NCBI RefSeq assembly: GCF_022201045.2
Contig: NC_068563.1
Coordinates: 1,116,001 to 1,180,000 of the forward strand
Source: Citrus sinensis
Taxonomy: Eukaryota > Streptophyta > Magnoliopsida > Sapindales > Rutaceae
Length of the DNA: 64,000 nucleotides
Direction: 5' to 3'
Each line of letters opens with the position of its first letter. Position 1 is the stretch's first letter. A program made the translations under genes and the position numbers. Shown here piece by piece: positions 1 through 64,000 of the stretch. The notes under the pieces were generated by a model, which worked only from the letters and a program-made list of their open reading frames with translations, was not told where the DNA came from and ran no database searches.

Positions 1-341
1 TCATCACCAACACGTGCAAACACAGCAACAACATTGTCGCCTTGCGAGAGAGACACTATATAAAGCTCACCGGAAGCAAGCTCAACGCTTTGTTCTCTTT
101 CGATTAAGTGGACAATAGCGCCTGGGATTTTGACAAGAACATGCTCGGACGGTGGGGCGTTGGCGGTGATGTGCGAAACGGCATCGTCTTCGGGGAAGAG
201 ATTTTCCGCCATGTCTTTCATGTCAACCGAAGGGTATAAAGAAGACGGTGATGAAGAAGCGGCAGTCGAAGCAGAAGCGGCTTCTGGGTTTGATAAATCG
301 ACTTCTGGGTAAAGTGCTTTTGAGGGGTTTGAAGAAGCCAT
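1..341 (-). CDS. ERD7: ERD7-like senescence/dehydration-associated protein, 5' part (runs off the window)
   Basis: The reverse strand opens an uninterrupted frame at the ATG at 341 and is still open at base 1, giving about 113 N-terminal residues. The leader is rich in Ser, Ala and Pro and contains LYPEVDLSNPEA, then LYPSVDMKDMAENLFPED, a Pro-rich spacer, and VLVKIPGAIVHLIERE followed by VELASGELYIVSLSQGDNVVAVFARVGD. The pairing of LYPxxDMKDLAENLFP with a KIPGxxxHLI core is the N-terminal signature of plant ERD7/senescence-domain proteins, which bind membrane lipids and are induced by dehydration, cold and ageing. The senescence domain itself should lie outside the window to the left. I see no intron in the visible part. 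Family assignment is firm; the exact paralogue (ERD7 against its relatives) is inferred from the N terminus only. Confidence 0.85.
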   Translation of the reverse strand, partial: MASSNPSKALYPEVDLSNPEAASASTAASSSPSSLYPSVDMKDMAENLFPEDDAVSHITANAPPSEHVLVKIPGAIVHLIEREQSVELASGELYIVSLSQGDNVVAVFARVGD

Positions 342-1145
342 GATTGAGTATTGACGCTGATGATGATCAGTTACTTTACTTGAGACTTTGGGGCTTACAA
401 ACGTTTTCGTAAAGCTTAGGATCGAAGGAAAATGAACGGGGAAGGAAAATGGGGACCGTGTATGATGACGTGGCGGAAGGAGAAGTATCCGCGTAATAGA
501 CGTGGGCTGTTGGTCGTCCTGCTGAAGTAACTGTTTTGTTTTCAACAACAAAGAAATATCTACCTCCCGCGCTTTATTCATATTCGTTTCGTAAAATCCT
601 TTATTTAGGTTTTTTTAGTAATTTCCTTTATTTAAAATCTTTAGATTAACAAAGTTACTAGTTTACAAGAAACTGAAAGAGATTTAATTGAACAGAAACA
701 CGTGTCCTTATTCGTGATTAATCAGATTGAGATGAAACGTCATATTGGATCACTAATTGTGACAGGAGTAGCGCATCTCCTTTATTTCTTTCTTATAACA
801 GTAAGTAGTTGAGGAGGCATACGCTTGTAATCACAAAGAATGGATTCCATAAATTTAGACCGGCTTGAAAGAAATTGAATTCTTAAATTATTACATCACA
901 ATTCTTTCTTCAAATATTATGTTTAGATTTTCCTCCGAATCATACACCCCAAAACTTTGAAAAGAATAAAGAGAAATCTATTCTAATAAATAATGGACAA
1001 AATGTTTTTGTCTCTAATAGGTATTAAGACGTGATTTAAAAAATGTGAGAATCATCCAATTAAATTAACATCTTAAAAATTATATTTAAAAAGAAATTAC
1101 TTTACAACTGTTGTACATTATAAGTATTTTCATTTTCGTAAGATC

Positions 1146-1190
<45 letters not shown>

Positions 1191-1330
1191 TGGATAAATT
1201 TACTAACATATACCTTTACTCTGACTCCGAGTAACATAAAATTTGATAAATGTGAAGAAAAATTGTGAGTTTGTGACCATTGAAAACTAGTTTGTCCAAA
1301 TTCCAAATTTTCAATCAAGACTCAAAGTGA
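342..1330. other. Intergenic region upstream of the ERD7-like gene
   Basis: AT-rich DNA between two genes that are transcribed away from each other. The part next to 342 must contain the ERD7-like promoter. No open frame resembles a protein. It contains the TTA microsatellite listed separately and ends at the left target duplication of a hAT-type element. Confidence 0.6.
1147..1190. repeat. (TTA)n microsatellite
   Basis: About 14 uninterrupted TTA/ATT trinucleotide units in AT-rich DNA. The apparent reverse-strand open frame across it (a run of Ile) is an artefact of the repeat. Confidence 0.95.
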
Positions 1331-1338
1331 TTTGTAGC

Positions 1339-2302
1339 TAGAGGTGGCAGAAAAGCCCGTCCGGACTGGATCTGGCCCGGACCCGGCGTGTGCGGTCCGG
1401 ATTTTATGAATGCAAAAAACGGACCCGGGCATTGATTTTCAATGCCCGGTTGCTTCCGGGCACGGGTTCGATCACAGCACCAAGAACCCGGAACTCGGAC
1501 CCGTGCCTAGTTTTTTATTAAGTAAAAAAAAAAGAAGAAAATATAAAACCGAAAATAAAATTTGCTTTGCCCTATTGCCCCCAAAACCGAACTCTAAATC
1601 ACGATTGCAAGTGAACAACGCAGCACACAGGCACACACCCTAAAATCTCCGAATCGGCGGCACCTCTCTCCGTCTCTCCACCAGTAGCCACCACCCACTA
1701 GCCGCGAACCTCTTACCTTCCTTGGTCAACTCTATTTCTCCTCTCAAAGCACAGTCGTCCCGTCACATAGCTTTTCACTGTTTGATTATCTTCTCAGCGG
1801 CAGCCACCAAGCGACGGTGTCAGCCATCATAGCTGGTCTCACTCCATTGTTTTGTCACCTTATCAGCTGCAACTCCACCAACACAACCACGACCCATGAT
1901 ATATATGTATATCGACCGTAACAAGACGATAATGTGTTGAGTTGTTTACAGAGAATACTCAAATGGGTTTGCTTGGTTTCTCTTCTCCTCTTGTTTGTTG
2001 TCTTTTTCTGTTTGGTTTTGAATGCAGCTTCGCTTGTTAATGGAGGCAAAACTATCAGTTTTTTCAAGAAAGTTGAAAAGACCATGGACATGGCTGTATT
2101 TTTATTTCCAGTGCATTCAACTTTGAAAAATGCGGGTAGAGAAAACCCGTAAAAAAGCTCGTGTCCAGATAGTGCCGGGCATATACCCGGTCCGCATAGA
2201 AAAAATCCAGGCACGGTTCGGGTCCAGGTAGCTATGTCTGACATGCGGGTCGGTCCCGGGCAGCCTCAAACCCGGACCCGACCTGCACTTTTGTCATCCC
2301 TA
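1339..2302. mobile_element. Non-autonomous hAT-type element, 964 bp
   Basis: The left end TAGAGGTGGCAGAAAAG and the inverted right end (reverse complement TAGGGATGACAAAAG) form imperfect terminal inverted repeats. They are flanked by 8-bp direct repeats, tttgtagc (1331-1338) and gttgtagc (2303-2310), 7 of 8 matching. An 8-bp target duplication with a TAGRGRTGRCA-type end is the hAT (Ac/Ds) pattern. Both subterminal zones are full of CCCGG/CCGGACCC words in opposite orientation, possible transposase-binding repeats. The interior has no transposase frame; its stretch at 1580-1850 is C-rich and looks like a captured leader, but I cannot name a source. Confidence 0.7.
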
Positions 2303-2503
2303 GTTGTAGCCTAGCTTTGTCTAGCCCATCTTCAATACAAAGCCCAGCTTAAGGCCAGGAATAAGTCCTCTTGAGCCCAAGCCTTCAATAAATGGGCTGT
2401 CTCAGCCCATTATTTAAAATGTTAATAACCGGAAATAACCGTCTGACCCGCAATCGAAACACTTACAAAGTCTTCAACTTCTCATCAACACTCAAGGATT
2501 TAT

Positions 2504-4468
2504 ATGCTTCTAAACACGATCAAGAGAACTCCTTTTTTATGCTTCCAATTCAATAAGTGCTTTATTCCATACAAACCTCAAGCTTCTTGCATTGATCCGT
2601 ACAATTCCAGCAAACTTTTGAGTAATCATTTCAAATCAGGAAAAATTAAAGAAGCAGAGAACCTGTTCGATGAAATTCCTGAGAAGAATGTAGTATCATG
2701 GTCCATTGTGATTCATGGATATTCTATAAATGGGTTTCACGAGAAATCCATGAAAGCTTTCTCCCATATGATGCTTTCGGGTTTTTTACCCAATTCTTTC
2801 ACTATGGTTGGTGTTCTTGTTGCGGCAGCAGGCTTGCAAAACTTGGAACTTGCAAGATCTATTCATGGGCTGATGGTGAAATTTGGGTTGGAATCTGATG
2901 TAATAGTTGGTACTGCGATGCTTGATGCATATGCAAAATGTGGAAATATATTTTATTCCTGTAAGTTGTTTGAAGGACTAAAGAACCCATATTTGGTTTC
3001 TTGCAATGCAATTGTTGCTGGGTTTATAAATAATAAACTTTTTCAACAGGCAGTTCTCTTATTTAATTTCTTTCGTGGGTCTGGTTTGGTGCCTAATGCT
3101 GTGACAATGTTGACGGTTATTAGGGGTTGTGTTGCATTAGGGTCAAGGGCACTTTGTGAACTAATCCATGGTTTGACAATTAAGTTGGGCCTTATTTTGG
3201 ATGTATCTGTTAATAACTCTGTACTTGACATGTATTCATGTCTGATGGATTTAGATGCTGCTATCCAAATATTTAGAGAGATGGAATGCAAAGATGTTAT
3301 CAGTTGGACGAGGATGATGGGCTTGTTTGTCGATTTTGAATATGCCGGTGATGCTCTAAAGATTTTTAGGGAAATGAGAAAGAGTAGGATCATTTGTGAT
3401 ACGGTTGCTCTACTGAATTTAATCTCAGTTAATGCAATTTTGGGAGATCTGAAGAGAGGAAAACAACTCCATGCACAAGTTGTTTTGGGAGGCCTTCAAT
3501 CAGAGCTACGCCTTTCAAACTCTATCATTGCAATGTATTCCAAGTGTGGTGATTTAGATTCTTCCAGATCTGTGTTTAATCAGATAACAGAGAAGAGTTT
3601 GGTTTCCTGGACAGCAATCATTTCAGGATATGTGCAGAATGGGTGTGCAAGAGAGGCTTTGAACCAATTCATTAAGATGAGACAAGAAAAAACCGATTCC
3701 GTTGATTCAATAACGTTAGTCAGTATTCTCACTGCTTCTGGTGAGCTAGCTGCTTTAGAGATCTGCCTGCAGCTCCATGGTATTGCTTTTGAAGCTGGTT
3801 TCCCACGGTATAGATCAGTTCAAAACTGTCTTATATCGTCATATTCAAAGTGTGGGAATGTCGACCTTGCCTACATTGTTTTCGAGGAGATGGGTTTTCT
3901 TCGAGATGTTGTATCATGGAATACTATTATATATGGTTATGGGGTTAATGGCCATGGGGAAACGGCTCTTGCTCTGTACCATAAGATGACGGAGACTGGG
4001 GAAGTCCCTGATAGTTCAACCTACCTGAGCATTTTGAATGCTTGTGGTCATGCAGGGTTAACAAATGATGGATTAGTTATTTTCAATCAAATGATAGAAG
4101 AAAACAAAGTGAAGCCAAGCCAAGAGCATTATGGGTGTGTGGTTGATTTGCTTGCTCGAGCGGGCTGCTTATCAGATGCAAGTGGGCTTGCTGGCAAACT
4201 TTTAGAAGGGATGGGCCCAAATATTTGGAGGGCTTTGCTTAGTGGATGTGTGCTCCATGGTAACGTGGAGCTAGCAGAACTAGCAGCGAAAAAGGTATCT
4301 AAGCTTGACCCTGGAGAATCTGGTCAAGTTGTGCTCCTTTCAAATGTTTATGCATCAGTTGGGAGGTTTCAGGATGCTGAAGCATTGAGATCGGGCTCAC
4401 AGAAGAAAGGGATAATTAAGATTCCAGGGATTAGCTTTCTCAATAGCACATCACATGACTTCGGTTGA
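2504..4468 (+). CDS. PLS-class pentatricopeptide repeat (PPR) protein with E-type C terminus
   Basis: A single intronless frame of 654 residues. The first ~30 residues are basic, lack acidic residues and look like an organelle targeting peptide (mitochondrial more likely than plastid; inferred). From about residue 55 the protein is a chain of 31-36-residue PPR motifs. Typical words are NVVSWSIVIHGYS, GTAMLDAYAKCGNI, VISWTRMMG, LSNSIIAMYSKCGDL, LVSWTAIISGYVQNG, CLISSYSKCGNVDLA and VVSWNTIIYGYGVNGHG. The alternating lengths mark the plant PLS subfamily. The end (IWRALLSGCVLHGNVELAE to GIIKIPGISFL) is the E region; there is no DYW domain. Such proteins bind organellar RNA site-specifically and many act in C-to-U editing with a DYW partner. 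The closest named relative may be At2g17210, from memory only. The RNA target cannot be read from sequence. Confidence 0.93.
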   Translation: MLLNTIKRTPFLCFQFNKCFIPYKPQASCIDPYNSSKLLSNHFKSGKIKEAENLFDEIPEKNVVSWSIVIHGYSINGFHEKSMKAFSHMMLSGFLPNSFTMVGVLVAAAGLQNLELARSIHGLMVKFGLESDVIVGTAMLDAYAKCGNIFYSCKLFEGLKNPYLVSCNAIVAGFINNKLFQQAVLLFNFFRGSGLVPNAVTMLTVIRGCVALGSRALCELIHGLTIKLGLILDVSVNNSVLDMYSCLMDLDAAIQIFREMECKDVISWTRMMGLFVDFEYAGDALKIFREMRKSRIICDTVALLNLISVNAILGDLKRGKQLHAQVVLGGLQSELRLSNSIIAMYSKCGDLDSSRSVFNQITEKSLVSWTAIISGYVQNGCAREALNQFIKMRQEKTDSVDSITLVSILTASGELAALEICLQLHGIAFEAGFPRYRSVQNCLISSYSKCGNVDLAYIVFEEMGFLRDVVSWNTIIYGYGVNGHGETALALYHKMTETGEVPDSSTYLSILNACGHAGLTNDGLVIFNQMIEENKVKPSQEHYGCVVDLLARAGCLSDASGLAGKLLEGMGPNIWRALLSGCVLHGNVELAELAAKKVSKLDPGESGQVVLLSNVYASVGRFQDAEALRSGSQKKGIIKIPGISFLNSTSHDFG

Positions 4469-5639
4469 TTATTCTATCCTTTTAGATTAGAGGAGAGTTT
4501 CTTTCTTCTTATGGACATTCACTATGTCTCAAGACTTGATGAAGTTTCTGTTGACATAAGCGCCACCAGAATATCCCCGTACTACTGGCAACTTGATTAA
4601 CCAGATGATGGCTGAATCTGGGTTTATTATTCATTATAGTTAAAACGTATCAAGGAGAGAAGCTTTGTATAGAATTCCAGAATTACGAATTTGAAGATGA
4701 TTCCATTTGTTCTTCTTTAATGGATCTGATATGGCTGAAATTAATTATCAGCATTTGTAATCATAGCGATGCTAACTTTAACGTACCCTGCTTCATCATG
4801 AATGTATTCTAAAATCGTTAAAAGCAATAATTTCCTTTCCTTTACTTTTGCTTCTTTTTTTATTTTATTAGAAGAATCTTGTTGACTTTATATTCCACCG
4901 GTTTGGTATGACAAGATGCTAGCATAATTAGCTGATGTGAAAATTCATTATTAAACTAAAGACTTTGGTTCAATCACCTATTTGATATTTACTACCGATT
5001 ACATATGCTCATGAAAGTTCCTGTGATTACAAATCCCGGTTTAGTTGATTGAATTACGGAGAATCTGAGGATCATAAAATTACTTCGGTGCTATTAAATT
5101 TAATTTCTCTGCTAGGAAAACTGTATAGCTGTATCTGTTGAGTGCTGCTGAGGACTACTAGTTCATGCCTAAATGATTTATGGGCAAGTCAGGGACATGA
5201 TGCCCATTCTTTCACAAGATGTGGATAGATATAACTCAGAAGTAGTATCTAGAATCCTGGAAAACTAATTAGTTTCTGTTGCTAGTATACCAATAATGGC
5301 ATGGATAAGCTGCTGTAGATAATGCGCATCTCATCACGGGAAAACTATGAAATACAATAATCCTAAGTCAACCCAGCACAGCTTATCTTTTAACAGATCC
5401 ACTAACTGCTTAATTTGGTGTTCTCACGGTTTTCCGATGAATTAAGAAATTGATCTTGTCCATGAGATGCAAGGCACGGCGCCAACCGGCAGCAGCCCAA
5501 GTACTAGGACTAAGTTCGGCCTGAAATGGCTTATTAGCAAGTGAGGTGCAGAAAAACAATAGCGGTCCACAAAGATAAAATGCAAGAACTATAGCCCAAG
5601 AAAGAAAGCTAATACATGACGGAAATGAAATACTAACTA

Positions 5640-6370
5640 GGCAACCCAAGAAGGGGGTGAATTGAGATTTTAAAATTTAAGATAAACAAACTATACAACA
5701 ATTTAATCTAATGCCTTAATGGAATAAAAAATAATAAATTTAACAAAGCACAATAATAAGAGAGTAAGGGAAGAGAAAACAAACACGATTTTTACGTGGT
5801 TCGGTAATCTTCGCTTACGTCTACGCCTCCAAGCTCACCTAACTTGATGATTTCACTATCCAAGCCTCCCAAGGCTTCAAGTTCTTTATAATTGACTTTC
5901 AAGGTGTCAATGAGCATTTACAATCAAGAGATTATTTCTCCAATCTCTTCACTCCAAGTGTTTCTCACACTTGTACACTCACAATTTGATGAGAAATAAA
6001 AATTACAACAAACAACTCTCTTTTAGAGTGGATATACAAATGATAGCTCAATGAAGATTTAATCTATGATGATTTACGAAATTAAAGCTCAATATATGTT
6101 GTGTGCACTTGTTTATACTTGCAAAGATTACTAAAAATGAAATGAATTTGAGTTTACATAATTTGAGCTCGAAAACTAGCCGTTATAGACTTTTTAGTGA
6201 TAATTGCCTTGTCGCTTTGTGAATCCAGTTAGACGCTTTTATGTTACTGTTACAACAAATATTTGAATTTTGGAACATCCGGCATGCCGCTTTCATTCCA
6301 GTAAGCTACTACCCATAATTTGGCTTGCCGCTTTGTAAAATACGATTAGCCGCTCTGCTACAATAACAGA
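5640..6370. repeat. Probable dispersed repeat with gggggtgaatt and tttacgtggttcggt motifs
   Basis: The sequence begins aagaagggggtgaattgag, then about 150 bp on has tttttacgtggttcggtaat, a C/T-rich stretch, and three gccgcttt-like words near 6210-6350. I recognise the gggggtgaat plus tacgtggttcggc pairing as recurring in plant repetitive noncoding DNA. I see no matching terminal repeats or target duplication here, so borders are approximate and the family is not named. Confidence 0.35.
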
Positions 6371-7955
6371 TACAGTGAATTAGTTTTTTAAATTATAATT
6401 TTACCCTAAACTTTATAGAATTATGATATAGCCCAAAATATCATAAAACTTTATACAAATGTCAAATTTAAGAACTTCTAAATAATACTTATTATTCCCA
6501 AAACTTTTTAAAATTATGATATCCCCAAAACGCTATGAAAATTTTCACATAAGTCATTTTCTAGAATTCCAAGCAATACTTGTTGGTTTCAAAATTTTTA
6601 AAACTCTTTCAATTAGACCATAAACTTGAAAAACAACTAATTTTATAAAATTATTTTTCTATTAAATATAAAACATTTATAATGTGAAAATAATAATTTA
6701 TTTAAAATGTATAAAAAATAATTTGAACTTTTAAAAACTAAATCATTTTAAATTTGATTTATTATCATCAAAATCAATATTATGGATACATAAATGTTAA
6801 CAGAAAAATCTTTATACTTTCTTAGTTCATGCATGAGGATAACTCCTAGCTTTAAAGATGTGGGCACGCATTCATTTTGGCATACTTTGGTTCAATGTGC
6901 CTGAATAACATTTTGGAATAAAAAATGTCCACTTCTCATCAAATTCTAGCCATCCAAGCATGTCTCGTTCAACCCATTTGCATCAAGCATCATTTACTCA
7001 CACCACATAACCTGGACTTTTCTAGCATTTTACATGGCCTAACTATTTATGTATATATATACTCTTTCAGTCCTTTATTTTTGTCGATAAGGCTCTAAAC
7101 GATGAGGGTATCGGATACTCTAGCATCAAATTGGAACTCTGTCTGGGCTGCTAGTATCTTGTTCCTCAAGTGCTTCCAGTTACAACTTTCTATAATGTCT
7201 CTTTCTATACTTTCTGCAGTTTTTGCTTTCATTATCATATCTGTTGCTCTTCTCATCGATACAGTGGTCGTACTATTCTGCGATTCGAGTTCAGTATCCC
7301 TGAAGACATGTAAAGGAGGCATATGCTGGCACAGGCCTTGTAGATTCTTGTATTGTTTCTGGTGAAAATATGATGTGGTCACCCTCTCAATTATCTGTGG
7401 TAAACTGAATGAATTTCATTGTCTTATAAATGAAACATCTATATCTATATGACTATATATGATATAGCTTCACAAATTGATGCCTCAGTATCAGCTAAAT
7501 ACCACCCCCAGATAAGCACTTATTTGTAGTGATTTATCTTTTAAAATAAAAATCCAAACTAAAAACTGTTTATGAAAGCACTTGTTGTCTCCACTAAAAG
7601 CCAAGAATTTGATTCGCATTTAGTTAGGTTAGATCACGCCCAGAGCAAGACACCAATTCAATTATGTGGTTTCAACTTGCACTTAAGCTCGTTAGTCAAA
7701 TAAGTTGAAAAGATTGGTGTATGCTTGTAGATTATTTATTTGCACTAGGAAGCTTTAGGTTGCATATAATAAATAGAAATAATAACATTCATTAAGCCTG
7801 ATTAATTGCTGCTCAAGTTTTTTGTTTAAAAAGGGGATGATCCATTTTTCGATAAAGTTTTGCAAGATTCAATAAGATTGATTTAATATCAAACAAATAT
7901 TTAAACCGACACAAAGCTTTAAGTAACTTGGAAGCAAATGGTCCTCCCTAAAGTG

Positions 7956-7983
7956 CTTTCTTTCTTTCTTTCTTTCTTTCTTT
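7956..7983. repeat. (CTTT)n microsatellite
   Basis: Seven consecutive CTTT units with no interruption. Confidence 0.9.
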
Positions 7984-8195
7984 AATTTATATAATTTTTT
8001 TTCAGCGTACATGGCTGTCCCAGTAGCGCTAGCGCCTAAGAAATATCGAATGGTGGGTGCAAATTAACGCGGGAATGACCTACCAAATTTGTATCTTATG
8101 ACTTATATAGTTTCGAAGGAAGCTGCAGTAATATAAAGCCATTTCATGTTAGAAGTATACAAATTAATTATACCGGGGGTGTCCTTGTGGTCTTG

Positions 8196-8220
8196 TCTCT
8201 CTCTCTCTCTCTCTCTCTCT
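8196..8220. repeat. (TC)n microsatellite
   Basis: Twelve uninterrupted TC dinucleotides, followed by AT-rich DNA. Confidence 0.9.
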
Positions 8221-9403
8221 TTATTTTTATCTGATGTGGTACGGGAAGTGGATTAAAGCATGGATTATTTCGTTCGTTGGAGGGGCCTGAATATCAATCA
8301 TTCAAGATCCCTTATGCCCGCGAAACCCTCTGAACAAACAAAAGAAAAAAGAAAAAGGGAAAGGAGAAATTGAATTACATTATGAAATTCTTCCGTTTGA
8401 AAAGAGAAAAGGATTAGCTGTTTTCTCTCTTCTTTTTCTGGTTGAAAACATAAATTTTTTTTTATCTCTTGATATTATTAATAATATGTAATTATATTAT
8501 AAAATGACAATTCATTGTTGATTGAGATTATTGACAATTATATGTGATTATAATATGAATTTTTCTTTTTTCTTTTTTTAATACAAAACTTCCCACATGA
8601 AACAATCAAGGAAGGGATGATATTCTAGGAGAGAATGGATAGAACTCGGTATTAAAATAATCAAATCTTAAAAATGCGTGTGCACTTTGAACAAGACTAA
8701 ACCAATAGCAAACGGCTAGTGAATCTTCTATATATTTTATGAACAAAATAAGAGGTCATAAAACACAAAGGGCAACGTGCGTGCGTGCGTTTAGTAACTT
8801 GCATCGCATTAAAATATTGTTTTTTTTATTTTTACCAGTTTCTCTCCCTGCCCAGTCTCTAAATTTGTGGATCAGTGGATGGTGACCATAATGGAGGAAT
8901 TAAAACCATTGGAGATAAAAAGCACAAGAAGCATTTCAAAGTACTTTTGGTACTTCTAAAACATTTCTAAATAACCAAGAATATAGTCGTAGCAACTAGC
9001 AAATGCCAAGGGACAACACTGGCTAGAAAAGCAACAGAAGATCAATGAAGAAGCCTTGCTAAATTCAACAACTAATCACTGTTACAGTGCTTGATGGGAG
9101 AACCCTGCTCTAGCAATTAGCAGTAGCTGCTGGTACAAAAAGCAAGTAAATATGTAATTATATGAACTCAAAACAGCAATCATTTCTTATAATTGAGTTT
9201 TTAAAAGCCTATACTTTATGTAAAGTTGAGTATATAAACTTAGTTCAGTTTATACATACAACATACATCCACTTAACTTGAAAGAGACAAGTACTCCCAA
9301 CCTCTCTACTTCTATCTTGCCGAAAGTGAAAAAAAACACAGTGCGCACACATTACAAAAGCCATAAAAGCAAGTAGCTTCTCCTACAAGTTACCTCATCC
9401 AGG

Positions 9404-11743
9404 TTACAGAGGGTCCAATTGGGTAACCACAAGTGGGCTTCGAACCTCGTGCTTCCCGTCAGACCACGATATTGACCCGAACGCAGCACCAGAGTCATTC
9501 AACACCAAGTTCTTGCTATCAGCAGTTACCGTCACCACAAAGCTGCTCTTCTTAACACCCTCTGTGAAGACCAATCTTGATGGTTTCACAGTCACTGTCA
9601 CTCCTTTCTCCGGAGACACAACTTTCACTGTATACACAGCATTTGGCTGACCAACATTGGTCACGGTTCTGATAAAACTCTTGCTTGAAACTCCCCTGGA
9701 TTGTGTCGAGAACAATGCGGCAATCGAAGGGTAGTTCAAATTCTCGGGCCTTGGCCTTTTAGCCGGACATCTCGCTGGTATTCGTGTGATCACCTGAATT
9801 AACTTTGGTCCATAACCATTAGCACATAAAAAGTTAACATAATCATCATTGGTAATATCATAAACCAACCCTGGATCCATTGCTCTATCAAGATTTACAT
9901 GGCCGGCACCAAAATCATACGGGGTTGATGCATTTCCAGTAGCCTCATCAGTCATGGGCTGGTTGCTATTATCAACTATACTAGCAGTAGTCATCATAGC
10001 AGACCTTATAGCAGCCGGACTCCAATCCGGGTGAGCTGACTTAAGCAAAGCCGCTGCACCACTCACATGTGGGCATGCCATTGATGTACCAGACAAGATA
10101 TTAAACTCAGTTTTCCTCAAATCTGAATCCAACCCCGTCGGCCCAACAGCCTCCGTCCAAGCAGCAAGAATGTTAACACCGGGAGCAATCAAATCCGGTT
10201 TAAGAATCTCCGGATTCAACCCATTTGGCCCCCTGGCTGAAAACGAAGCCACCACAGGTGCCGGCTTGATTCCGAGAATAGTCCCCTTGAAATCAATCGT
10301 AGCCGTCGGATTAGCTGTTGAAGAAATGTAAGCTTTAACTGCATCACCTTCATCAGAACCAAGGGCACAAGCTGGTAAAAGATGAGCATCACCAACTAAG
10401 CCTTCGCCGTTGGATATTCCATTGGCTAATATCATGCCCACGCCTCCAGCTTTCTTTACAACTAAACCTTTAGCCACTCTCGGGCTACTTCCTCTATCGC
10501 AAATTACAATTTTGCCCCTCACCAGATTAGGATCCAAGGAATTTTCCATACATAAAGAAGCTGATAAAACCCCTGATTTTCCCGGGTAAATTAAAGGATA
10601 CATTTTCTCACTCAACGGCGCACCCGCATATAGAGACACGCCGGAGAGTCTCCTTCCGTCACCGAGTCTCACCTCCGCGGGGAAGTTTCTGTCTATGGTT
10701 CCGGCACCAACGGTGACAATCCAGGGAGCGAGATTAGTCACTGACATCCCGTTCGGGCCGTCGTTTCCAGCCGATGACGACACAAACACACCTCTCGAAG
10801 CGGCGCCATATGATCCGATTGCGATCGGGTCGAGATAATACGGCGAAGAAATTCCATCACCGCCGCCAATTGAGATGGAAATGACGTCGACTCCGTCGTT
10901 AACGGCAGCGTCGAAGGCAGCGAGAATGTCGGAGTCGAAGCAGCCGGCGTTCTTCCAGCATACCTTGTAAACCGCCAGCCTCGCCTTCGGCGCTACTCCC
11001 TTAGCGACCCCGGCGGCGTAACCTTCCATGCTCGCGCGGAACGCGTGCCGTCCTGCGGCGGTCGACGCCGTGTGGGTCCCATGACCATCGGCGTCCCGCG
11101 GCGACATGAACTCTACAGTCTCATTAATTCCACCGCCAATCGGACCAGCCGACCCCCCCGCCGCCTCGTGGCCTTTCGAAAAGAACCTTGCTCCAATAAT
11201 TTTCTTATTACAATTCTTAGCAGTGAATTTGACTCCAACTTGGCATACCCCTTTCCATTTCGAAGGAATTGACCCGATATTCAAGTCGGAAAAGCTTCGT
11301 CGTTCTGGCCAGATACCGGTGTCGAACACGCCAATGATGACGTCGGATCCGTAGTCGGATTCCGACCAGAGGCCTTGCTGGTTGCGGAGGCCGAGGAACT
11401 GAGGTGAGCGGGTGGTGTGGAGTTGACGGCGTTGGTCCTCGATGACGGCGAGGACGGAGGGGTGACGGCTGAGGGAGGCGGCTTGGTCGGGGGATAGAGT
11501 AGCGGAGAAGCCGTGGAAAACGGTGTCGTATGTGTGGAGGATTTGGACGGGAGAAGCGAACTCAGAACTATACCAGTGATAGTGCGTCGGGAAAATGGAC
11601 GGCTTGGATTGAGAGTCGATGCGGAAGATGAAAGTTTTGACGGTTTGATCGGTTGAGAGAGTTCGAGTTTGGAGGAACGAACCGGAGAGGAGTAAGAAAA
11701 AGAGGAACTGTAGGGGGAGCGAACTGTAGGGAATCGCAGCCAT
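9404..11743 (-). CDS. SBT1.6: Subtilisin-like serine protease, SBT1.6 type
   Basis: An intronless reverse-strand frame of 779 residues, the usual size for plant subtilases. Order: hydrophobic signal peptide (about 1-28), I9 inhibitor prodomain (about 36-110, ending near HTTRSPQFLGL), peptidase S8 domain with an inserted PA domain (about 375-475), and a C-terminal fibronectin-III-like domain (about 675-779). All catalytic residues are present: Asp141 in VFDTGIWPE, His221 in DADGHGTHTAS, oxyanion Asn327 in SSSAGNDGP and Ser554 in SGTSMACPHVSG. It should be secreted and processed to an active apoplastic endoprotease. Intronless SBT1 structure and overall sequence point to the SBT1.6 (At4g34980, SLP2) group; the substrate is unknown. 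The chosen ATG is the first in frame and directly precedes the signal peptide. GC content is higher than in the surroundings, as is usual for this family. Confidence 0.95.
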   Translation of the reverse strand: MAAIPYSSLPLQFLFFLLLSGSFLQTRTLSTDQTVKTFIFRIDSQSKPSIFPTHYHWYSSEFASPVQILHTYDTVFHGFSATLSPDQAASLSRHPSVLAVIEDQRRQLHTTRSPQFLGLRNQQGLWSESDYGSDVIIGVFDTGIWPERRSFSDLNIGSIPSKWKGVCQVGVKFTAKNCNKKIIGARFFSKGHEAAGGSAGPIGGGINETVEFMSPRDADGHGTHTASTAAGRHAFRASMEGYAAGVAKGVAPKARLAVYKVCWKNAGCFDSDILAAFDAAVNDGVDVISISIGGGDGISSPYYLDPIAIGSYGAASRGVFVSSSAGNDGPNGMSVTNLAPWIVTVGAGTIDRNFPAEVRLGDGRRLSGVSLYAGAPLSEKMYPLIYPGKSGVLSASLCMENSLDPNLVRGKIVICDRGSSPRVAKGLVVKKAGGVGMILANGISNGEGLVGDAHLLPACALGSDEGDAVKAYISSTANPTATIDFKGTILGIKPAPVVASFSARGPNGLNPEILKPDLIAPGVNILAAWTEAVGPTGLDSDLRKTEFNILSGTSMACPHVSGAAALLKSAHPDWSPAAIRSAMMTTASIVDNSNQPMTDEATGNASTPYDFGAGHVNLDRAMDPGLVYDITNDDYVNFLCANGYGPKLIQVITRIPARCPAKRPRPENLNYPSIAALFSTQSRGVSSKSFIRTVTNVGQPNAVYTVKVVSPEKGVTVTVKPSRLVFTEGVKKSSFVVTVTADSKNLVLNDSGAAFGSISWSDGKHEVRSPLVVTQLDPL

Positions 11744-11810
11744 GGGAGAGAGAATGATGGTAAAGAGTGAAGTGAGGGAGTGTGTGTTGGTTACCCACGG
11801 AGACGGAGGG

Positions 11811-11818
11811 ATATAATA
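11811..11818 (-). promoter_or_regulatory. Possible TATA box of the subtilase gene
   Basis: Reverse strand reads TATTATAT about 70 bases upstream of the subtilase ATG, in an otherwise GC-richer stretch. Position is plausible for a short leader but unproven. Confidence 0.3.
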
Positions 11819-14160
11819 CGGATACTGTCCTTCTGTTTTTGTTAATCGCGTTTAATTAATTCATTAATTCAATAAATTCCCTAATTTATCATATGGGGTA
11901 ATTTAACCCCGTATCCTTTACTTTTAATGTTTTTCCAAATAAGGCCATAGTTGTTTTCGTTTGAACCAAATAGGTTGTTGACTCCTACAGGAATAATTAA
12001 AGTACTGTTAATTTATTTTTTGTTCAAAAATAGTAAGAGAGGACATGAATAAAAAAAGAGAGAGACAAAATAAATGATTAATTTTATTTTTATTGTTTAA
12101 TCAGACATAAAATTTATGTTTCTCTTTTTATTTATTTCCATTTCATTCTCTTTTCTTTTTTTCCTCTCCTTTCTTTATTTTTTTTTAAACCAAACATGCA
12201 ATTAGGCATATTTGGTTGCATGATCAATATGGGATTGAATTTTTTTATCCAATTCTTTTTGTTTTTCATAGTTTTTCTTTTTCTTTTGCAATGCTTTTTT
12301 AAAAAGGAAGTAAGAATTATTATATTAGTAATATTTTTCTCCTATTTTGGTTTATTTGTATTTATTTAAAGTTAACAAATAATTTTTCTTCTGTCAAAAG
12401 TGCATATTTGTGTTTAGTAGCAGGCATGATTTATTAGAATTTCTGGGTATATCATATCAAAATATGTTATGTTTTGACTAATGGTAGGTACATATTTAAT
12501 TTACTTGAAATGTGTTAGGAATTTATTTGGCACAAATTGATATAAACTTCTTGCATGAGCAATTGTAAGAGTTGAGGGAGTTCGATGTTATTATCCCCCC
12601 ATCTCAATGATATATCCGCGAAGTGCCAAACAGTGTGGTCCGTGTGGATATATATGATTTTGTCCGCGAAGGACGAACTGCTGAGTCAGTCCTTAATTAG
12701 CGGGCCCTTGAGGATGCGAAAACGACTTCGTATTGATTGGGACAAAATCAAATAAAGTAAAAGTGTTCTTTTTTTTTTTAATTTAATAAAGTAATTTATT
12801 CTTGGAATAGTAATGTCGCGGTGTCGCCCCAGTGCTGTCCAGGAATGAAAGACAGGATCACCGTTCAATCCAATGGGAGCTAATCATGACCGTCGATGCA
12901 GGTCCTACGACATGTATCATAGAACGATTGTACCCTTGATCATCAATCAGACGGGAATCTAAATAATTGTGATTGCCTACAAAGTGATTGAACAGGCTTT
13001 TCAGTCTTTAGGCATTTTAAAGTGACCAATTTTAGCGATGGCAATGGGCGGAGGGGAGAGATCCACATATATTCTGTCTATTCGAATAATAAAAAGAGAT
13101 GTTTGAGACTGCTTGCTTATATTATCAACACAAAAATTGTAACATAATCTAAATTAATTAAAAACATTTCCAACAAACTAAATTAATGTCGTCGACATGA
13201 TAAGATAATTTATGACATTATCCGAGTCTTTATATTATCTCTTATTTTATATTTTTTTTATAAATATTATGATATTTGGTATTTACATCACAATGTAAAC
13301 TTTATGTGTATTCACCATAAATTTTAGAAAATATAAATTTAAAAGGTAACGAAAATGGGAATTTCATTTATTTCTCGTTCGTTCTCTGAATAAAATATTG
13401 TGCATCAAATTGTCATCATTTTTTTCTTAAATAAGGAATTAAATATAAAATTATTTTCATATCCTTTCCAATTGAGAAAATTTTCTCATTTTCCTATTTC
13501 TTTAAAACTTTCAGCCATTTATGGTGACCGGCAAATATCACTAAAAAAAAAAGTAACCTTTAGATAGAATAGAGTCTGAGTCGCATTTAAATGAAATTTT
13601 TTTTTCTAAATTTAATTTTACTTGTTTAACTTAATCAATGAAACTTGTTTTCAAGGCAATTAATGATTTAATCCACGTGCTTTCAATTTTGCAATTTTTT
13701 TTTATTTTGATTGCTTGGCACATTGTTGGTGTTGTTTCCTCACGATACACCATACACGTTTCAAATTATAAGCACTACCGGAACCTAATTGTTTTTTGAC
13801 TCGTGCTGATCATCATGCAAAATTCAACTTTCAACAACCATTATTTGAAAACTCGCATATTGATAGTAGTGCTTCAATTGTTCATGAATGTTTTTGAGTA
13901 ATTTATAATCATGAAATATCCATAATGGGTTAAATTAAATTTACCATGCTTCCATTCAAATGGCAATAAGTGCTCAATTTGAGCATAAAGTAGTCACACG
14001 AGACATAAATACTTCATTTACATATGCATAATCTATAGTATGGTATGAATAATTCATTTACATATGTTTAATTAATAGCATGGTAGTACTTATTGCAATG
14101 TGCAATAAATGTTCTGTGTTGCATTCTTCGTTAGAGGTTGGTGAAACCAGACTTGGAATC
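11819..14160. other. Intergenic region upstream of the subtilase gene
   Basis: AT-rich DNA with T-runs. It contains a GC-richer island (about 12590-12950) with the word tccgcgaag twice and no open frame of note. I looked at ctgctgagtcagtcc (about 12678) as a hammerhead-ribozyme core and it does not fit. No gene seen. Confidence 0.5.
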
Positions 14161-14176
14161 AAAATCGAATTGTAAG

Positions 14177-14295
14177 TTTTTTTTTTTTTTTTTTTACCAC
14201 GAGGTATCCTGGGGAGGGTCCCAACTGTAAAAGACACTTTTAAGCATGTACCACAACCTAGATTAAAAGTTTCCGCTCGAACCGAGAGGCACAAA
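14177..14295 (-). mobile_element. SINE-like fragment with poly(A) tail
   Basis: On the reverse strand, a sequence containing GGTTCGAGC (a pol III box B-like word) runs about 100 bases into a 21-base poly(A) tail (poly(T) at 14177-14197). This is the layout of a 5'-truncated tRNA-derived SINE. I find no box A and no clear target duplication, so the call is tentative. Confidence 0.35.
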
Positions 14296-14309
14296 TTCTC
14301 CCAACAAAG

Positions 14310-15120
14310 CCCGTATCAATCAGTTTAGTTATTATTATTATTATTATTATTTTCTTTTGGTTTTTTTTACCATTTCAAAATTGAACTCGAATTGCACCAA
14401 TCCAATTGATTGAAAAATTCTTAAAACATTTTTAGAGTCTTTAAATTTAATTATGATAATATTAATTTTTTTCCTGACAATTAATTTAAATAAAAGTGTT
14501 TAAAATGTACATATAAAAATATCTCGCGAATAAATTAAAACAAAATCGATTGTACCATGTGATATAACAAAATGTGATGACTGGTCGTGTTTTATATAAA
14601 TATATAAAATCTCATGATTTTGGAATGTTAGACCGAAAAACAAAAAAATGATGGATGATTCAAATCTCCGAATCCCAATAATCGAGGATTGGTTCTACAC
14701 GCGCTCTGGAGGCGGGTGAACAATCGTCTCCCTCGTATGCAAAATTTTACTAAGAGTACGCTGACCGAACAGAACGGTCAGAAAAGAGTTAAACACAGGG
14801 TTCTGCCTTAGGCCAGGTGGATATTCGCAGCAATCACGCTGATCTGACGGCGGAGATCATCCTTGAACATGCTGTTATCATTAACTGGCCCACAGTTCAA
14901 TTAGATTAACGGTGAAGATGATTTTGCCGTGAAGATCGTCCGCGTGGTGAACATGTGATCATTCTGTTTCATCCGGGTTGGGTCCCCGTTTCCAGATGCT
15001 GACATCATCTTGCTTTTCTGAGATGGAAGAAGTGTCTGCTGTTGGAGAGGGTCCCCGACAATTAGTGCACCTCTTTCGGAGATAGCGGTGCGGAAACTTG
15101 GACTCTTGGACGGGGGAAAA
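14310..15120. other. Intergenic region next to the tRNA-Thr gene
   Basis: The first half is AT-rich with an ATT microsatellite (about 14328-14352). From about 14690 to 15120 the composition becomes clearly GC-richer, without stop-free frames of protein character. It could be the exon of a noncoding transcript or old coding debris; I recognise nothing in it. Confidence 0.4.
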
Positions 15121-15160
15121 AGAAAAAAAGTACCAAAAGTTATATCAAGTTACACAAACT

Positions 15161-15233
15161 GCTCTCGTTGAGAGTCGAACTCAAGACCTCCCGCTTACTA
15201 AACGGGTGCTCTAACCAACTGAGCTACGAGAGC
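15161..15233 (-). tRNA. tRNA-Thr (anticodon AGU)
   Basis: The 73-base reverse-strand sequence folds completely as a cloverleaf. The acceptor stem is GCTCTCG/CGAGAGC, the D arm GCTC-AGTTGGTTA-GAGC and the anticodon arm CCCGT-TTAGTAA-GCGGG. The variable loop is AGGTC and the T arm TTGAG-TTCGACT-CTCAA. Loop positions 34-36 read AGT, decoding ACU (with A34 normally modified to inosine). No intron, and no CCA is encoded, as expected for a nuclear gene. Internal promoter boxes A (TAGCTCAGTTGG) and B (AGTTCGACTC) are intact. T-runs on the transcribed strand at 15135-15138 and 15123-15129 would end RNA polymerase III transcription. Confidence 0.97.
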
Positions 15234-15403
15234 TTGCAGTTAATGGTTCATTAAACAAGTAATAGTCTCTTGTCCTTTAATGCGTCATTTTGGGCCAATC
15301 AAGAATTCAAGCTGGCAGGGCTAGCGCAAATTCAGGCCTTTGGGTCACTCACAAAGATAGCACCACCCCGTAAGTTTTTGGCGTTTCATATTTTAGCTCT
15401 AGC

Positions 15404-16273
15404 TAGGGATGGCAATGGGCACCGCCCGCAGCGAGTTTGCCATTACCAAATCCAAACCCGTACAAAATTTAAATTACCAAACCCACCCGCAACCCGCAAC
15501 GGGTTTTAATTTTTTTAAAAAAACCCACCCGCAGCGGGTTTTAACAATTACCAAACCCGCAATGGTATCCGGCGGATTTTTTGCGGGTTTCCGTATTTAA
15601 AATCACAAATATTTAATATATAAATTTATAATAATAACCTCAAATTCCATATAGCATACTCAATTTTATATTTAAACAATGTCAATGAAAAATTAAAATT
15701 TCCACATCAATTCAATACAAATTCTCAAATTTAATTATAAATTACACAAATCTATTTAAAAAACACAAACTAGTATCTAAAAATAATAATTACATTTCAT
15801 ATTATCATTTGAAATAAGATCCAAGAGAAGATATTCATTTCATTCACCACCATAAGCACCCATCCAACACAATGCCTATAATAATAATTAAGATTAATAT
15901 TTTCAAATAATAATTCGAAGGGAAATGCCTTTAGTTTTCTTTAGGTTATGATTTTCGAATAAGATATGGGCCACATACATACATACACAACTTTGAGTCT
16001 TTGTCTATTTAGTAATTTGATTAATGACATTATTTTCTTTATACATTTTTATATTTAAATTAAATTAAAAATATTTGAAAAAAAATATTGCGGGTTTGGT
16101 GGATATCCATGCGGGTATCCACCGGATATAAGGTTAATACCAAACCCACCCGCATCCATGTGCGGGTTTTAATTTATAATACTAAACCCGCCCGCAACGG
16201 GTAAAATTACCCGCAACGGGCGGGTTTTGGCGGGTGGGTTTGGGCGGGTTTGCGGGTACAATTACCATCCCTA
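15404..16273. mobile_element. Non-autonomous hAT-type element with perfect 8-bp target duplication, 870 bp
   Basis: The ends TAGGGATGGCAAT (15404) and ATTACCATCCCTA (to 16273) are inverted repeats with one mismatch. They are bordered by identical 8-bp direct repeats gctctagc at 15396-15403 and 16274-16281. Both subterminal regions are packed with clustered short repeats of the type acccgcaacgggt / cgggtttggcgggt in inverted orientation, while the core is AT-rich and noncoding. This is a textbook Ac/Ds-like deletion derivative or MITE. The right target copy overlaps the target duplication of the adjacent SINE. Confidence 0.88.
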
Positions 16274-16288
16274 GCTCTAGCTAATCTT

Positions 16289-16603
16289 TTTTTTTTTTTT
16301 GTTGAATTACATGAGACTAATGCTCAGATTACAACTCATATTATATGAGATTTACAACTAATATTTATAATCAGACAATTACTAGGTCTAATTTAGATGA
16401 ATTCTTATGTAACACTGTCCAGATTTTACCCTCTCTAATATTCGAGGAGTATCTACTCCACTCACATTTCGAAAGGGAGTAAACTACATTCACTTAATAA
16501 TTAAGGAAGAAAATAAGCCCCTACTTACGTTGCGGGGGCTCGAACCGTTGCACTCACAGTTGTGAGTGCAAGGTTCTGGCCACTGGACTAAGGCCCAGTT
16601 GGT
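16289..16603 (-). mobile_element. tRNA-derived SINE with intact pol III boxes and 17-bp target duplication
   Basis: On the reverse strand the element begins near 16603 with CAACTGGGCC. It has box A TAGTCCAGTGG and box B GGTTCGAGCCC at tRNA-like spacing, continues through a tRNA-unrelated body and ends in poly(A), seen as T-run 16289-16301 on the plus strand. The 17-bp repeat tagctctagctaatctt lies at 16272-16288 and 16604-16620. All hallmarks of a LINE-mobilised SINE are therefore present. Around 16430 it shares atctactccactcacatttcg with the second SINE near 42170, so both belong to one family. Confidence 0.85.
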
Positions 16604-16620
16604 TAGCTCTAGCTAATCTT

Positions 16621-18303
16621 GAATCAGCACAAAGTCTTTTCGCATGAAACCTGATTCTGCCACCAATACATTCTTATCAAGAAAACCAATTTAGAGGCCT
16701 AATCAATAGAAAATACAATAGTAAATGTCTCACCTGGATTATGTGATGCCTGTCATTCATGACCGCGGTGGTTAAAACAGCCCAAAGTTGCTGCGAAGAA
16801 CATGAACCTAGTAATTACATCTGGGTGCTTTGTTTTTCCCTCTTGGTGAATAGAAGAAACTGATTTGGGGTGATTGAAGTGAAATCTATGAAAAAAAGGG
16901 GGGGAAAAAAAAACAATCATTAGAATCACTGCCCTTGAAAATCATTACTAGAAGGGATATCAACGAACTGCAGTACCAAAATTCTTTGAAGAGATTAAAC
17001 ATAATACCAGGAAGAATTTTGGGCACATTTGATGTGCATCATGTTCTCTCATGGGTTGGGTGCCAAACTGCACTCATTGTCTTCAATCCCTTATTTCACT
17101 TCTATCAATTCGATACTATTTTTTTTTTTCTCTTTTTCACTCGACAATTCAATTGTTCTTAATAATTATGTTAATTATTAGGATTTAACAATCATGCTTT
17201 TCTTATTGGCTCTAGGCTGTACCCATGTTTGTAGTCCTTTGGCCGTATTGATAAATTCTTAATTTGCATGTACAATAGCTAGAGAAATGAATCCTTATCC
17301 GTTATAAATTACAGTTCATACTTCATATCATGTCCGATAAGTACATCAGCAAGGTTAACCTATTATGTATATCATAAAAATAAAAATAAATTATTATTAT
17401 GGTGATGAGTCATTTATGGTCATTAGGTATGTCATATATGTTTTAAATCACGTCTTTTTCAATATCTTGATTTTACATTTTCAGAAAGTAAGATTATATC
17501 TTAATGATGCGTCAATTAATTTCATAATACGACTTATGTCATGTGTCATATTCATGATATAATTTGGTCAATTAATTTCATAATACCACTTACGTCATGT
17601 GTCATATTCATGATATAATTTGATACAATCGTGATTGATACAAACTTTTTTGGTTCATGTCAATTTTTTGTCATAGAATTTCCGGTATTCATATTTAAAT
17701 ATATATAAAATTTAAGTTCTCTTAGAATGGGTAACATCGAGTTTGCTTCAGAATTTCTGAATAAATCTATTGGAGTGAACATAACAAGCTAAACTAACTA
17801 AATTAATTTCAGGTTGATTTTTTTTTTTAATTTGTTGTTCAATTTGATTCTGTATCTTTTTGCATAGGCGTATTCTCTCTTGACAAATTCATATCAACCC
17901 AATGTAAAGGATATAACTTAAGGCTTATTCGTGTAGATTCATTAATATTTTAAATGAATTCGCATCTAAACACATGTTAATTAACCTTTCTCTGGACATG
18001 TTACTTAGACTAATCATTACATTTATTGTGGTGCTATAAAACGATTTCGAGGCATCTAAATACATAGAAAAGTCTCAATAATTCATCTTCCTCAGAAGAT
18101 GCTTTGTCCTCCAATTAGCAAACAAGGGGCATAATTATTATTATCACAAATTAGAAGATTAACTTAACTTACATCAGTGCCCTAGAAAAATGCAAAAGAA
18201 GGTAACAAGAAGGAGAAAAAGCACTTTTGATTGGAGTTATTAACCACAAAATGGAAGCAAAAAAAGCACTTTCTAGCAGCTTGTTCTGGTTAATTATAAA
18301 TAA
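16621..18303. other. Intergenic region between the SINE and the ADF gene
   Basis: AT-rich and noncoding. It contains the 56-bp tandem duplication listed next and, at its right end, the 3' UTR of the ADF gene. Short frames at 16935-17162 and 17365-17562 look random. Confidence 0.5.
17511..17622. repeat. Tandem duplication of a 56-bp unit
   Basis: The unit beginning gtcaattaatttcataata occurs at 17511-17566 and again directly at 17567-17622, with only two substitutions. Each copy holds the short palindrome-like stretch tcatgatataat. Confidence 0.9.
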
Positions 18304-19508
18304 TTACTTGGCCCTGTCCATAATCACATCAAATCCCATCTCAGTTGGGTCAGTTGCTTGGACTTCGTAGTGGATGCCATCAAGCACTCTTCTAAGCCCA
18401 TCTTTTGAAGTTGCATAAAGCATTTTTGCTCTGATTCTCGACGCTGTCGGGGCCCTGTTCATTATAAAAATAAAATAAATTAAATTAAATTGACATGATT
18501 TCTTAGCCAACTGATTTGATGCGGAAACTAATTGACGGCTGCGATTTACTTTTTATAATGATTAAAAATTTGGTGGGGTCGATTGATGATTCTTCACTAT
18601 GCTTCTGAATCTGAAATCACCAAACTTGATATTTTACCTATTTCAGGAATTGAGGATGCCCCAGTAGTTTGTAATCTCATCATTTGCGACCATTTTGGCC
18701 TTGTAGCATATGTGAAAGTATTTTCAGAAAAAAATAAAATAAAATGTATTTATATTTATTTTGTAAAACTTGACTGTAAACTTGAAACTGCTTTATACAA
18801 AATCACTCTAAAAAAAGCGTTTGTGCAAAAGTGCTTTTCGGCAAAAGCAAATTCCGCAAAAGGGATGGCAATAAATCCTAGAAAAAGCATTCAATCTTAA
18901 AAAAGGAAAAAGAAAAAGAAGAAGAAAAAAAGGATTGCTACTGCTTCCTTATGCTTTAAGAAACGTTTTGAACTTATCTGAAATTGTTTTTGACAGCAGC
19001 GAAAGCACTTAAAATGATACCCTTTATAACAAGTAGCAAAAAATGTACGTAAAATAACAACTATTCTAAGATCAAAGAGCATCTAATATGATATGTGGTA
19101 CCAAGAGAACAAAAAATGCGAACGAACCATGCAATGAAGAAGATCTTGCTCTTCCGGCAATTATCAACGGTGACAAAGTCGAAATCAAACACGGCGTATC
19201 GGCAATCATCGTCCGGCAAGGACGCCGCGAGGTCTTCGTATCCTTCGCCGGCGCCGCCGACCTTATCGACGGTGACCAGTTTGGATTTCTCATCAATCTT
19301 GAACACTATGTACCTGTGCACTTTCTTCCATTTCATCTCCATGAATGAGTTCTTGCACTCATCGGCCACCCACATTCCCGTTGTTGCCTGAAACAAAAAA
19401 CAACCCGAAAACAGAATCATGAATTTGATCCCAAACTTGAATGGCAAGGTTAGAAGCATTAAAAGGAAACTTAAATCACAAAACTACCATCTTGAAAGCC
19501 ATAGCCAT
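18304..19508 (-). CDS. ADF5: Actin-depolymerizing factor (ADF/cofilin), ADF5 type
   Basis: Exons 19488-19508, 19128-19387 and 18304-18454 join in frame to 143 residues. All introns are GT-AG, and the second splits a Trp codon. The product starts MAMAFKM and continues [20 protein letters not shown]; it contains [20 protein letters not shown], and the long actin-binding helix region with [20 protein letters not shown], and it ends FDVIMDRAK. Length and intron positions (the first directly after the short start exon) fit plant ADFs. The extended N terminus resembles the ADF5/ADF9 subclass, which bundles actin filaments rather than severing them (family knowledge). It acts in the cytoplasm. A possible TATA box lies about 80 bases upstream. 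Family certain; ADF5 rather than ADF9 is my judgement from the N terminus. Confidence 0.94.
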
Positions 19509-19588
19509 TGTTGCTGAAATCTTTTTGTTTCTCAGTTGTTATTATAATTGAAGCTTGGTTTGCAAATGATAGCGTGGCATTTGGTCTC

Positions 19589-19597
19589 ATATAAAGA
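19589..19597 (-). promoter_or_regulatory. Possible TATA box of the ADF gene
   Basis: The reverse strand reads CTTTATATG about 80 bases upstream of the ADF start codon, a suitable distance for a TATA element plus short leader. Confidence 0.35.
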
Positions 19598-19599
19598 TG

Positions 19600-22306
19600 T
19601 GGAGTGTTTAAAGGCCACTGAAGTTTATTAATATTACAAGATTGGCCCTACTAGATCTATGTTGTGCATTACTATTATTATATTATCATTAGGAACAATT
19701 AACTTTTTTTTTAAGGCAAAAAATACAGTATTCTTGTTTATTTGAGTCAAATCTATAATTAAGATAATTACAAAGGGGAAAGAAATGAGTTGGCATTATA
19801 AATGTGCATGTAAATTTTGAATACCTACTTGGTTACATCACTTTACTGCATTAAATTTATTGCTATAATAAGTAATCTTTGTTATAGTATTTGATGCTTT
19901 ATATGTCTCTATCCAACAACATTCCAACTTTGTAATTACAGTAGCACATACATTACATAAACTTTTATCGGTTATGACTACACACATATTCAATACTCAA
20001 TTACTCACATCCTATTTAAGTAATTAAGCAGGAGTTGTTAACTTTCTTTGGTTACACTCTTGCTAATGTTAATTACTCTCTATACACAAGTAGCAATCTT
20101 ATCCCAATTACCCATCCTTTTCCAAATCATTTCCTCATCGATTTTACGATTTTGTCAAATGATGCATGTATTTATTCTACTCATTACAAAATTTATAATA
20201 TAAACTCGTACATTTGAAGGGTCAGTTGACTTTGTTGTAATGAAGAAATAATTAGTTATAAAAAAAAAGGTACTGAGTGTTAATGGTTAGGGATTAAAAA
20301 AGTGATTTATCAACTAATGTGCAGTTACCTACGAGTTCACTATTAATAAACTTATTTTAACACAAAGGTAAAATTTAGAATAGCATGTCCAGGAACATTC
20401 CCTATGCAGAAAATACGATGGTCCCATCTCGGATCACACACTTACATCCCCATCTCTCTATTTTTCTGTTCCTTGAAAGAGTCTTTGCTTGAAAGCAAAG
20501 TAAAAGAAGAAGATAAGCACTTGTATGAGACATCAAAACAGAAGATGGGTTAAAGGCCAAAGAATAATATACATAAAATGTATACAGTTAAAAGCTTTTC
20601 TTGGTATAGATGAGTCAATGCATCTACACCAATCGCATTTACTTGTACAGGTTCTGTGGCCGACTTGGTTAATATCAATTCTTTGTATATAATTTTCAAG
20701 ACTCCATATCCCCATGCTTGAGTTTTCCCACAAGTTTGTCTAAGCATATCTGATAACAATCCCATAAAATATAATTCCACGTGGATTTAGCTAATGTTGG
20801 AGATAAGTGTGTGCGAGAAAGTACAAGCACTAAAATCTAGCCAAATTTGGAAGCACGAGAAGAAATATACGTGTAAAGCGTGACATGTCCCTCAAGTGGG
20901 TGGGTCTCCTTAGCTGAAAACACGACCCATCTCTATGAGGCCGACGTGGAGTTTTTAGAATTCAAGCCTCTAATTCTCACCGGGTGTTTGTGATTGTGGC
21001 CAAGGAATGTGAATAGAATAGATTTGTTTTGGTGGGTTTTGCCAGTTAGTTCTCAACTTCTTGTTAATGGAAGTTACGTATTCGGTGGTGCAGCTTAATC
21101 ATCTTAAAGCAAAATGCGAAAATCATATCTGGGGTTGTTTGATTTGTAGCCTATCATGAGAAACACAATGGTCCAACATTAGTAGCTAGCCTTCTTGGGA
21201 TTTGTTCACGTTGCTACCCGTGCCTGAATCAAATCATCGACCTATTATGGAAAATGCAGAGGTGAAAGAAATTTAGCCTAGCCTACCCTATTACTTAATA
21301 GAGGGCAGATATACAATACAACGCATAAGAGCCAAAACTTAGGGGGCCAAGAAAGAACGGGGGAAAATTTTGAGAATTAAACTGGAAAAGGTGATACCAT
21401 CCAATAGTGGATTGCACTCTCTCTTTGACAAGACCGCAGAACCGGCTTGTGACTAGCACATTTCGCCATACAAACTCTTAATTATTACACATAATTGAGC
21501 TCGTTGATCGATTACCGCATTAGCCCTTTTTTTTGTTTTGTTTGCTTCACTCGTCTCTCATGTGTCAAGCCTGAATTCTTCAGCTTCAGCCAGAAACTAA
21601 CTTATGACAGAGAGAGAGAGCAATGAAAATATGAAATTACTGGTGACAACTGCCCATGATTTTGAGCTAAAAAAATTTGGATTAATTTCAGCTTCCCATC
21701 CTCATAAATTAACTATATTTAAATCACTCCCTTATTTTTAAAAACTTTAAATTATCCTTATAACAAAAAAAAAAAGAGGTGAATTGGCAAACTATTTTTG
21801 CCTTCTTAAAAAGAGGGAATCAACTGAGATGATGATGATGATTATGATGATGATGATGATAATAATAATTTTAAAATAACCAATTCACAAAATGATAAAT
21901 CAAGATTACCAAAATTTTTGTAGCTGCTGGCATTCAGCCGACCCAGTGCTAATGAAATCAATTATCAAATAATCACCTCAGAAACGTAAAGTGAGTCGTG
22001 GAGTTTAGGTCATTAAACCCATCTGTTACTATTTTCTTTAAAAGCGAAGATAAGGCATAACGCCGATATAGTGATGGAATTCAAACCTTCGAGACCTGCA
22101 AATGTACTTTAGAACAGAAAGCAACAATATTTTTCATCAAGGTTCAACTGGAACCTCCCGAGGTTCCTTTTACATCTCTTCTTGTTTTGACCACTCAAGA
22201 GAAACATGAGAGTTTCCTGGATACAAAGCAACTAAGTAGCAGGAAGAGCTGGATTCTGAAGTTAAAGCCTTGGCTTGAAGATTCAGCAGTATCACTAATG
22301 CCAACT
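19600..22306. other. Intergenic region upstream of ADF and downstream of RPN10
   Basis: Mostly AT-rich. A cacgtgg word (G-box core) lies at 20779, too far from any start to assign. A reverse-strand frame at 20550-20780 reads smoothly (76 residues) but matches nothing I know. A (GAT)n/(AAT)n microsatellite lies around 21828-21868. The last ~250 bases should be RPN10 3' UTR. Confidence 0.5.
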
Positions 22307-25300
22307 TCACTTATCATCCTTTGGGGGTTCATCTTCTTTCTTCTTCTGTTCAGATGACTAAAATTTAAATATGAAAGAAAGGAATAAGTACCCAGACGCA
22401 ACATGAATTATGGATAACTGGTAATTTGGTAAAAAGCGCTAAAACAGAAAATACACACATGTACACGCTAAATCAACTCGTCCTTGTAAGTTTAAGTATA
22501 GAGGTTTCAAGGACACACCTCAGGTTGACCTTGAAGAGATGCAATCAGATCTTTCACCGATGGATCATTTGGGTCAACTCCTGGAAGCTGCAAAACCAAT
22601 AACACGTCAGGACATATTCATATGCCACAGTTTGCTGCATGAAGTTCATCAACATAGATGAAAGTACACTTACTGATGTAAGGATGGATGACACAAATGA
22701 CTGATCCCCTAGCACCTTGCTCATATCTGATTGGTTTGATGGATCTTTTGTATCATCCTGCATGGACATTTGGAGAGCTGCGAGCAATAAAATAAAGGGA
22801 TGGATCAATACATATAATTAATATAAATATAGAATTTTGGAAGCTTTTGAGAAATCAGACAGTCATGCACAAGTTTGACAATAATCTCAAGCATGACAGG
22901 CCAGTTCGCAAGGTCTGCAGAATACTTTGAAGTCAATCTCATGATGACTAGGGTGATACATATAATGAGAGCTTAAGATAGGAGTTCCAACAGCAAGACA
23001 AGAAAGCCACTACCAAAGCCGTGCAATTACAAAATAAAGGTTGTATGTGTATGGGTAAGCTTTTGTTCAAGGAACATGATTCATCCAATCCCATTATTTG
23101 GCGATTTAAGAGTTATGCATATTAGTTAAGAGTTCAGAAATCCAAAGCAAACCAAGCACAAAACATTACCATACAGACATACAAGTTGCCCCACACTAAC
23201 TGCTTGTAAACTAAAATTATCCAAAACCTTGAATTCCTCATCTTAAAATTTCCAAGACAGACAGGAGTACAAATAAACCAAATACCCGCAAAGATTGAGA
23301 GAACCTAATTTAGGGATGTTTTTTAGATCCACAAGGGCTGGACTTCAAAATAGGTGATTGAAGTTTGAACCCACATACAAGTGTCAAGTGTCAAGTGTCA
23401 AGTTGAATGCATAGGCGATGACAACAACAAAGCAACACAAATAATTACACAGCCACTAGTAAATCAAAAAGCCCCAATAGAAGTAGACATACCCAAGGCC
23501 AACTCCTTATCCTCATCAGTCGCTTTTGACGTATCAGCATCAGCCATGGAAGTATCAGATACAGAAGTACCCATGGACATTGCAAAAGCCCTCTCTAGCA
23601 AAGATTTCTCTTCATCCTGTCACAACAGTGTTCAGAACAGATCTCAAATGAAAGGGTTGTTCATGCTATATAATTTTTTTTTTAAATGTTAACGCCTGGA
23701 ATTAAGAATAAATAACACACAAAATACAAGTGCAAAAGTGACACTAACCATTGGATCAGCAGTTTTCTCAGTTGTTTCTGCTGCTGTATTGTTAGTATTG
23801 TCAGTCATCGTTGCATCCTGTGAGTTGGATGATGGCTCCTCCTCTTTCCCTTGTCTGGAAGCTTCATCAGCAGCCCTTTTGGCAGCAGCTTCTTGCCTTG
23901 CTCTCTCCTCTTCCATGGAAACCCTAAGGGCAAGAGCCAGTTCAGGGTCAATGTTGGGGTCCACACCAAAATCGAAGTCAGAAACTCCACCAGCTGCAGC
24001 TGCCGCCGCTGCTGCAGCAAAGCCACTTCCTCCTTCACCATCAGCAGTGAATACAGGTGAGCTGCCAGAGGAATGGAAAAGCATGTAAGTTGATATATAC
24101 ACTAATAAAGTAGAGGAGTTTGATAGGATCCACCTTATTTTTCAAACAACGATACGTTACATCACTTTTGTCATAGCTCAATATGGTAATAATCCATCTT
24201 TTGAGCTTTCTATTATTAAAAGCAAAATTTTTCCAGACCACTGATTTTATAAATATTGTTATTTCCCCACTTAAATTTTGTACTAGCTCATTTGTTATTT
24301 AGTAATTAATTCAGACTTTAACTTTCTAGTTATTTGAAATAATACTAGTCAATTTCTACATTTTGCCCTATAAATGGAACTGAGGCCGCAAGGAAAATGG
24401 GAAAATGTCATACCTTATAAGTACATCAGAAAGAGCATTTGGACCAGTAGGAACATGAACTAGATGACTACTATCATTGTTATTAACTGCAGCAAGAAGT
24501 GCTTCCAATTTCTCTGGCTTCCCATCATCATCTTCACCAAAATTAACAATATCAATAGCCACACTGTTCTTCTTCAATTTCTTCCCAATCATCTCCATTA
24601 CCTTCCTATCATACTTAACAGGACTGCAAACACGGGGCAAAAAAGAAAGTCAAATGTCAATAAGCATGAACAAGCAAGTAAAAGAGCCAGCAAAGCATAC
24701 CTTCCAGCAAAAACTATAATCCTTTGACGCTGGTTTTTGTTCTGCCGATGCTTAAGAGCCAACTGAGCAACCTGGATTCCTGCCGCTATGTTCATCTCAC
24801 CCCCAATATCAAGTTCTGCACCATAAAGAAGAAATGAGGAGAAAATTTTTAATATCAAACACCTAAGAAAAGATGAGAGAATGGTCATAATACTCAATCC
24901 ATTAAACGGAAAGTGCATGCAAATTGAAGTTGCTTATATCTACTAATGGCGGCAATGCTTCAGAAAAAAGTGAAAAACTGCTAGACCTAGAATTAAATTT
25001 CACATTCCTTCTTTGATAAGCACAGAAGGAAACATCAAGCACTTGCCTTAAAAGCTAAACCCCCAGTTCATATAGGTTATAGTTTATACCCATAAATTGT
25101 TTTGAGACAGAATGCATATAACTCTAAATTTTCAATCAACAAACCCAACAAATTGTGACGAAAATCCTAACCACATAGTTCAAGGTCAAATATTTGTTTG
25201 TCACTTTGTTTAGCATTCAAAACCCTTGTAGACATTAGACCCAAAGACAAACTCCTGCTAAACCCTAAATTTTTCTGATTTCTAATTTCTACCATTACCG

Positions 25301-25860
25301 AACATACATAAACAGCACAACACAACCTAGTTGTAAGAACCCAATTATGAGCTCACATAAAATAAACTCATCAAAAACTCGATCACAATGAATGAATACA
25401 AATAAAAAAACATACCATGCATGCAAGCTAAAATTTTCCCAAGATCAGTTGTAGGAGTAGTCAAAACACGAACCCCTTTGCCACCCATCGTCAATATCCC
25501 CACGGTATTCTCCGGGTTCGACTATTAAAAATGGAACCACAAAAAATAATAATATTAATAATAAATAAATATCCCATCGTCAATATCCCCAATTTTTCTT
25601 AACAAAAGGAAAAATCCACAAGAGATAGTAACATAATAATGAATTTTACTTGTGTTTTGGCTCCACAAATAAGACTAACGGCGTCCGCTTGAGCTCGTAA
25701 TCGTGACGGAGAGTAATCGCCGTTTCGCATCCATTCCGAATTGTCAATGCATATCATAGTCGCCTGATTTTATTTCAAATTTGAAAACAATTGGATCAAA
25801 TTTTAGAAAAATTAATTGAATAAAAAGTTAATTAAAGACGAAACCCACCTCGAGAACCAT
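22307..25860 (-). CDS. RPN10: 26S proteasome regulatory subunit RPN10 (PSMD4), ubiquitin receptor
   Basis: Ten exons, all GT-AG, join to 401 residues: 25849-25860, 25650-25763, 25416-25521, 24701-24815, 24414-24623, 23749-24061, 23493-23616, 22674-22777, 22519-22587, 22307-22345. Residues 1-190 form the von Willebrand A domain (start [20 protein letters not shown]; later [14 protein letters not shown] and IIVFAGSPVKYD), which docks on the proteasome. After a poly-Ala linker come ubiquitin-interacting motifs at about 224-240 ([15 protein letters not shown]), 291-306 (weaker, [10 protein letters not shown]) and 324-339 ([14 protein letters not shown]). The tail is Lys-rich and ends PPKDDK. RPN10 binds polyubiquitin chains and hands substrates to the proteasome in nucleus and cytosol. 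Size matches plant RPN10 (about 386 in Arabidopsis). Exon 1 encodes only four residues, which an automatic predictor could miss. Confidence 0.96.
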
Positions 25861-26824
25861 GGCTTTGATTGAATTTTTTAGTACGAGAAGACGAGAGTAT
25901 GCAGAAGAGCTTTGAATCGATTTTTTATGTTCAGTTTGGGTTTTGTGAGCTGCTTTGCTTGCGGCAGGGGCTTTGTTGAGTTTGGGGATTTAAATAGAGG
26001 TCCTTTATTTTTAGTTTATTTGTATTTTTCTCCCAAGAAGCCTAAAAGCATTTTTATTATTATTTTTTTCAATTAAGCCGAAATCCGAAAGAAGAGATAA
26101 ATGAAAACACACATCCTAACAGAGAAATTAATGATAAATAGTGAATATAAAATAAGTTATGACGTTATTTTAAATTTTATGCCTAAATAATATGATAAAG
26201 GATACTCAAAATTAACATATTTCTGTAGAGAGATTATTTAGATAGCAATCATTCCCATGAATTTGCACCAATAATTTTCGACCAATTTGATTTAAATAGT
26301 CATCGTAGTTCAAGTTTTGAAAAAGAGAATTACAATTATTATCTTTATTTAAATTTGTTTTATTATTATACATGTTTTATTCACTTTTTTTTTTTACTTT
26401 TCAATTGAATTATTTTCATTTGGTTTCAAAATCATACACTTGAACGTTTTATCCAATTAAATTATAAATCATTTGCAACTTAAACGAATTCAATAATCAA
26501 TATACACTTCAATCACAAGCGAGGTTGGGTAACCATGCAAACATAAACCTATCTGAACTCTGAAGCAAACAACCAGTGTAAATATGCACGGCATAAACCT
26601 GCTTCAAAAACTCTGCATTCTCCGGACACTAGAAGTAGCCTGAAAATTTTAGCTCTTTATTGAAAAAAGCCTGGGAAGAAAAGTTAACAACAGAAGGTAT
26701 GCACAATTTGCCAACTGCCCCGCGGTTCTAACTTATTGTACACAGAACAACAGATTAATAACAACAAATAGTCAGATTAATAACAACAAATAGTTCCGAG
26801 GTCAAGGAAATTCAAGATGGATAT
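25861..26824. other. Intergenic region between RPN10 and the choline-transporter-like gene
   Basis: The left ~150 bases are RPN10 promoter and leader; the right ~250 bases should be the 3' UTR of the transporter gene. Nothing else visible in this AT-rich spacer. Both genes are read leftward, head to tail. Confidence 0.6.
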
Positions 26825-29800
26825 TTATACACCGAGAGCTGCGGGAGCATACGTCCGTCTGTGGTTCCTGCTGATAGGTAAGTGAACATAAACCTCGTGC
26901 ACCTCTGGTTTGTAGACCTCCCCTCTGTCTCTGTCAATGGCATAACAGACATAAACAGTTTCTATTACATTGTCCAACACATGGACAAAGTAACCCAGCA
27001 CAAAGATCAGCAGCACAAATGCTAGGGCAGCCACCAGGTATGAGTAGATCCCGAGATCTCTCACTCCCTTTAAGATAGCACAGACCTGCTCATGCATATT
27101 CAAAGTCAGGATAAAATGGGAAAACAAACACAATGTTTAACGCAAAATGCAGCAAGAACTAGCTTATGGCATTATGGCAAAATGCATCAGGGCAAGAGGT
27201 ACCTAATCTCAAGAGGCTGATATCAAAGCATGCATAATTCCAATATAACATGCTAGACAGAATTAGCCAGCCTGACAACATTCTCACAAGCTAGACCAAA
27301 ATCATCAGCAATGCATATAGAGTATGACTAAAAATCACCACCACAAATGAAATCTTGTGAAGTATTGAACCTATACAGATATCTCATGAAATTATGGTGT
27401 AACAATTGTCCTAGCTATCCAAAATTAAGATGAGCATTGTCATACAATTGGAAAAGAAGAGCCACATACTTCAGCCCTCCTGCAAGGATTCCTATCACCT
27501 AGGGATGAAAATCTATTTTTGACAACAGATTATATAAGAATTGAAATAACAGAGAAATGAATAATCTGCTCACCGCAATTGTGTATACAGCTGAAATGAC
27601 GAAGATTATTCCAGCTAACAATCTAGTAGAGACAGTCTCCACAAAGACAGCAGAGAGAAGATTACGCTTTAGAAGCTCATATGTCATCCTTGCAGACGAG
27701 CAGTACGCTTCACCAGTTATTGCCGCAAAGTTGATAGTGAACTTGTTAAGAAAATCTACAGCTGACAGTAATGCATTAACACAACACCGCAGGATAAGGT
27801 TCACAAATCCAGGAACATCTTCTTGTCTTGCACTATCAACAGCAGCACGAACTATACGCACCATACATATAAGTAGTCCAGACAGGCAAATACTGCCAGA
27901 GGAGGGACCAAAGGCGTTCCTGCAAGTTTTCACAACAATAAGATGAGAGGGATTCAACATGTATATGTGATAACCATCAAAGTTGCAGCAATTAAGATGC
28001 TTCTAAACAAAATGATGACATGGAACAACTGAGGGAGCGGCAAAATCCATAAAAAAAAAATAATAATAATAAGAGAACAAAAAAATAATAAAGAACTACA
28101 ACTAAATATCATCATTGATTCAAGTAATATTTTGCATGACCAATATAGGAAACCCTTAAATTTACTATTTAACCAAAGAGCTAGCAGGATGTAACCAAGT
28201 TCAAATATGTGTAAAAAGTAAAAGAGAGAGGTAATAACAAATCTTACTCTTTGAATGCTACCCCATCCAAATGTATAGCAGCTGAAAATTGAAATCTAAG
28301 TCTATTCTTCTATTGCAAATCTAAGTTTATTTACTGGTACAGAATAAGCATAAAGCTGACTCACAATCCCTCTGTACCTAATTTCTTCAATTTAGTTTAG
28401 GGTTAGACTATTTTAACTTCAATTCTTTACTTAAAATTTTGACACAAATTTTGAGCCATTGATTTCAAGCAATTCAATGGTAGATATTGAAAATCAAAGT
28501 AGAATTTAAAGATTGTTATTCATCCACCATCGGATTGGTTGAGCCCAATGGTTCAAAATTTGTGCCATAAAATTTAAATTAAAATAGCCCGATCCTCAGT
28601 TTATTGTTATCCAATGCCACATACTGCCTGTCTCTATGTAGTATTTAAACTTCATTATCTTCAGGCATGCATTTAATTTCTTTATTGTCAAATGTCATAG
28701 AACATATAAAATGATACAGGAAATGATTCAAATGTATTTATTATTGCATCCAGAATGCATGTGAAACAAAATTTAAATCTGATTCATGCAACCAAAAAAA
28801 CGAATTATTATAACATCTATCCAAACATTAAATCTGCAACACCATGCCATAGAGTTAATTGCCTAGATTATTCAATACATCTATTTATTTGATCATTAAC
28901 TCTAAGAGCAGTTGCTACAAATTTAAGAGAATGACAATAAGCTAGTACAATGAATCAGGAAATTATTCAAATCTATTCATTATTGCATCCAGAATGCATG
29001 TGAAAAACAATTTGAATCTTATTCATGCAATCTAAAAATGAATTATTATAACATCTATCCAAACATTAAATCTGCAACACCATGCCATAGAGTTAATTGC
29101 CCACATCTATTTATTTGACCATTAACTTTAAGAGCAATTGCTGCAAATTTAAAAGAATGACAATAAGCTACATTTAAACCAGATAAACTCAACCAAGTTG
29201 AATAGTGATAAAAAAATCAGGAATTACCTCAAAGAACTTCTTATACTCCGCTTAGGTTTTGTATCCTCCTTCGAAAAATACCACTGTGCAATAGTCCCAC
29301 TAATAACATAAGCCTTTGCTTCCACCATTGAAGTCAAAGACCACAACATGGTTAGAATTGCCAGTGCAAAGTACGCAGGCACCCAACTATCTTGTTTCCA
29401 AACACATTTATACTCTCCATTCGATTCTTTTGGCACAATCTTCCCATTCAATCTTGCAAACACCAAGAACACAACAATCGGCGCATAATAAACCACTAAT
29501 CCTAGTGTCAACAAGGGAAGTGCAACAAACAAGCCCAAATTTTTTGACAAAGCATCAGAAGCAATCCCAATTATTTGAACAGTCAACTCGATTCGATGCC
29601 AATTAGCAACAAATATCCACACAAGAACTCCAATTATCAGGAACACAAACACCAGCACCAAAATTCGATACACTAAAGGTAATGAATCACTACAGGATGA
29701 ACTAACGGTACATGCAACAAACCAATAAACATTAATAAAAGTTGGCACAATAACAAAGAACGGAAGTGCCACATATACAAGTTGCTTAGTGTAATGTTTG

Positions 29801-30285
29801 AGCAACAAAAGCAGTAAAAAACAAATGGGCACGCTTAAAATCAAAGTTATTACAAGAACCCAGATCAAATCCTTTAAAAAATTAGATTTTGACGACGAAA
29901 AACTAAAACCCACAAACACCCAATAGTCAAAATTGTCAAAAAGTGAGTCTTTAACACAGGAACCTGAAGAGGGATTGTAAATAAAAGAAGAGGCGTTGTT
30001 ATAGTTCTGATTTTTATTACATATTGAGAATATACCGAGCCCAAAAGTTGAGATAACGAAGAGAATAAAGAGGATGATAAAGGGGATGTCTTTGAAGGGT
30101 CTGGGGCCGTAATTGTAGGTGATCTGAAGGAATTGGGTCGGGTCGGGTTCCGGCGGACTGGCGGCGGAGGGGGTGGTGGGTTCGGGGATTGGTGAAGTGG
30201 GTTTGATGAGGAGAGGTTGTGATGGAGAAGATGATGACTCGTAGAAACACACGAGCTTGTTGGGGTCTTCTTCGCTGCTGCCCAT
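26825..30285 (-). CDS. Choline transporter-like (CTL/PNS1 family) membrane protein
   Basis: Exons 29228-30285, 27574-27919 and 26825-27085 join in frame (GT-AG) to 554 residues. A Ser/Pro-rich cytoplasmic N terminus (about 1-65) is followed by the first membrane helix ([18 protein letters not shown]), an extracellular loop, and roughly nine more hydrophobic segments. Family-typical words include YFALAILTMLWSLTSMVEAKAYVISGTIAQWYF at the end of exon 1, then RNAFGPSSGSICLSGLL, and the C-terminal AITGEAYCSSARMTYELLKRN. This is the plasma-membrane choline transporter/PNS1 family (Pfam PF04515), proposed to move choline or related solutes across plasma or trans-Golgi membranes. Arabidopsis members of this size include At4g38640. 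The exact substrate is not provable from sequence. Intron 1 carries the tandem duplication listed separately. Confidence 0.92.
28721..29170. repeat. Tandem duplication (239-bp unit) inside intron 1 of the choline-transporter-like gene
   Basis: The segment starting aaatgattcaaatgtattt (28721) is followed at 28960 by a second, slightly shorter copy. Long shared stretches such as ttgcatccagaatgcatgtg, taacatctatccaaacatta and atgccatagagttaattgcc occur in the same order. The copies differ by scattered substitutions and one ~15-bp deletion. Confidence 0.88.
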
Positions 30286-31331
30286 TTGAGGGAGAAGCTA
30301 ATAAGCTAGAAGCTGGAAGCTGGAAGCCGAAAGCAGAAGCAGAAGCTAGAAAGTGGAAGTGATTTTCTCTTCGTGGATTTTGATGAGGAGAAGATACGTC
30401 TGTGTTCTTCGTCTTGAGTTGGAACCTGGAAGTGGTGAGTGGCAGGTGTCCGTCTAATTTTCGTCCATTTTATTTTTGACAAACATTCTTTTGTCATTTC
30501 ACACAAGGCCATTGATATTTGGGGTAATTATTTATTAAATTTGAAATCTTTGTAATTAACAAAATTATAATTTAATTGTTTTCTCTTTTCACTTACATTT
30601 GTAATTAGAAATTTATAGCAGCTTTAGATATCCTTCTAAATAGCTAGACGAGATTCAACTTCTGCTAAACATATGCGGAAGACACAAATTCGAAAAATGA
30701 TTTAACATCTAGCTACAAGATGGTTCTCAAATTTAATTGGTTTTAATTTAAGAGATTAATATTAAAAAACCATTAAGTGAAAAGCATTCATAAGATCCGA
30801 GTTTAGGTTATATGCTTTTACTTCGGAATGTTTAGAGATAAGGCCAAACCTTAGTGTAAAACAAAAAATTAGAATATGATAATGTGAAAAATGCTAGCTC
30901 ACCTTATCAAATGCCTCACAGAGTAAGTGTTGTTTTAAAGTAAGAGTGGATGAAGTCAACAAAAGGCTAATGGACAAAGAATAGATGGCCAATTATTCAG
31001 ATCAATCGCACCATCAATTAGCCATAATAAAGAATAAATATTAAAAACACGAACCATCTTTCAAGTGGGGAGTGGGAAGCATGTAACATTGCAGAAGCTA
31101 ATGCATAAATAAGTGAGATGCATGTGGTACATCTTTTGTCCATAAAGAATTCCTATGGCCATGTTCACTTGCATAATAAAATGAACAGCTTTTAGCATTC
31201 AATCAGTTTACAAATGGGTAAAGGTTAGATGGAAAATATATGGAAAAAAAATGGTAGAAGATTACATGCAATATCACTGATACAGAAGTGTACGAGCCTA
31301 CGGCATTCAGAAAAACTGAAAGCACTTAAAA
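30286..31331. other. Shared upstream region of the divergent transporter and rhodanese genes
   Basis: The left end is the leader and promoter of the reverse-strand transporter. From about 30955 rightward the sequence is partly repeated at about 32525 (for example atggccaattattcagatcaatc against acggccaattataagcatcaatc). That places it inside the rhodanese tandem-duplication unit and makes it probable promoter DNA of the first copy. Confidence 0.5.
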
Positions 31332-32285
31332 ATGATGTCTTGTAGGAATATTTTTGCATTAACAAAGCTGAGGAAGAACAGTTTTATTCCCATTAGAACA
31401 ATCATAGATGTCGGAAAGAGGTGAGATTTTGTTGCGCTTTTGTTGTATGACTCATACACCAGCAGCTTTCTGTATTTTAATTTTAATTCATTTTTCGTGT
31501 TTTTAGGCCTGCAGGAGATGTTGCTAGTGTTGGTGTAGATACTGCAAAAGATCTCCTCAGCTCCGGTCACCGCTTTTTAGATGTGAGGTTGGATCCTGGA
31601 AATCATTTTCAATTTCATCAGCCTTCTATTGTTTTACAACCTTGTACTTCATGACTGAAGCATTGACTTTGTTTCCAGAACAACTGAGGAGTTCAACGAG
31701 AGCCATGTTCACGGTGCCTTGAATGTTCCATACTTATTCATCACACAAGAAGGTGATTTGGAATTCATAATCTTGCCGAACTTTCAAAATCCCGAGGCTA
31801 CAAATACTGTGCTAGATGCTAGCTACATTGTTTCTCCAGGCAATGTTTCCAGGAAACAATTTGTGTTTTCTGATTTTCTGGCAATATTTCCAGGAAGAGT
31901 GAAAAATCCTGAGTTTCTCACCCAGGTGGCATCAGTTTGCTCTAAGGAGGATCATATAATTGTGGTACGATTGTACTTTTGTTTATTGATAAAATACATC
32001 TAGACTCTGTGTCTAATCTTCAAATGTTTATGTTTGATTTTAATGCTGCAAGGGTTGCAAAAGCGGAATCAGATCGCTTTGTGCTTGTGTTGATCTTCTA
32101 AATGCAGTAAGATTATTCTCAATATTTGTTGATGCAAAGTTCTATTCAAATCTTTCCGATTCTGTGGATGACAAAAACTGAAATGGAAAGATTTCATGTC
32201 ATGGAAGCAGGGCTATGAGCATGTGACTAGCATGGAAGGCGGCTACTCTGCGTGGCTTGACAAAGAACTTGCCGAAGATAAATAA
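31332..32285 (+). CDS. Single-domain rhodanese / thiosulfate sulfurtransferase, intact copy
   Basis: Six exons (31332-31420, 31507-31587, 31679-31752, 31894-31964, 32053-32106, 32211-32285) join in frame, all GT-AG, to 147 residues. Residues 1-30 are basic with no acidic residue until Asp26 (MMSCRNIFALTKLRKNSF), which looks like an organelle targeting peptide (inferred). The rhodanese domain spans about 38-142: HRFLDVRTTEEFNESHVHGALNVP, then the active-site loop with Cys107 (VGCKSGIRS, the CxxxxR loop) and finally GYEHVTSMEGGYSAWLDK. It should transfer a sulfane sulfur to cyanide or other thiol acceptors. The family matches plant STR16-18, which includes senescence- and dark-induced members. 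A second, damaged copy lies 0.6 kb downstream in the same direction. The alternative is a start in exon 2, but the same leader is conserved in the copy, which supports exon 1. Confidence 0.85.
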
Positions 32286-32433
32286 ACCAGCTGCAGAGCT
32301 CAAAACTTGTTGAAAATTCTGCCCTTGAGATGAGCATTTTTACTATTGTATACCCTAAGCCAAGGTTGTAATAAAGTGAGCTTGTCACCTCTTCTGATGC
32401 AATATTAGGTAGCTGGCTTATTATCAAATGCTC

Positions 32434-32465
32434 TTTTTTTTTTTTTTTTTGGGGGGGGGGGGGGG
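32434..32465. repeat. T17-G15 homopolymer junction
   Basis: Seventeen T directly followed by fifteen G, about 150 bases downstream of the rhodanese stop codon. Lengths may be unreliable because such runs are error-prone in sequencing. Confidence 0.8.
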
Positions 32466-32904
32466 CTGTTGGAAGATATAAGGAAGATAAATCATTTGAT
32501 TATTCAAGAGTCAGAGCAGTTAAAGTCAACTTATGGCTAAGGTACAGAGAATTGACGGCCAATTATAAGCATCAATCACATTTTGTTGGACACAAGCAAT
32601 CCTCAAAGACCATGTTCATTTGTGTAAAATAATAATTTTGGGTCTTAACAGAAATTTCCAAATAAGGAGATTTCTCTGGGTAGGTTAAAGTTTCAAATAA
32701 CCATGGAATGTTATCACGAGCTAACTAAATAAGGGCCCTCTACCGATTTTAGCTTTTAGCGAAGTAAAATTCAAGATAATTTCTAAAAATTATTGGCACC
32801 TAAAAGTCAACACTCAGAAGTTTACAATTTGAGAGTTGAATAAGTTTTTTTACATCAAGAGTTACTGTCAACATTGTCTATATAAACAAAACCTGCGCTT
32901 GAAA
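32466..32904. other. Spacer between the two rhodanese copies
   Basis: The duplicated upstream sequence of the second copy. Parts align with 30955-31330, but the copies are well diverged. No other gene. Confidence 0.5.
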
Positions 32905-33987
32905 ATGATGTTTGTAGGAATATTTGCGTCGACAAAGCTGAGGAAGAATAGTTTGCGTCCTATTCTGTCAATCATGGATGCCATAAAGAAGTTAGATTTC
33001 CATCCCTTTATATCAAAACAGAAATTAGCTATCATTGTGTTGCCTTTCTTATATGATTCAACATAGCAGCCTTTGTGTCATTACTTCATTTCTTTGTCAT
33101 GTTTGTAGGCCTGAAGATGTTGCTAGTGTTGATGTTCATGCTGCAAAAGATCTTCTCGGCTCCGGTCACCGCTATCTAGATGTGAGGTGGGATACTGGAA
33201 AATAATTTCATCCACTTTTACAGTCGCAATCATGATTTTGACGATTAAGGCATTAAGAGTAAATGATTTCTTTGCAGAACAACTGCGGAGTTCAAGAAGG
33301 GCCATGTTGACAAAGCCTTGAATGCTCCATACATGTCCATCATGCAAGGCGGTAATATTGATTTCTGAATTAAAAAACCCCGAGGCTGCAAAAGCTGCTA
33401 TCATCTGACTGATGCCCGTAACACATTATTTTGTGCACGATTGTTTTGCCTGACAATGTTTCCTGGAAACAATTTGTTTTTCCCCTGTAAAAAGTAACTC
33501 CTTAACCCCTGTAAAAACACAATTTGTTTTGCCCTTTAAGTCCAGAAAGAGTGAAAAAAACCCTGAGTTTCTAACCCAGGTGGCCTCACTTTGCAAGAAA
33601 GAGGATCCTTCAATTGTGGTAAAATCTATTCGTCTGTTTATATATCAAGATGAAATCTAGTCTATCTTAAAATGTTTATGAAATCTAGTCTATCTTAAAA
33701 TATATATGCCTGTTTTCAATGTTGCAAAGGTTTGCAACAGTGGAGGCAGAGCGCTCCGTGCTTGTGTTGATCTTCGAAATGCCGTAAGATTATTCTCAAT
33801 CTTGGTAAGTTCAATTCAGTTCCTTGCAATATTGTGAACGACAAAAACTGAGTTATAACGACTTCATGGTAACAGGCTTTATGAGCATGTGACTAAGTTG
33901 GAAGGAGGCTATTCTGCCTGGGTTGACGAAGGAGTTCCTGGAGATAAACCCTTAGAAGAGCTCAAAATTTCCTGCAAATTCCGTTGA
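32905..33987 (+). pseudogene. Second rhodanese copy, frameshifted (probable pseudogene)
   Basis: Tandem paralogue of the intact gene with equivalent exons at 32905-32990, 33109-33186, 33278-33351, 33546-33618, 33730-33783 and 33876-33987. The leader (STKLRKNSL), the first domain part (SGHRYLDVRTTAEFKKGHVDKALNAPYM), the catalytic loop (VCNSGGRALR) and the end (LEGGYSAWVDEGVPGD) are all recognisable, and most splice sites are kept. Exon 4 is 73 instead of 71 bases owing to extra bases in the A-run at 33554-33560, which leads to a stop at 33572-33574. Exon 6 also carries one extra base at its start (GCTTTATGAG against GGCTATGAG). I see no alternative splice choice that restores the frame. It may still be transcribed and give a truncated product; a sequencing error at the A-run cannot be excluded, but the second shift makes real decay more likely. 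Confidence 0.75.
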
Positions 33988-34892
33988 ATATTTGTTTACT
34001 TTTTCCTTATGCAAATGCCGCTGAAGTGGGTATATACGTTCTTTGGGTTTCTATAAAGCTTTATTATATGCTTGTGCAATGTTTTTTTTTTTTTCTTTTG
34101 GGTTGTTTTGCTAACTTGGTTTGGATTGTTTTGCTGGACTTTCATGGATTCAGGCCAAGTTGTAATATGAACAAAGTGAGTTTGTGAAAGAAAAAATCTC
34201 AAATTCTTTCTTTTCCGCCATCATCTCACCCCGAACGTATGAACAGAAGCATAACAAAACTTTGGATAATTGGACTTAAAACCTCCCTTCCTTTGATGTA
34301 ACGGAAGAAAGGTCCCAAAACAAAGATATCAAATAAAAAAGAGATCCGAGTCAATAAATAAATAAATAAATAAGAGATAATTTCCTTTTCATTACATAAT
34401 GATGAACATGTAATTTGTTTTTATTGGATGGTCTTATTAAAATCATCCCATTTAAAAATCTCTCTCCATGTAAATATTATGCCACTTCATGCAACTTTTT
34501 TTAACTTTTTCATCAATGCACCGGAAAGCAAGATAATGACTATAATACAGCATCGCTGTCGCATTCTCTGTTAAAAATCTCTCATGCAACTTCACACATC
34601 CCAAATTTTGTAACAGAGAATAATACAGTGGTTGTACTGTATGATGTGATTGAGATTTGTGATTTTCAGCTACAATTGATAAGTGTATTTGATGGTCAGA
34701 TACAATATAATCATGGTTACAACAATATTTCCAGGAAAAGCCTATAACTATTGGATCTATATCAAGACTAAAGAAATTTCATGAACTGATGAACATGATA
34801 CAAAGGGCACCAAAAGTGAATCAATTATCTGAAAGCAATTAGCAAACTCGAAACGAAAAAACTTCTTCTCGTTGTAAATACATCGAGGATCC
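33988..34892. other. Intergenic region between convergent rhodanese copy and cyclophilin
   Basis: Holds the downstream flanks of both genes. It contains a T-run (about 34082-34094) and an (AATA)n stretch (about 34352-34373). No gene or clear mobile element. Confidence 0.55.
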
Positions 34893-37489
34893 TCACCTTT
34901 CCTCATCCCACTTGTTCTTGGGTATCTCTCCTGAGTCAGCAATAGTGACTTTCTTTCTTGGTTTTCCACTGTAAGTTCCAGCTCCACCTTCAATAGCATA
35001 CACAGTGTCCATGCCTTGAATAACCTTCCCGAAGACGACATGCTCCCCATCCAACCTGGAAAGCGATTCAATGAAAACATACATCAATTCCAACACTCAT
35101 TAAAAGGAAAATCTGCCCAGCACTCCAATTAAAGTAAGGTAAACTAATCCAACATACGCCCTTACAAAATAACTTACCAACTGGCCTTGACAGTGGTGAT
35201 GAAGAATTGAGAGCCATTGGAATCAGGTCCTGAATTCACCATGGAAACAACACCTAGAAAGGAAAATCGGGATTTATTCCAGATAAAGCAAGCTTGAAGC
35301 AGAAAGTGTGATATCTAAAATTAAAATGATTCTAGAGATTCCAACAAGAAAAAAGTGCCCATGGTTCACAAACAATGCAAATCACACAATTAGACACATT
35401 AGATCACCTGCATGTGAGTGTTTAATCTTAAAGTTCTCATCAGGAAAAGTGCCACCATATATAGAGTCACTTCCCTTGCCATCACCACGGACTATATCTC
35501 CACCTTGAATCACAAACCCAGATACAATACGATGGAATGGTTTTCCCTTATAGTGCAGAGGTTTCCCACTTGCCCCAGTGCCTTTTTCTCCTATAATCGG
35601 AAAGTAACAAATATACTAAACACATTGACCATAAGAGTAGCCGATATTTGAATTATCTGGAACTTAAATGTTGAAAACATGAAATTTAAGAACCCAAAGT
35701 ACCTGTGCATAAAGCCCTGAAATTTTCTGCAAAAAATTAAAAGGTCAACCTTAGGAATTGACAGAGCATGCACATAAGCAAAGAGACTTTATACCCTTGT
35801 CAGTAAATAAACATCAAATATACATGTAACTTAAATATTCAATTTTTGCATATTCATGATTCCAACATGAATCATACACAGAGCAGTCATATAGAGCACC
35901 ACAATAATGGGATGCGATGATTTTGCATGGTAGTACATATCTACTTGGTAAAAGGCCAAATAGCCAACACATATCCTTACAGCATGAATCATACACAGTA
36001 GCAGGGATTTCTAAATAAGGCCTCGACCTTCAGTGGTTTTGAATGAACAGGCTTTCTCAAGACTCACACACTGCACTTGACAATTAAATACTTTTACTGC
36101 ACACTGCACTGAACTATCAGATACATTTTAGAAAGCAAGTACATCATGTCAGTTTGCAAGCTTATATATTTGAAAGCTTCAATTTCATCAAAATATGAGC
36201 TAAAATATTAAGATAATTAACTTGAGAATCTGAAAAACAACCAAATTCTTTGAATTTCAAATAGAGGGTGGCTTTCTCTTAACCAAGAGCAAATTGCACA
36301 CAAGGCAATTATTTAGTAAATTTAAGCTTCCAACATCATGATATCTAAGTATTCAAACAGAAGATTGACTACATACCAACAGTTTTTGGTACAACTTGGC
36401 CATACAATCCAATAACAATTCTACCTGCAAAAATTCAGGCACAAAACTGGAAATTAGTAACGAAGGAGGACAACAGGGACACATTTGAATAATAAAAAAC
36501 AGTCATATAACAGAGTCTGTGTAAAACCTGAACTAACATCGTAGTGACAAAAAATCAACATGCCATACTTTGCTAATTGCTGTTTTTTTTAATAAGATAA
36601 AATAACTTGGCAACCTAACCACAGTCATTCAAAAGTGAAGATGTTAAACCGTACCTAAACGTTGCTCTTCTATATCAACATCCAAGTATACTCTATGTGT
36701 AATTTCAAACACATCTTCCTCCTTCTCTTCTTCCTAGAGCATCATCGTAGAGCAACAGATCAGTGCTTGATAGATATAACAAAAAGAATAAATAGTTGAG
36801 AATGACAATATTAATACCAAAAAAAAAAAAACAAAAACTCAACCAATATGCAGTATATTAAATAATCATCCATCTTCTAGAATGATTATGATTGTATTTC
36901 CAGATCAACCTCATTCTCTGGAGCATCAACACCAGTCAAAGCACTTTGCAAGATAAAAAGATCGCAAGAACTTAAAAGCTCTTTCCAACTGAAACAAGCA
37001 AACAATGTGAGAAAACCCCTGATCTCACACGTAGCTAATATTAATCCCAAATAACTAGCAAACGGATGAAATTTCATCAAGTAATAGGCAGTGCAGAGTT
37101 GTTTGCCAATAAGCAATTATAATTAGAAGATCAAGCAATAGGCTTAATTGCCCAAAGCAAGGAAAAAAGTACACTTTCTAACATGATCCCTAAGCTCAAA
37201 CACTAATTTGACTCAAAAGAAACCCCGCATTGACATTTCCAATACAAGAGCCAAAATTTCCTAGAAACCCAGCAACCCCATTTCCTAAATTCAAAACCCC
37301 ATATCAAATTTCACATCAAAAATACAAAACTTAGATCCGCACACTAACTCATTCACGCATTTCATCAAATGGGTGAAAGAAAAATCAAACCTTTCTGCGA
37401 CTACTGAAAGCGGCAATGAGAAAGACAAAGATGAGAACAAAAAGTAGAAGATATCGCGTCCGAACGAAGCCCGAGATCTCTCTACGCAT
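34893..37489 (-). CDS. CYP21-1: Membrane-anchored cyclophilin, peptidyl-prolyl cis-trans isomerase CYP21-1 type
   Basis: Seven exons (37391-37489, 36655-36733, 36377-36424, 35703-35726, 35408-35590, 35178-35253, 34893-35055) join in frame, all GT-AG, to 223 residues. The N terminus [13 protein letters not shown] is followed by a hydrophobic helix (about 14-28): a signal anchor, so an ER/secretory location is likely. An acidic stretch (EEEKEED) leads into the cyclophilin domain (about 44-215). It holds the active-site words [28 protein letters not shown] and [12 protein letters not shown] with the catalytic Arg, the Phe pair, and the Trp of the cyclosporin site. The C terminus is [19 protein letters not shown]. 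It catalyses proline cis-trans isomerisation during folding. An upstream in-frame ATG at 37533 belongs to a different reading frame of exon 1 and is not used in this model. Exon 4 (24 bases) is easily missed. Confidence 0.94.
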
Positions 37490-37928
37490 CGTTTCGAGGC
37501 GTCTCTTTTGCTTTCTCTCAATAAAATCAGCAAAAATCTAAGTTCTCTTGATCCTCCATAGTATCGATTTGCACAAAAAACACAGACAGCACAGAGAGTG
37601 TCAGTGGGGTTCTTTAATGGTTGTTGCAGAGTATTATTGTGCCTCCTGCAGGGACGTGAATACTGGAGAGTTTGTGAGGTGAATTATGTAATAAAAATTA
37701 TTGATTAATCAAAGCAATTTTTAGAGGCTTAAAAATGCTATGATTTTGCCTGAAATTATTGATTATGTCATTAGAGACAGATTTAAGGGTAATTATCATA
37801 GCTATCCATATTGTTTGCAAAAATAACAAACAGATTCATAGGTTTGCAACCTTCTCAAATTCATCCCTACAGGCGGCGCGCCATGTCATGCCATTCATGT
37901 TTATAACTACAAGAAATGAATAATTACA
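37490..37928. other. Promoter side of the cyclophilin gene
   Basis: The first ~130 bases are leader and promoter. About 37795-37890 reads gggtaattatcatagctatc and resembles the outer ends of the foldback elements in this window, but I find no partner end. An AscI-like ggcgcgcc word is at 37874; the related agcgcgccacctg occurs inside the neighbouring element. Confidence 0.4.
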
Positions 37929-37937
37929 TTAAATAAA

Positions 37938-38494
37938 GGGAAATTTACAACCATTTACCTGTTTGTTTTATTTTTTAAAAAAATATACAAATGCTTTTTT
38001 TTTTCAGCGCGCCACCTGAAGTTTATTTTTTGTTGCATTCGTCTACTTCCGTCTAATTTCCGTTAGCAAATTTAACAGAATGACCTTTTTATCCTTCAAA
38101 ATTATAATTTAACCCAAAATAAATAGAAATTAGAGATAAATTGGATGGATTTAATTTTTTTCAAAGGTGGATGCTAGAAATTGGAGGAAAATAATGTTTG
38201 TTGCTTGCTAAATTTAGAAAATTTGTATTTATTTTTTCTCTTTTCTAGCATCCACCTTTGAAAAAAATTAAATCCATCCAATTTATCTCCAATTTCTATT
38301 TATTTTGGGTTAAATTATAATTTTGAGGGATAAAAATATCATTTCGTTAACATTCCGTTAAATCCACTAACGGAAATTAGACGGAAGTGGACGAATGTAA
38401 CAAAAAGCAAACTTCAAGTAGCGCGCTGAAAAAAAAAATATTTATATATTTTTTTAAAAGCCAAAACAAACAGGTGGACCATTGTAAATTTTCC
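37938..38494. mobile_element. Foldback (Mutator-like) MITE, 557 bp, 9-bp target duplication
   Basis: The ends GGGAAATTTACA and TGTAAATTTTCC are inverted repeats. Pairing continues inward almost to the middle: gcgccacctgaagttt.. pairs with ..aaacttcaagtagcgc, cgtctacttccgtctaattt with its complement near 38365, and ttcaaaggtggatgctag with ctagcatccacctttgaa. That leaves only a ~40-bp loop near 38180-38240. The flanking repeats ttaaataaa at 37929-37937 and 38495-38503 are identical 9-mers, the target size of Mutator-like elements. No coding capacity. Confidence 0.88.
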
Positions 38495-38866
38495 TTAAAT
38501 AAATAAAGAAACAATGTGAGCGTAATATTGCCATTAACACATGACATTGGACATCCCTGTTTGAGAGCAATTTGAGAATCTGTGAGAATTAAAGACAATT
38601 CCTTTAATACCTGCAAATTTTACATCGTTTTTACTTCTTCTTTTATGAACTGGTAATGAGCCCCCAGATTCTATTCATAAGAGTTTGCTAGAAGATCATG
38701 GAGTCTCTCTAAATACTAATTCTCATGACTCTTATATTCTTTTATGTAGCTTCTCTTTTTTCCCTTAAATAAAATTTCGTATACTGCTTTTCCTTAAACA
38801 TTATACTATGATCTTCTAATGCTATAATTAAAAATCTATTTAGGACTTGGGCCTTCTAACTCTATT

Positions 38867-39515
38867 TATGACGGGCATTCAAATCGGTTTGACTCGGATT
38901 AAATAGAATTCGACATTAACTTCAGTTTCGATTCAGTTTGGGTTGAAGTTTTAAATCCAAACACGGATTGGGTTAACTGAAAAATTAAAACACATATCCA
39001 TATAATCTAATACATAAAGCCCCAACTCCCAAACACACATTTCTCAGCTGCCTCCTCGCCACTTTTCTTCCGTCACTGCCAAATATCTTCTTCTTTTCTT
39101 CTTCTTTTTTTTTTTTCCCTACTGCTGCTAAACTTGTTTTTCTTCTTCTTTTATTCTACCACAACCAGATATTTCTTCTTCTTCCTCTTATTCTTTTCTG
39201 ATCTCCCATTAATTAATTGTGAGTAATTTCTTTTTTAATTGTTATTTCATTGTTTAATTTTTTTGTTAATTGTTAATTTTTTTTGTTAGTTGTTAAACAT
39301 AAAATTGTATATGTTAATTATTTTGTTTTTGAATGAGATTATGAGAATTGAACGGAAATAAAATTAGGACTTCTAATCTAAATTGAGCCCAAATTTATTA
39401 CCCAAACCGAATTAAATTCAATTTAGTTCAGGTTTATAGTTCAAATCTAATTGTGTTTAATTCTCGAAACCGAAACTTGAACAACCTGAATCAAAATCCA
39501 ATTTACCCGCGTCTA
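38867..39515. mobile_element. Non-autonomous hAT-like element, 649 bp
   Basis: Identical 8-bp repeats actctatt at 38859-38866 and 39516-39523 bracket short imperfect inverted ends (TATGACGGGC and, inverted, TAGACGCGGG). Subterminal regions hold the words ccgaa/cggttt/gggtt in opposite orientation, as in the other hAT elements here. The core at 39030-39210 is rich in CTT and looks like a captured leader sequence. No transposase. Confidence 0.6.
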
Positions 39516-39839
39516 ACTCTATTAACATACGACTCAATGTAGTTTGATAAGTATCAGGGCCTTACTAAGTTACATTATATGTTACTTGCGTTAATTCAAA
39601 ATCAAATTTTTTATATAATTGAGTTGTTGTCTGTCAAAAGACTAATGCTCATGGGAAGCTACTTTTGGGTCAACTAGAAGTTACATTAAGTGCCAAATTT
39701 CAGCATAAATTGTATTCACTGAGGCTAGATCTTACATTTTAATAAGTATTGCATATTAATGTTAAAAAGTAATGATACAATTATATATATATATCTGATA
39801 TAACATCAAAAGGGAAGGCAAAAACCCAGTCAATCTCGA

Positions 39840-40212
39840 GTATGGCAATGGTCGGTTCCGTCCGCAGCATGTATTTTGAACACTTTACACTCGAGCCAAT
39901 CTTTTTTATTTGGAATTTAAAAAAATATAGATTTTATGTTTTATAAATTTATATATGTATATTTCTAATTTATTTTATGATTTTATGATTTTTGAATTAC
40001 TAAAATTGGGCTCCTAAAAATGAACTTTAAATATTTATAATTTCAAATATATATAATAGGTGGACCAAATAAATATAATTATTTAATATTTTTCATAAAG
40101 TCTGGATTCCTAGTTGAACCTCAAGCTTATCAAGTGAAGCCTGGGTTTGGTCTGGTCTCATTCTCGATCATCACCCAGGTCCGGGCTAATAGATATTTTT
40201 GACATCACTAAA
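39840..40212. mobile_element. Possible degraded hAT-like element
   Basis: The left end tatggcaatggtcggttccg and the right end ggtccgggctaatagatatttttgacatcac (inverted: gtgatgtcaaaaat) resemble the ends and cggtcc-type subterminal words of the other hAT elements. No convincing 8-bp duplication is left. Borders approximate. Confidence 0.35.
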
Positions 40213-40511
40213 TCACATGAGTTCTTGAATGAAGATATTATTTGACTCACATGATTTATTTTTATTTAATTTTTTATTCAACCAATCATATAATGTGACA
40301 TCAATTTGTACAAGAATTTTTAAATGTTATATTACTTTAATACTAAATAGAAATATAGTATTCTATGATAGAAATAGGATATAGTCATTCTTGACTTGAA
40401 AATACTTTAGTAGAAAAGAATATTCATCTTAATATTTTCTTATAAATAAAGGTGACTTATTTAACATTTTAAATTCTTTGTATCCATTAACTACGGCGTA
40501 TAATAATACAA

Positions 40512-40844
40512 CTACGGAAATATGTTAATTTTGATTAGGGCAGTCCTTTTGTTCTTTGCCATTTTTTCAACATAAGCTTTGTTGTTTGTTGTGTTTGCTA
40601 CTGCTATCTCTAGAGCAATTCTTGCCAGAGTTTCCAGGTCTGATATTGATGGAATTCGGGGATTGCGATCCAGAGCTGAGACACAGTCTATATAATTTTG
40701 GATTTGTCTGCGAACACAATCAACTAATTTTGATGCTGATGATTTCAGAATTGTGACATTTGTTGAGGAAAGGTAATGAAGAATTAAGAAGAAAGAAATG
40801 GCTCCCGCTAGTTGCTTCATGACAGCATTACTGAAGGAATCCAT
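40512..40844 (-). pseudogene. Truncated invertase/pectin-methylesterase inhibitor (PMEI)-like remnant
   Basis: A 110-residue reverse-strand frame starts with a hydrophobic leader (about 10-25) and has the first half of a PMEI four-helix domain. Cys43 and Cys54 lie about 10 residues apart (VDCVRRQIQNYIDCVSAL), then NPRIPSISDLETLARIALEIAVANTTN. These are the first disulfide hairpin and helix of the family, which inhibits cell-wall invertase or pectin methylesterase in the apoplast. Family members are usually about 170-200 residues; here the second disulfide and the last helices are missing, and the frame ends in unrelated AT-rich DNA. Most likely a truncated gene or relic; a missed 3' exon is possible but PMEIs are normally intronless. 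It sits alone between transposon relics. Confidence 0.55.
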
Positions 40845-41510
40845 TGCTAGTAATTAAAAGTTAGCGTTTTTCTTTCTGTGAAGTTTATACGATTGGATGA
40901 TCATTACGAGGATGATTTACAGCTAATGTTTTGCTATTTTTGGGTGTCTTGAAAGATGAAAAGGGAATCCAATGTCATCCAATATCATGACTCCGTACGA
41001 TTTACAACTAGGTCATTAACACTTCATAAACGTATCATTGAATTTAAACTTCAATTTATAAGTTCTTAAGAGAAAAAAAATCCACAAGAAGATTTTTTTT
41101 AATGAGATTTTATTTTTTATTTAAAAAGTTACGTCAGCATTGAAGGTTTCAAAAAACTCTTCAAATAAAATGATATTTCTCCCTTTTTCAATATTAAAGA
41201 GTAAACACTTCCTCTTCAATTATTGTTATATTATTTTTGTATATCATCGTTATGAAAAACAGAGAAGTGCTATTATTATTATTTTTGTAGAAAAAGTTTT
41301 GATTAAAATAATATAAGTTTGTTTTTATATGAAGAGAGTTATTTTTCTATTTGCCAATTGCTATATAGGTAAGCAAATAAGCATTAACAGTCAAATTAAA
41401 AGAGTTTTGTTAATGATATTCTAATATTTTTCAACACTCACTTTTTAGTTAAAATAATTATCAAATTATTGTGTCAAAAGAAATTATAAATTATAACTTA
41501 TTATTTTAAA
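40845..41510. other. AT-rich intergenic stretch
   Basis: No genes, no clear repeats; only A/T runs. Confidence 0.6.
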
Positions 41511-43230
41511 GGTGAGGCTATTTGAACCTGCCAAATTATTTTCTGGACCCGCTTTTACATTAATTTTTATATTACTAAATTATCCATAAGGTAATTACAA
41601 TTAAAGACAAACTAATGTTTATAAATAAAATTTTTTACTCTTTAAACCCAGTTAATCTGTATTCATTACATGTAAAATCTTTTTTTGCCACCCATTAACA
41701 TCAATCATAACTTTTACACTACGTTACTCTTGTAAAATTATCAATCAAATGTCATGTTACGCAATTTTTGTTTTAGCAAATTCAGAAAATGAAAACTTGT
41801 TCTTATTTTTTTGAAAGCAATTATGGAGTCAGAGCACAGATTTGAATTTAAAAAATCGAAGAGTATCAACAATCACATATGAACACAAATTCATAATCTT
41901 TCAATAAACAGGTAATTATAATGTATTTTGATTTAATTCCACTCTTGTCTGTCAACCAAAATACCCAAGCAATGAAGCACTTTAAAGTTTGTATTTTTTT
42001 TAAATACTGATTACACATTAGATTATTGTATTACATAGTAATTTACAACTGCTATAACAGTAGATCATTATATTAATATTTACAATCAGATATATAATTA
42101 GAACTTACATTATTACATTAAATTTTATGAAGTACATATCTAGATAAATAACACTCACAAATGAGAAATGTCTCTACTCCACTCACATTTCGCAATGGAG
42201 AAATACTTGCAAATAACTCCACACAATCATGCATAATACTTAATTGAGGGAGTTTGATGACTCGAAACTCTACCCTCACAATCATACTTAACTGTGAGAG
42301 TAGAGATTCACCGCTAAGCCAAAGACCCATTGATACTTTGAAGTCTGCATTGAGTAACATAAATTTTTTTTTTTTCATGTTACAATAGACATAATTTTAT
42401 ATTGATCTTAAACCATCCAGTTATAGCATAATTAAAAAAAAAAATCTTATTCCCTTAACATGGAACTATGATCTCCTAGGGTAATAGACAAAAGATAAGG
42501 CAAAGAAATGATAGTAAGATGAAAACAGTTGGTGGGTGCAGATAATAATTTAACCAAAAAAAGTGATAAATAAAATGAGAGGATATGTAACAATTGGACA
42601 TTGGAGGTTATTTTTGGGTTTATGGAGGGTTTGGAGAGTAAAATTAAAAATTCAGTGCCTTTAATTTCAATAATGTATAAATTAAGAAAATGGGTCTTAC
42701 GATAAAAACTGCCTGTTCAAATAGTATGGCCTTCATTTTGATTCACTAATTTCAAAAATTACAAATGTATCTCTTTTGTAACAATAGTCAAAACTTAAAC
42801 TAGTTTATCTCTACTTCATTTTTTTCCTTAAATCAACTCTTATCTTTTTCTTAGTCTTAACTATAACATTTATCAATTTTTACCTATTATTATCATTTAG
42901 AGAATTAGAGTTAGTGGTTTTGAGATTTGACTAAAAAAAGTCTAATAAATTCAAAGTGGCACATAAACCTTTAATGTTTATTTTTACATTATGGGTATTG
43001 ATGATTTAATATTGTTTAGATAAAATAGGGTTGGATTTATTAATTTTTGAACAATTTCATTTGTTAAATACAATATTTACTTAATGTATCATGACAAATT
43101 TTGATATGAGAAGAGATAGAGGGAGACATAATAAGGTCAAATAAATAATTAATTAAATTATATTTCCACAATAAAATTTCAATTAAAAAAAAGTGCATTG
43201 AGGAATTTAGTAGGTTCAAATAGCATCACC
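41511..43230. repeat. Region bounded by related inverted ends (GGTGAGGCTATTTGAACC type)
   Basis: The plus-strand end ggtgaggctatttgaacctg at 41511 recurs in inverted orientation at 42710-42730 (ggcctgttcaaatagtatggcc region) and 43201-43230 (taggttcaaatagcatcacc). The spacing suggests one or two overlapping MULE- or MITE-like elements, invaded by the SINE at 41994-42334. I could not find matching target duplications, so the unit borders are unresolved. Confidence 0.35.
41994..42334 (-). mobile_element. Second tRNA-derived SINE, older copy
   Basis: Reverse strand starts near 42334 with box A-like TTGGCTTAGCGG and box B-like GTTTCGAGTC, and ends in a T-run (plus strand) at 41994-42001. Flanking direct repeats actttaaagtttgta (41979-41993) and actttgaagtctgca (42335-42349) match at 13 of 15 positions. 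It shares ctactccactcacatttcg with the SINE at 16289-16603. More diverged in boxes and flanks, hence an older insertion. Confidence 0.7.
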
Positions 43231-43479
43231 AGTTTAATTAATCAAGTTGAAAATAGTTGATAACCCCATAAATGTAGCTTCAAGTAACAATATGGTAAAA
43301 AGTAATTTTCAACGAGTCAGATTTCTTGTCCCATCTTTGATTAAAAAGAAAAAAATTAAAATTGAGATAGTCGGTATTAGGTAAAGATGAATTTGATACA
43401 AGCAATTAAATTTGTGGATTTTAAAATTATTTTTTTTGAAATGGAAGGGCTTATTTGATATTTTCCCAAGGATTATTAT

Positions 43480-43887
43480 TAGAGGTGTAAAAAATACCCG
43501 CCCAATCCGTACCCAAACCGAACTTGGGCGATGTGAGCTAGAGATGAAGTTGGGCCAGTCATGAACATCAATTGATAAACCTGAGACCTCGCCCGGAACT
43601 CAAATTTTATTGAAAAATATTATAAAATATGTATTATTTTAAATAATTATATTCATTTGACCTATCTATTACACATATAAAGTTTTAAACATTTAAAAAT
43701 TATAATTTTGTGTCCAATTTCACTGAAAAAATTAAAAAATTACAAAAAAATTAAAAATATATACATATACAATATTAAAAAAATATAAAATCCAGGTACA
43801 AAAACTCAACCCATATTTCTAAAAAATACATCCAAGCAGGGTCCGGGTATTGCCATACCCAGATCAAACCCGAGTTTTGCCAACCTA
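43480..43887. mobile_element. Non-autonomous hAT-type MITE, 408 bp
   Basis: The ends TAGAGGTGTAAAAAATACCCG and (inverted) TAGGTTGGCAAAACTCGGG lie between identical 8-bp repeats attattat at 43472-43479 and 43888-43895. Cccg/gggc words cluster at both ends around an AT-rich core. The 8-mer is low in complexity, so the duplication counts for less than in the 15.4-kb element. Confidence 0.65.
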
Positions 43888-43895
43888 ATTATTAT

Positions 43896-45661
43896 CAACC
43901 CACAAAATATTAGAGTACAATAAGGCCTACGGAGAATCATATCGTTCCCAATTGTCGAATCGTATAAGTAAAGACTTGAATATGATCCTATTTGGAATTA
44001 AGGTGCTGTAACTTTTAAACTATAGCTGCTGTGAAAAAAAACTGTAACTATGAAAAAAAAATTAATAATATATAGTAAATATAAATTTTAAATAATAATT
44101 TTGACATAATTATTAAAAATATAATAGATTTTTTATTATACAAGTGAAAAATACTATCAACATAGTTTTCAATATATAACAATTAGTATTTACCAAATAT
44201 TTTAGTGTTGTAACTTTTAAACTATAATTACCCAATATCAATCCCAAACACACTCTACATCTGTAATTGGAATAAGTTACAACCCTCTCATTGCTTCCTT
44301 GTTGGTGTTTTGAACAATAACCTGAGGTGCCTTTTAACTTCACTCCAATGAATAAGGCAATGTCGAAATTGGGCCTTAGTTTTGTCTTGGCCTACTAAAT
44401 TGTACATTCTTGATTCTTGAATGTGGAATCATTTGGGGCTGGACACAAGGACGACGTGTCACTCACAATTGAAATAAAATTGGCAATATGCAGTATCGTT
44501 GGGTTGACTACTTTTTAATTTTTTAAATATTTCATTGCAAATCTATTAGTTTTCTTTTTTTTTAATACCAAATATCTACTAGTACCCCTCTTAGATAAAC
44601 TATATTACCAAGATCTTCAAAATTAATTCTGTTATAGTTAATTCAAGGCTTTAGAATAAATCCTATCTACCTTTAAATATTTAAAAATAATATATAAAAA
44701 TTGAATTGAAGACTGGCAAAATCTTTTTTTAGATTTAGTAAAAAATGATAAGGCCTAAAATATGGCAATCGGCTAGGGCCTCAAATTCATTAGAACAGCC
44801 CAAAAAATAAAGTCTTCTCATCATTTTTGACATTGAAAGTTGAATTACAAAATAAAAATAGTAAAAAAGGAACCCTTTTCAATATCTCAATTTAGTCAAA
44901 ATTTGGCAGTTACCTCAAGAGTCAAGTTGAATGTGATCAAAATGTTGGATCTTAATGAGTTTCTATTGTTTTTTCACTACTTTTTGAGGTCTAAGTTATA
45001 GATTTTTTTTTTTTTTGGAGGGGGATAAATTGGTCAGTAAGGACCAATTGGTCAGTAAGAACCCAATTTTACTACCATTAGAAATGGATTTGAATTTGAT
45101 ACAAGTGCACAACACTATGATAAAGGTTAGTTATAGAAACGAAAGTATTTCAGGCTTCTTTGAGGAATTCAAGTGTTTGACGCATTTCCAAAAGTGTTTG
45201 ATGAAACACTTGTGAGACAAAACTTAAGCAAAAGCAGAGCCACTCAGCAATCAGCATTGTAGATCAAGCAAGAAGATGCTGACACATTGCTGATGATTGA
45301 AGGATTTTAAGCGATAAGAACAAATGAGTCACCAAGTGAGAGAACGAACAAGAAATGTCCTTTCAAGGACCTGTGGTCCTAAGATGAATTTTAGATTTTT
45401 TTTTTTTTTTTTTTTTAATTTGTTACCATCTGGAAATATATCGCGATCCGGGTTCCGCCGAGAATCTAAATGCATATATTTATAGCGCAACTCAAAGGTA
45501 TATAGGATATAGCTCGAAAATCTACACCTAGTAAAAGAGACATATTTACTCACTAGAAATTATCCAATCAAGAATTTTACATTTTATTAAAGTTCGAAAA
45601 AATTATTATCTTATAATCTTGAACCATATGAGTTCTCATATACTCATATTAATATTTATGA
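43896..45661. other. Intergenic AT-rich stretch
   Basis: No gene. A T-run (about 45396-45417) next to ttgttaccatctggaaatatatcgcg may be the tail of an old retroelement on the reverse strand. A short direct repeat ggtcagtaaggaccaattggtcagtaagaacc is at about 45031-45062. Confidence 0.45.
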
Positions 45662-45779
45662 AGATATATCGGGAAATTTACACCAATAACCATAAAAATT
45701 TTAGTTTTTTCCATCTTAACCCCTCAAACAAATTTCTATCAACATTAGCCATAAAAGAACCGCTGAGACCAAATTACCC

Positions 45780-46162
45780 CTCTCTCTCATCTCCCTTTCC
45801 TCTTCCTCTTGCCTTCTTCTCTCCAGATCTCTACTAATTTCAGCATCCACCTCTTTCTTCTTCTTCTCTCTCCTATAATCCTCGTAATCGTTCGGTCTAG
45901 CGGGGTCATGCCCCTCGATTACGGTCAAAGTGACGTCGACCAATGCCAGTTGCGGCAGTGCTACCACGTCGTCAGGGGAAGGTGCGATTGTAGGTGAGGA
46001 ATGGGGTCTAGTCAGGAGAGAATTTTGGGTGGTTTTGGGTTTGGATTGGGGCTTGAGGATGGTTTGTGGTGGCGCGAAAATTGACCAGACAGTGGTGGTC
46101 GTGTTGGTGGGTTTGTCCTCATCGGAGGGTGGAGGTAGGTCTCCGTACAGCCCGCCTAGCAT
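45780..46162 (-). pseudogene. Captured 5' coding fragment of DRT111 (SPF45/RBM17-type splicing factor)
   Basis: From an ATG at 46162 the reverse strand reads MLGGLYGDLPPPSDEDKP, then VWSIFAPPQTILKP, then HDPARPNDYEDYRREKKKKE and a Glu/Arg-rich helix ERRRQEEEEREMRERG, before running into the terminal inverted repeat. These words, in this order, are the N terminus of plant DRT111, a nuclear splicing factor of the SPF45 family. The genuine protein continues with G-patch and RRM domains, which are absent. The short distance between VWS and FAPPQT suggests an internal deletion. The frame is still open for 148 codons because the repeat itself has no stop in that frame, so a chimeric peptide is conceivable, but nothing shows expression. 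Confidence 0.8.
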
Positions 46163-46388
46163 TTCGCAACGTGGCTTCTGATGGAAAATCCCGGGGAATT
46201 TGAATTCCGAAATTGGATTTTGGAGGATTAAAAAGCTGATTTTGTTTTATTGTTTGGGTTGTCGGATGAGATTCGATCTGAGGTAGAAGAAGATATTACA
46301 TACGAATAAGAAGAGACGAACAAAGACGAAAGGACTGGCGAAAACAAACAAATACTGAGGTAGAAGAAGGCAACATGTCGCACGAAGT

Positions 46389-46416
46389 TTGGTGCGACAG
46401 GTGCCTGTCGCACCAA
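46389..46416. repeat. Perfect 13-bp inverted repeat with 2-base loop
   Basis: ttggtgcgacagg and cctgtcgcaccaa are exact reverse complements separated by tg, inside the Pack-MULE. A third, partial copy (cctgttgcaccaaac) follows at 46425-46439. Confidence 0.9.
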
Positions 46417-46978
46417 GACTTGGGCCTGTTGCACCAAACTTCTTTTCGTTTGTAAAGAAGGGTAATTTGGGGAGAAAAACGTGTGTTTGGCTAATGTTGA
46501 TAGAAAAAAGTTGAAAGGGTTAATTGTGAAAATAGCAAAAATTTTATAGTTATTTTTGTAAATTTCCCAGATGTAACCACCTAACCATGTTATCCATAAT
46601 CATGTAAATGGATTTGAAATTGAGCCCATGAGGCTGAAACAGCTATTCTCATATGGACTCACGGTGATGAAGCAACTATTCACCACTCGGCTTGAATTTT
46701 TTATTGAATCATAGATTTTATTTTATTTTATTTTGAGAAATGGATATATAGCCATCATAATTTGCCAAATTTTGCCTCTTATGATAAAGGAAAAAGAGCA
46801 TTCAGATCTTTAAAGTTTACTTTAATGTACGAGTAAACATACATATCCTCTTTTGGTAGTAGTTTTCATTCATTTTTCAGACCTATATGGTGGTGGGATT
46901 GATATCACAAAAGGAGCGATGGAGGAGCAATGGAAAAGACACACGTATGATGTTGACCGTATGGTCCAAGCTAGATGT

Positions 46979-49900
46979 AAGTTTGTGTTTCCATTCTTGA
47001 CACTTTGGAGGTCTACCTATGCATTAAGATTCAACAGTTTGGAAGTCCATTTTCTAAACAGTAAAAAGATCAAATAAGGTGGTATATAACTATTTTAACT
47101 TAACAAAGGTTCTCATTTTAATGCTTGGAAATACAGTTATGTTAAATATTTATTGAGAGAGATTTGATGTCCTAATGGTCCTATTCATTTCAAATCTGAA
47201 TTAGCGAGAACCCAATATTTATTCGAGTAGTTTTCAAGTATTATTTTTTTTTAAGTCATTGGAGTTTGAGCTATGAGAAGGTAGAGAACTAAAAGATTAA
47301 TTTGGATTTGCCCTTCTCTATCATTTTGTAGGAAAACAACAATAATAACATCAACTAATTAAGTAGTAGGCCAAAGGAGAAAAAGACCGATTGAGAACAA
47401 GAAAAAGTGTCTTAAGAGTTATTTTCAACATGTCATTTTATGCCAAGTTATTTTCAACATGTCATTTTATGCCAACTCACTTGCAGAACTTTGGGTGTGT
47501 ATTTTTCTCCTTTGGGTGCTGGCCGCTTCTGCAACGTCGAATTCCCCCACAAATTGCCATGCAACTGCCTTCTATTCAGAAAGAGCATTATTTTATTGGG
47601 TATATATAATTTTATTGTAAAGACGCTTTCATTAATCTGTATATATAATACACAAGCACATTTCTTTACAACTTGACAAATTTTCCATCTTAAAATCATG
47701 CAACAAGCCGCAAAAGATTAGATTTTTTTTTTAAAAAAAAGAAAAAAGAAAAAAAAAAGTCAAGCTTTTTGGCCACAGAACAAATTTGCAGCCAACCGCG
47801 TCAATATCTAAAAGTTTAAAGTTCCAACTTGATAAAAACTAATGATAATGATCATTTTTTATTGGGTAAAGGCATGAAAGACGTTGCCACCATGGGGGGG
47901 TGGGGAATTAATGTAACAATAGATTATACTTCAGTCCTTCTTCTTCCCTCGAATCAAAGTGCATCGTACTGGAGCTATACATTGCAAAAAATAAGATGAC
48001 CAAAATCACCTCAAATGAAACATCCTACAACTTGCAGGAGTTTTTATGTTTATGGGTTAATTGGTGAATCCATCTTTGAATTTTAGATGCATGCAATTTG
48101 CAGCATATTCTCAGGAGAAACTGTTAAGACTCCTTTTTTTGTTTTCTGGGCATGCATGATTCATGCATACAGAGGCCGACATTATTTACTCGGTCTAGGG
48201 TCCCGTCCCTCTGATCACTTTCCGTCAGAAGTTGTAAAGTTATTGTCACGTACATCTCAAGCCTTTTGTTTATAGATCTTGAATTTACTAACCACAATAA
48301 TGTAGATGCCAATTGAACTGTGCACAACTGCACATAATGACATAGATTGATCGACATAGCCGCTGGGTTTTTTATCCTTCATTGTTTGTACATATGGCTT
48401 GAAATTATTTGCACGGCTTTTCATGTCGGGAAATTGCAGAACAAATTAATAAATGCAGAAGATATTATGGGCGACTTTTTCATTCAATTAGAAAATGAGT
48501 AAACTTACAGTCTACAACACATCTCCTTTATACGCACCACCACATATGTTCTTTCATACATTAGATAATTTCACGTATAGTGGACCCATTGATGCATATA
48601 CACAGCCTCAAGATGATTTTTTTTTTAAAAAAAAAATTTTTATGAAAGTCTAAGGATGAAATTTTATTTGTGGAAATTCTGTAAATTGAGGTTTTCTTTT
48701 TTAATCAAAATTTTCACTTGTGTTGCCAGTTCCATTAACCATAAGTAACCATTTATCTAGTATCTTTATCAGCCGCCAACAAGTTGAGTTGTCTTAAGCC
48801 AAGTGGATTGATTGATTAATCATAATGATTTGAGAAAATTAAACTTCAAAGATAAATTAACAAAAAAATTCAGATATTTGGTTTGTAGACAATCTAATAA
48901 TAAGTTTTAGAAGTTGGATATAATTGAGGGCACAAGAATGTTCATACTTCATGATATGCAGATGAAATCAATAAACTATTAATTATTTTACACGATTATA
49001 TTACTCTCATTTATATTATGTAAAATATAGTTAGCTCTAATTTCTCGTAGACTCTGTCGAAATAGTTTTATTATTGGGCAATTCAAATATCTGAGCCCCC
49101 AGAAAGAATTATGCATGCCTCTATATAATTAGACCTTGAAAGAAAACTCTCTTTCACAATGTTTATTAGATCATTATATTTCAAAACCATTGAATCTGCC
49201 AATATAAGTTTGTTAATGGCTGTCAATTATAAAAATTCAACAGCTCCATCTTAGATGTTTAAAATTTTTTTACCCAAACCCAACTGACAAAAAATGGTGC
49301 AGCTTTTGATAGCTACCTTTATTTATTTATTTATTTTTATGTCTAATTTATAGTTTTTGAAACTGGCCCTTGGGTGCAACTTGCAAGTTGAGTCAATATA
49401 AAATTAAATTCAGGTGACCCACAGAATTTTAAATTATTCACCATAAAATAAAAAAGTGACCACAGAAAACGAAAATCACGGTGCGCCACATGTGCGAGAA
49501 GCAAGTGACTGACAAAAACAGCTTAAAATTAGTTCCAATTTTTAAATCAACCCACTCATCTTTTTTATATTTAATTGTTTTAGTTAACAAAACAAGGCAT
49601 TTCATCGTAAATGCCTTTTGAGTTATTTATTGCGTTTGAAAATAATGAAATATGATTTAATGGAGATCTAATTCATAGAAGTTGAAAGATAGCTGAAATA
49701 TTAAACACATTGTCTATTTAACGCGACAAAATTATATAAGAGTAATGATAAATATTTTAATCTTTTTATTTTAAATAATGTGATATTTATTAATCGGTTC
49801 ATAATTCTTGACAAAATTTAAAGTTAATTAATTATATTATCTCACCAATCAATTGATAAATATCGTATCATTTGGGGTAATTATTTGAGATAAAAATTTA

Positions 49901-51360
49901 AAATGTCTAGCACTACTCATTATATAAGACATAAAAGCCAATTTTAATTAATGGGGGAACAATAATAAGTAACTATTTTGTTGAATTAATCCTAATTTCA
50001 AGTCATTGCCATATTTTTCTTAATTCATTGTGTCATACTGATCATTGTACTTTAAATTTTCAAGGGAGTCAGCCACTTTTCTCTTTACGGTTTTAATTAG
50101 TGATTACATTTTTATAGATTTTATAATACAATATTATCTCCATGACATCATCCAAATTTCAACAAATGTTAAGGAGTGAAGAAGATGAAATATTATGAAG
50201 GTTCATGATTTTCTCATGATCTGATCATATTCTGAGTAAATAATTCAATCACTGATTGGTTGTTAATAAATAAAATAAATAAATAAAATTAAATCTTACC
50301 CATATACTATCATTAAAAGACACATGACAAATTTTTTTTAAAAACTCAATAGTACTCAGATTATGAGAGGATTATGTTCCGATTATGAAACCTTATCTGA
50401 TGGGATATCATAATTAAAAAAAATTAAAAATTATAAAAATGAAAAAAAAAAATGAAATTCTGAGTTCGAAGCACGAGTTTTAAATTCGATTGGAGATTAC
50501 GGACCAGCTTTTGCTTCTTGTGTCGTCTATGTTAAGAGTTAAAGACAGCCTATACAAGGACCGTGCCGACCACAGACTCGTAATCTTATCAAATGAAAGT
50601 AGTTTTCTTTTTGATAAGCACTTTGGATTATATTGGTGTCAAATTAATGTCAAAGACCGTCTTTTCACTTTTGTTTGGTGAGCGGCTCATTATCACGACT
50701 CTCCAGTACACATAGCAATGATTTGAATTTTTTTGCGTTCTGGATTCACATATTCTCTTTCTAATTCAAGTGGCAACTTTTTTTTTTTTTCTTTCCCCTG
50801 CAAGTAAAAAATACAAGAGACAAAAAATTAATGAAATTTATGGTGTATTTAATTAGTTTATTTCCATTAATTAAAGTATTAAACCATCTTTTAAATTTGA
50901 CGGTAAAACATGTAGATTTTCTATGACGGCTTGTAATATGATTTGGTGCGAGAGACGTAATAGAATTAAATTTCATGCTCCTCTCTTTTTATTCAATTGT
51001 GTTGGTTAAATCTTTATTAACATAAAAAGGTGGCCAATGCATTTACATCCACAAGATCAATAATTTCGTTTCCTTTCACATGAAAAAAAGGGTAGACAAA
51101 CATACGTTCGCAGAACCCTGAGTAGTTTCAATGTCATTTTCAATATCTGTAAGGTCGTGAACTTATAATACAACAAAGGACATATGGATTCTTTGATCTC
51201 ATCTTATCTATAATTGGAAGAGTTTTATAATTTATGGTGATTTCATTTTTTGGTCGCATTTTGGATAGTGGTGTAAATGTGGCACATTCTTGAAAATTTA
51301 ATTGAATCTTTTTATGTGCTTTATGATATATAATAAAAATAAGAAAAAACAATAATTAGA
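46979..51360. repeat. Noncoding segmental duplication, copy A
   Basis: A ~4.4-kb block whose landmarks recur in the same order and orientation in copy B (51411-55740). Pairs include aagtttgtgt at 46979/51411, tcaagctttttggcc at about 47760/52075, agccgccaacaag at 48771/52806, and the aagcactttggattatat region at about 50618/54640. The last is acaacaaaggacat at about 51170/55550. Offsets vary from about 4030 to 4430 bases because of indels. Copy A also has an internal 33-bp repeat (agttattttcaacatgtcat twice, about 47417-47482). No coding frame is conserved between the copies. Confidence 0.75.
50207..50376. mobile_element. Small MITE-like element, copy 1
   Basis: About 170 bp with inverted ends (ttctcatgatctga and tcagattatgagag). 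It has a near relative at 51566-51732, at a position that does not correspond within the 4.4-kb duplication, so the two inserted independently. Confidence 0.5.
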
Positions 51361-51565
51361 TTTTAAAAGTCTGCGACTTAAATAAAAAGGGTTGTATGCT
51401 CCATAAAAATAAGTTTGTGTATCCATTATTGACAGTTAGAGATCTGCTTGTATATTAGGATTCAACAATTCATTTTCTTTACAATAAGTAAGCAAGCGTG
51501 GGGGTTTCACACGAGTTTAATTCCCAAGGAGCTACGGAAATAAAAAGATCAATATGAGTTGGATT

Positions 51566-51732
51566 AGGATTCTCTCATGATCTGATATTTTTCTGAGCAA
51601 AAACACACATGCGTGATTGATAGTTAATAAATAAAGAAAATGAAGAAGTTAAATTATATCCATATATTATCATTTAAATACACATGACACAAAATCATTA
51701 AAACCTCATAAGAGCTCAGATAAGGAGATGAT
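51566..51732. mobile_element. Small MITE-like element, copy 2
   Basis: It shares with 50207-50376 the left end tctcatgatctga, the middle gttaataaataaa and acacatgaca, and the right end ctcagat. Flanking duplications are unclear. Confidence 0.5.
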
Positions 51733-54700
51733 CTTTATCCATGTGAGTTTACACATCTCCATGTTTTTTAGGAAAACAAAAAAATAATAATATCCAGTAA
51801 TTAAGCAGGCCAAAAAAGAGAAAGATTCTTTGAGAAAAAAAATGTCTTCAAGTTATTTTCAACAACACGTCATTTTTATGCCATCGAACTTGCAGAACCT
51901 CGGAGTCTATTTTTTCCTCTGGTTGGTTCTTGGTTGTTTGCCGCCTCTACAACGGCAAAATCTCCCACAAACTGCCGTGCAGCTGCTCTGTGCTTTAATA
52001 AATCGGAGCTGACGATGATCTTTTCCATCTTAAAATCATGCCCACGAGCCGCAAAAATAAGATTAAAGAAAAGGTCAAGCTTTTTGGCCGCGGCAGAATT
52101 TTCCAGCCAAAAGCGTCAATTATTAAAAAATCCCACTTGATAAAAACCAACAATAGTGAGAATACCGTCATTGGGTGTCATCGATGATTACGACCTCGTT
52201 TAAGCATGAAACAAGCAGGCAGTAGCCACTAGTGACTTTTTTTTAATTTTTGAATTAAACTTAACAAAACAATATGATCTACTTCAGTCCTCCTGCTATG
52301 CAAAATTATTATTATTTTACTGTATAAACACTAAAACACAGGAGGTGGTATAAAACTATATAAATCTTCAATTTTAATTTTGGCGCCTTAGCTATGCAAA
52401 TGCTAATTGAACTATGGACACACGATGACAAGCTTTATCATACGTATACGGCTTAAAATTAATCGTACAGCTGTTCGTGTCGGCAAATTACAGAACGAAT
52501 TATCAAATGAAAAAGATATTATGGACCACTCTTTCTTTCTTCAATTGGAAAATCGTGTCAACTTATTTGTTAACAACTCATCTCCTTATACGCACCGCAT
52601 ATTTTCTTCACAAATTAGATAATTTCAGTATTTCACGTGTAGGGACCCAGTGATACAGTCTAAAGATGATATGTTTTTTTTTTTTGAATGACAGTCTGAT
52701 GATGAAATTTAATTTGTGGAAATTTTGTAAATTGAGGGCTTCTTTTTATACTGAAATCTTTACTAATTCAATTAATCAAAGAAAGCTTTACCAAGTATCT
52801 TTATCAGCCGCCAACAAGCTGGGTCGTTTTAAACCAAGTGGATTGATTAATTAATCATTACTGATTGGGAAAATTGAACTTCCAAGATAAATTAATAGGA
52901 GACAATTTTAACACGATTGGTTTGTAACAATGAGCTTTGGAAGCTTATTAGGATATAATTTACAGCACGAGAATTAACGTTCGCACTTCACAACATGCAT
53001 AAAATTAATAAATTATTGTTTTCTCTGACTTATTGTATAATAAATTTGTATTATAGCTCGGTCACTATCGTATTGCCCTAAATTTGTATTATATTAAATA
53101 GATTTGTTATTGGACAACTGAAAAATCTAGATCCAAACGAACTAGATATATCTCTAAATAATTAGAAGAAAAGCCTCTCAATCCCACAACATGTATCGAG
53201 AACTTGAATCCCTATCCACGATTGTTATAAAATGTTCGTCTCCTAACTAAATGAGTGTTTTCTAAACTATAATCTAATGTTAAAGGAAATTGAAATCAAG
53301 AACCAAAGTATAAAAAAATTTGATAACAATGATAAATATAATTAAGTAAGAAATCGGCATCTTTGTTACATCATTCTGTTCATAAATCATTGATAAGGGT
53401 TTGTTTATACTTTATTGTTGTCAATTTCAAGAAGAGCAATGCTATTTTCACACAAAATTACATGTAAAAATATACAAAATCACTAAAACACAAGATATGT
53501 TTTACTAAAAGAGAAATTTTTATTTAATTTTTTAATTATTTTTAACTAAAAATCATCATTCTATTTATTTTATGGAATTTTATATGCAAGTAGCATTTTC
53601 CCTTAAAAGAATTCAACAGCTCAATGCGTGATGCTTCACAAAAATTTAACCTGATAGACAAAAGAAAAAGGTTACAGCTTTTGGTAGCTGCCTTTATGGG
53701 ACCTTGCTAATTTTAATTTTTGAAGCCGGCCCTTGGCCTGCAAGTTGAGCCAAGATTTAAAATTACCCGCAGAATAATTCCAAAAAATGAGCTACAGAAA
53801 AGAAAATCAAGGTGCCCCATATGAGCGGTAAAGCAAGTGACCAAGAAAAAATTAGGCGGACTGTCAAATGGGAACGATTATATGTCTACATATATTAAAT
53901 AATTGTCTAGATTCTTAAAAAAATTTAAAATGGCCTAAAAGTAGTTTCAATTTGTAAATCAACCCACTAATCTTTTATATTATTATTTTAGTTAAAAAAG
54001 TTATTTCGAATGTAAATATCTTCTAAGTAATTTATCGCATTGATGTGTGATTATTGAATTATCGAGCACTTAGTTCATAAATGAATAAAAGATAATCGAC
54101 ATGTCGATTACACCTTTTATTGAACACGATAAATTATATTTAAGTACTTATGTTGGTAATGTCCATTTTAACTCTTTTATAAGAAATAAATAAGTGACTA
54201 CTTTTTTAAATTACACCAACTTTATTGCATTATCATGAATTTCTTAATTGATGGTGCCAAAATTGATTATTACTTCAAAATTACAAAGGATATAGTCACT
54301 TTTCTCTATACGATTTTTAAATTTTCACTAATTACTTTTTTTTTTTTTAAAGATTCTATAATACGCTGTTATCTCTTTGGCATCACTCAAATTTTGACAT
54401 TAATAGGAGTGAAAATGGAATATTATGAAAGATGATAGGAGATAAGTGGTAATAACTGAAAATTCTAGGAAAGAAGTGTAAGTCTCCCAGATTATAATTA
54501 AAAAAATTAAAATTATAAAAGCTCTTGTGATTTGGGACCAGGTTTTCTTGTGGTCCATGACCAAAAACAGCTTGCACAAAACCGTACCGACCCCATGAAC
54601 CGAATCTTATCAAATAAAATAGTTATTTTTCTGATAAGCAATTTGGATTATATCAAAGTCACGTATCAAATACCAGCTTTTGGCTTTTTGTTAGTGAGCG

Positions 54701-55007
54701 AGATTCATCGCAATTCTCGAGTCCATATCATCGACAGTAACAGTAATGAATGATTCCACATTTTAATTTCTTTGCTCGGTTCCTAAACTCCCATACCGGC
54801 ATAAAAGTTTTCCACTCTTCAAGTGGCCAAATTCTTTTTTCCTTCTTCATTTTTCTTGCAAATCCAGAATAGAAAGACAAGACTAATGAAATTTGTGGTG
54901 TTTTTAGTAAGTTTATTTCGATTAAGTTAAACCATGTTTTAAATTTAATAAATTGAACCGACGTTTAAATTTAAGAAAATGAATCGACGTATGACAACAT
55001 TCATACT

Positions 55008-55150
55008 TGTTGAGTTGTGTCCACATTGACTAACAAATAAGAATTAGTTGAGTTTATTAGCAAGAGAGGTTAATCTTCCTAATAGACTAATTTTTTAGAT
55101 TGGATACTTAGAAATTTTAAGTCAAGTCCCTCAACAAGTGGTATCAGAGA
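55008..55150 (+). mobile_element. LTR plus primer-binding site of a TRIM-like retroelement
   Basis: A 129-bp segment (55008-55136) begins TGTTGAG and ends CTCAACA, the inverted ends of an LTR. Two bases later TGGTATCAGAGA (55139-55150) matches the common plant initiator-tRNA-Met primer-binding site. The short LTR suggests a terminal-repeat retrotransposon in miniature. I find no second LTR or polypurine tract before similarity to copy A resumes near 55315, so the 3' part was probably lost. Confidence 0.6.
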
Positions 55151-55740
55151 TAATTTAGTGTGAAACTAAGAGAAAAATGCAGGACAAGTTACTCCTATAA
55201 TAAATAGGAGTGTTACTAATGAAAAATGAATAGGATAAGTTAAATAAAATAATTTTTTGAATTAGGATATTTAAATTCAACATTGAAAAATGCACATTTT
55301 TAACAATGCAATGCATTGTAATATAGTTTAGTGTGAAACACCTGAAAAAAACATTTTTTCCTCTCATTCACATGAAATTTTAAGAAATCAATTGTGTTCG
55401 TTAACTCCTTATTAACATAAAATGATAGTATAGTACGCAACGCATTTTACATTTATATCAACGAAATCAATAATTTGGTCTTCTTTCACATGGAAAAAGG
55501 TAGACAGAAAGTTGTTCACGGAATTGTGAAGGACATGAGCTTATAATGCAACAAAGGACATCTTGGATCTTATCTTATGTTTAATTTGAAGCGTTTATAA
55601 TTTATGGCGATTTTATTTTCTGGCTACATTTTGGATCTTGAAGTAGATGTGGCATATTCTTGATTTTTTTTTTCTAATTTTTTTTTGTGTATTTTATAAC
55701 ATATAGAAAAATAAGAGAAAAGGACAATTAGACTTTAAAA

Positions 55741-56783
55741 ATAGGGTAAGTATTTATTTAGTCTTATATTTTTATTTAAATGTTCACTTAGACCCTACAA
55801 TTTAAAAAATATTTCAAAACATCCATGTGGTTAAATATATTACATTCGCACTCTTATTTTTATTTCCTTTTATAATAATACATTTGCAAGTTGCAATAAT
55901 ATTCTTAATATTAATTAATTTATCTATGAAAAAATTAATTAACAAATTAAATAATAAATGTCTGCGGGAAAGAACTAGTCTTTTCTGTACTTGTGCAATA
56001 ACCTTGCTAATAATTAATTTATAAATAAATTAATATCTCTCAAATTAAAGTAATGTTGAATATCCTTACAACAATCTTATCAATAACTATTTATAACTGA
56101 TTAATTTATGAAATTAATTATAAAAGTAAAATAATAATTTAAGAATTTATGTTATTTACATTTAATTTAAAAAAATATAATGTTTCATTAATACTCTCAG
56201 AAATATTGTCGTAAGAGTATTATTATACTCTCAGGAACAATATAGTTCGTCATTTCCTTTACTTCCCTCCAGCTACATGAAGTTCACCACAAAAAAAAAA
56301 AAAAAGGGTCTAAATGTTCATTTTAATCAATGAGAGTCTAATTGTACATGCTAACGCAAATAGTGGGGTATGGGTGTTCATTTTCATAATAATAATGAAA
56401 TAATGATTCACATTTACTGCTCAATAAAACTTGTAATTAAATAAAGCTTTCCCCATTTTCAATTTTTCTACAAAAAAATTATTTTTAAATGTCCCTAAGA
56501 TCCTCTCTTTCATTTTTTTTTTGGGGGCATTTTTATTAAGCATATTAACTCCACAACAATTATATTATTTTATTCGTGACGTAATAAAATAACTCAAATG
56601 CGTCGTCTCTTTTCATTGTCAATGAATCATTTGCAATTCTTCTAAAATATAATTCTTACAAATCGACATAAATCATGTGACCATGCAAACGTCAATTTAA
56701 CATGCATTTGCTTATGAGATGTCCAATCACTTATCACTATTTTATTTATTTTTTAAACAGCTTATCAAATTTTATTTCTAGTG
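55741..56783. other. AT-rich intergenic stretch
   Basis: No gene. It contains A- and T-runs and short open frames of random composition. Confidence 0.6.
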
Positions 56784-56792
56784 ATGATTTTA

Positions 56793-57533
56793 GAGAAATT
56801 ATCTCTACACCTATTTTCTTTTGTTACATCCACATTTACCTACCATAAAATTTTAACATTTACTTTGCACTACTTTTGTTTTTAAACTTATATCAATCAA
56901 CCATTTTAACGCTGAAAATAATCATTTTACCCCTAAATGAATTAAGATATTATTTTATTCTACAAAATTTTAAAAAATATAAAAATTATAATTATAAGAA
57001 TATCTCTAAATTCAACGGAACAAATAAATCTCAAAATTTAAGATGATAATTTTTATAAAAAAATAACATCTTGTAATTATAATTTCATTTAATTTTTATA
57101 ATTAAATTAAGTGTAGAGATTGTACAGTTACAACAATTAATATGAAAAAAAGCTCCCTATAATTATTGTAAGCTTCCCTATAATTAATATTAAGAAACTT
57201 CCTTATACAAATTAAATGAAATTATGATTGCAAACAATTAACATGATAATTTTTAAATGAAATTATATTTATAAAAAAATTAACATATTGGATTTAAAAT
57301 TTATTTATTTTATTAAATTCAGGGGTATTCTTATAATTCTAATTTTTTATTTTTAAAAATTTTGTAGAATAAATTGTCTTTAATTCACTTACTAATAAAA
57401 TAGTTATTTTTTAGTATTAAAGTGGTTGATTGATCCAAGTTTTAAAATAAAAGTAGTGTAAAATACATGTCAATTGTTTGTGGTAATTAAATGTACATAT
57501 AACAAAAGAAATGTGATGTAGAGATAATTTCCC
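56793..57533. mobile_element. Foldback (Mutator-like) MITE with ~215-bp inverted repeats, 741 bp
   Basis: The left end GAGAAATTATCTCTACA and the inverted right end GGGAAATTATCTCTACA start long imperfect inverted repeats. Shared inner words are ttcttttgtta, acactactttt, tcaatcaacca, attctacaaaatttt and aattataagaata. The flanks atgatttta (56784-56792) and ataatttta (57534-57542) match at 8 of 9 positions, consistent with a 9-bp duplication. AT-rich core, no protein. Confidence 0.78.
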
Positions 57534-57542
57534 ATAATTTTA

Positions 57543-58509
57543 CCATTTCAACATGTAACGTACATTATATATTGACAAATAACATTAAAATTATAGATAT
57601 AGTCAAAACATGATGGACTCACTTTTTTTACCTCACTCCATTGTCAGAGTTACAGTAGTAATTAAACGATTATAAATTTTATCAAAATTCAATTTTATAA
57701 ATTGCAATTTTATAGTTGATTAAAAAAATTCTCATGTGCAGTAATACAGATGCCTATATATATTTTAAAATGCATCATCAAGGACATACTACACTATTTA
57801 GTTATAATTTAATATTATATTGTATCTAGATAATTTTATTAAGCCCCAAATCCATATATTAAAACGTGACAAGTGCATTTTCATTTTTAATTATTGATCC
57901 CTATCTATGCAAGATTTTAAGTTGGGTTACTGATTTAAAAAATATAATTTACTCAACCAAGCACCAAGGCATATGTTATTTATAACTTGAAATTTATTAT
58001 TATCTACGGTGATCTTTTAAATTTTACTTAAATAAAATAAAATCAAATAAAATCGCGAAAATCTTAGCGCGAGATCTCGCCATGCTACCTGCCTACGAGA
58101 TACGATCTAATAAATGCCAAAAGCTGACAACAAAAAACCGTGCCGTTTCACTATCACGTGACGTGCCAACGACGACAATATTTCTGTTATCATACGTCAT
58201 ACCAGTAGCCAGCTCGCGTGTTTGCTTCTTCATCTCATGAGAAATTTAAACACTCAACGACACACCCCATCCCATTCAAAATCCAAAACTTTTTTGCTTT
58301 TATTTTTTCTTCAATTTGTAATTTTGCTTTTTCCTTTTTTCTTGAAAAATCCGGCAAAGTTTTGTTTAGTTCTTAAAGGGATAATAATAACTGGATCCTT
58401 GGATTTTCATTAAAACATATTTACCTAGAAATTTACAAGTTCAAAAAATTTCAAGGCTATGATAATGAATAGTTTTGGAGCAAGTAAATAAAGAGAGAAT
58501 TTAGTTTTC

Positions 58510-58569
<60 letters not shown>

Positions 58570-58698
58570 GCCAATTCAAATTGAGAATTATTTTCCGAGT
58601 TTGATTAAAAAAAATGAAAGTTTGATTTTAGCCGAAATAAACTGAGTTCACTTAGATTCGTAGAGAATTTTACTATGTCTAATTATTCCATACCATTA
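57543..58698. other. Intergenic stretch with (TA)n(TG)n microsatellite
   Basis: No gene. A compound microsatellite of ten TA and about seventeen TG units lies at 58511-58565. The segment at 58060-58230 is GC-richer (cgcgagatctcgc, tcacgtgacgtgcc) and contains a cacgtg G-box, possibly old promoter DNA, but it is 1.8 kb from the next start codon. Confidence 0.55.
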
Positions 58699-58705
58699 CA
58701 AAAAA

Positions 58706-59473
58706 GGAAATTATCATTTTAGTACCAAAATTATGTCAGTACCAAGGTTTGCTAAAAAGTATATTTTACTACCAAAGTTTTGCGCCGTTATCAATTCACT
58801 ACCATTCCGTTAAGAAAATGTTAATGTTTAATGGAAATTGAGTTAGAAGTCGATTTTACCCACAATAGTTTGATAGTAAAATGATAATTCCCCTAAAAAT
58901 TCGGTAGTAAAATGATAATTCCCCTAAAAACTTGGTAGTAAAATGATAATTTATCTATCAAATTAACAGACAATTTTACTCTTACAACTGAAAATGTCTT
59001 TGATGTCCTTATGACATCAGCAATAGTTTGGTAGTAAAATGATAATTCCCCTAAAAATTCGGTAGTAAAATGATAATTCCCCTAAAAACTTGGTAGTAAA
59101 ATGATAATTTATCTATCAAATTAACAGACAATTTTACTCTTACAACTGAAAATGTCTTTGATGTCCTTATGACATCAGCAATAGTTTGGTAGTAAAATGA
59201 TAATTCCCCTAAAAATTCGGTAGTAAAATGATAATTCCCCTAAAAACTTGGTAGTAAAATGATAATTTATCTATCAAATTAACAGACAATTTTACTCTTA
59301 CAACTGAAAATATCTTTGATGTCCTTATGACATCAGCAAATTTTTAATGTTGTTAACAGAATGGTAGTGAATTGATAACGGCGCAAAATTTTGGTGGTAA
59401 AATACACTTTTCGGCAAACCTTAGTACTGACATGATATGTCAGTAAAACTTTAGTAGTAAAATGATAATATCC
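58706..59473. mobile_element. Foldback element with a tandem-repeat core, 768 bp
   Basis: Inverted ends: left GGAAATTATCATTTTAGTACC, right (inverted) GGATATTATCATTTTACTAC. Inward pairing extends to ttgcgccgttatcaattcac on the left and its complement gtgaattgataacggcgcaa on the right, about 110-130 bp per arm. Flanking caaaaaa occurs at 58699-58705 and 59474-59480, a low-complexity 7-mer. The middle holds three 158-bp tandem repeats. No coding capacity. Confidence 0.78.
58863..59336. repeat. Three 158-bp tandem repeats inside the foldback element
   Basis: Units start at 58863, 59021 and 59179 (caatagttt...). They are nearly identical; I noticed only two or three substitutions. Each unit itself contains three copies of ggtagtaaaatgataattcc-like sequence, which is the reverse complement of the element's terminal sequence, and the word gatgtccttatgacatcag. 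Confidence 0.95.
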
Positions 59474-59480
59474 CAAAAAA

Positions 59481-60065
59481 TAAATCAAGAAAAATAAAAA
59501 ACTAAGCCAACTTATATGATTTTTGGGAACTCAAAATAGACCTTAACAAGGCGAGCCCTGTGAAAAATTCAACCATTCAAAAAAATAAAGACTTATAAGA
59601 AATAATTCAAGTTGGTTTATTATTCAAATTTTAAAAATTAATTATTGATATTATTAAATTTGTCCAAAAAATTTATGAAAACTAGTGTATTTTTTCATCA
59701 TAAGTAAAAAAGGACAGTAAATTTTTTAAATATATAAAATTTTCTCGAGTGAGTTCAACTTGCGTAAAATTTCCAAAAACGAAAAACTAGATAAAAATCA
59801 ACTTGCAATGCAAATAACAGCACGGACCGTGAAGTCCAATAACTTATACGTGGTCCCACAATCCTTTGAAGGACAAACGAAACGCAACCGTACGTGTCGC
59901 TTTATTGGATACAGCAACAAACTGAAAAGAAAATAAAATAAAATAAAGTAATGATAAAATATTTTATTACAAAAAAAGGAAATTTAATAATAGAAAAAAA
60001 TTCAACTTTAAATACCCCCCACTATCTGCGTTTTCCAAAGCTCCCACCAAATCTTCGAACATTCA
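59481..60065. other. Promoter side of the MFS transporter gene
   Basis: AT-rich. A GC-richer stretch at about 59820-59900 (tacgtggtcccac, acgtgtcgc) carries two ACGT cores, the usual bZIP-type binding core, 160-240 bases upstream of the start codon. Function not shown. Confidence 0.45.
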
Positions 60066-62876
60066 ATGGGCTTCGAAGTTTCTTACACTTCCTCCGCCGG
60101 CAAATGGCTTGGCTTCGTCACCGCCGTTTGGGTCCAAGCCATCTCCGGCAACAACTACACTTTTTCTAACTACTCTGACGCTCTCAAAACCCTAATGAAC
60201 CTCACTCAACTCGAACTCAACAACCTCTCCGTCGTTAAGGACATCGGCAAAGCATTCGGCCTACTCGCGGGCCTAGCCTCCGACCGGATTCCGGCTCCAA
60301 TCATCCTCCTCATCGGCTCCCTCGAAGGCCTCGTCGGATACGGCGCACAGTGGCTCGTCGTCAGCCGCAAAATCCAGCCGCTCTCGTACTGGCAAATGTG
60401 CGTCTTCCTCTGCATGGGCGGCAACAGCACTACGTGGATGAACACCGCTGTGCTCGTCACGTGCATCCGTAACTTCCGCCGTAACCGCGGTCCCGTCTCT
60501 GGGATCCTGAAAGGCTACGTCGGTCTCAGCACCGCCATATTTACCGACCTCTGCAGCGCCTTGTTCGCCGACGATCCGGCGAAGTTCCTCTTCATGCTCG
60601 CCATCGTCCCCTTCGTTGTCTGCCTCGGCGCCATCTTCTTCCTCCGCGAGACGACTCCGGCCTCCACTGTCGACGAGGAGAAAGAAGAAGCTAAATACTT
60701 CTCAATCATCAACACCGTCGCCATCGTCGTGGCGTTGTACCTGCAAGTTTACGATTTCTTGCCTAACAAAAGTGAAACTCTCGCGTTGATCTTCTCTGGT
60801 ATTTTGATAATTCTCTTAGCTTCTCCGGTGGCCATTCCGGTTTATTCTTTCATAAAGAGCTGGAACTTGAACCGGAAAAGAACCGAACCGGATGTGGAAG
60901 AGCAACAAGTGGTGGAGCCGTTGCTAAACGGGGAAACTACTGGAACAGAGGAGGTGGTGGCGGTGGAGGATACTGTGGTGGCGGTTGTGGCGGTGGAGGA
61001 AGTGAAGAGGAGGCCGGTGCTGGGGGAAGATCACACGATATTTGAAGCGATGTGGACCGTTGACTTTTGGATCTTGTTTGTTTCGTTTCTTTGTGGGGTA
61101 GGGACTGGCCTGGCGGTGATGAATAACATGGGACAAATTGGGTTGGCTCTTGGATACGTCGACGTTTCGATTTTCGTTTCTTTGACGAGTATCTGGGGAT
61201 TTTTCGGTAGGATTATATCGGGTTCCGTCTCGGAATACTTTATCAAGTAAGTTCTAGGTCACTGCTTAAACCTTAGCTCGTATTTTTTTATTTTTTTAAT
61301 TAAAACTGTAAAAACGACGTCGTTTCTAGTTCCTATTGTCTTTGCGCATGATTATTGCATGACTTTTATTTGTTTCTTTATTTGGAATACTCGATTAGCT
61401 CTTGACCAGAATCGGGGTCTAAGCTTGATTTTGCTCAAGGCTATAAACAAAATCTTCGAATGTTTTGTTGAATCTATATATGACTACTGAGTTGGGTTTG
61501 TCAAGAAGGAATTGACGGATTTTTAATGTATATATATGTTCTATATATCTTATTTTTCCCCTTTTGGGGTTATGTTAGATCTTATATTATATACTTTGTG
61601 GGGTTTAGTAGCTTAATTAGTGTGGTACAAAAAATTTAATGTAACAAGTAGCTCGCAAGATTTAATATAGAACTTGAGAGGTTACGCTAGTACAGGTAAA
61701 GAAATACTTACATGCCTATTTGATTTTCTAAGACCCGGGTGAGGAGAGCTACTTTGACTTGTCGTTGGGTGTAAGGATAAACAGAGCTTCATTGACTTGT
61801 CGTTGGGTGTAGATTAATATGTGTAGCCGTGAAGATTTTTCTTATTACTCGATGTTGCTTTCACTCCATGTCTCCGTTCCTTCTTTTAGCAGCAAAAAAA
61901 TATGAGAGTCAAGTATAGGTTCAGGTCTTAATTCTCTCAGACAAAGAGAGAAAAGAAAAATTATTATATAATGAAATCAAGTGGGGTGACATATCTTTCT
62001 AGCTTTATTTTAAAGATTAGTGCGTTGCTTTCTCTTGCTCATGATCACTTTTTAGAAGCAAGAATTTGGAGGGAATTGCTTTAACAAAGTCAGTGGCAGG
62101 ATGGTCCATTGTTGAGAATGAATAGAATATTTCTTGGTATCGAATCCTTTTGAAATCCCATGGCTACAGTGTCTTTCAGGTAAGATTTTTTGGGCCGGCG
62201 CCCGTTGCATTCACTTAGCTGAAATGTTTGAATTGACTTATGATGAATTGGCTAAAGCTATTTCTATCCTTGGAGTCAAATATTGTGTGCTTTCAATTTT
62301 TGGATCACTTTCATCTGGGCCAGCTTAATTAATTTAGGAAATTGTTTGATTCACAATAACTTACTTCTATTATGATATTTTCTTGTTTGCAGGAGAGCTG
62401 GAACACCAAGGCCAATTTGGAATGCAGCTTCTCAAATTTTAATGGCAGTTGGCTACATTCTCATGGCTGTAGCCTTGCCTGGTTCACTATACATCGGCTC
62501 AATCATAGTAGGCTTATGCTATGGAGTCCGTCTAGCTGTCACAGTCCCTACCGCTTCTGAACTATTTGGTCTCAAATACTATGGTCTAATCTACAATATC
62601 TTAATCCTCAACCTTCCCCTTGGCTCCTTCCTTTTCTCTGGCCTGCTTGCTGGATACCTCTATGACGCACAAGCTACCCCGACTGCAGGAGGCGGCAACA
62701 CTTGCGTCGGAGCTCACTGTTACCGACTTGTGTTCGTCATCATGGCTATGGCATGCATTGTTGGATTTGGTTTGGACATTTTACTTGCAGCTAAGACCAA
62801 GAACATTTACACCAAGATTTACAGGAGCAGGAGATCGAAGAAATCGTCATCGTCGACAGAATCTAATGGACATTAA
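60066..62876 (+). CDS. Nodulin-like / NFD4-like major facilitator superfamily transporter
   Basis: Exons 60066-61246 and 62393-62876 join through a GT-AG intron of 1146 bases (donor GTAAGT) to 554 residues. The N terminus (AGKWLGFVTAVWVQAISGNNYTFSNYS) is the start of the nodulin-like domain, which covers about 10-240 with LASDRIPAPIILLIGSLEGLVGYGAQWL and GNSTTWMNTAVLVTCIRNF. An acidic, Glu/Val-rich loop (about 275-320, with VVEPLLNGE) separates it from a second membrane half (about 335-535), including GLAVMNNMGQIG and SELFGLKYYGLIYN. About twelve membrane helices in all. The tail is basic and Ser-rich. The family includes NFD4 and At4g34950/At2g16660 relatives; substrates are largely unknown. 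It sits in plasma or internal membranes (inferred). Exon 1 is GC-rich relative to its surroundings. Confidence 0.93.
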
Positions 62877-64000
62877 CACAATTTGAGCAGCAGTGATTGG
62901 CCAAGAAGTAGGATTGATGAGCCTTTTTGCTCCGTGATATCCGAGTTTCGCGATTAGTCTGTTAGATGATGCCTTATCAATAAGGCGAGCATTGCCATAA
63001 TTATTATTATTTGTTGGACTCTCTATGTAAAGTACCGAGAAGATATGGTGTGATTTTGTGTTATACTTTTGTACTTGTATGTAACGCATTAGAGCTTGTG
63101 CATCTCTTTGTATTTTAAAAATTGTGAAATTTTTTTATTCCTTAATTATTATTATTTTTTTTTTTTGAAAAACTCGCTCATCAGACTGTCTAGCCCTGGC
63201 TAATAAACAATTTTAAAATTTCTCATAGCGATAAGCCCCAGGTGACCCAGTTCGCTGAAATCCCTCGTGAATGCACGAAGGCAGTAATAAAGTCCTTGAA
63301 GTTGGGCCTGCGATGAAGGAATGTGGTAAGCTAGTGGGTCGGATTTGTTTTATAGCGTATTTGAGGACATTCCTATACTGACCAATGGAAGATGAAACTT
63401 GAAGGTCACAAACTCATCAGTAATCAAAGAGCCTCCTGAGAAGTTACTAAGAAGGGTCCGCTCCATACAAAAAAAGCTCCTCGAAAATGAATTGTTGATG
63501 CAAGCAATAGGGGCTGAATTAGGTGGCGGCTTTTCCCATTTTGGTCATTGGAGGAACTCCCAACGTGAAATACAAAATTCAAAATGGAATTTAGGGCTTT
63601 AATTGAAATGTGGCTTATTTTAATGAAGCTATCTTACTACCATTGTCTGATATAACACCGCAATTTTTTTTTTTTGGGAATGAGCCTAATGGTATTTGTT
63701 AAACTTACAACGTGTGTAAGGATAGTTATAATCAATAAAGCTACGCTTATTTTACTATGATACTCGATCATAATATGTGTATACGAAATTTTATTAAGTG
63801 TAAATGAACAAACGTTGTAACTATTGTAACATTCATAAGTTTTGACTTGTAAGGCAAACTAGCTCAATTTTTCCAATGTGTAAAGTATCAATCAAGTAGA
63901 GCTCTCAACAACATTCAACCACGCGGATGAGGATCCAAGAAAGGCGTCTTTGGTGTTCAAAGGTTTGGTTTCTTTTCAGTTCAATATTTCATTTCATCTC
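62877..64000. other. Downstream region of the MFS gene with an unexplained segment
   Basis: The first ~250 bases are the likely 3' UTR. At 63150-63166 a T-run ends a GC-richer, non-repetitive segment (about 63167-63640). Read on the reverse strand this looks like transcript-derived sequence with a poly(A) tail, as in a SINE/LINE end or retrocopy. A 67-codon plus-strand frame at 63399-63602 lies inside it and matches nothing I know. The rest to 64000 is AT-rich with no gene. Confidence 0.4.

Follow-up and report, generated by a model that had tools for sequence, protein, structure and literature searches.

Results

An 898-bp Mutator-like element lies in the window on C8

The window is a 64,000-nucleotide stretch of a Citrus genome (G000:C8:1116001-1180000), and searches covered the 299.7-Mb assembly of 11 contigs to which it belongs. 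At window positions 45671-46568 lies a complete non-autonomous Mutator-like element (Pack-MULE) that holds a fragment of DRT111/SPF45, recognized by its ends, its target-site duplication and its recurrence elsewhere. The element reads GGGAAATTTACA...TGTAAATTTCCC and is flanked by a target-site duplication with a left copy, AGATATATC (45662-45670), and a right copy, AGATGTAAC (46569-46577), which are alike at 7 of 9 positions. Terminal inverted repeats occupy 45671-45783 on the plus strand and 46456-46568 on the minus strand. Within them, 45671-45751 and 46488-46568 form an inverted repeat of 81 nt that is 79% complementary, and a second inverted match (45769-45783 with 46456-46470) reaches 93% over 15 nt; in some other copies, the two ends align across 113 bp at 74-76%. 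The initial annotation had described Mutator-type terminal inverted repeats of ~110 bp and a diverged 9-bp flank duplication, and both are present (about 113 bp and 7/9, respectively).

All 898 bp were found again elsewhere in the genome, with identity up to 96%, and the 300 bp of left flank matched only themselves over their full length in the assembly, consistent with single-copy DNA. Because the 898 bp recur and identical 9-bp flanks are found for 32 of 35 elements (see below), this is an inverted-repeat element and not a chance pattern. Rfam returned nothing at gathering scores for window positions 44000-48000. The element has no transposase of its own, and its ends are common to a transposase-coding, damaged MULE relative. 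Elsewhere in the window, a weak match to pectin methylesterase inhibitor (PMEI, E 2.6e-5, below the curated cut-off) lies at 40512-40841 on the minus strand.

The captured DNA comes from a gene on C2

The genome was searched with the 148-aa frame of the element as protein query, and 150 of 160 candidates were scored. The sole strong match without family ends lies in the same assembly, at C2:27.993 Mb (C2:27993161-27993784, L039:4662-5285), which provides the donor locus that the initial annotation had proposed to look for. The donor stretch aligns to element positions 110-687 with 543 of 624 columns identical, 35 mismatches and 46 gap columns; counting aligned bases only, identity is 543/578 (94%). 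The captured stretch sits at the start of a 326-codon donor open frame that contains a G-patch (E 4.3e-17). A downstream donor frame on the same strand matches RRM_1 (E 4.8e-5) and, among solved structures, is closest to Splicing factor 45 (E 1.8e-25). Judged by these domain matches, the donor is a DRT111/SPF45 gene with G-patch and UHM-type exons, the exon borders being predicted; we take DRT111 to be the name of the plant relative of Splicing factor 45. Searches with the 148-aa frame alone gave no convincing match, either in Pfam (best E 0.14) or among solved structures (best E 2.1); hence it is the donor gene that identifies the fragment as DRT111.

The capture amounts to 624 donor bases, 196 of them upstream of the ATG and the rest about 143 codons. 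In the window, the captured segment spans 45780-46357, with its sense on the minus strand, as placed by the donor alignment. Its coding part (45780-46162, ATG at 46162) has 127 codons homologous to the donor, and the remaining 195 bp (46163-46357) correspond to donor sequence upstream of the ATG, i.e., 5' UTR and/or promoter. A 45-nt in-frame deletion relative to the donor, flanked by a TTGAC direct repeat, is located at 46080/46081. The element therefore holds one colinear DRT111/SPF45 piece, made up of upstream sequence and the first ~143 codons less 45 nt. The proposal of an N-terminal fragment of a splicing-factor gene was upheld by this donor, as was the statement that the captured frame lacks G-patch and RRM, neither of which Pfam finds there. 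The stretch proposed for the donor search was 45780-46440; homology to the donor spans 45780-46357 and includes 195 bp upstream of the ATG. The coding part of the capture has no intron, and in the donor it corresponds to one open frame. The missing introns are uninformative on spliced versus unspliced origin because the stretch consists of one donor open frame plus upstream sequence.

One capture was amplified to at least 37 places

Besides the window copy, 29 further places matched the 148-aa frame, with E values from 1.4e-87 to 1.5e-73. At least 37 elements carry the DRT111 fragment, 30 of them fetched as L009-L038 and the others as L040-L046, where the initial annotation had seen one and suggested a search for more. 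Flanks were analyzed at 41 loci, comprising these 37 and four family elements without the fragment (L049-L052), with L011 and L038 represented by L047 and L048 from the same places. The right end was not found for two of the 37 fragment-bearing elements (L029 and L043). Identical 9-bp flanks were present in 32 of the 35 with both ends found, a few of which are simple A/T runs (e.g., L012 and L017) and weigh less; the remaining three match only in part (window copy and L037, 7/9 each; L031, 6/9, in an A-run). Flanks of the fragment-less L049, L050 and L051 agreed at 8, 8 and 9 of 9 positions, and L052 is incomplete.

Comparison with the donor was restricted to 31 of the 37 elements, with L042-L046 and L048 excluded as rearranged. 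The same 45 donor bases are absent in all 31 core copies (in L040, the deletion adjoins a larger gap), and therefore one capture took place, followed by amplification. In addition, 24 substitutions relative to the donor are common to at least 85% of the 31, one of which coincides with a gap in the alignment and is possibly artefactual. Across these copies, the captured segment is 92.5-94.8% identical to the donor. Over 690 bases, divergence among the copies ranges from 0 to 5.8% with a median of 3.2%; several are identical or set apart by a single base, so copying has been recent. The core copies thus descend from one capture, and the element is found at at least 37 places, nearly all with 9-bp duplications.

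Four of the 37 elements (L042-L045, type B) share the left junction of the core copies but only 4 of 11 fixed changes in the stretch compared, which places their separation earlier. The type-B element L044 (C8:1107434, outside the window) and the window element (C8:1161671) belong to different lineages and lie 54 kb apart on the same chromosome. The DRT111-bearing L048 (C8:2626000-2630600) has an extra insertion at element positions 887-1990 with a 368-codon frame that resembles a retrotransposon gag.

A transposase-coding relative on C5 has both matching ends

A relative of the element was found at C5:25823681-25829439. On its right side is a family end that is 92% identical to the left arm of the Pack-MULE and 77% to the right arm; on its left side, positions 22-110 of the Pack-MULE right arm are matched at 92%. 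The outer 21 nt of that left end and a matching flank duplication were not found. Separate frames of this relative match DBD_Tnp_Mut (5.5e-7), MULE (2.3e-10) and SWIM (1.9e-7), and the other strand matches DUF1985 (E 7.9e-21) and Peptidase_C48 (E 3.5e-8), so that a predicted Ulp1-type gene is present in the transposase-coding relative. Because the 92% matches hold arm by arm, each arm of the Pack-MULE can be assigned to its own end of the C5 relative: the left terminal repeat of the window copy to the Ulp1/DUF1985-side end and the right one, over positions 22-110, to the transposase-side end. A family end, the palindromic motif described below and a DUF1985 frame (3.4e-11) also follow one another in L052. 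The window element is non-autonomous and has the two ends of a MuDR-type, Ulp1/DUF1985-carrying MULE family. The C5 relative itself is damaged, with its transposase split over separate frames and one end incomplete.

Another transposase frame, of 738 codons at C5:25816698, lies ~12.6 kb from a family end and was also considered as the source; a similar spacing occurs at C5:25883102. We rejected it because the C5 element bounded by both family ends does not include this frame and has transposase frames of its own.

Capture junctions and later cargoes

At the left junction, the element end meets donor sequence inside a CT-rich stretch. At the right junction, the donor match stops at CTG and is followed by filler (46355-46373, defined by repeat comparison) that consists of a second copy of CTGAGGTAGAAGAAG, the first being 77 bp away at 46278-46292, and then GCAA. 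Positions 46362-46373 are also the reverse complement of 45809-45820, a purine-rich match of 12 bases that may be due to chance. This junction fits template switching. We propose that the pieces were acquired during repair synthesis, when short matches would have allowed the template to switch.

The four type-B relatives carry additional DNA from other loci, which represents three secondary cargoes. L045 is a mosaic, in order, of donor 4662-4869, donor 5245-5278, C2:31.35 Mb (98%) and C9:18.59 Mb (98%), with overlaps of 3 and 4 nt at two junctions as judged by BLAST ends; for about 200 bases of the C2-derived piece, a place on C6 is an equally good match. The cargo of L043 comes from C1:19.09 Mb (98%), C4:25.48 Mb (91%) and a repeat piece, with junction overlaps of 6 and 4 nt judged in the same way, and its C1-derived piece contains part of a Methyltransf_29 domain (E 2.9e-30). 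L042 and L044 have a common piece of C5:21.13 Mb (98%). One of the secondary sources is on the donor's chromosome, 3.4 Mb away, and the others are on other chromosomes. Most later pieces are 98% identical to their sources, compared with 94-96% for the DRT111 piece, a closer match that points to a younger age; the C4 piece in L043 (91%) does not fit, unless its true source differs.

Some family elements that lack DRT111 also carry cargo. One of them, L063, contains an LRR-like frame (LRR_14, E 3.7e-7, below the curated cut-off). L061 (C2:5978200-5980300) has a frame of 231 codons, which we take to resemble a GRAS/SCL protein and which has no Pfam match at E 0.01. Gene identities considered for the cargo of L045, L046 and L061 were dropped because they had no Pfam support. 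At C5:12567988-12595514, matches every ~1306 bp suggest a tandem repeat, a 100-bp piece of which lies inside L043.

A palindromic array is a hallmark of the family

A motif scan that allowed one mismatch identified a palindromic array near the right end of the window element (46376-46435), with four half-sites at 46376, 46391, 46406 and 46427, about 133 bp from the element end. Among 30 copies, the number of half-sites ranges from 2 to 25. The exact palindrome, TTGGTGCGACAGG-N1-3-CCTGTCGCACCAA, occurs at 115 sites genome-wide, and the pattern read backwards at none. Twelve array loci, the only ones fetched, were chosen by eye among the listed C1-C4 places where no nearby family end had been seen. 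A family end was present at all 12 (best match 84-93%), and in 11 the nearest array edge was ~320-475 bp from it; in the remaining locus, L067, two ends stand back to back. Two of the 12 (L073 and L074) are complete elements, both with identical 9-bp flanks, and in nine the 3 kb fetched contained just one end. The C5 relative has two clusters of five half-sites (one mismatch allowed), one near each end; as background, a neighbouring 9-kb piece (L058) has three scattered half-sites.

The greater the distance from a copy to the one nearest to it, the fewer half-sites it tends to have (Spearman -0.68 over the 30 core copies with both ends). When clusters were counted instead, one-sided permutation gave 0.020, 0.033, 0.0022, 0.0027, 0.0027 and 0.041 at six clustering thresholds, in a test of array size against amplification that was devised after the data were seen. 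These data indicate that the array is a hallmark of the family and that lineages amplified recently tend to have larger arrays.

The same trend would arise if arrays shrank as copies aged, and we lean towards the explanation that the array has no function and is an unstable repeat whose units have been lost from old copies, leaving the young ones with more. Repeat arrays expand and contract, CG is lost by mutation in older copies and leaves fewer half-sites, and L030 and L031, which belong to the largest young cluster, have just 4 and 5 half-sites. The excess of exact sites over the pattern read backwards, the family ends at every fetched array locus and the half-sites near both ends of the C5 relative could be held against this explanation, but they mark the array as a hallmark of the family and not as functional. 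A more speculative and rather doubtful proposal is that the TTGGTGCGACAGG-N1-3-CCTGTCGCACCAA array is a putative target of a VANC/KAONASHI-like anti-silencing protein from the Ulp1/DUF1985-carrying elements of the family and that lineages with long arrays were opened for transposition and amplified. In that case, by increasing the number of sites bound by its helper's anti-silencing factor, a gene-capturing passenger would promote its own spread; the array makes this link between anti-silencing and Pack-MULE spread directly testable.

The open frame changes as expected under neutrality

Among derived alleles, 110 of 168 are C-to-T or G-to-A; per-site rates are high where the context is CG or CHG, and the dominance of C-to-T changes suggests that the element is or was methylated. 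This spectrum, which is typical of methylated DNA, and the identity of 92.5-94.8% between donor and captured segment in 31 copies would both suit a role as regulator of the parent gene, in which DRT111 would be targeted, through its sequence similarity, by transcripts or small RNAs of the many copies. Maize Pack-MULEs and other elements are reported, in excerpts of a review, as reservoirs of siRNAs acting on donor genes (PMC13317346). We nevertheless regard such regulation as improbable here.

The 148-codon open frame (45716-46162, minus strand) consists of 127 captured codons and about 20 from the inverted repeat, as in the initial annotation, which had it open for 148 codons into the repeat and had raised the possibility of a chimeric peptide. 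A functional chimeric gene, with a selected peptide that might, for example, compete with SPF45, is very improbable, and the peptide proposal was not supported. Captured codons are free of stops in 24 of the 31 core copies, and seven have stops there (L018, L020, L029, L032, L034, L036 and L041, the last with a frameshift as well); L031 has a stop listed over the whole 148-codon frame. Changes among the copies (34 synonymous, 58 nonsynonymous and 6 stop) match the neutral expectation from the copies' own context-dependent spectrum (34.9, 65.6 and 3.8, respectively), with P = 0.44 for as few or fewer nonsynonymous plus stop changes; the power of this test is limited because the rates were estimated from all 690 bases and hence partly from those under test. 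No selection on the frame was thus found among core copies, and the frame lacks both G-patch and RRM. In favor of a functional peptide, five of six indels in the captured coding part are multiples of three (45, 12, 3, 3 and net 81, against 4; hand count), a weak hint of constraint, and the donor differs from the majority sequence with dN 0.028 and dS 0.058, to which the donor's own constraint contributes. We favor the reading that the open frame would be a by-product without selected function.

Discussion

We are highly confident in the explanation as a whole, namely a Pack-MULE with one DRT111/SPF45 capture that was then amplified to at least 37 places. Counting against it are the imperfect duplication of the window copy (7/9), the damaged state of the C5 relative and, as a weak hint of constraint on the frame, the indels in multiples of three. 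A DRT111 retrocopy later enclosed by MULE ends is scarcely credible: the missing introns, which would suit it, are uninformative for the reason given above, the stretch breaks off within the frame and also includes 196 bp on the upstream side of the ATG, the left junction is identical in core and type-B elements, and the whole unit is flanked by 9-bp duplications. As for mobility of the Pack-MULE, the shared ends suggest that it would move only when transposase made elsewhere acts on them.

The element is genuine and complete, a Pack-MULE of an ordinary kind whose donor is known and whose documentation is unusually full, and it offers a tentative lead on how passengers of this sort might evade silencing. 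One genome holds most of the parts for studying gene capture: the donor, the founding capture, at least 37 elements, later captures whose junctions can be read and a transposase-coding relative that matches at both ends.

Jiang et al. reportedly described the Pack-MULEs of rice in 2004. The Citrus element is like them in having Mutator-type ends, a host gene fragment inside and no transposase of its own. It is unlike them in that the Citrus family represents one capture in at least 37 elements and in that its ends belong to a Ulp1/DUF1985-carrying MULE with a palindromic array near one end. Rice Pack-MULEs are summarized in excerpts of PMC13317346 and PMC8903248; the former, a 2026 review, states that how DNA transposons take in unlinked gene fragments may be yet undiscovered. 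Captures in eudicot MULEs have already been published, with Arabidopsis, Lotus and melon named and grapevine reported in sections of PMC2528002. The grapevine MULE families described there are likewise eudicot, some with ULP regions and some with captured gene pieces; those sections, with which the comparison is by description only, mention no palindromic array. CitMule is also a Citrus MULE and has 9-bp duplications in three of four copies, but it is described, in the relevant part of PMC4334395, as a FAR1-type element of 6.9 kb with short degenerate ends, and the two are set apart by description.

Excerpts of PMC13317346, PMC6446971 and PMC12312487 do not mention such an array in a Pack-MULE; we make no claim that the idea is unpublished. 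Comparable systems are the KAONASHI and VANDAL elements, which, according to portions of PMC5735166, PMC10398659 and PMC13317346, are Mutator-like, carry Ulp1-type or VANC genes and have short motifs in tandem repeats in non-coding parts. VANDALs are described as having degenerate ends (PMC10398659, in part), whereas the Citrus family has inverted ends of ~110 bp. Ulp1-bearing VANC genes act on related elements, as described in PMC13317346.
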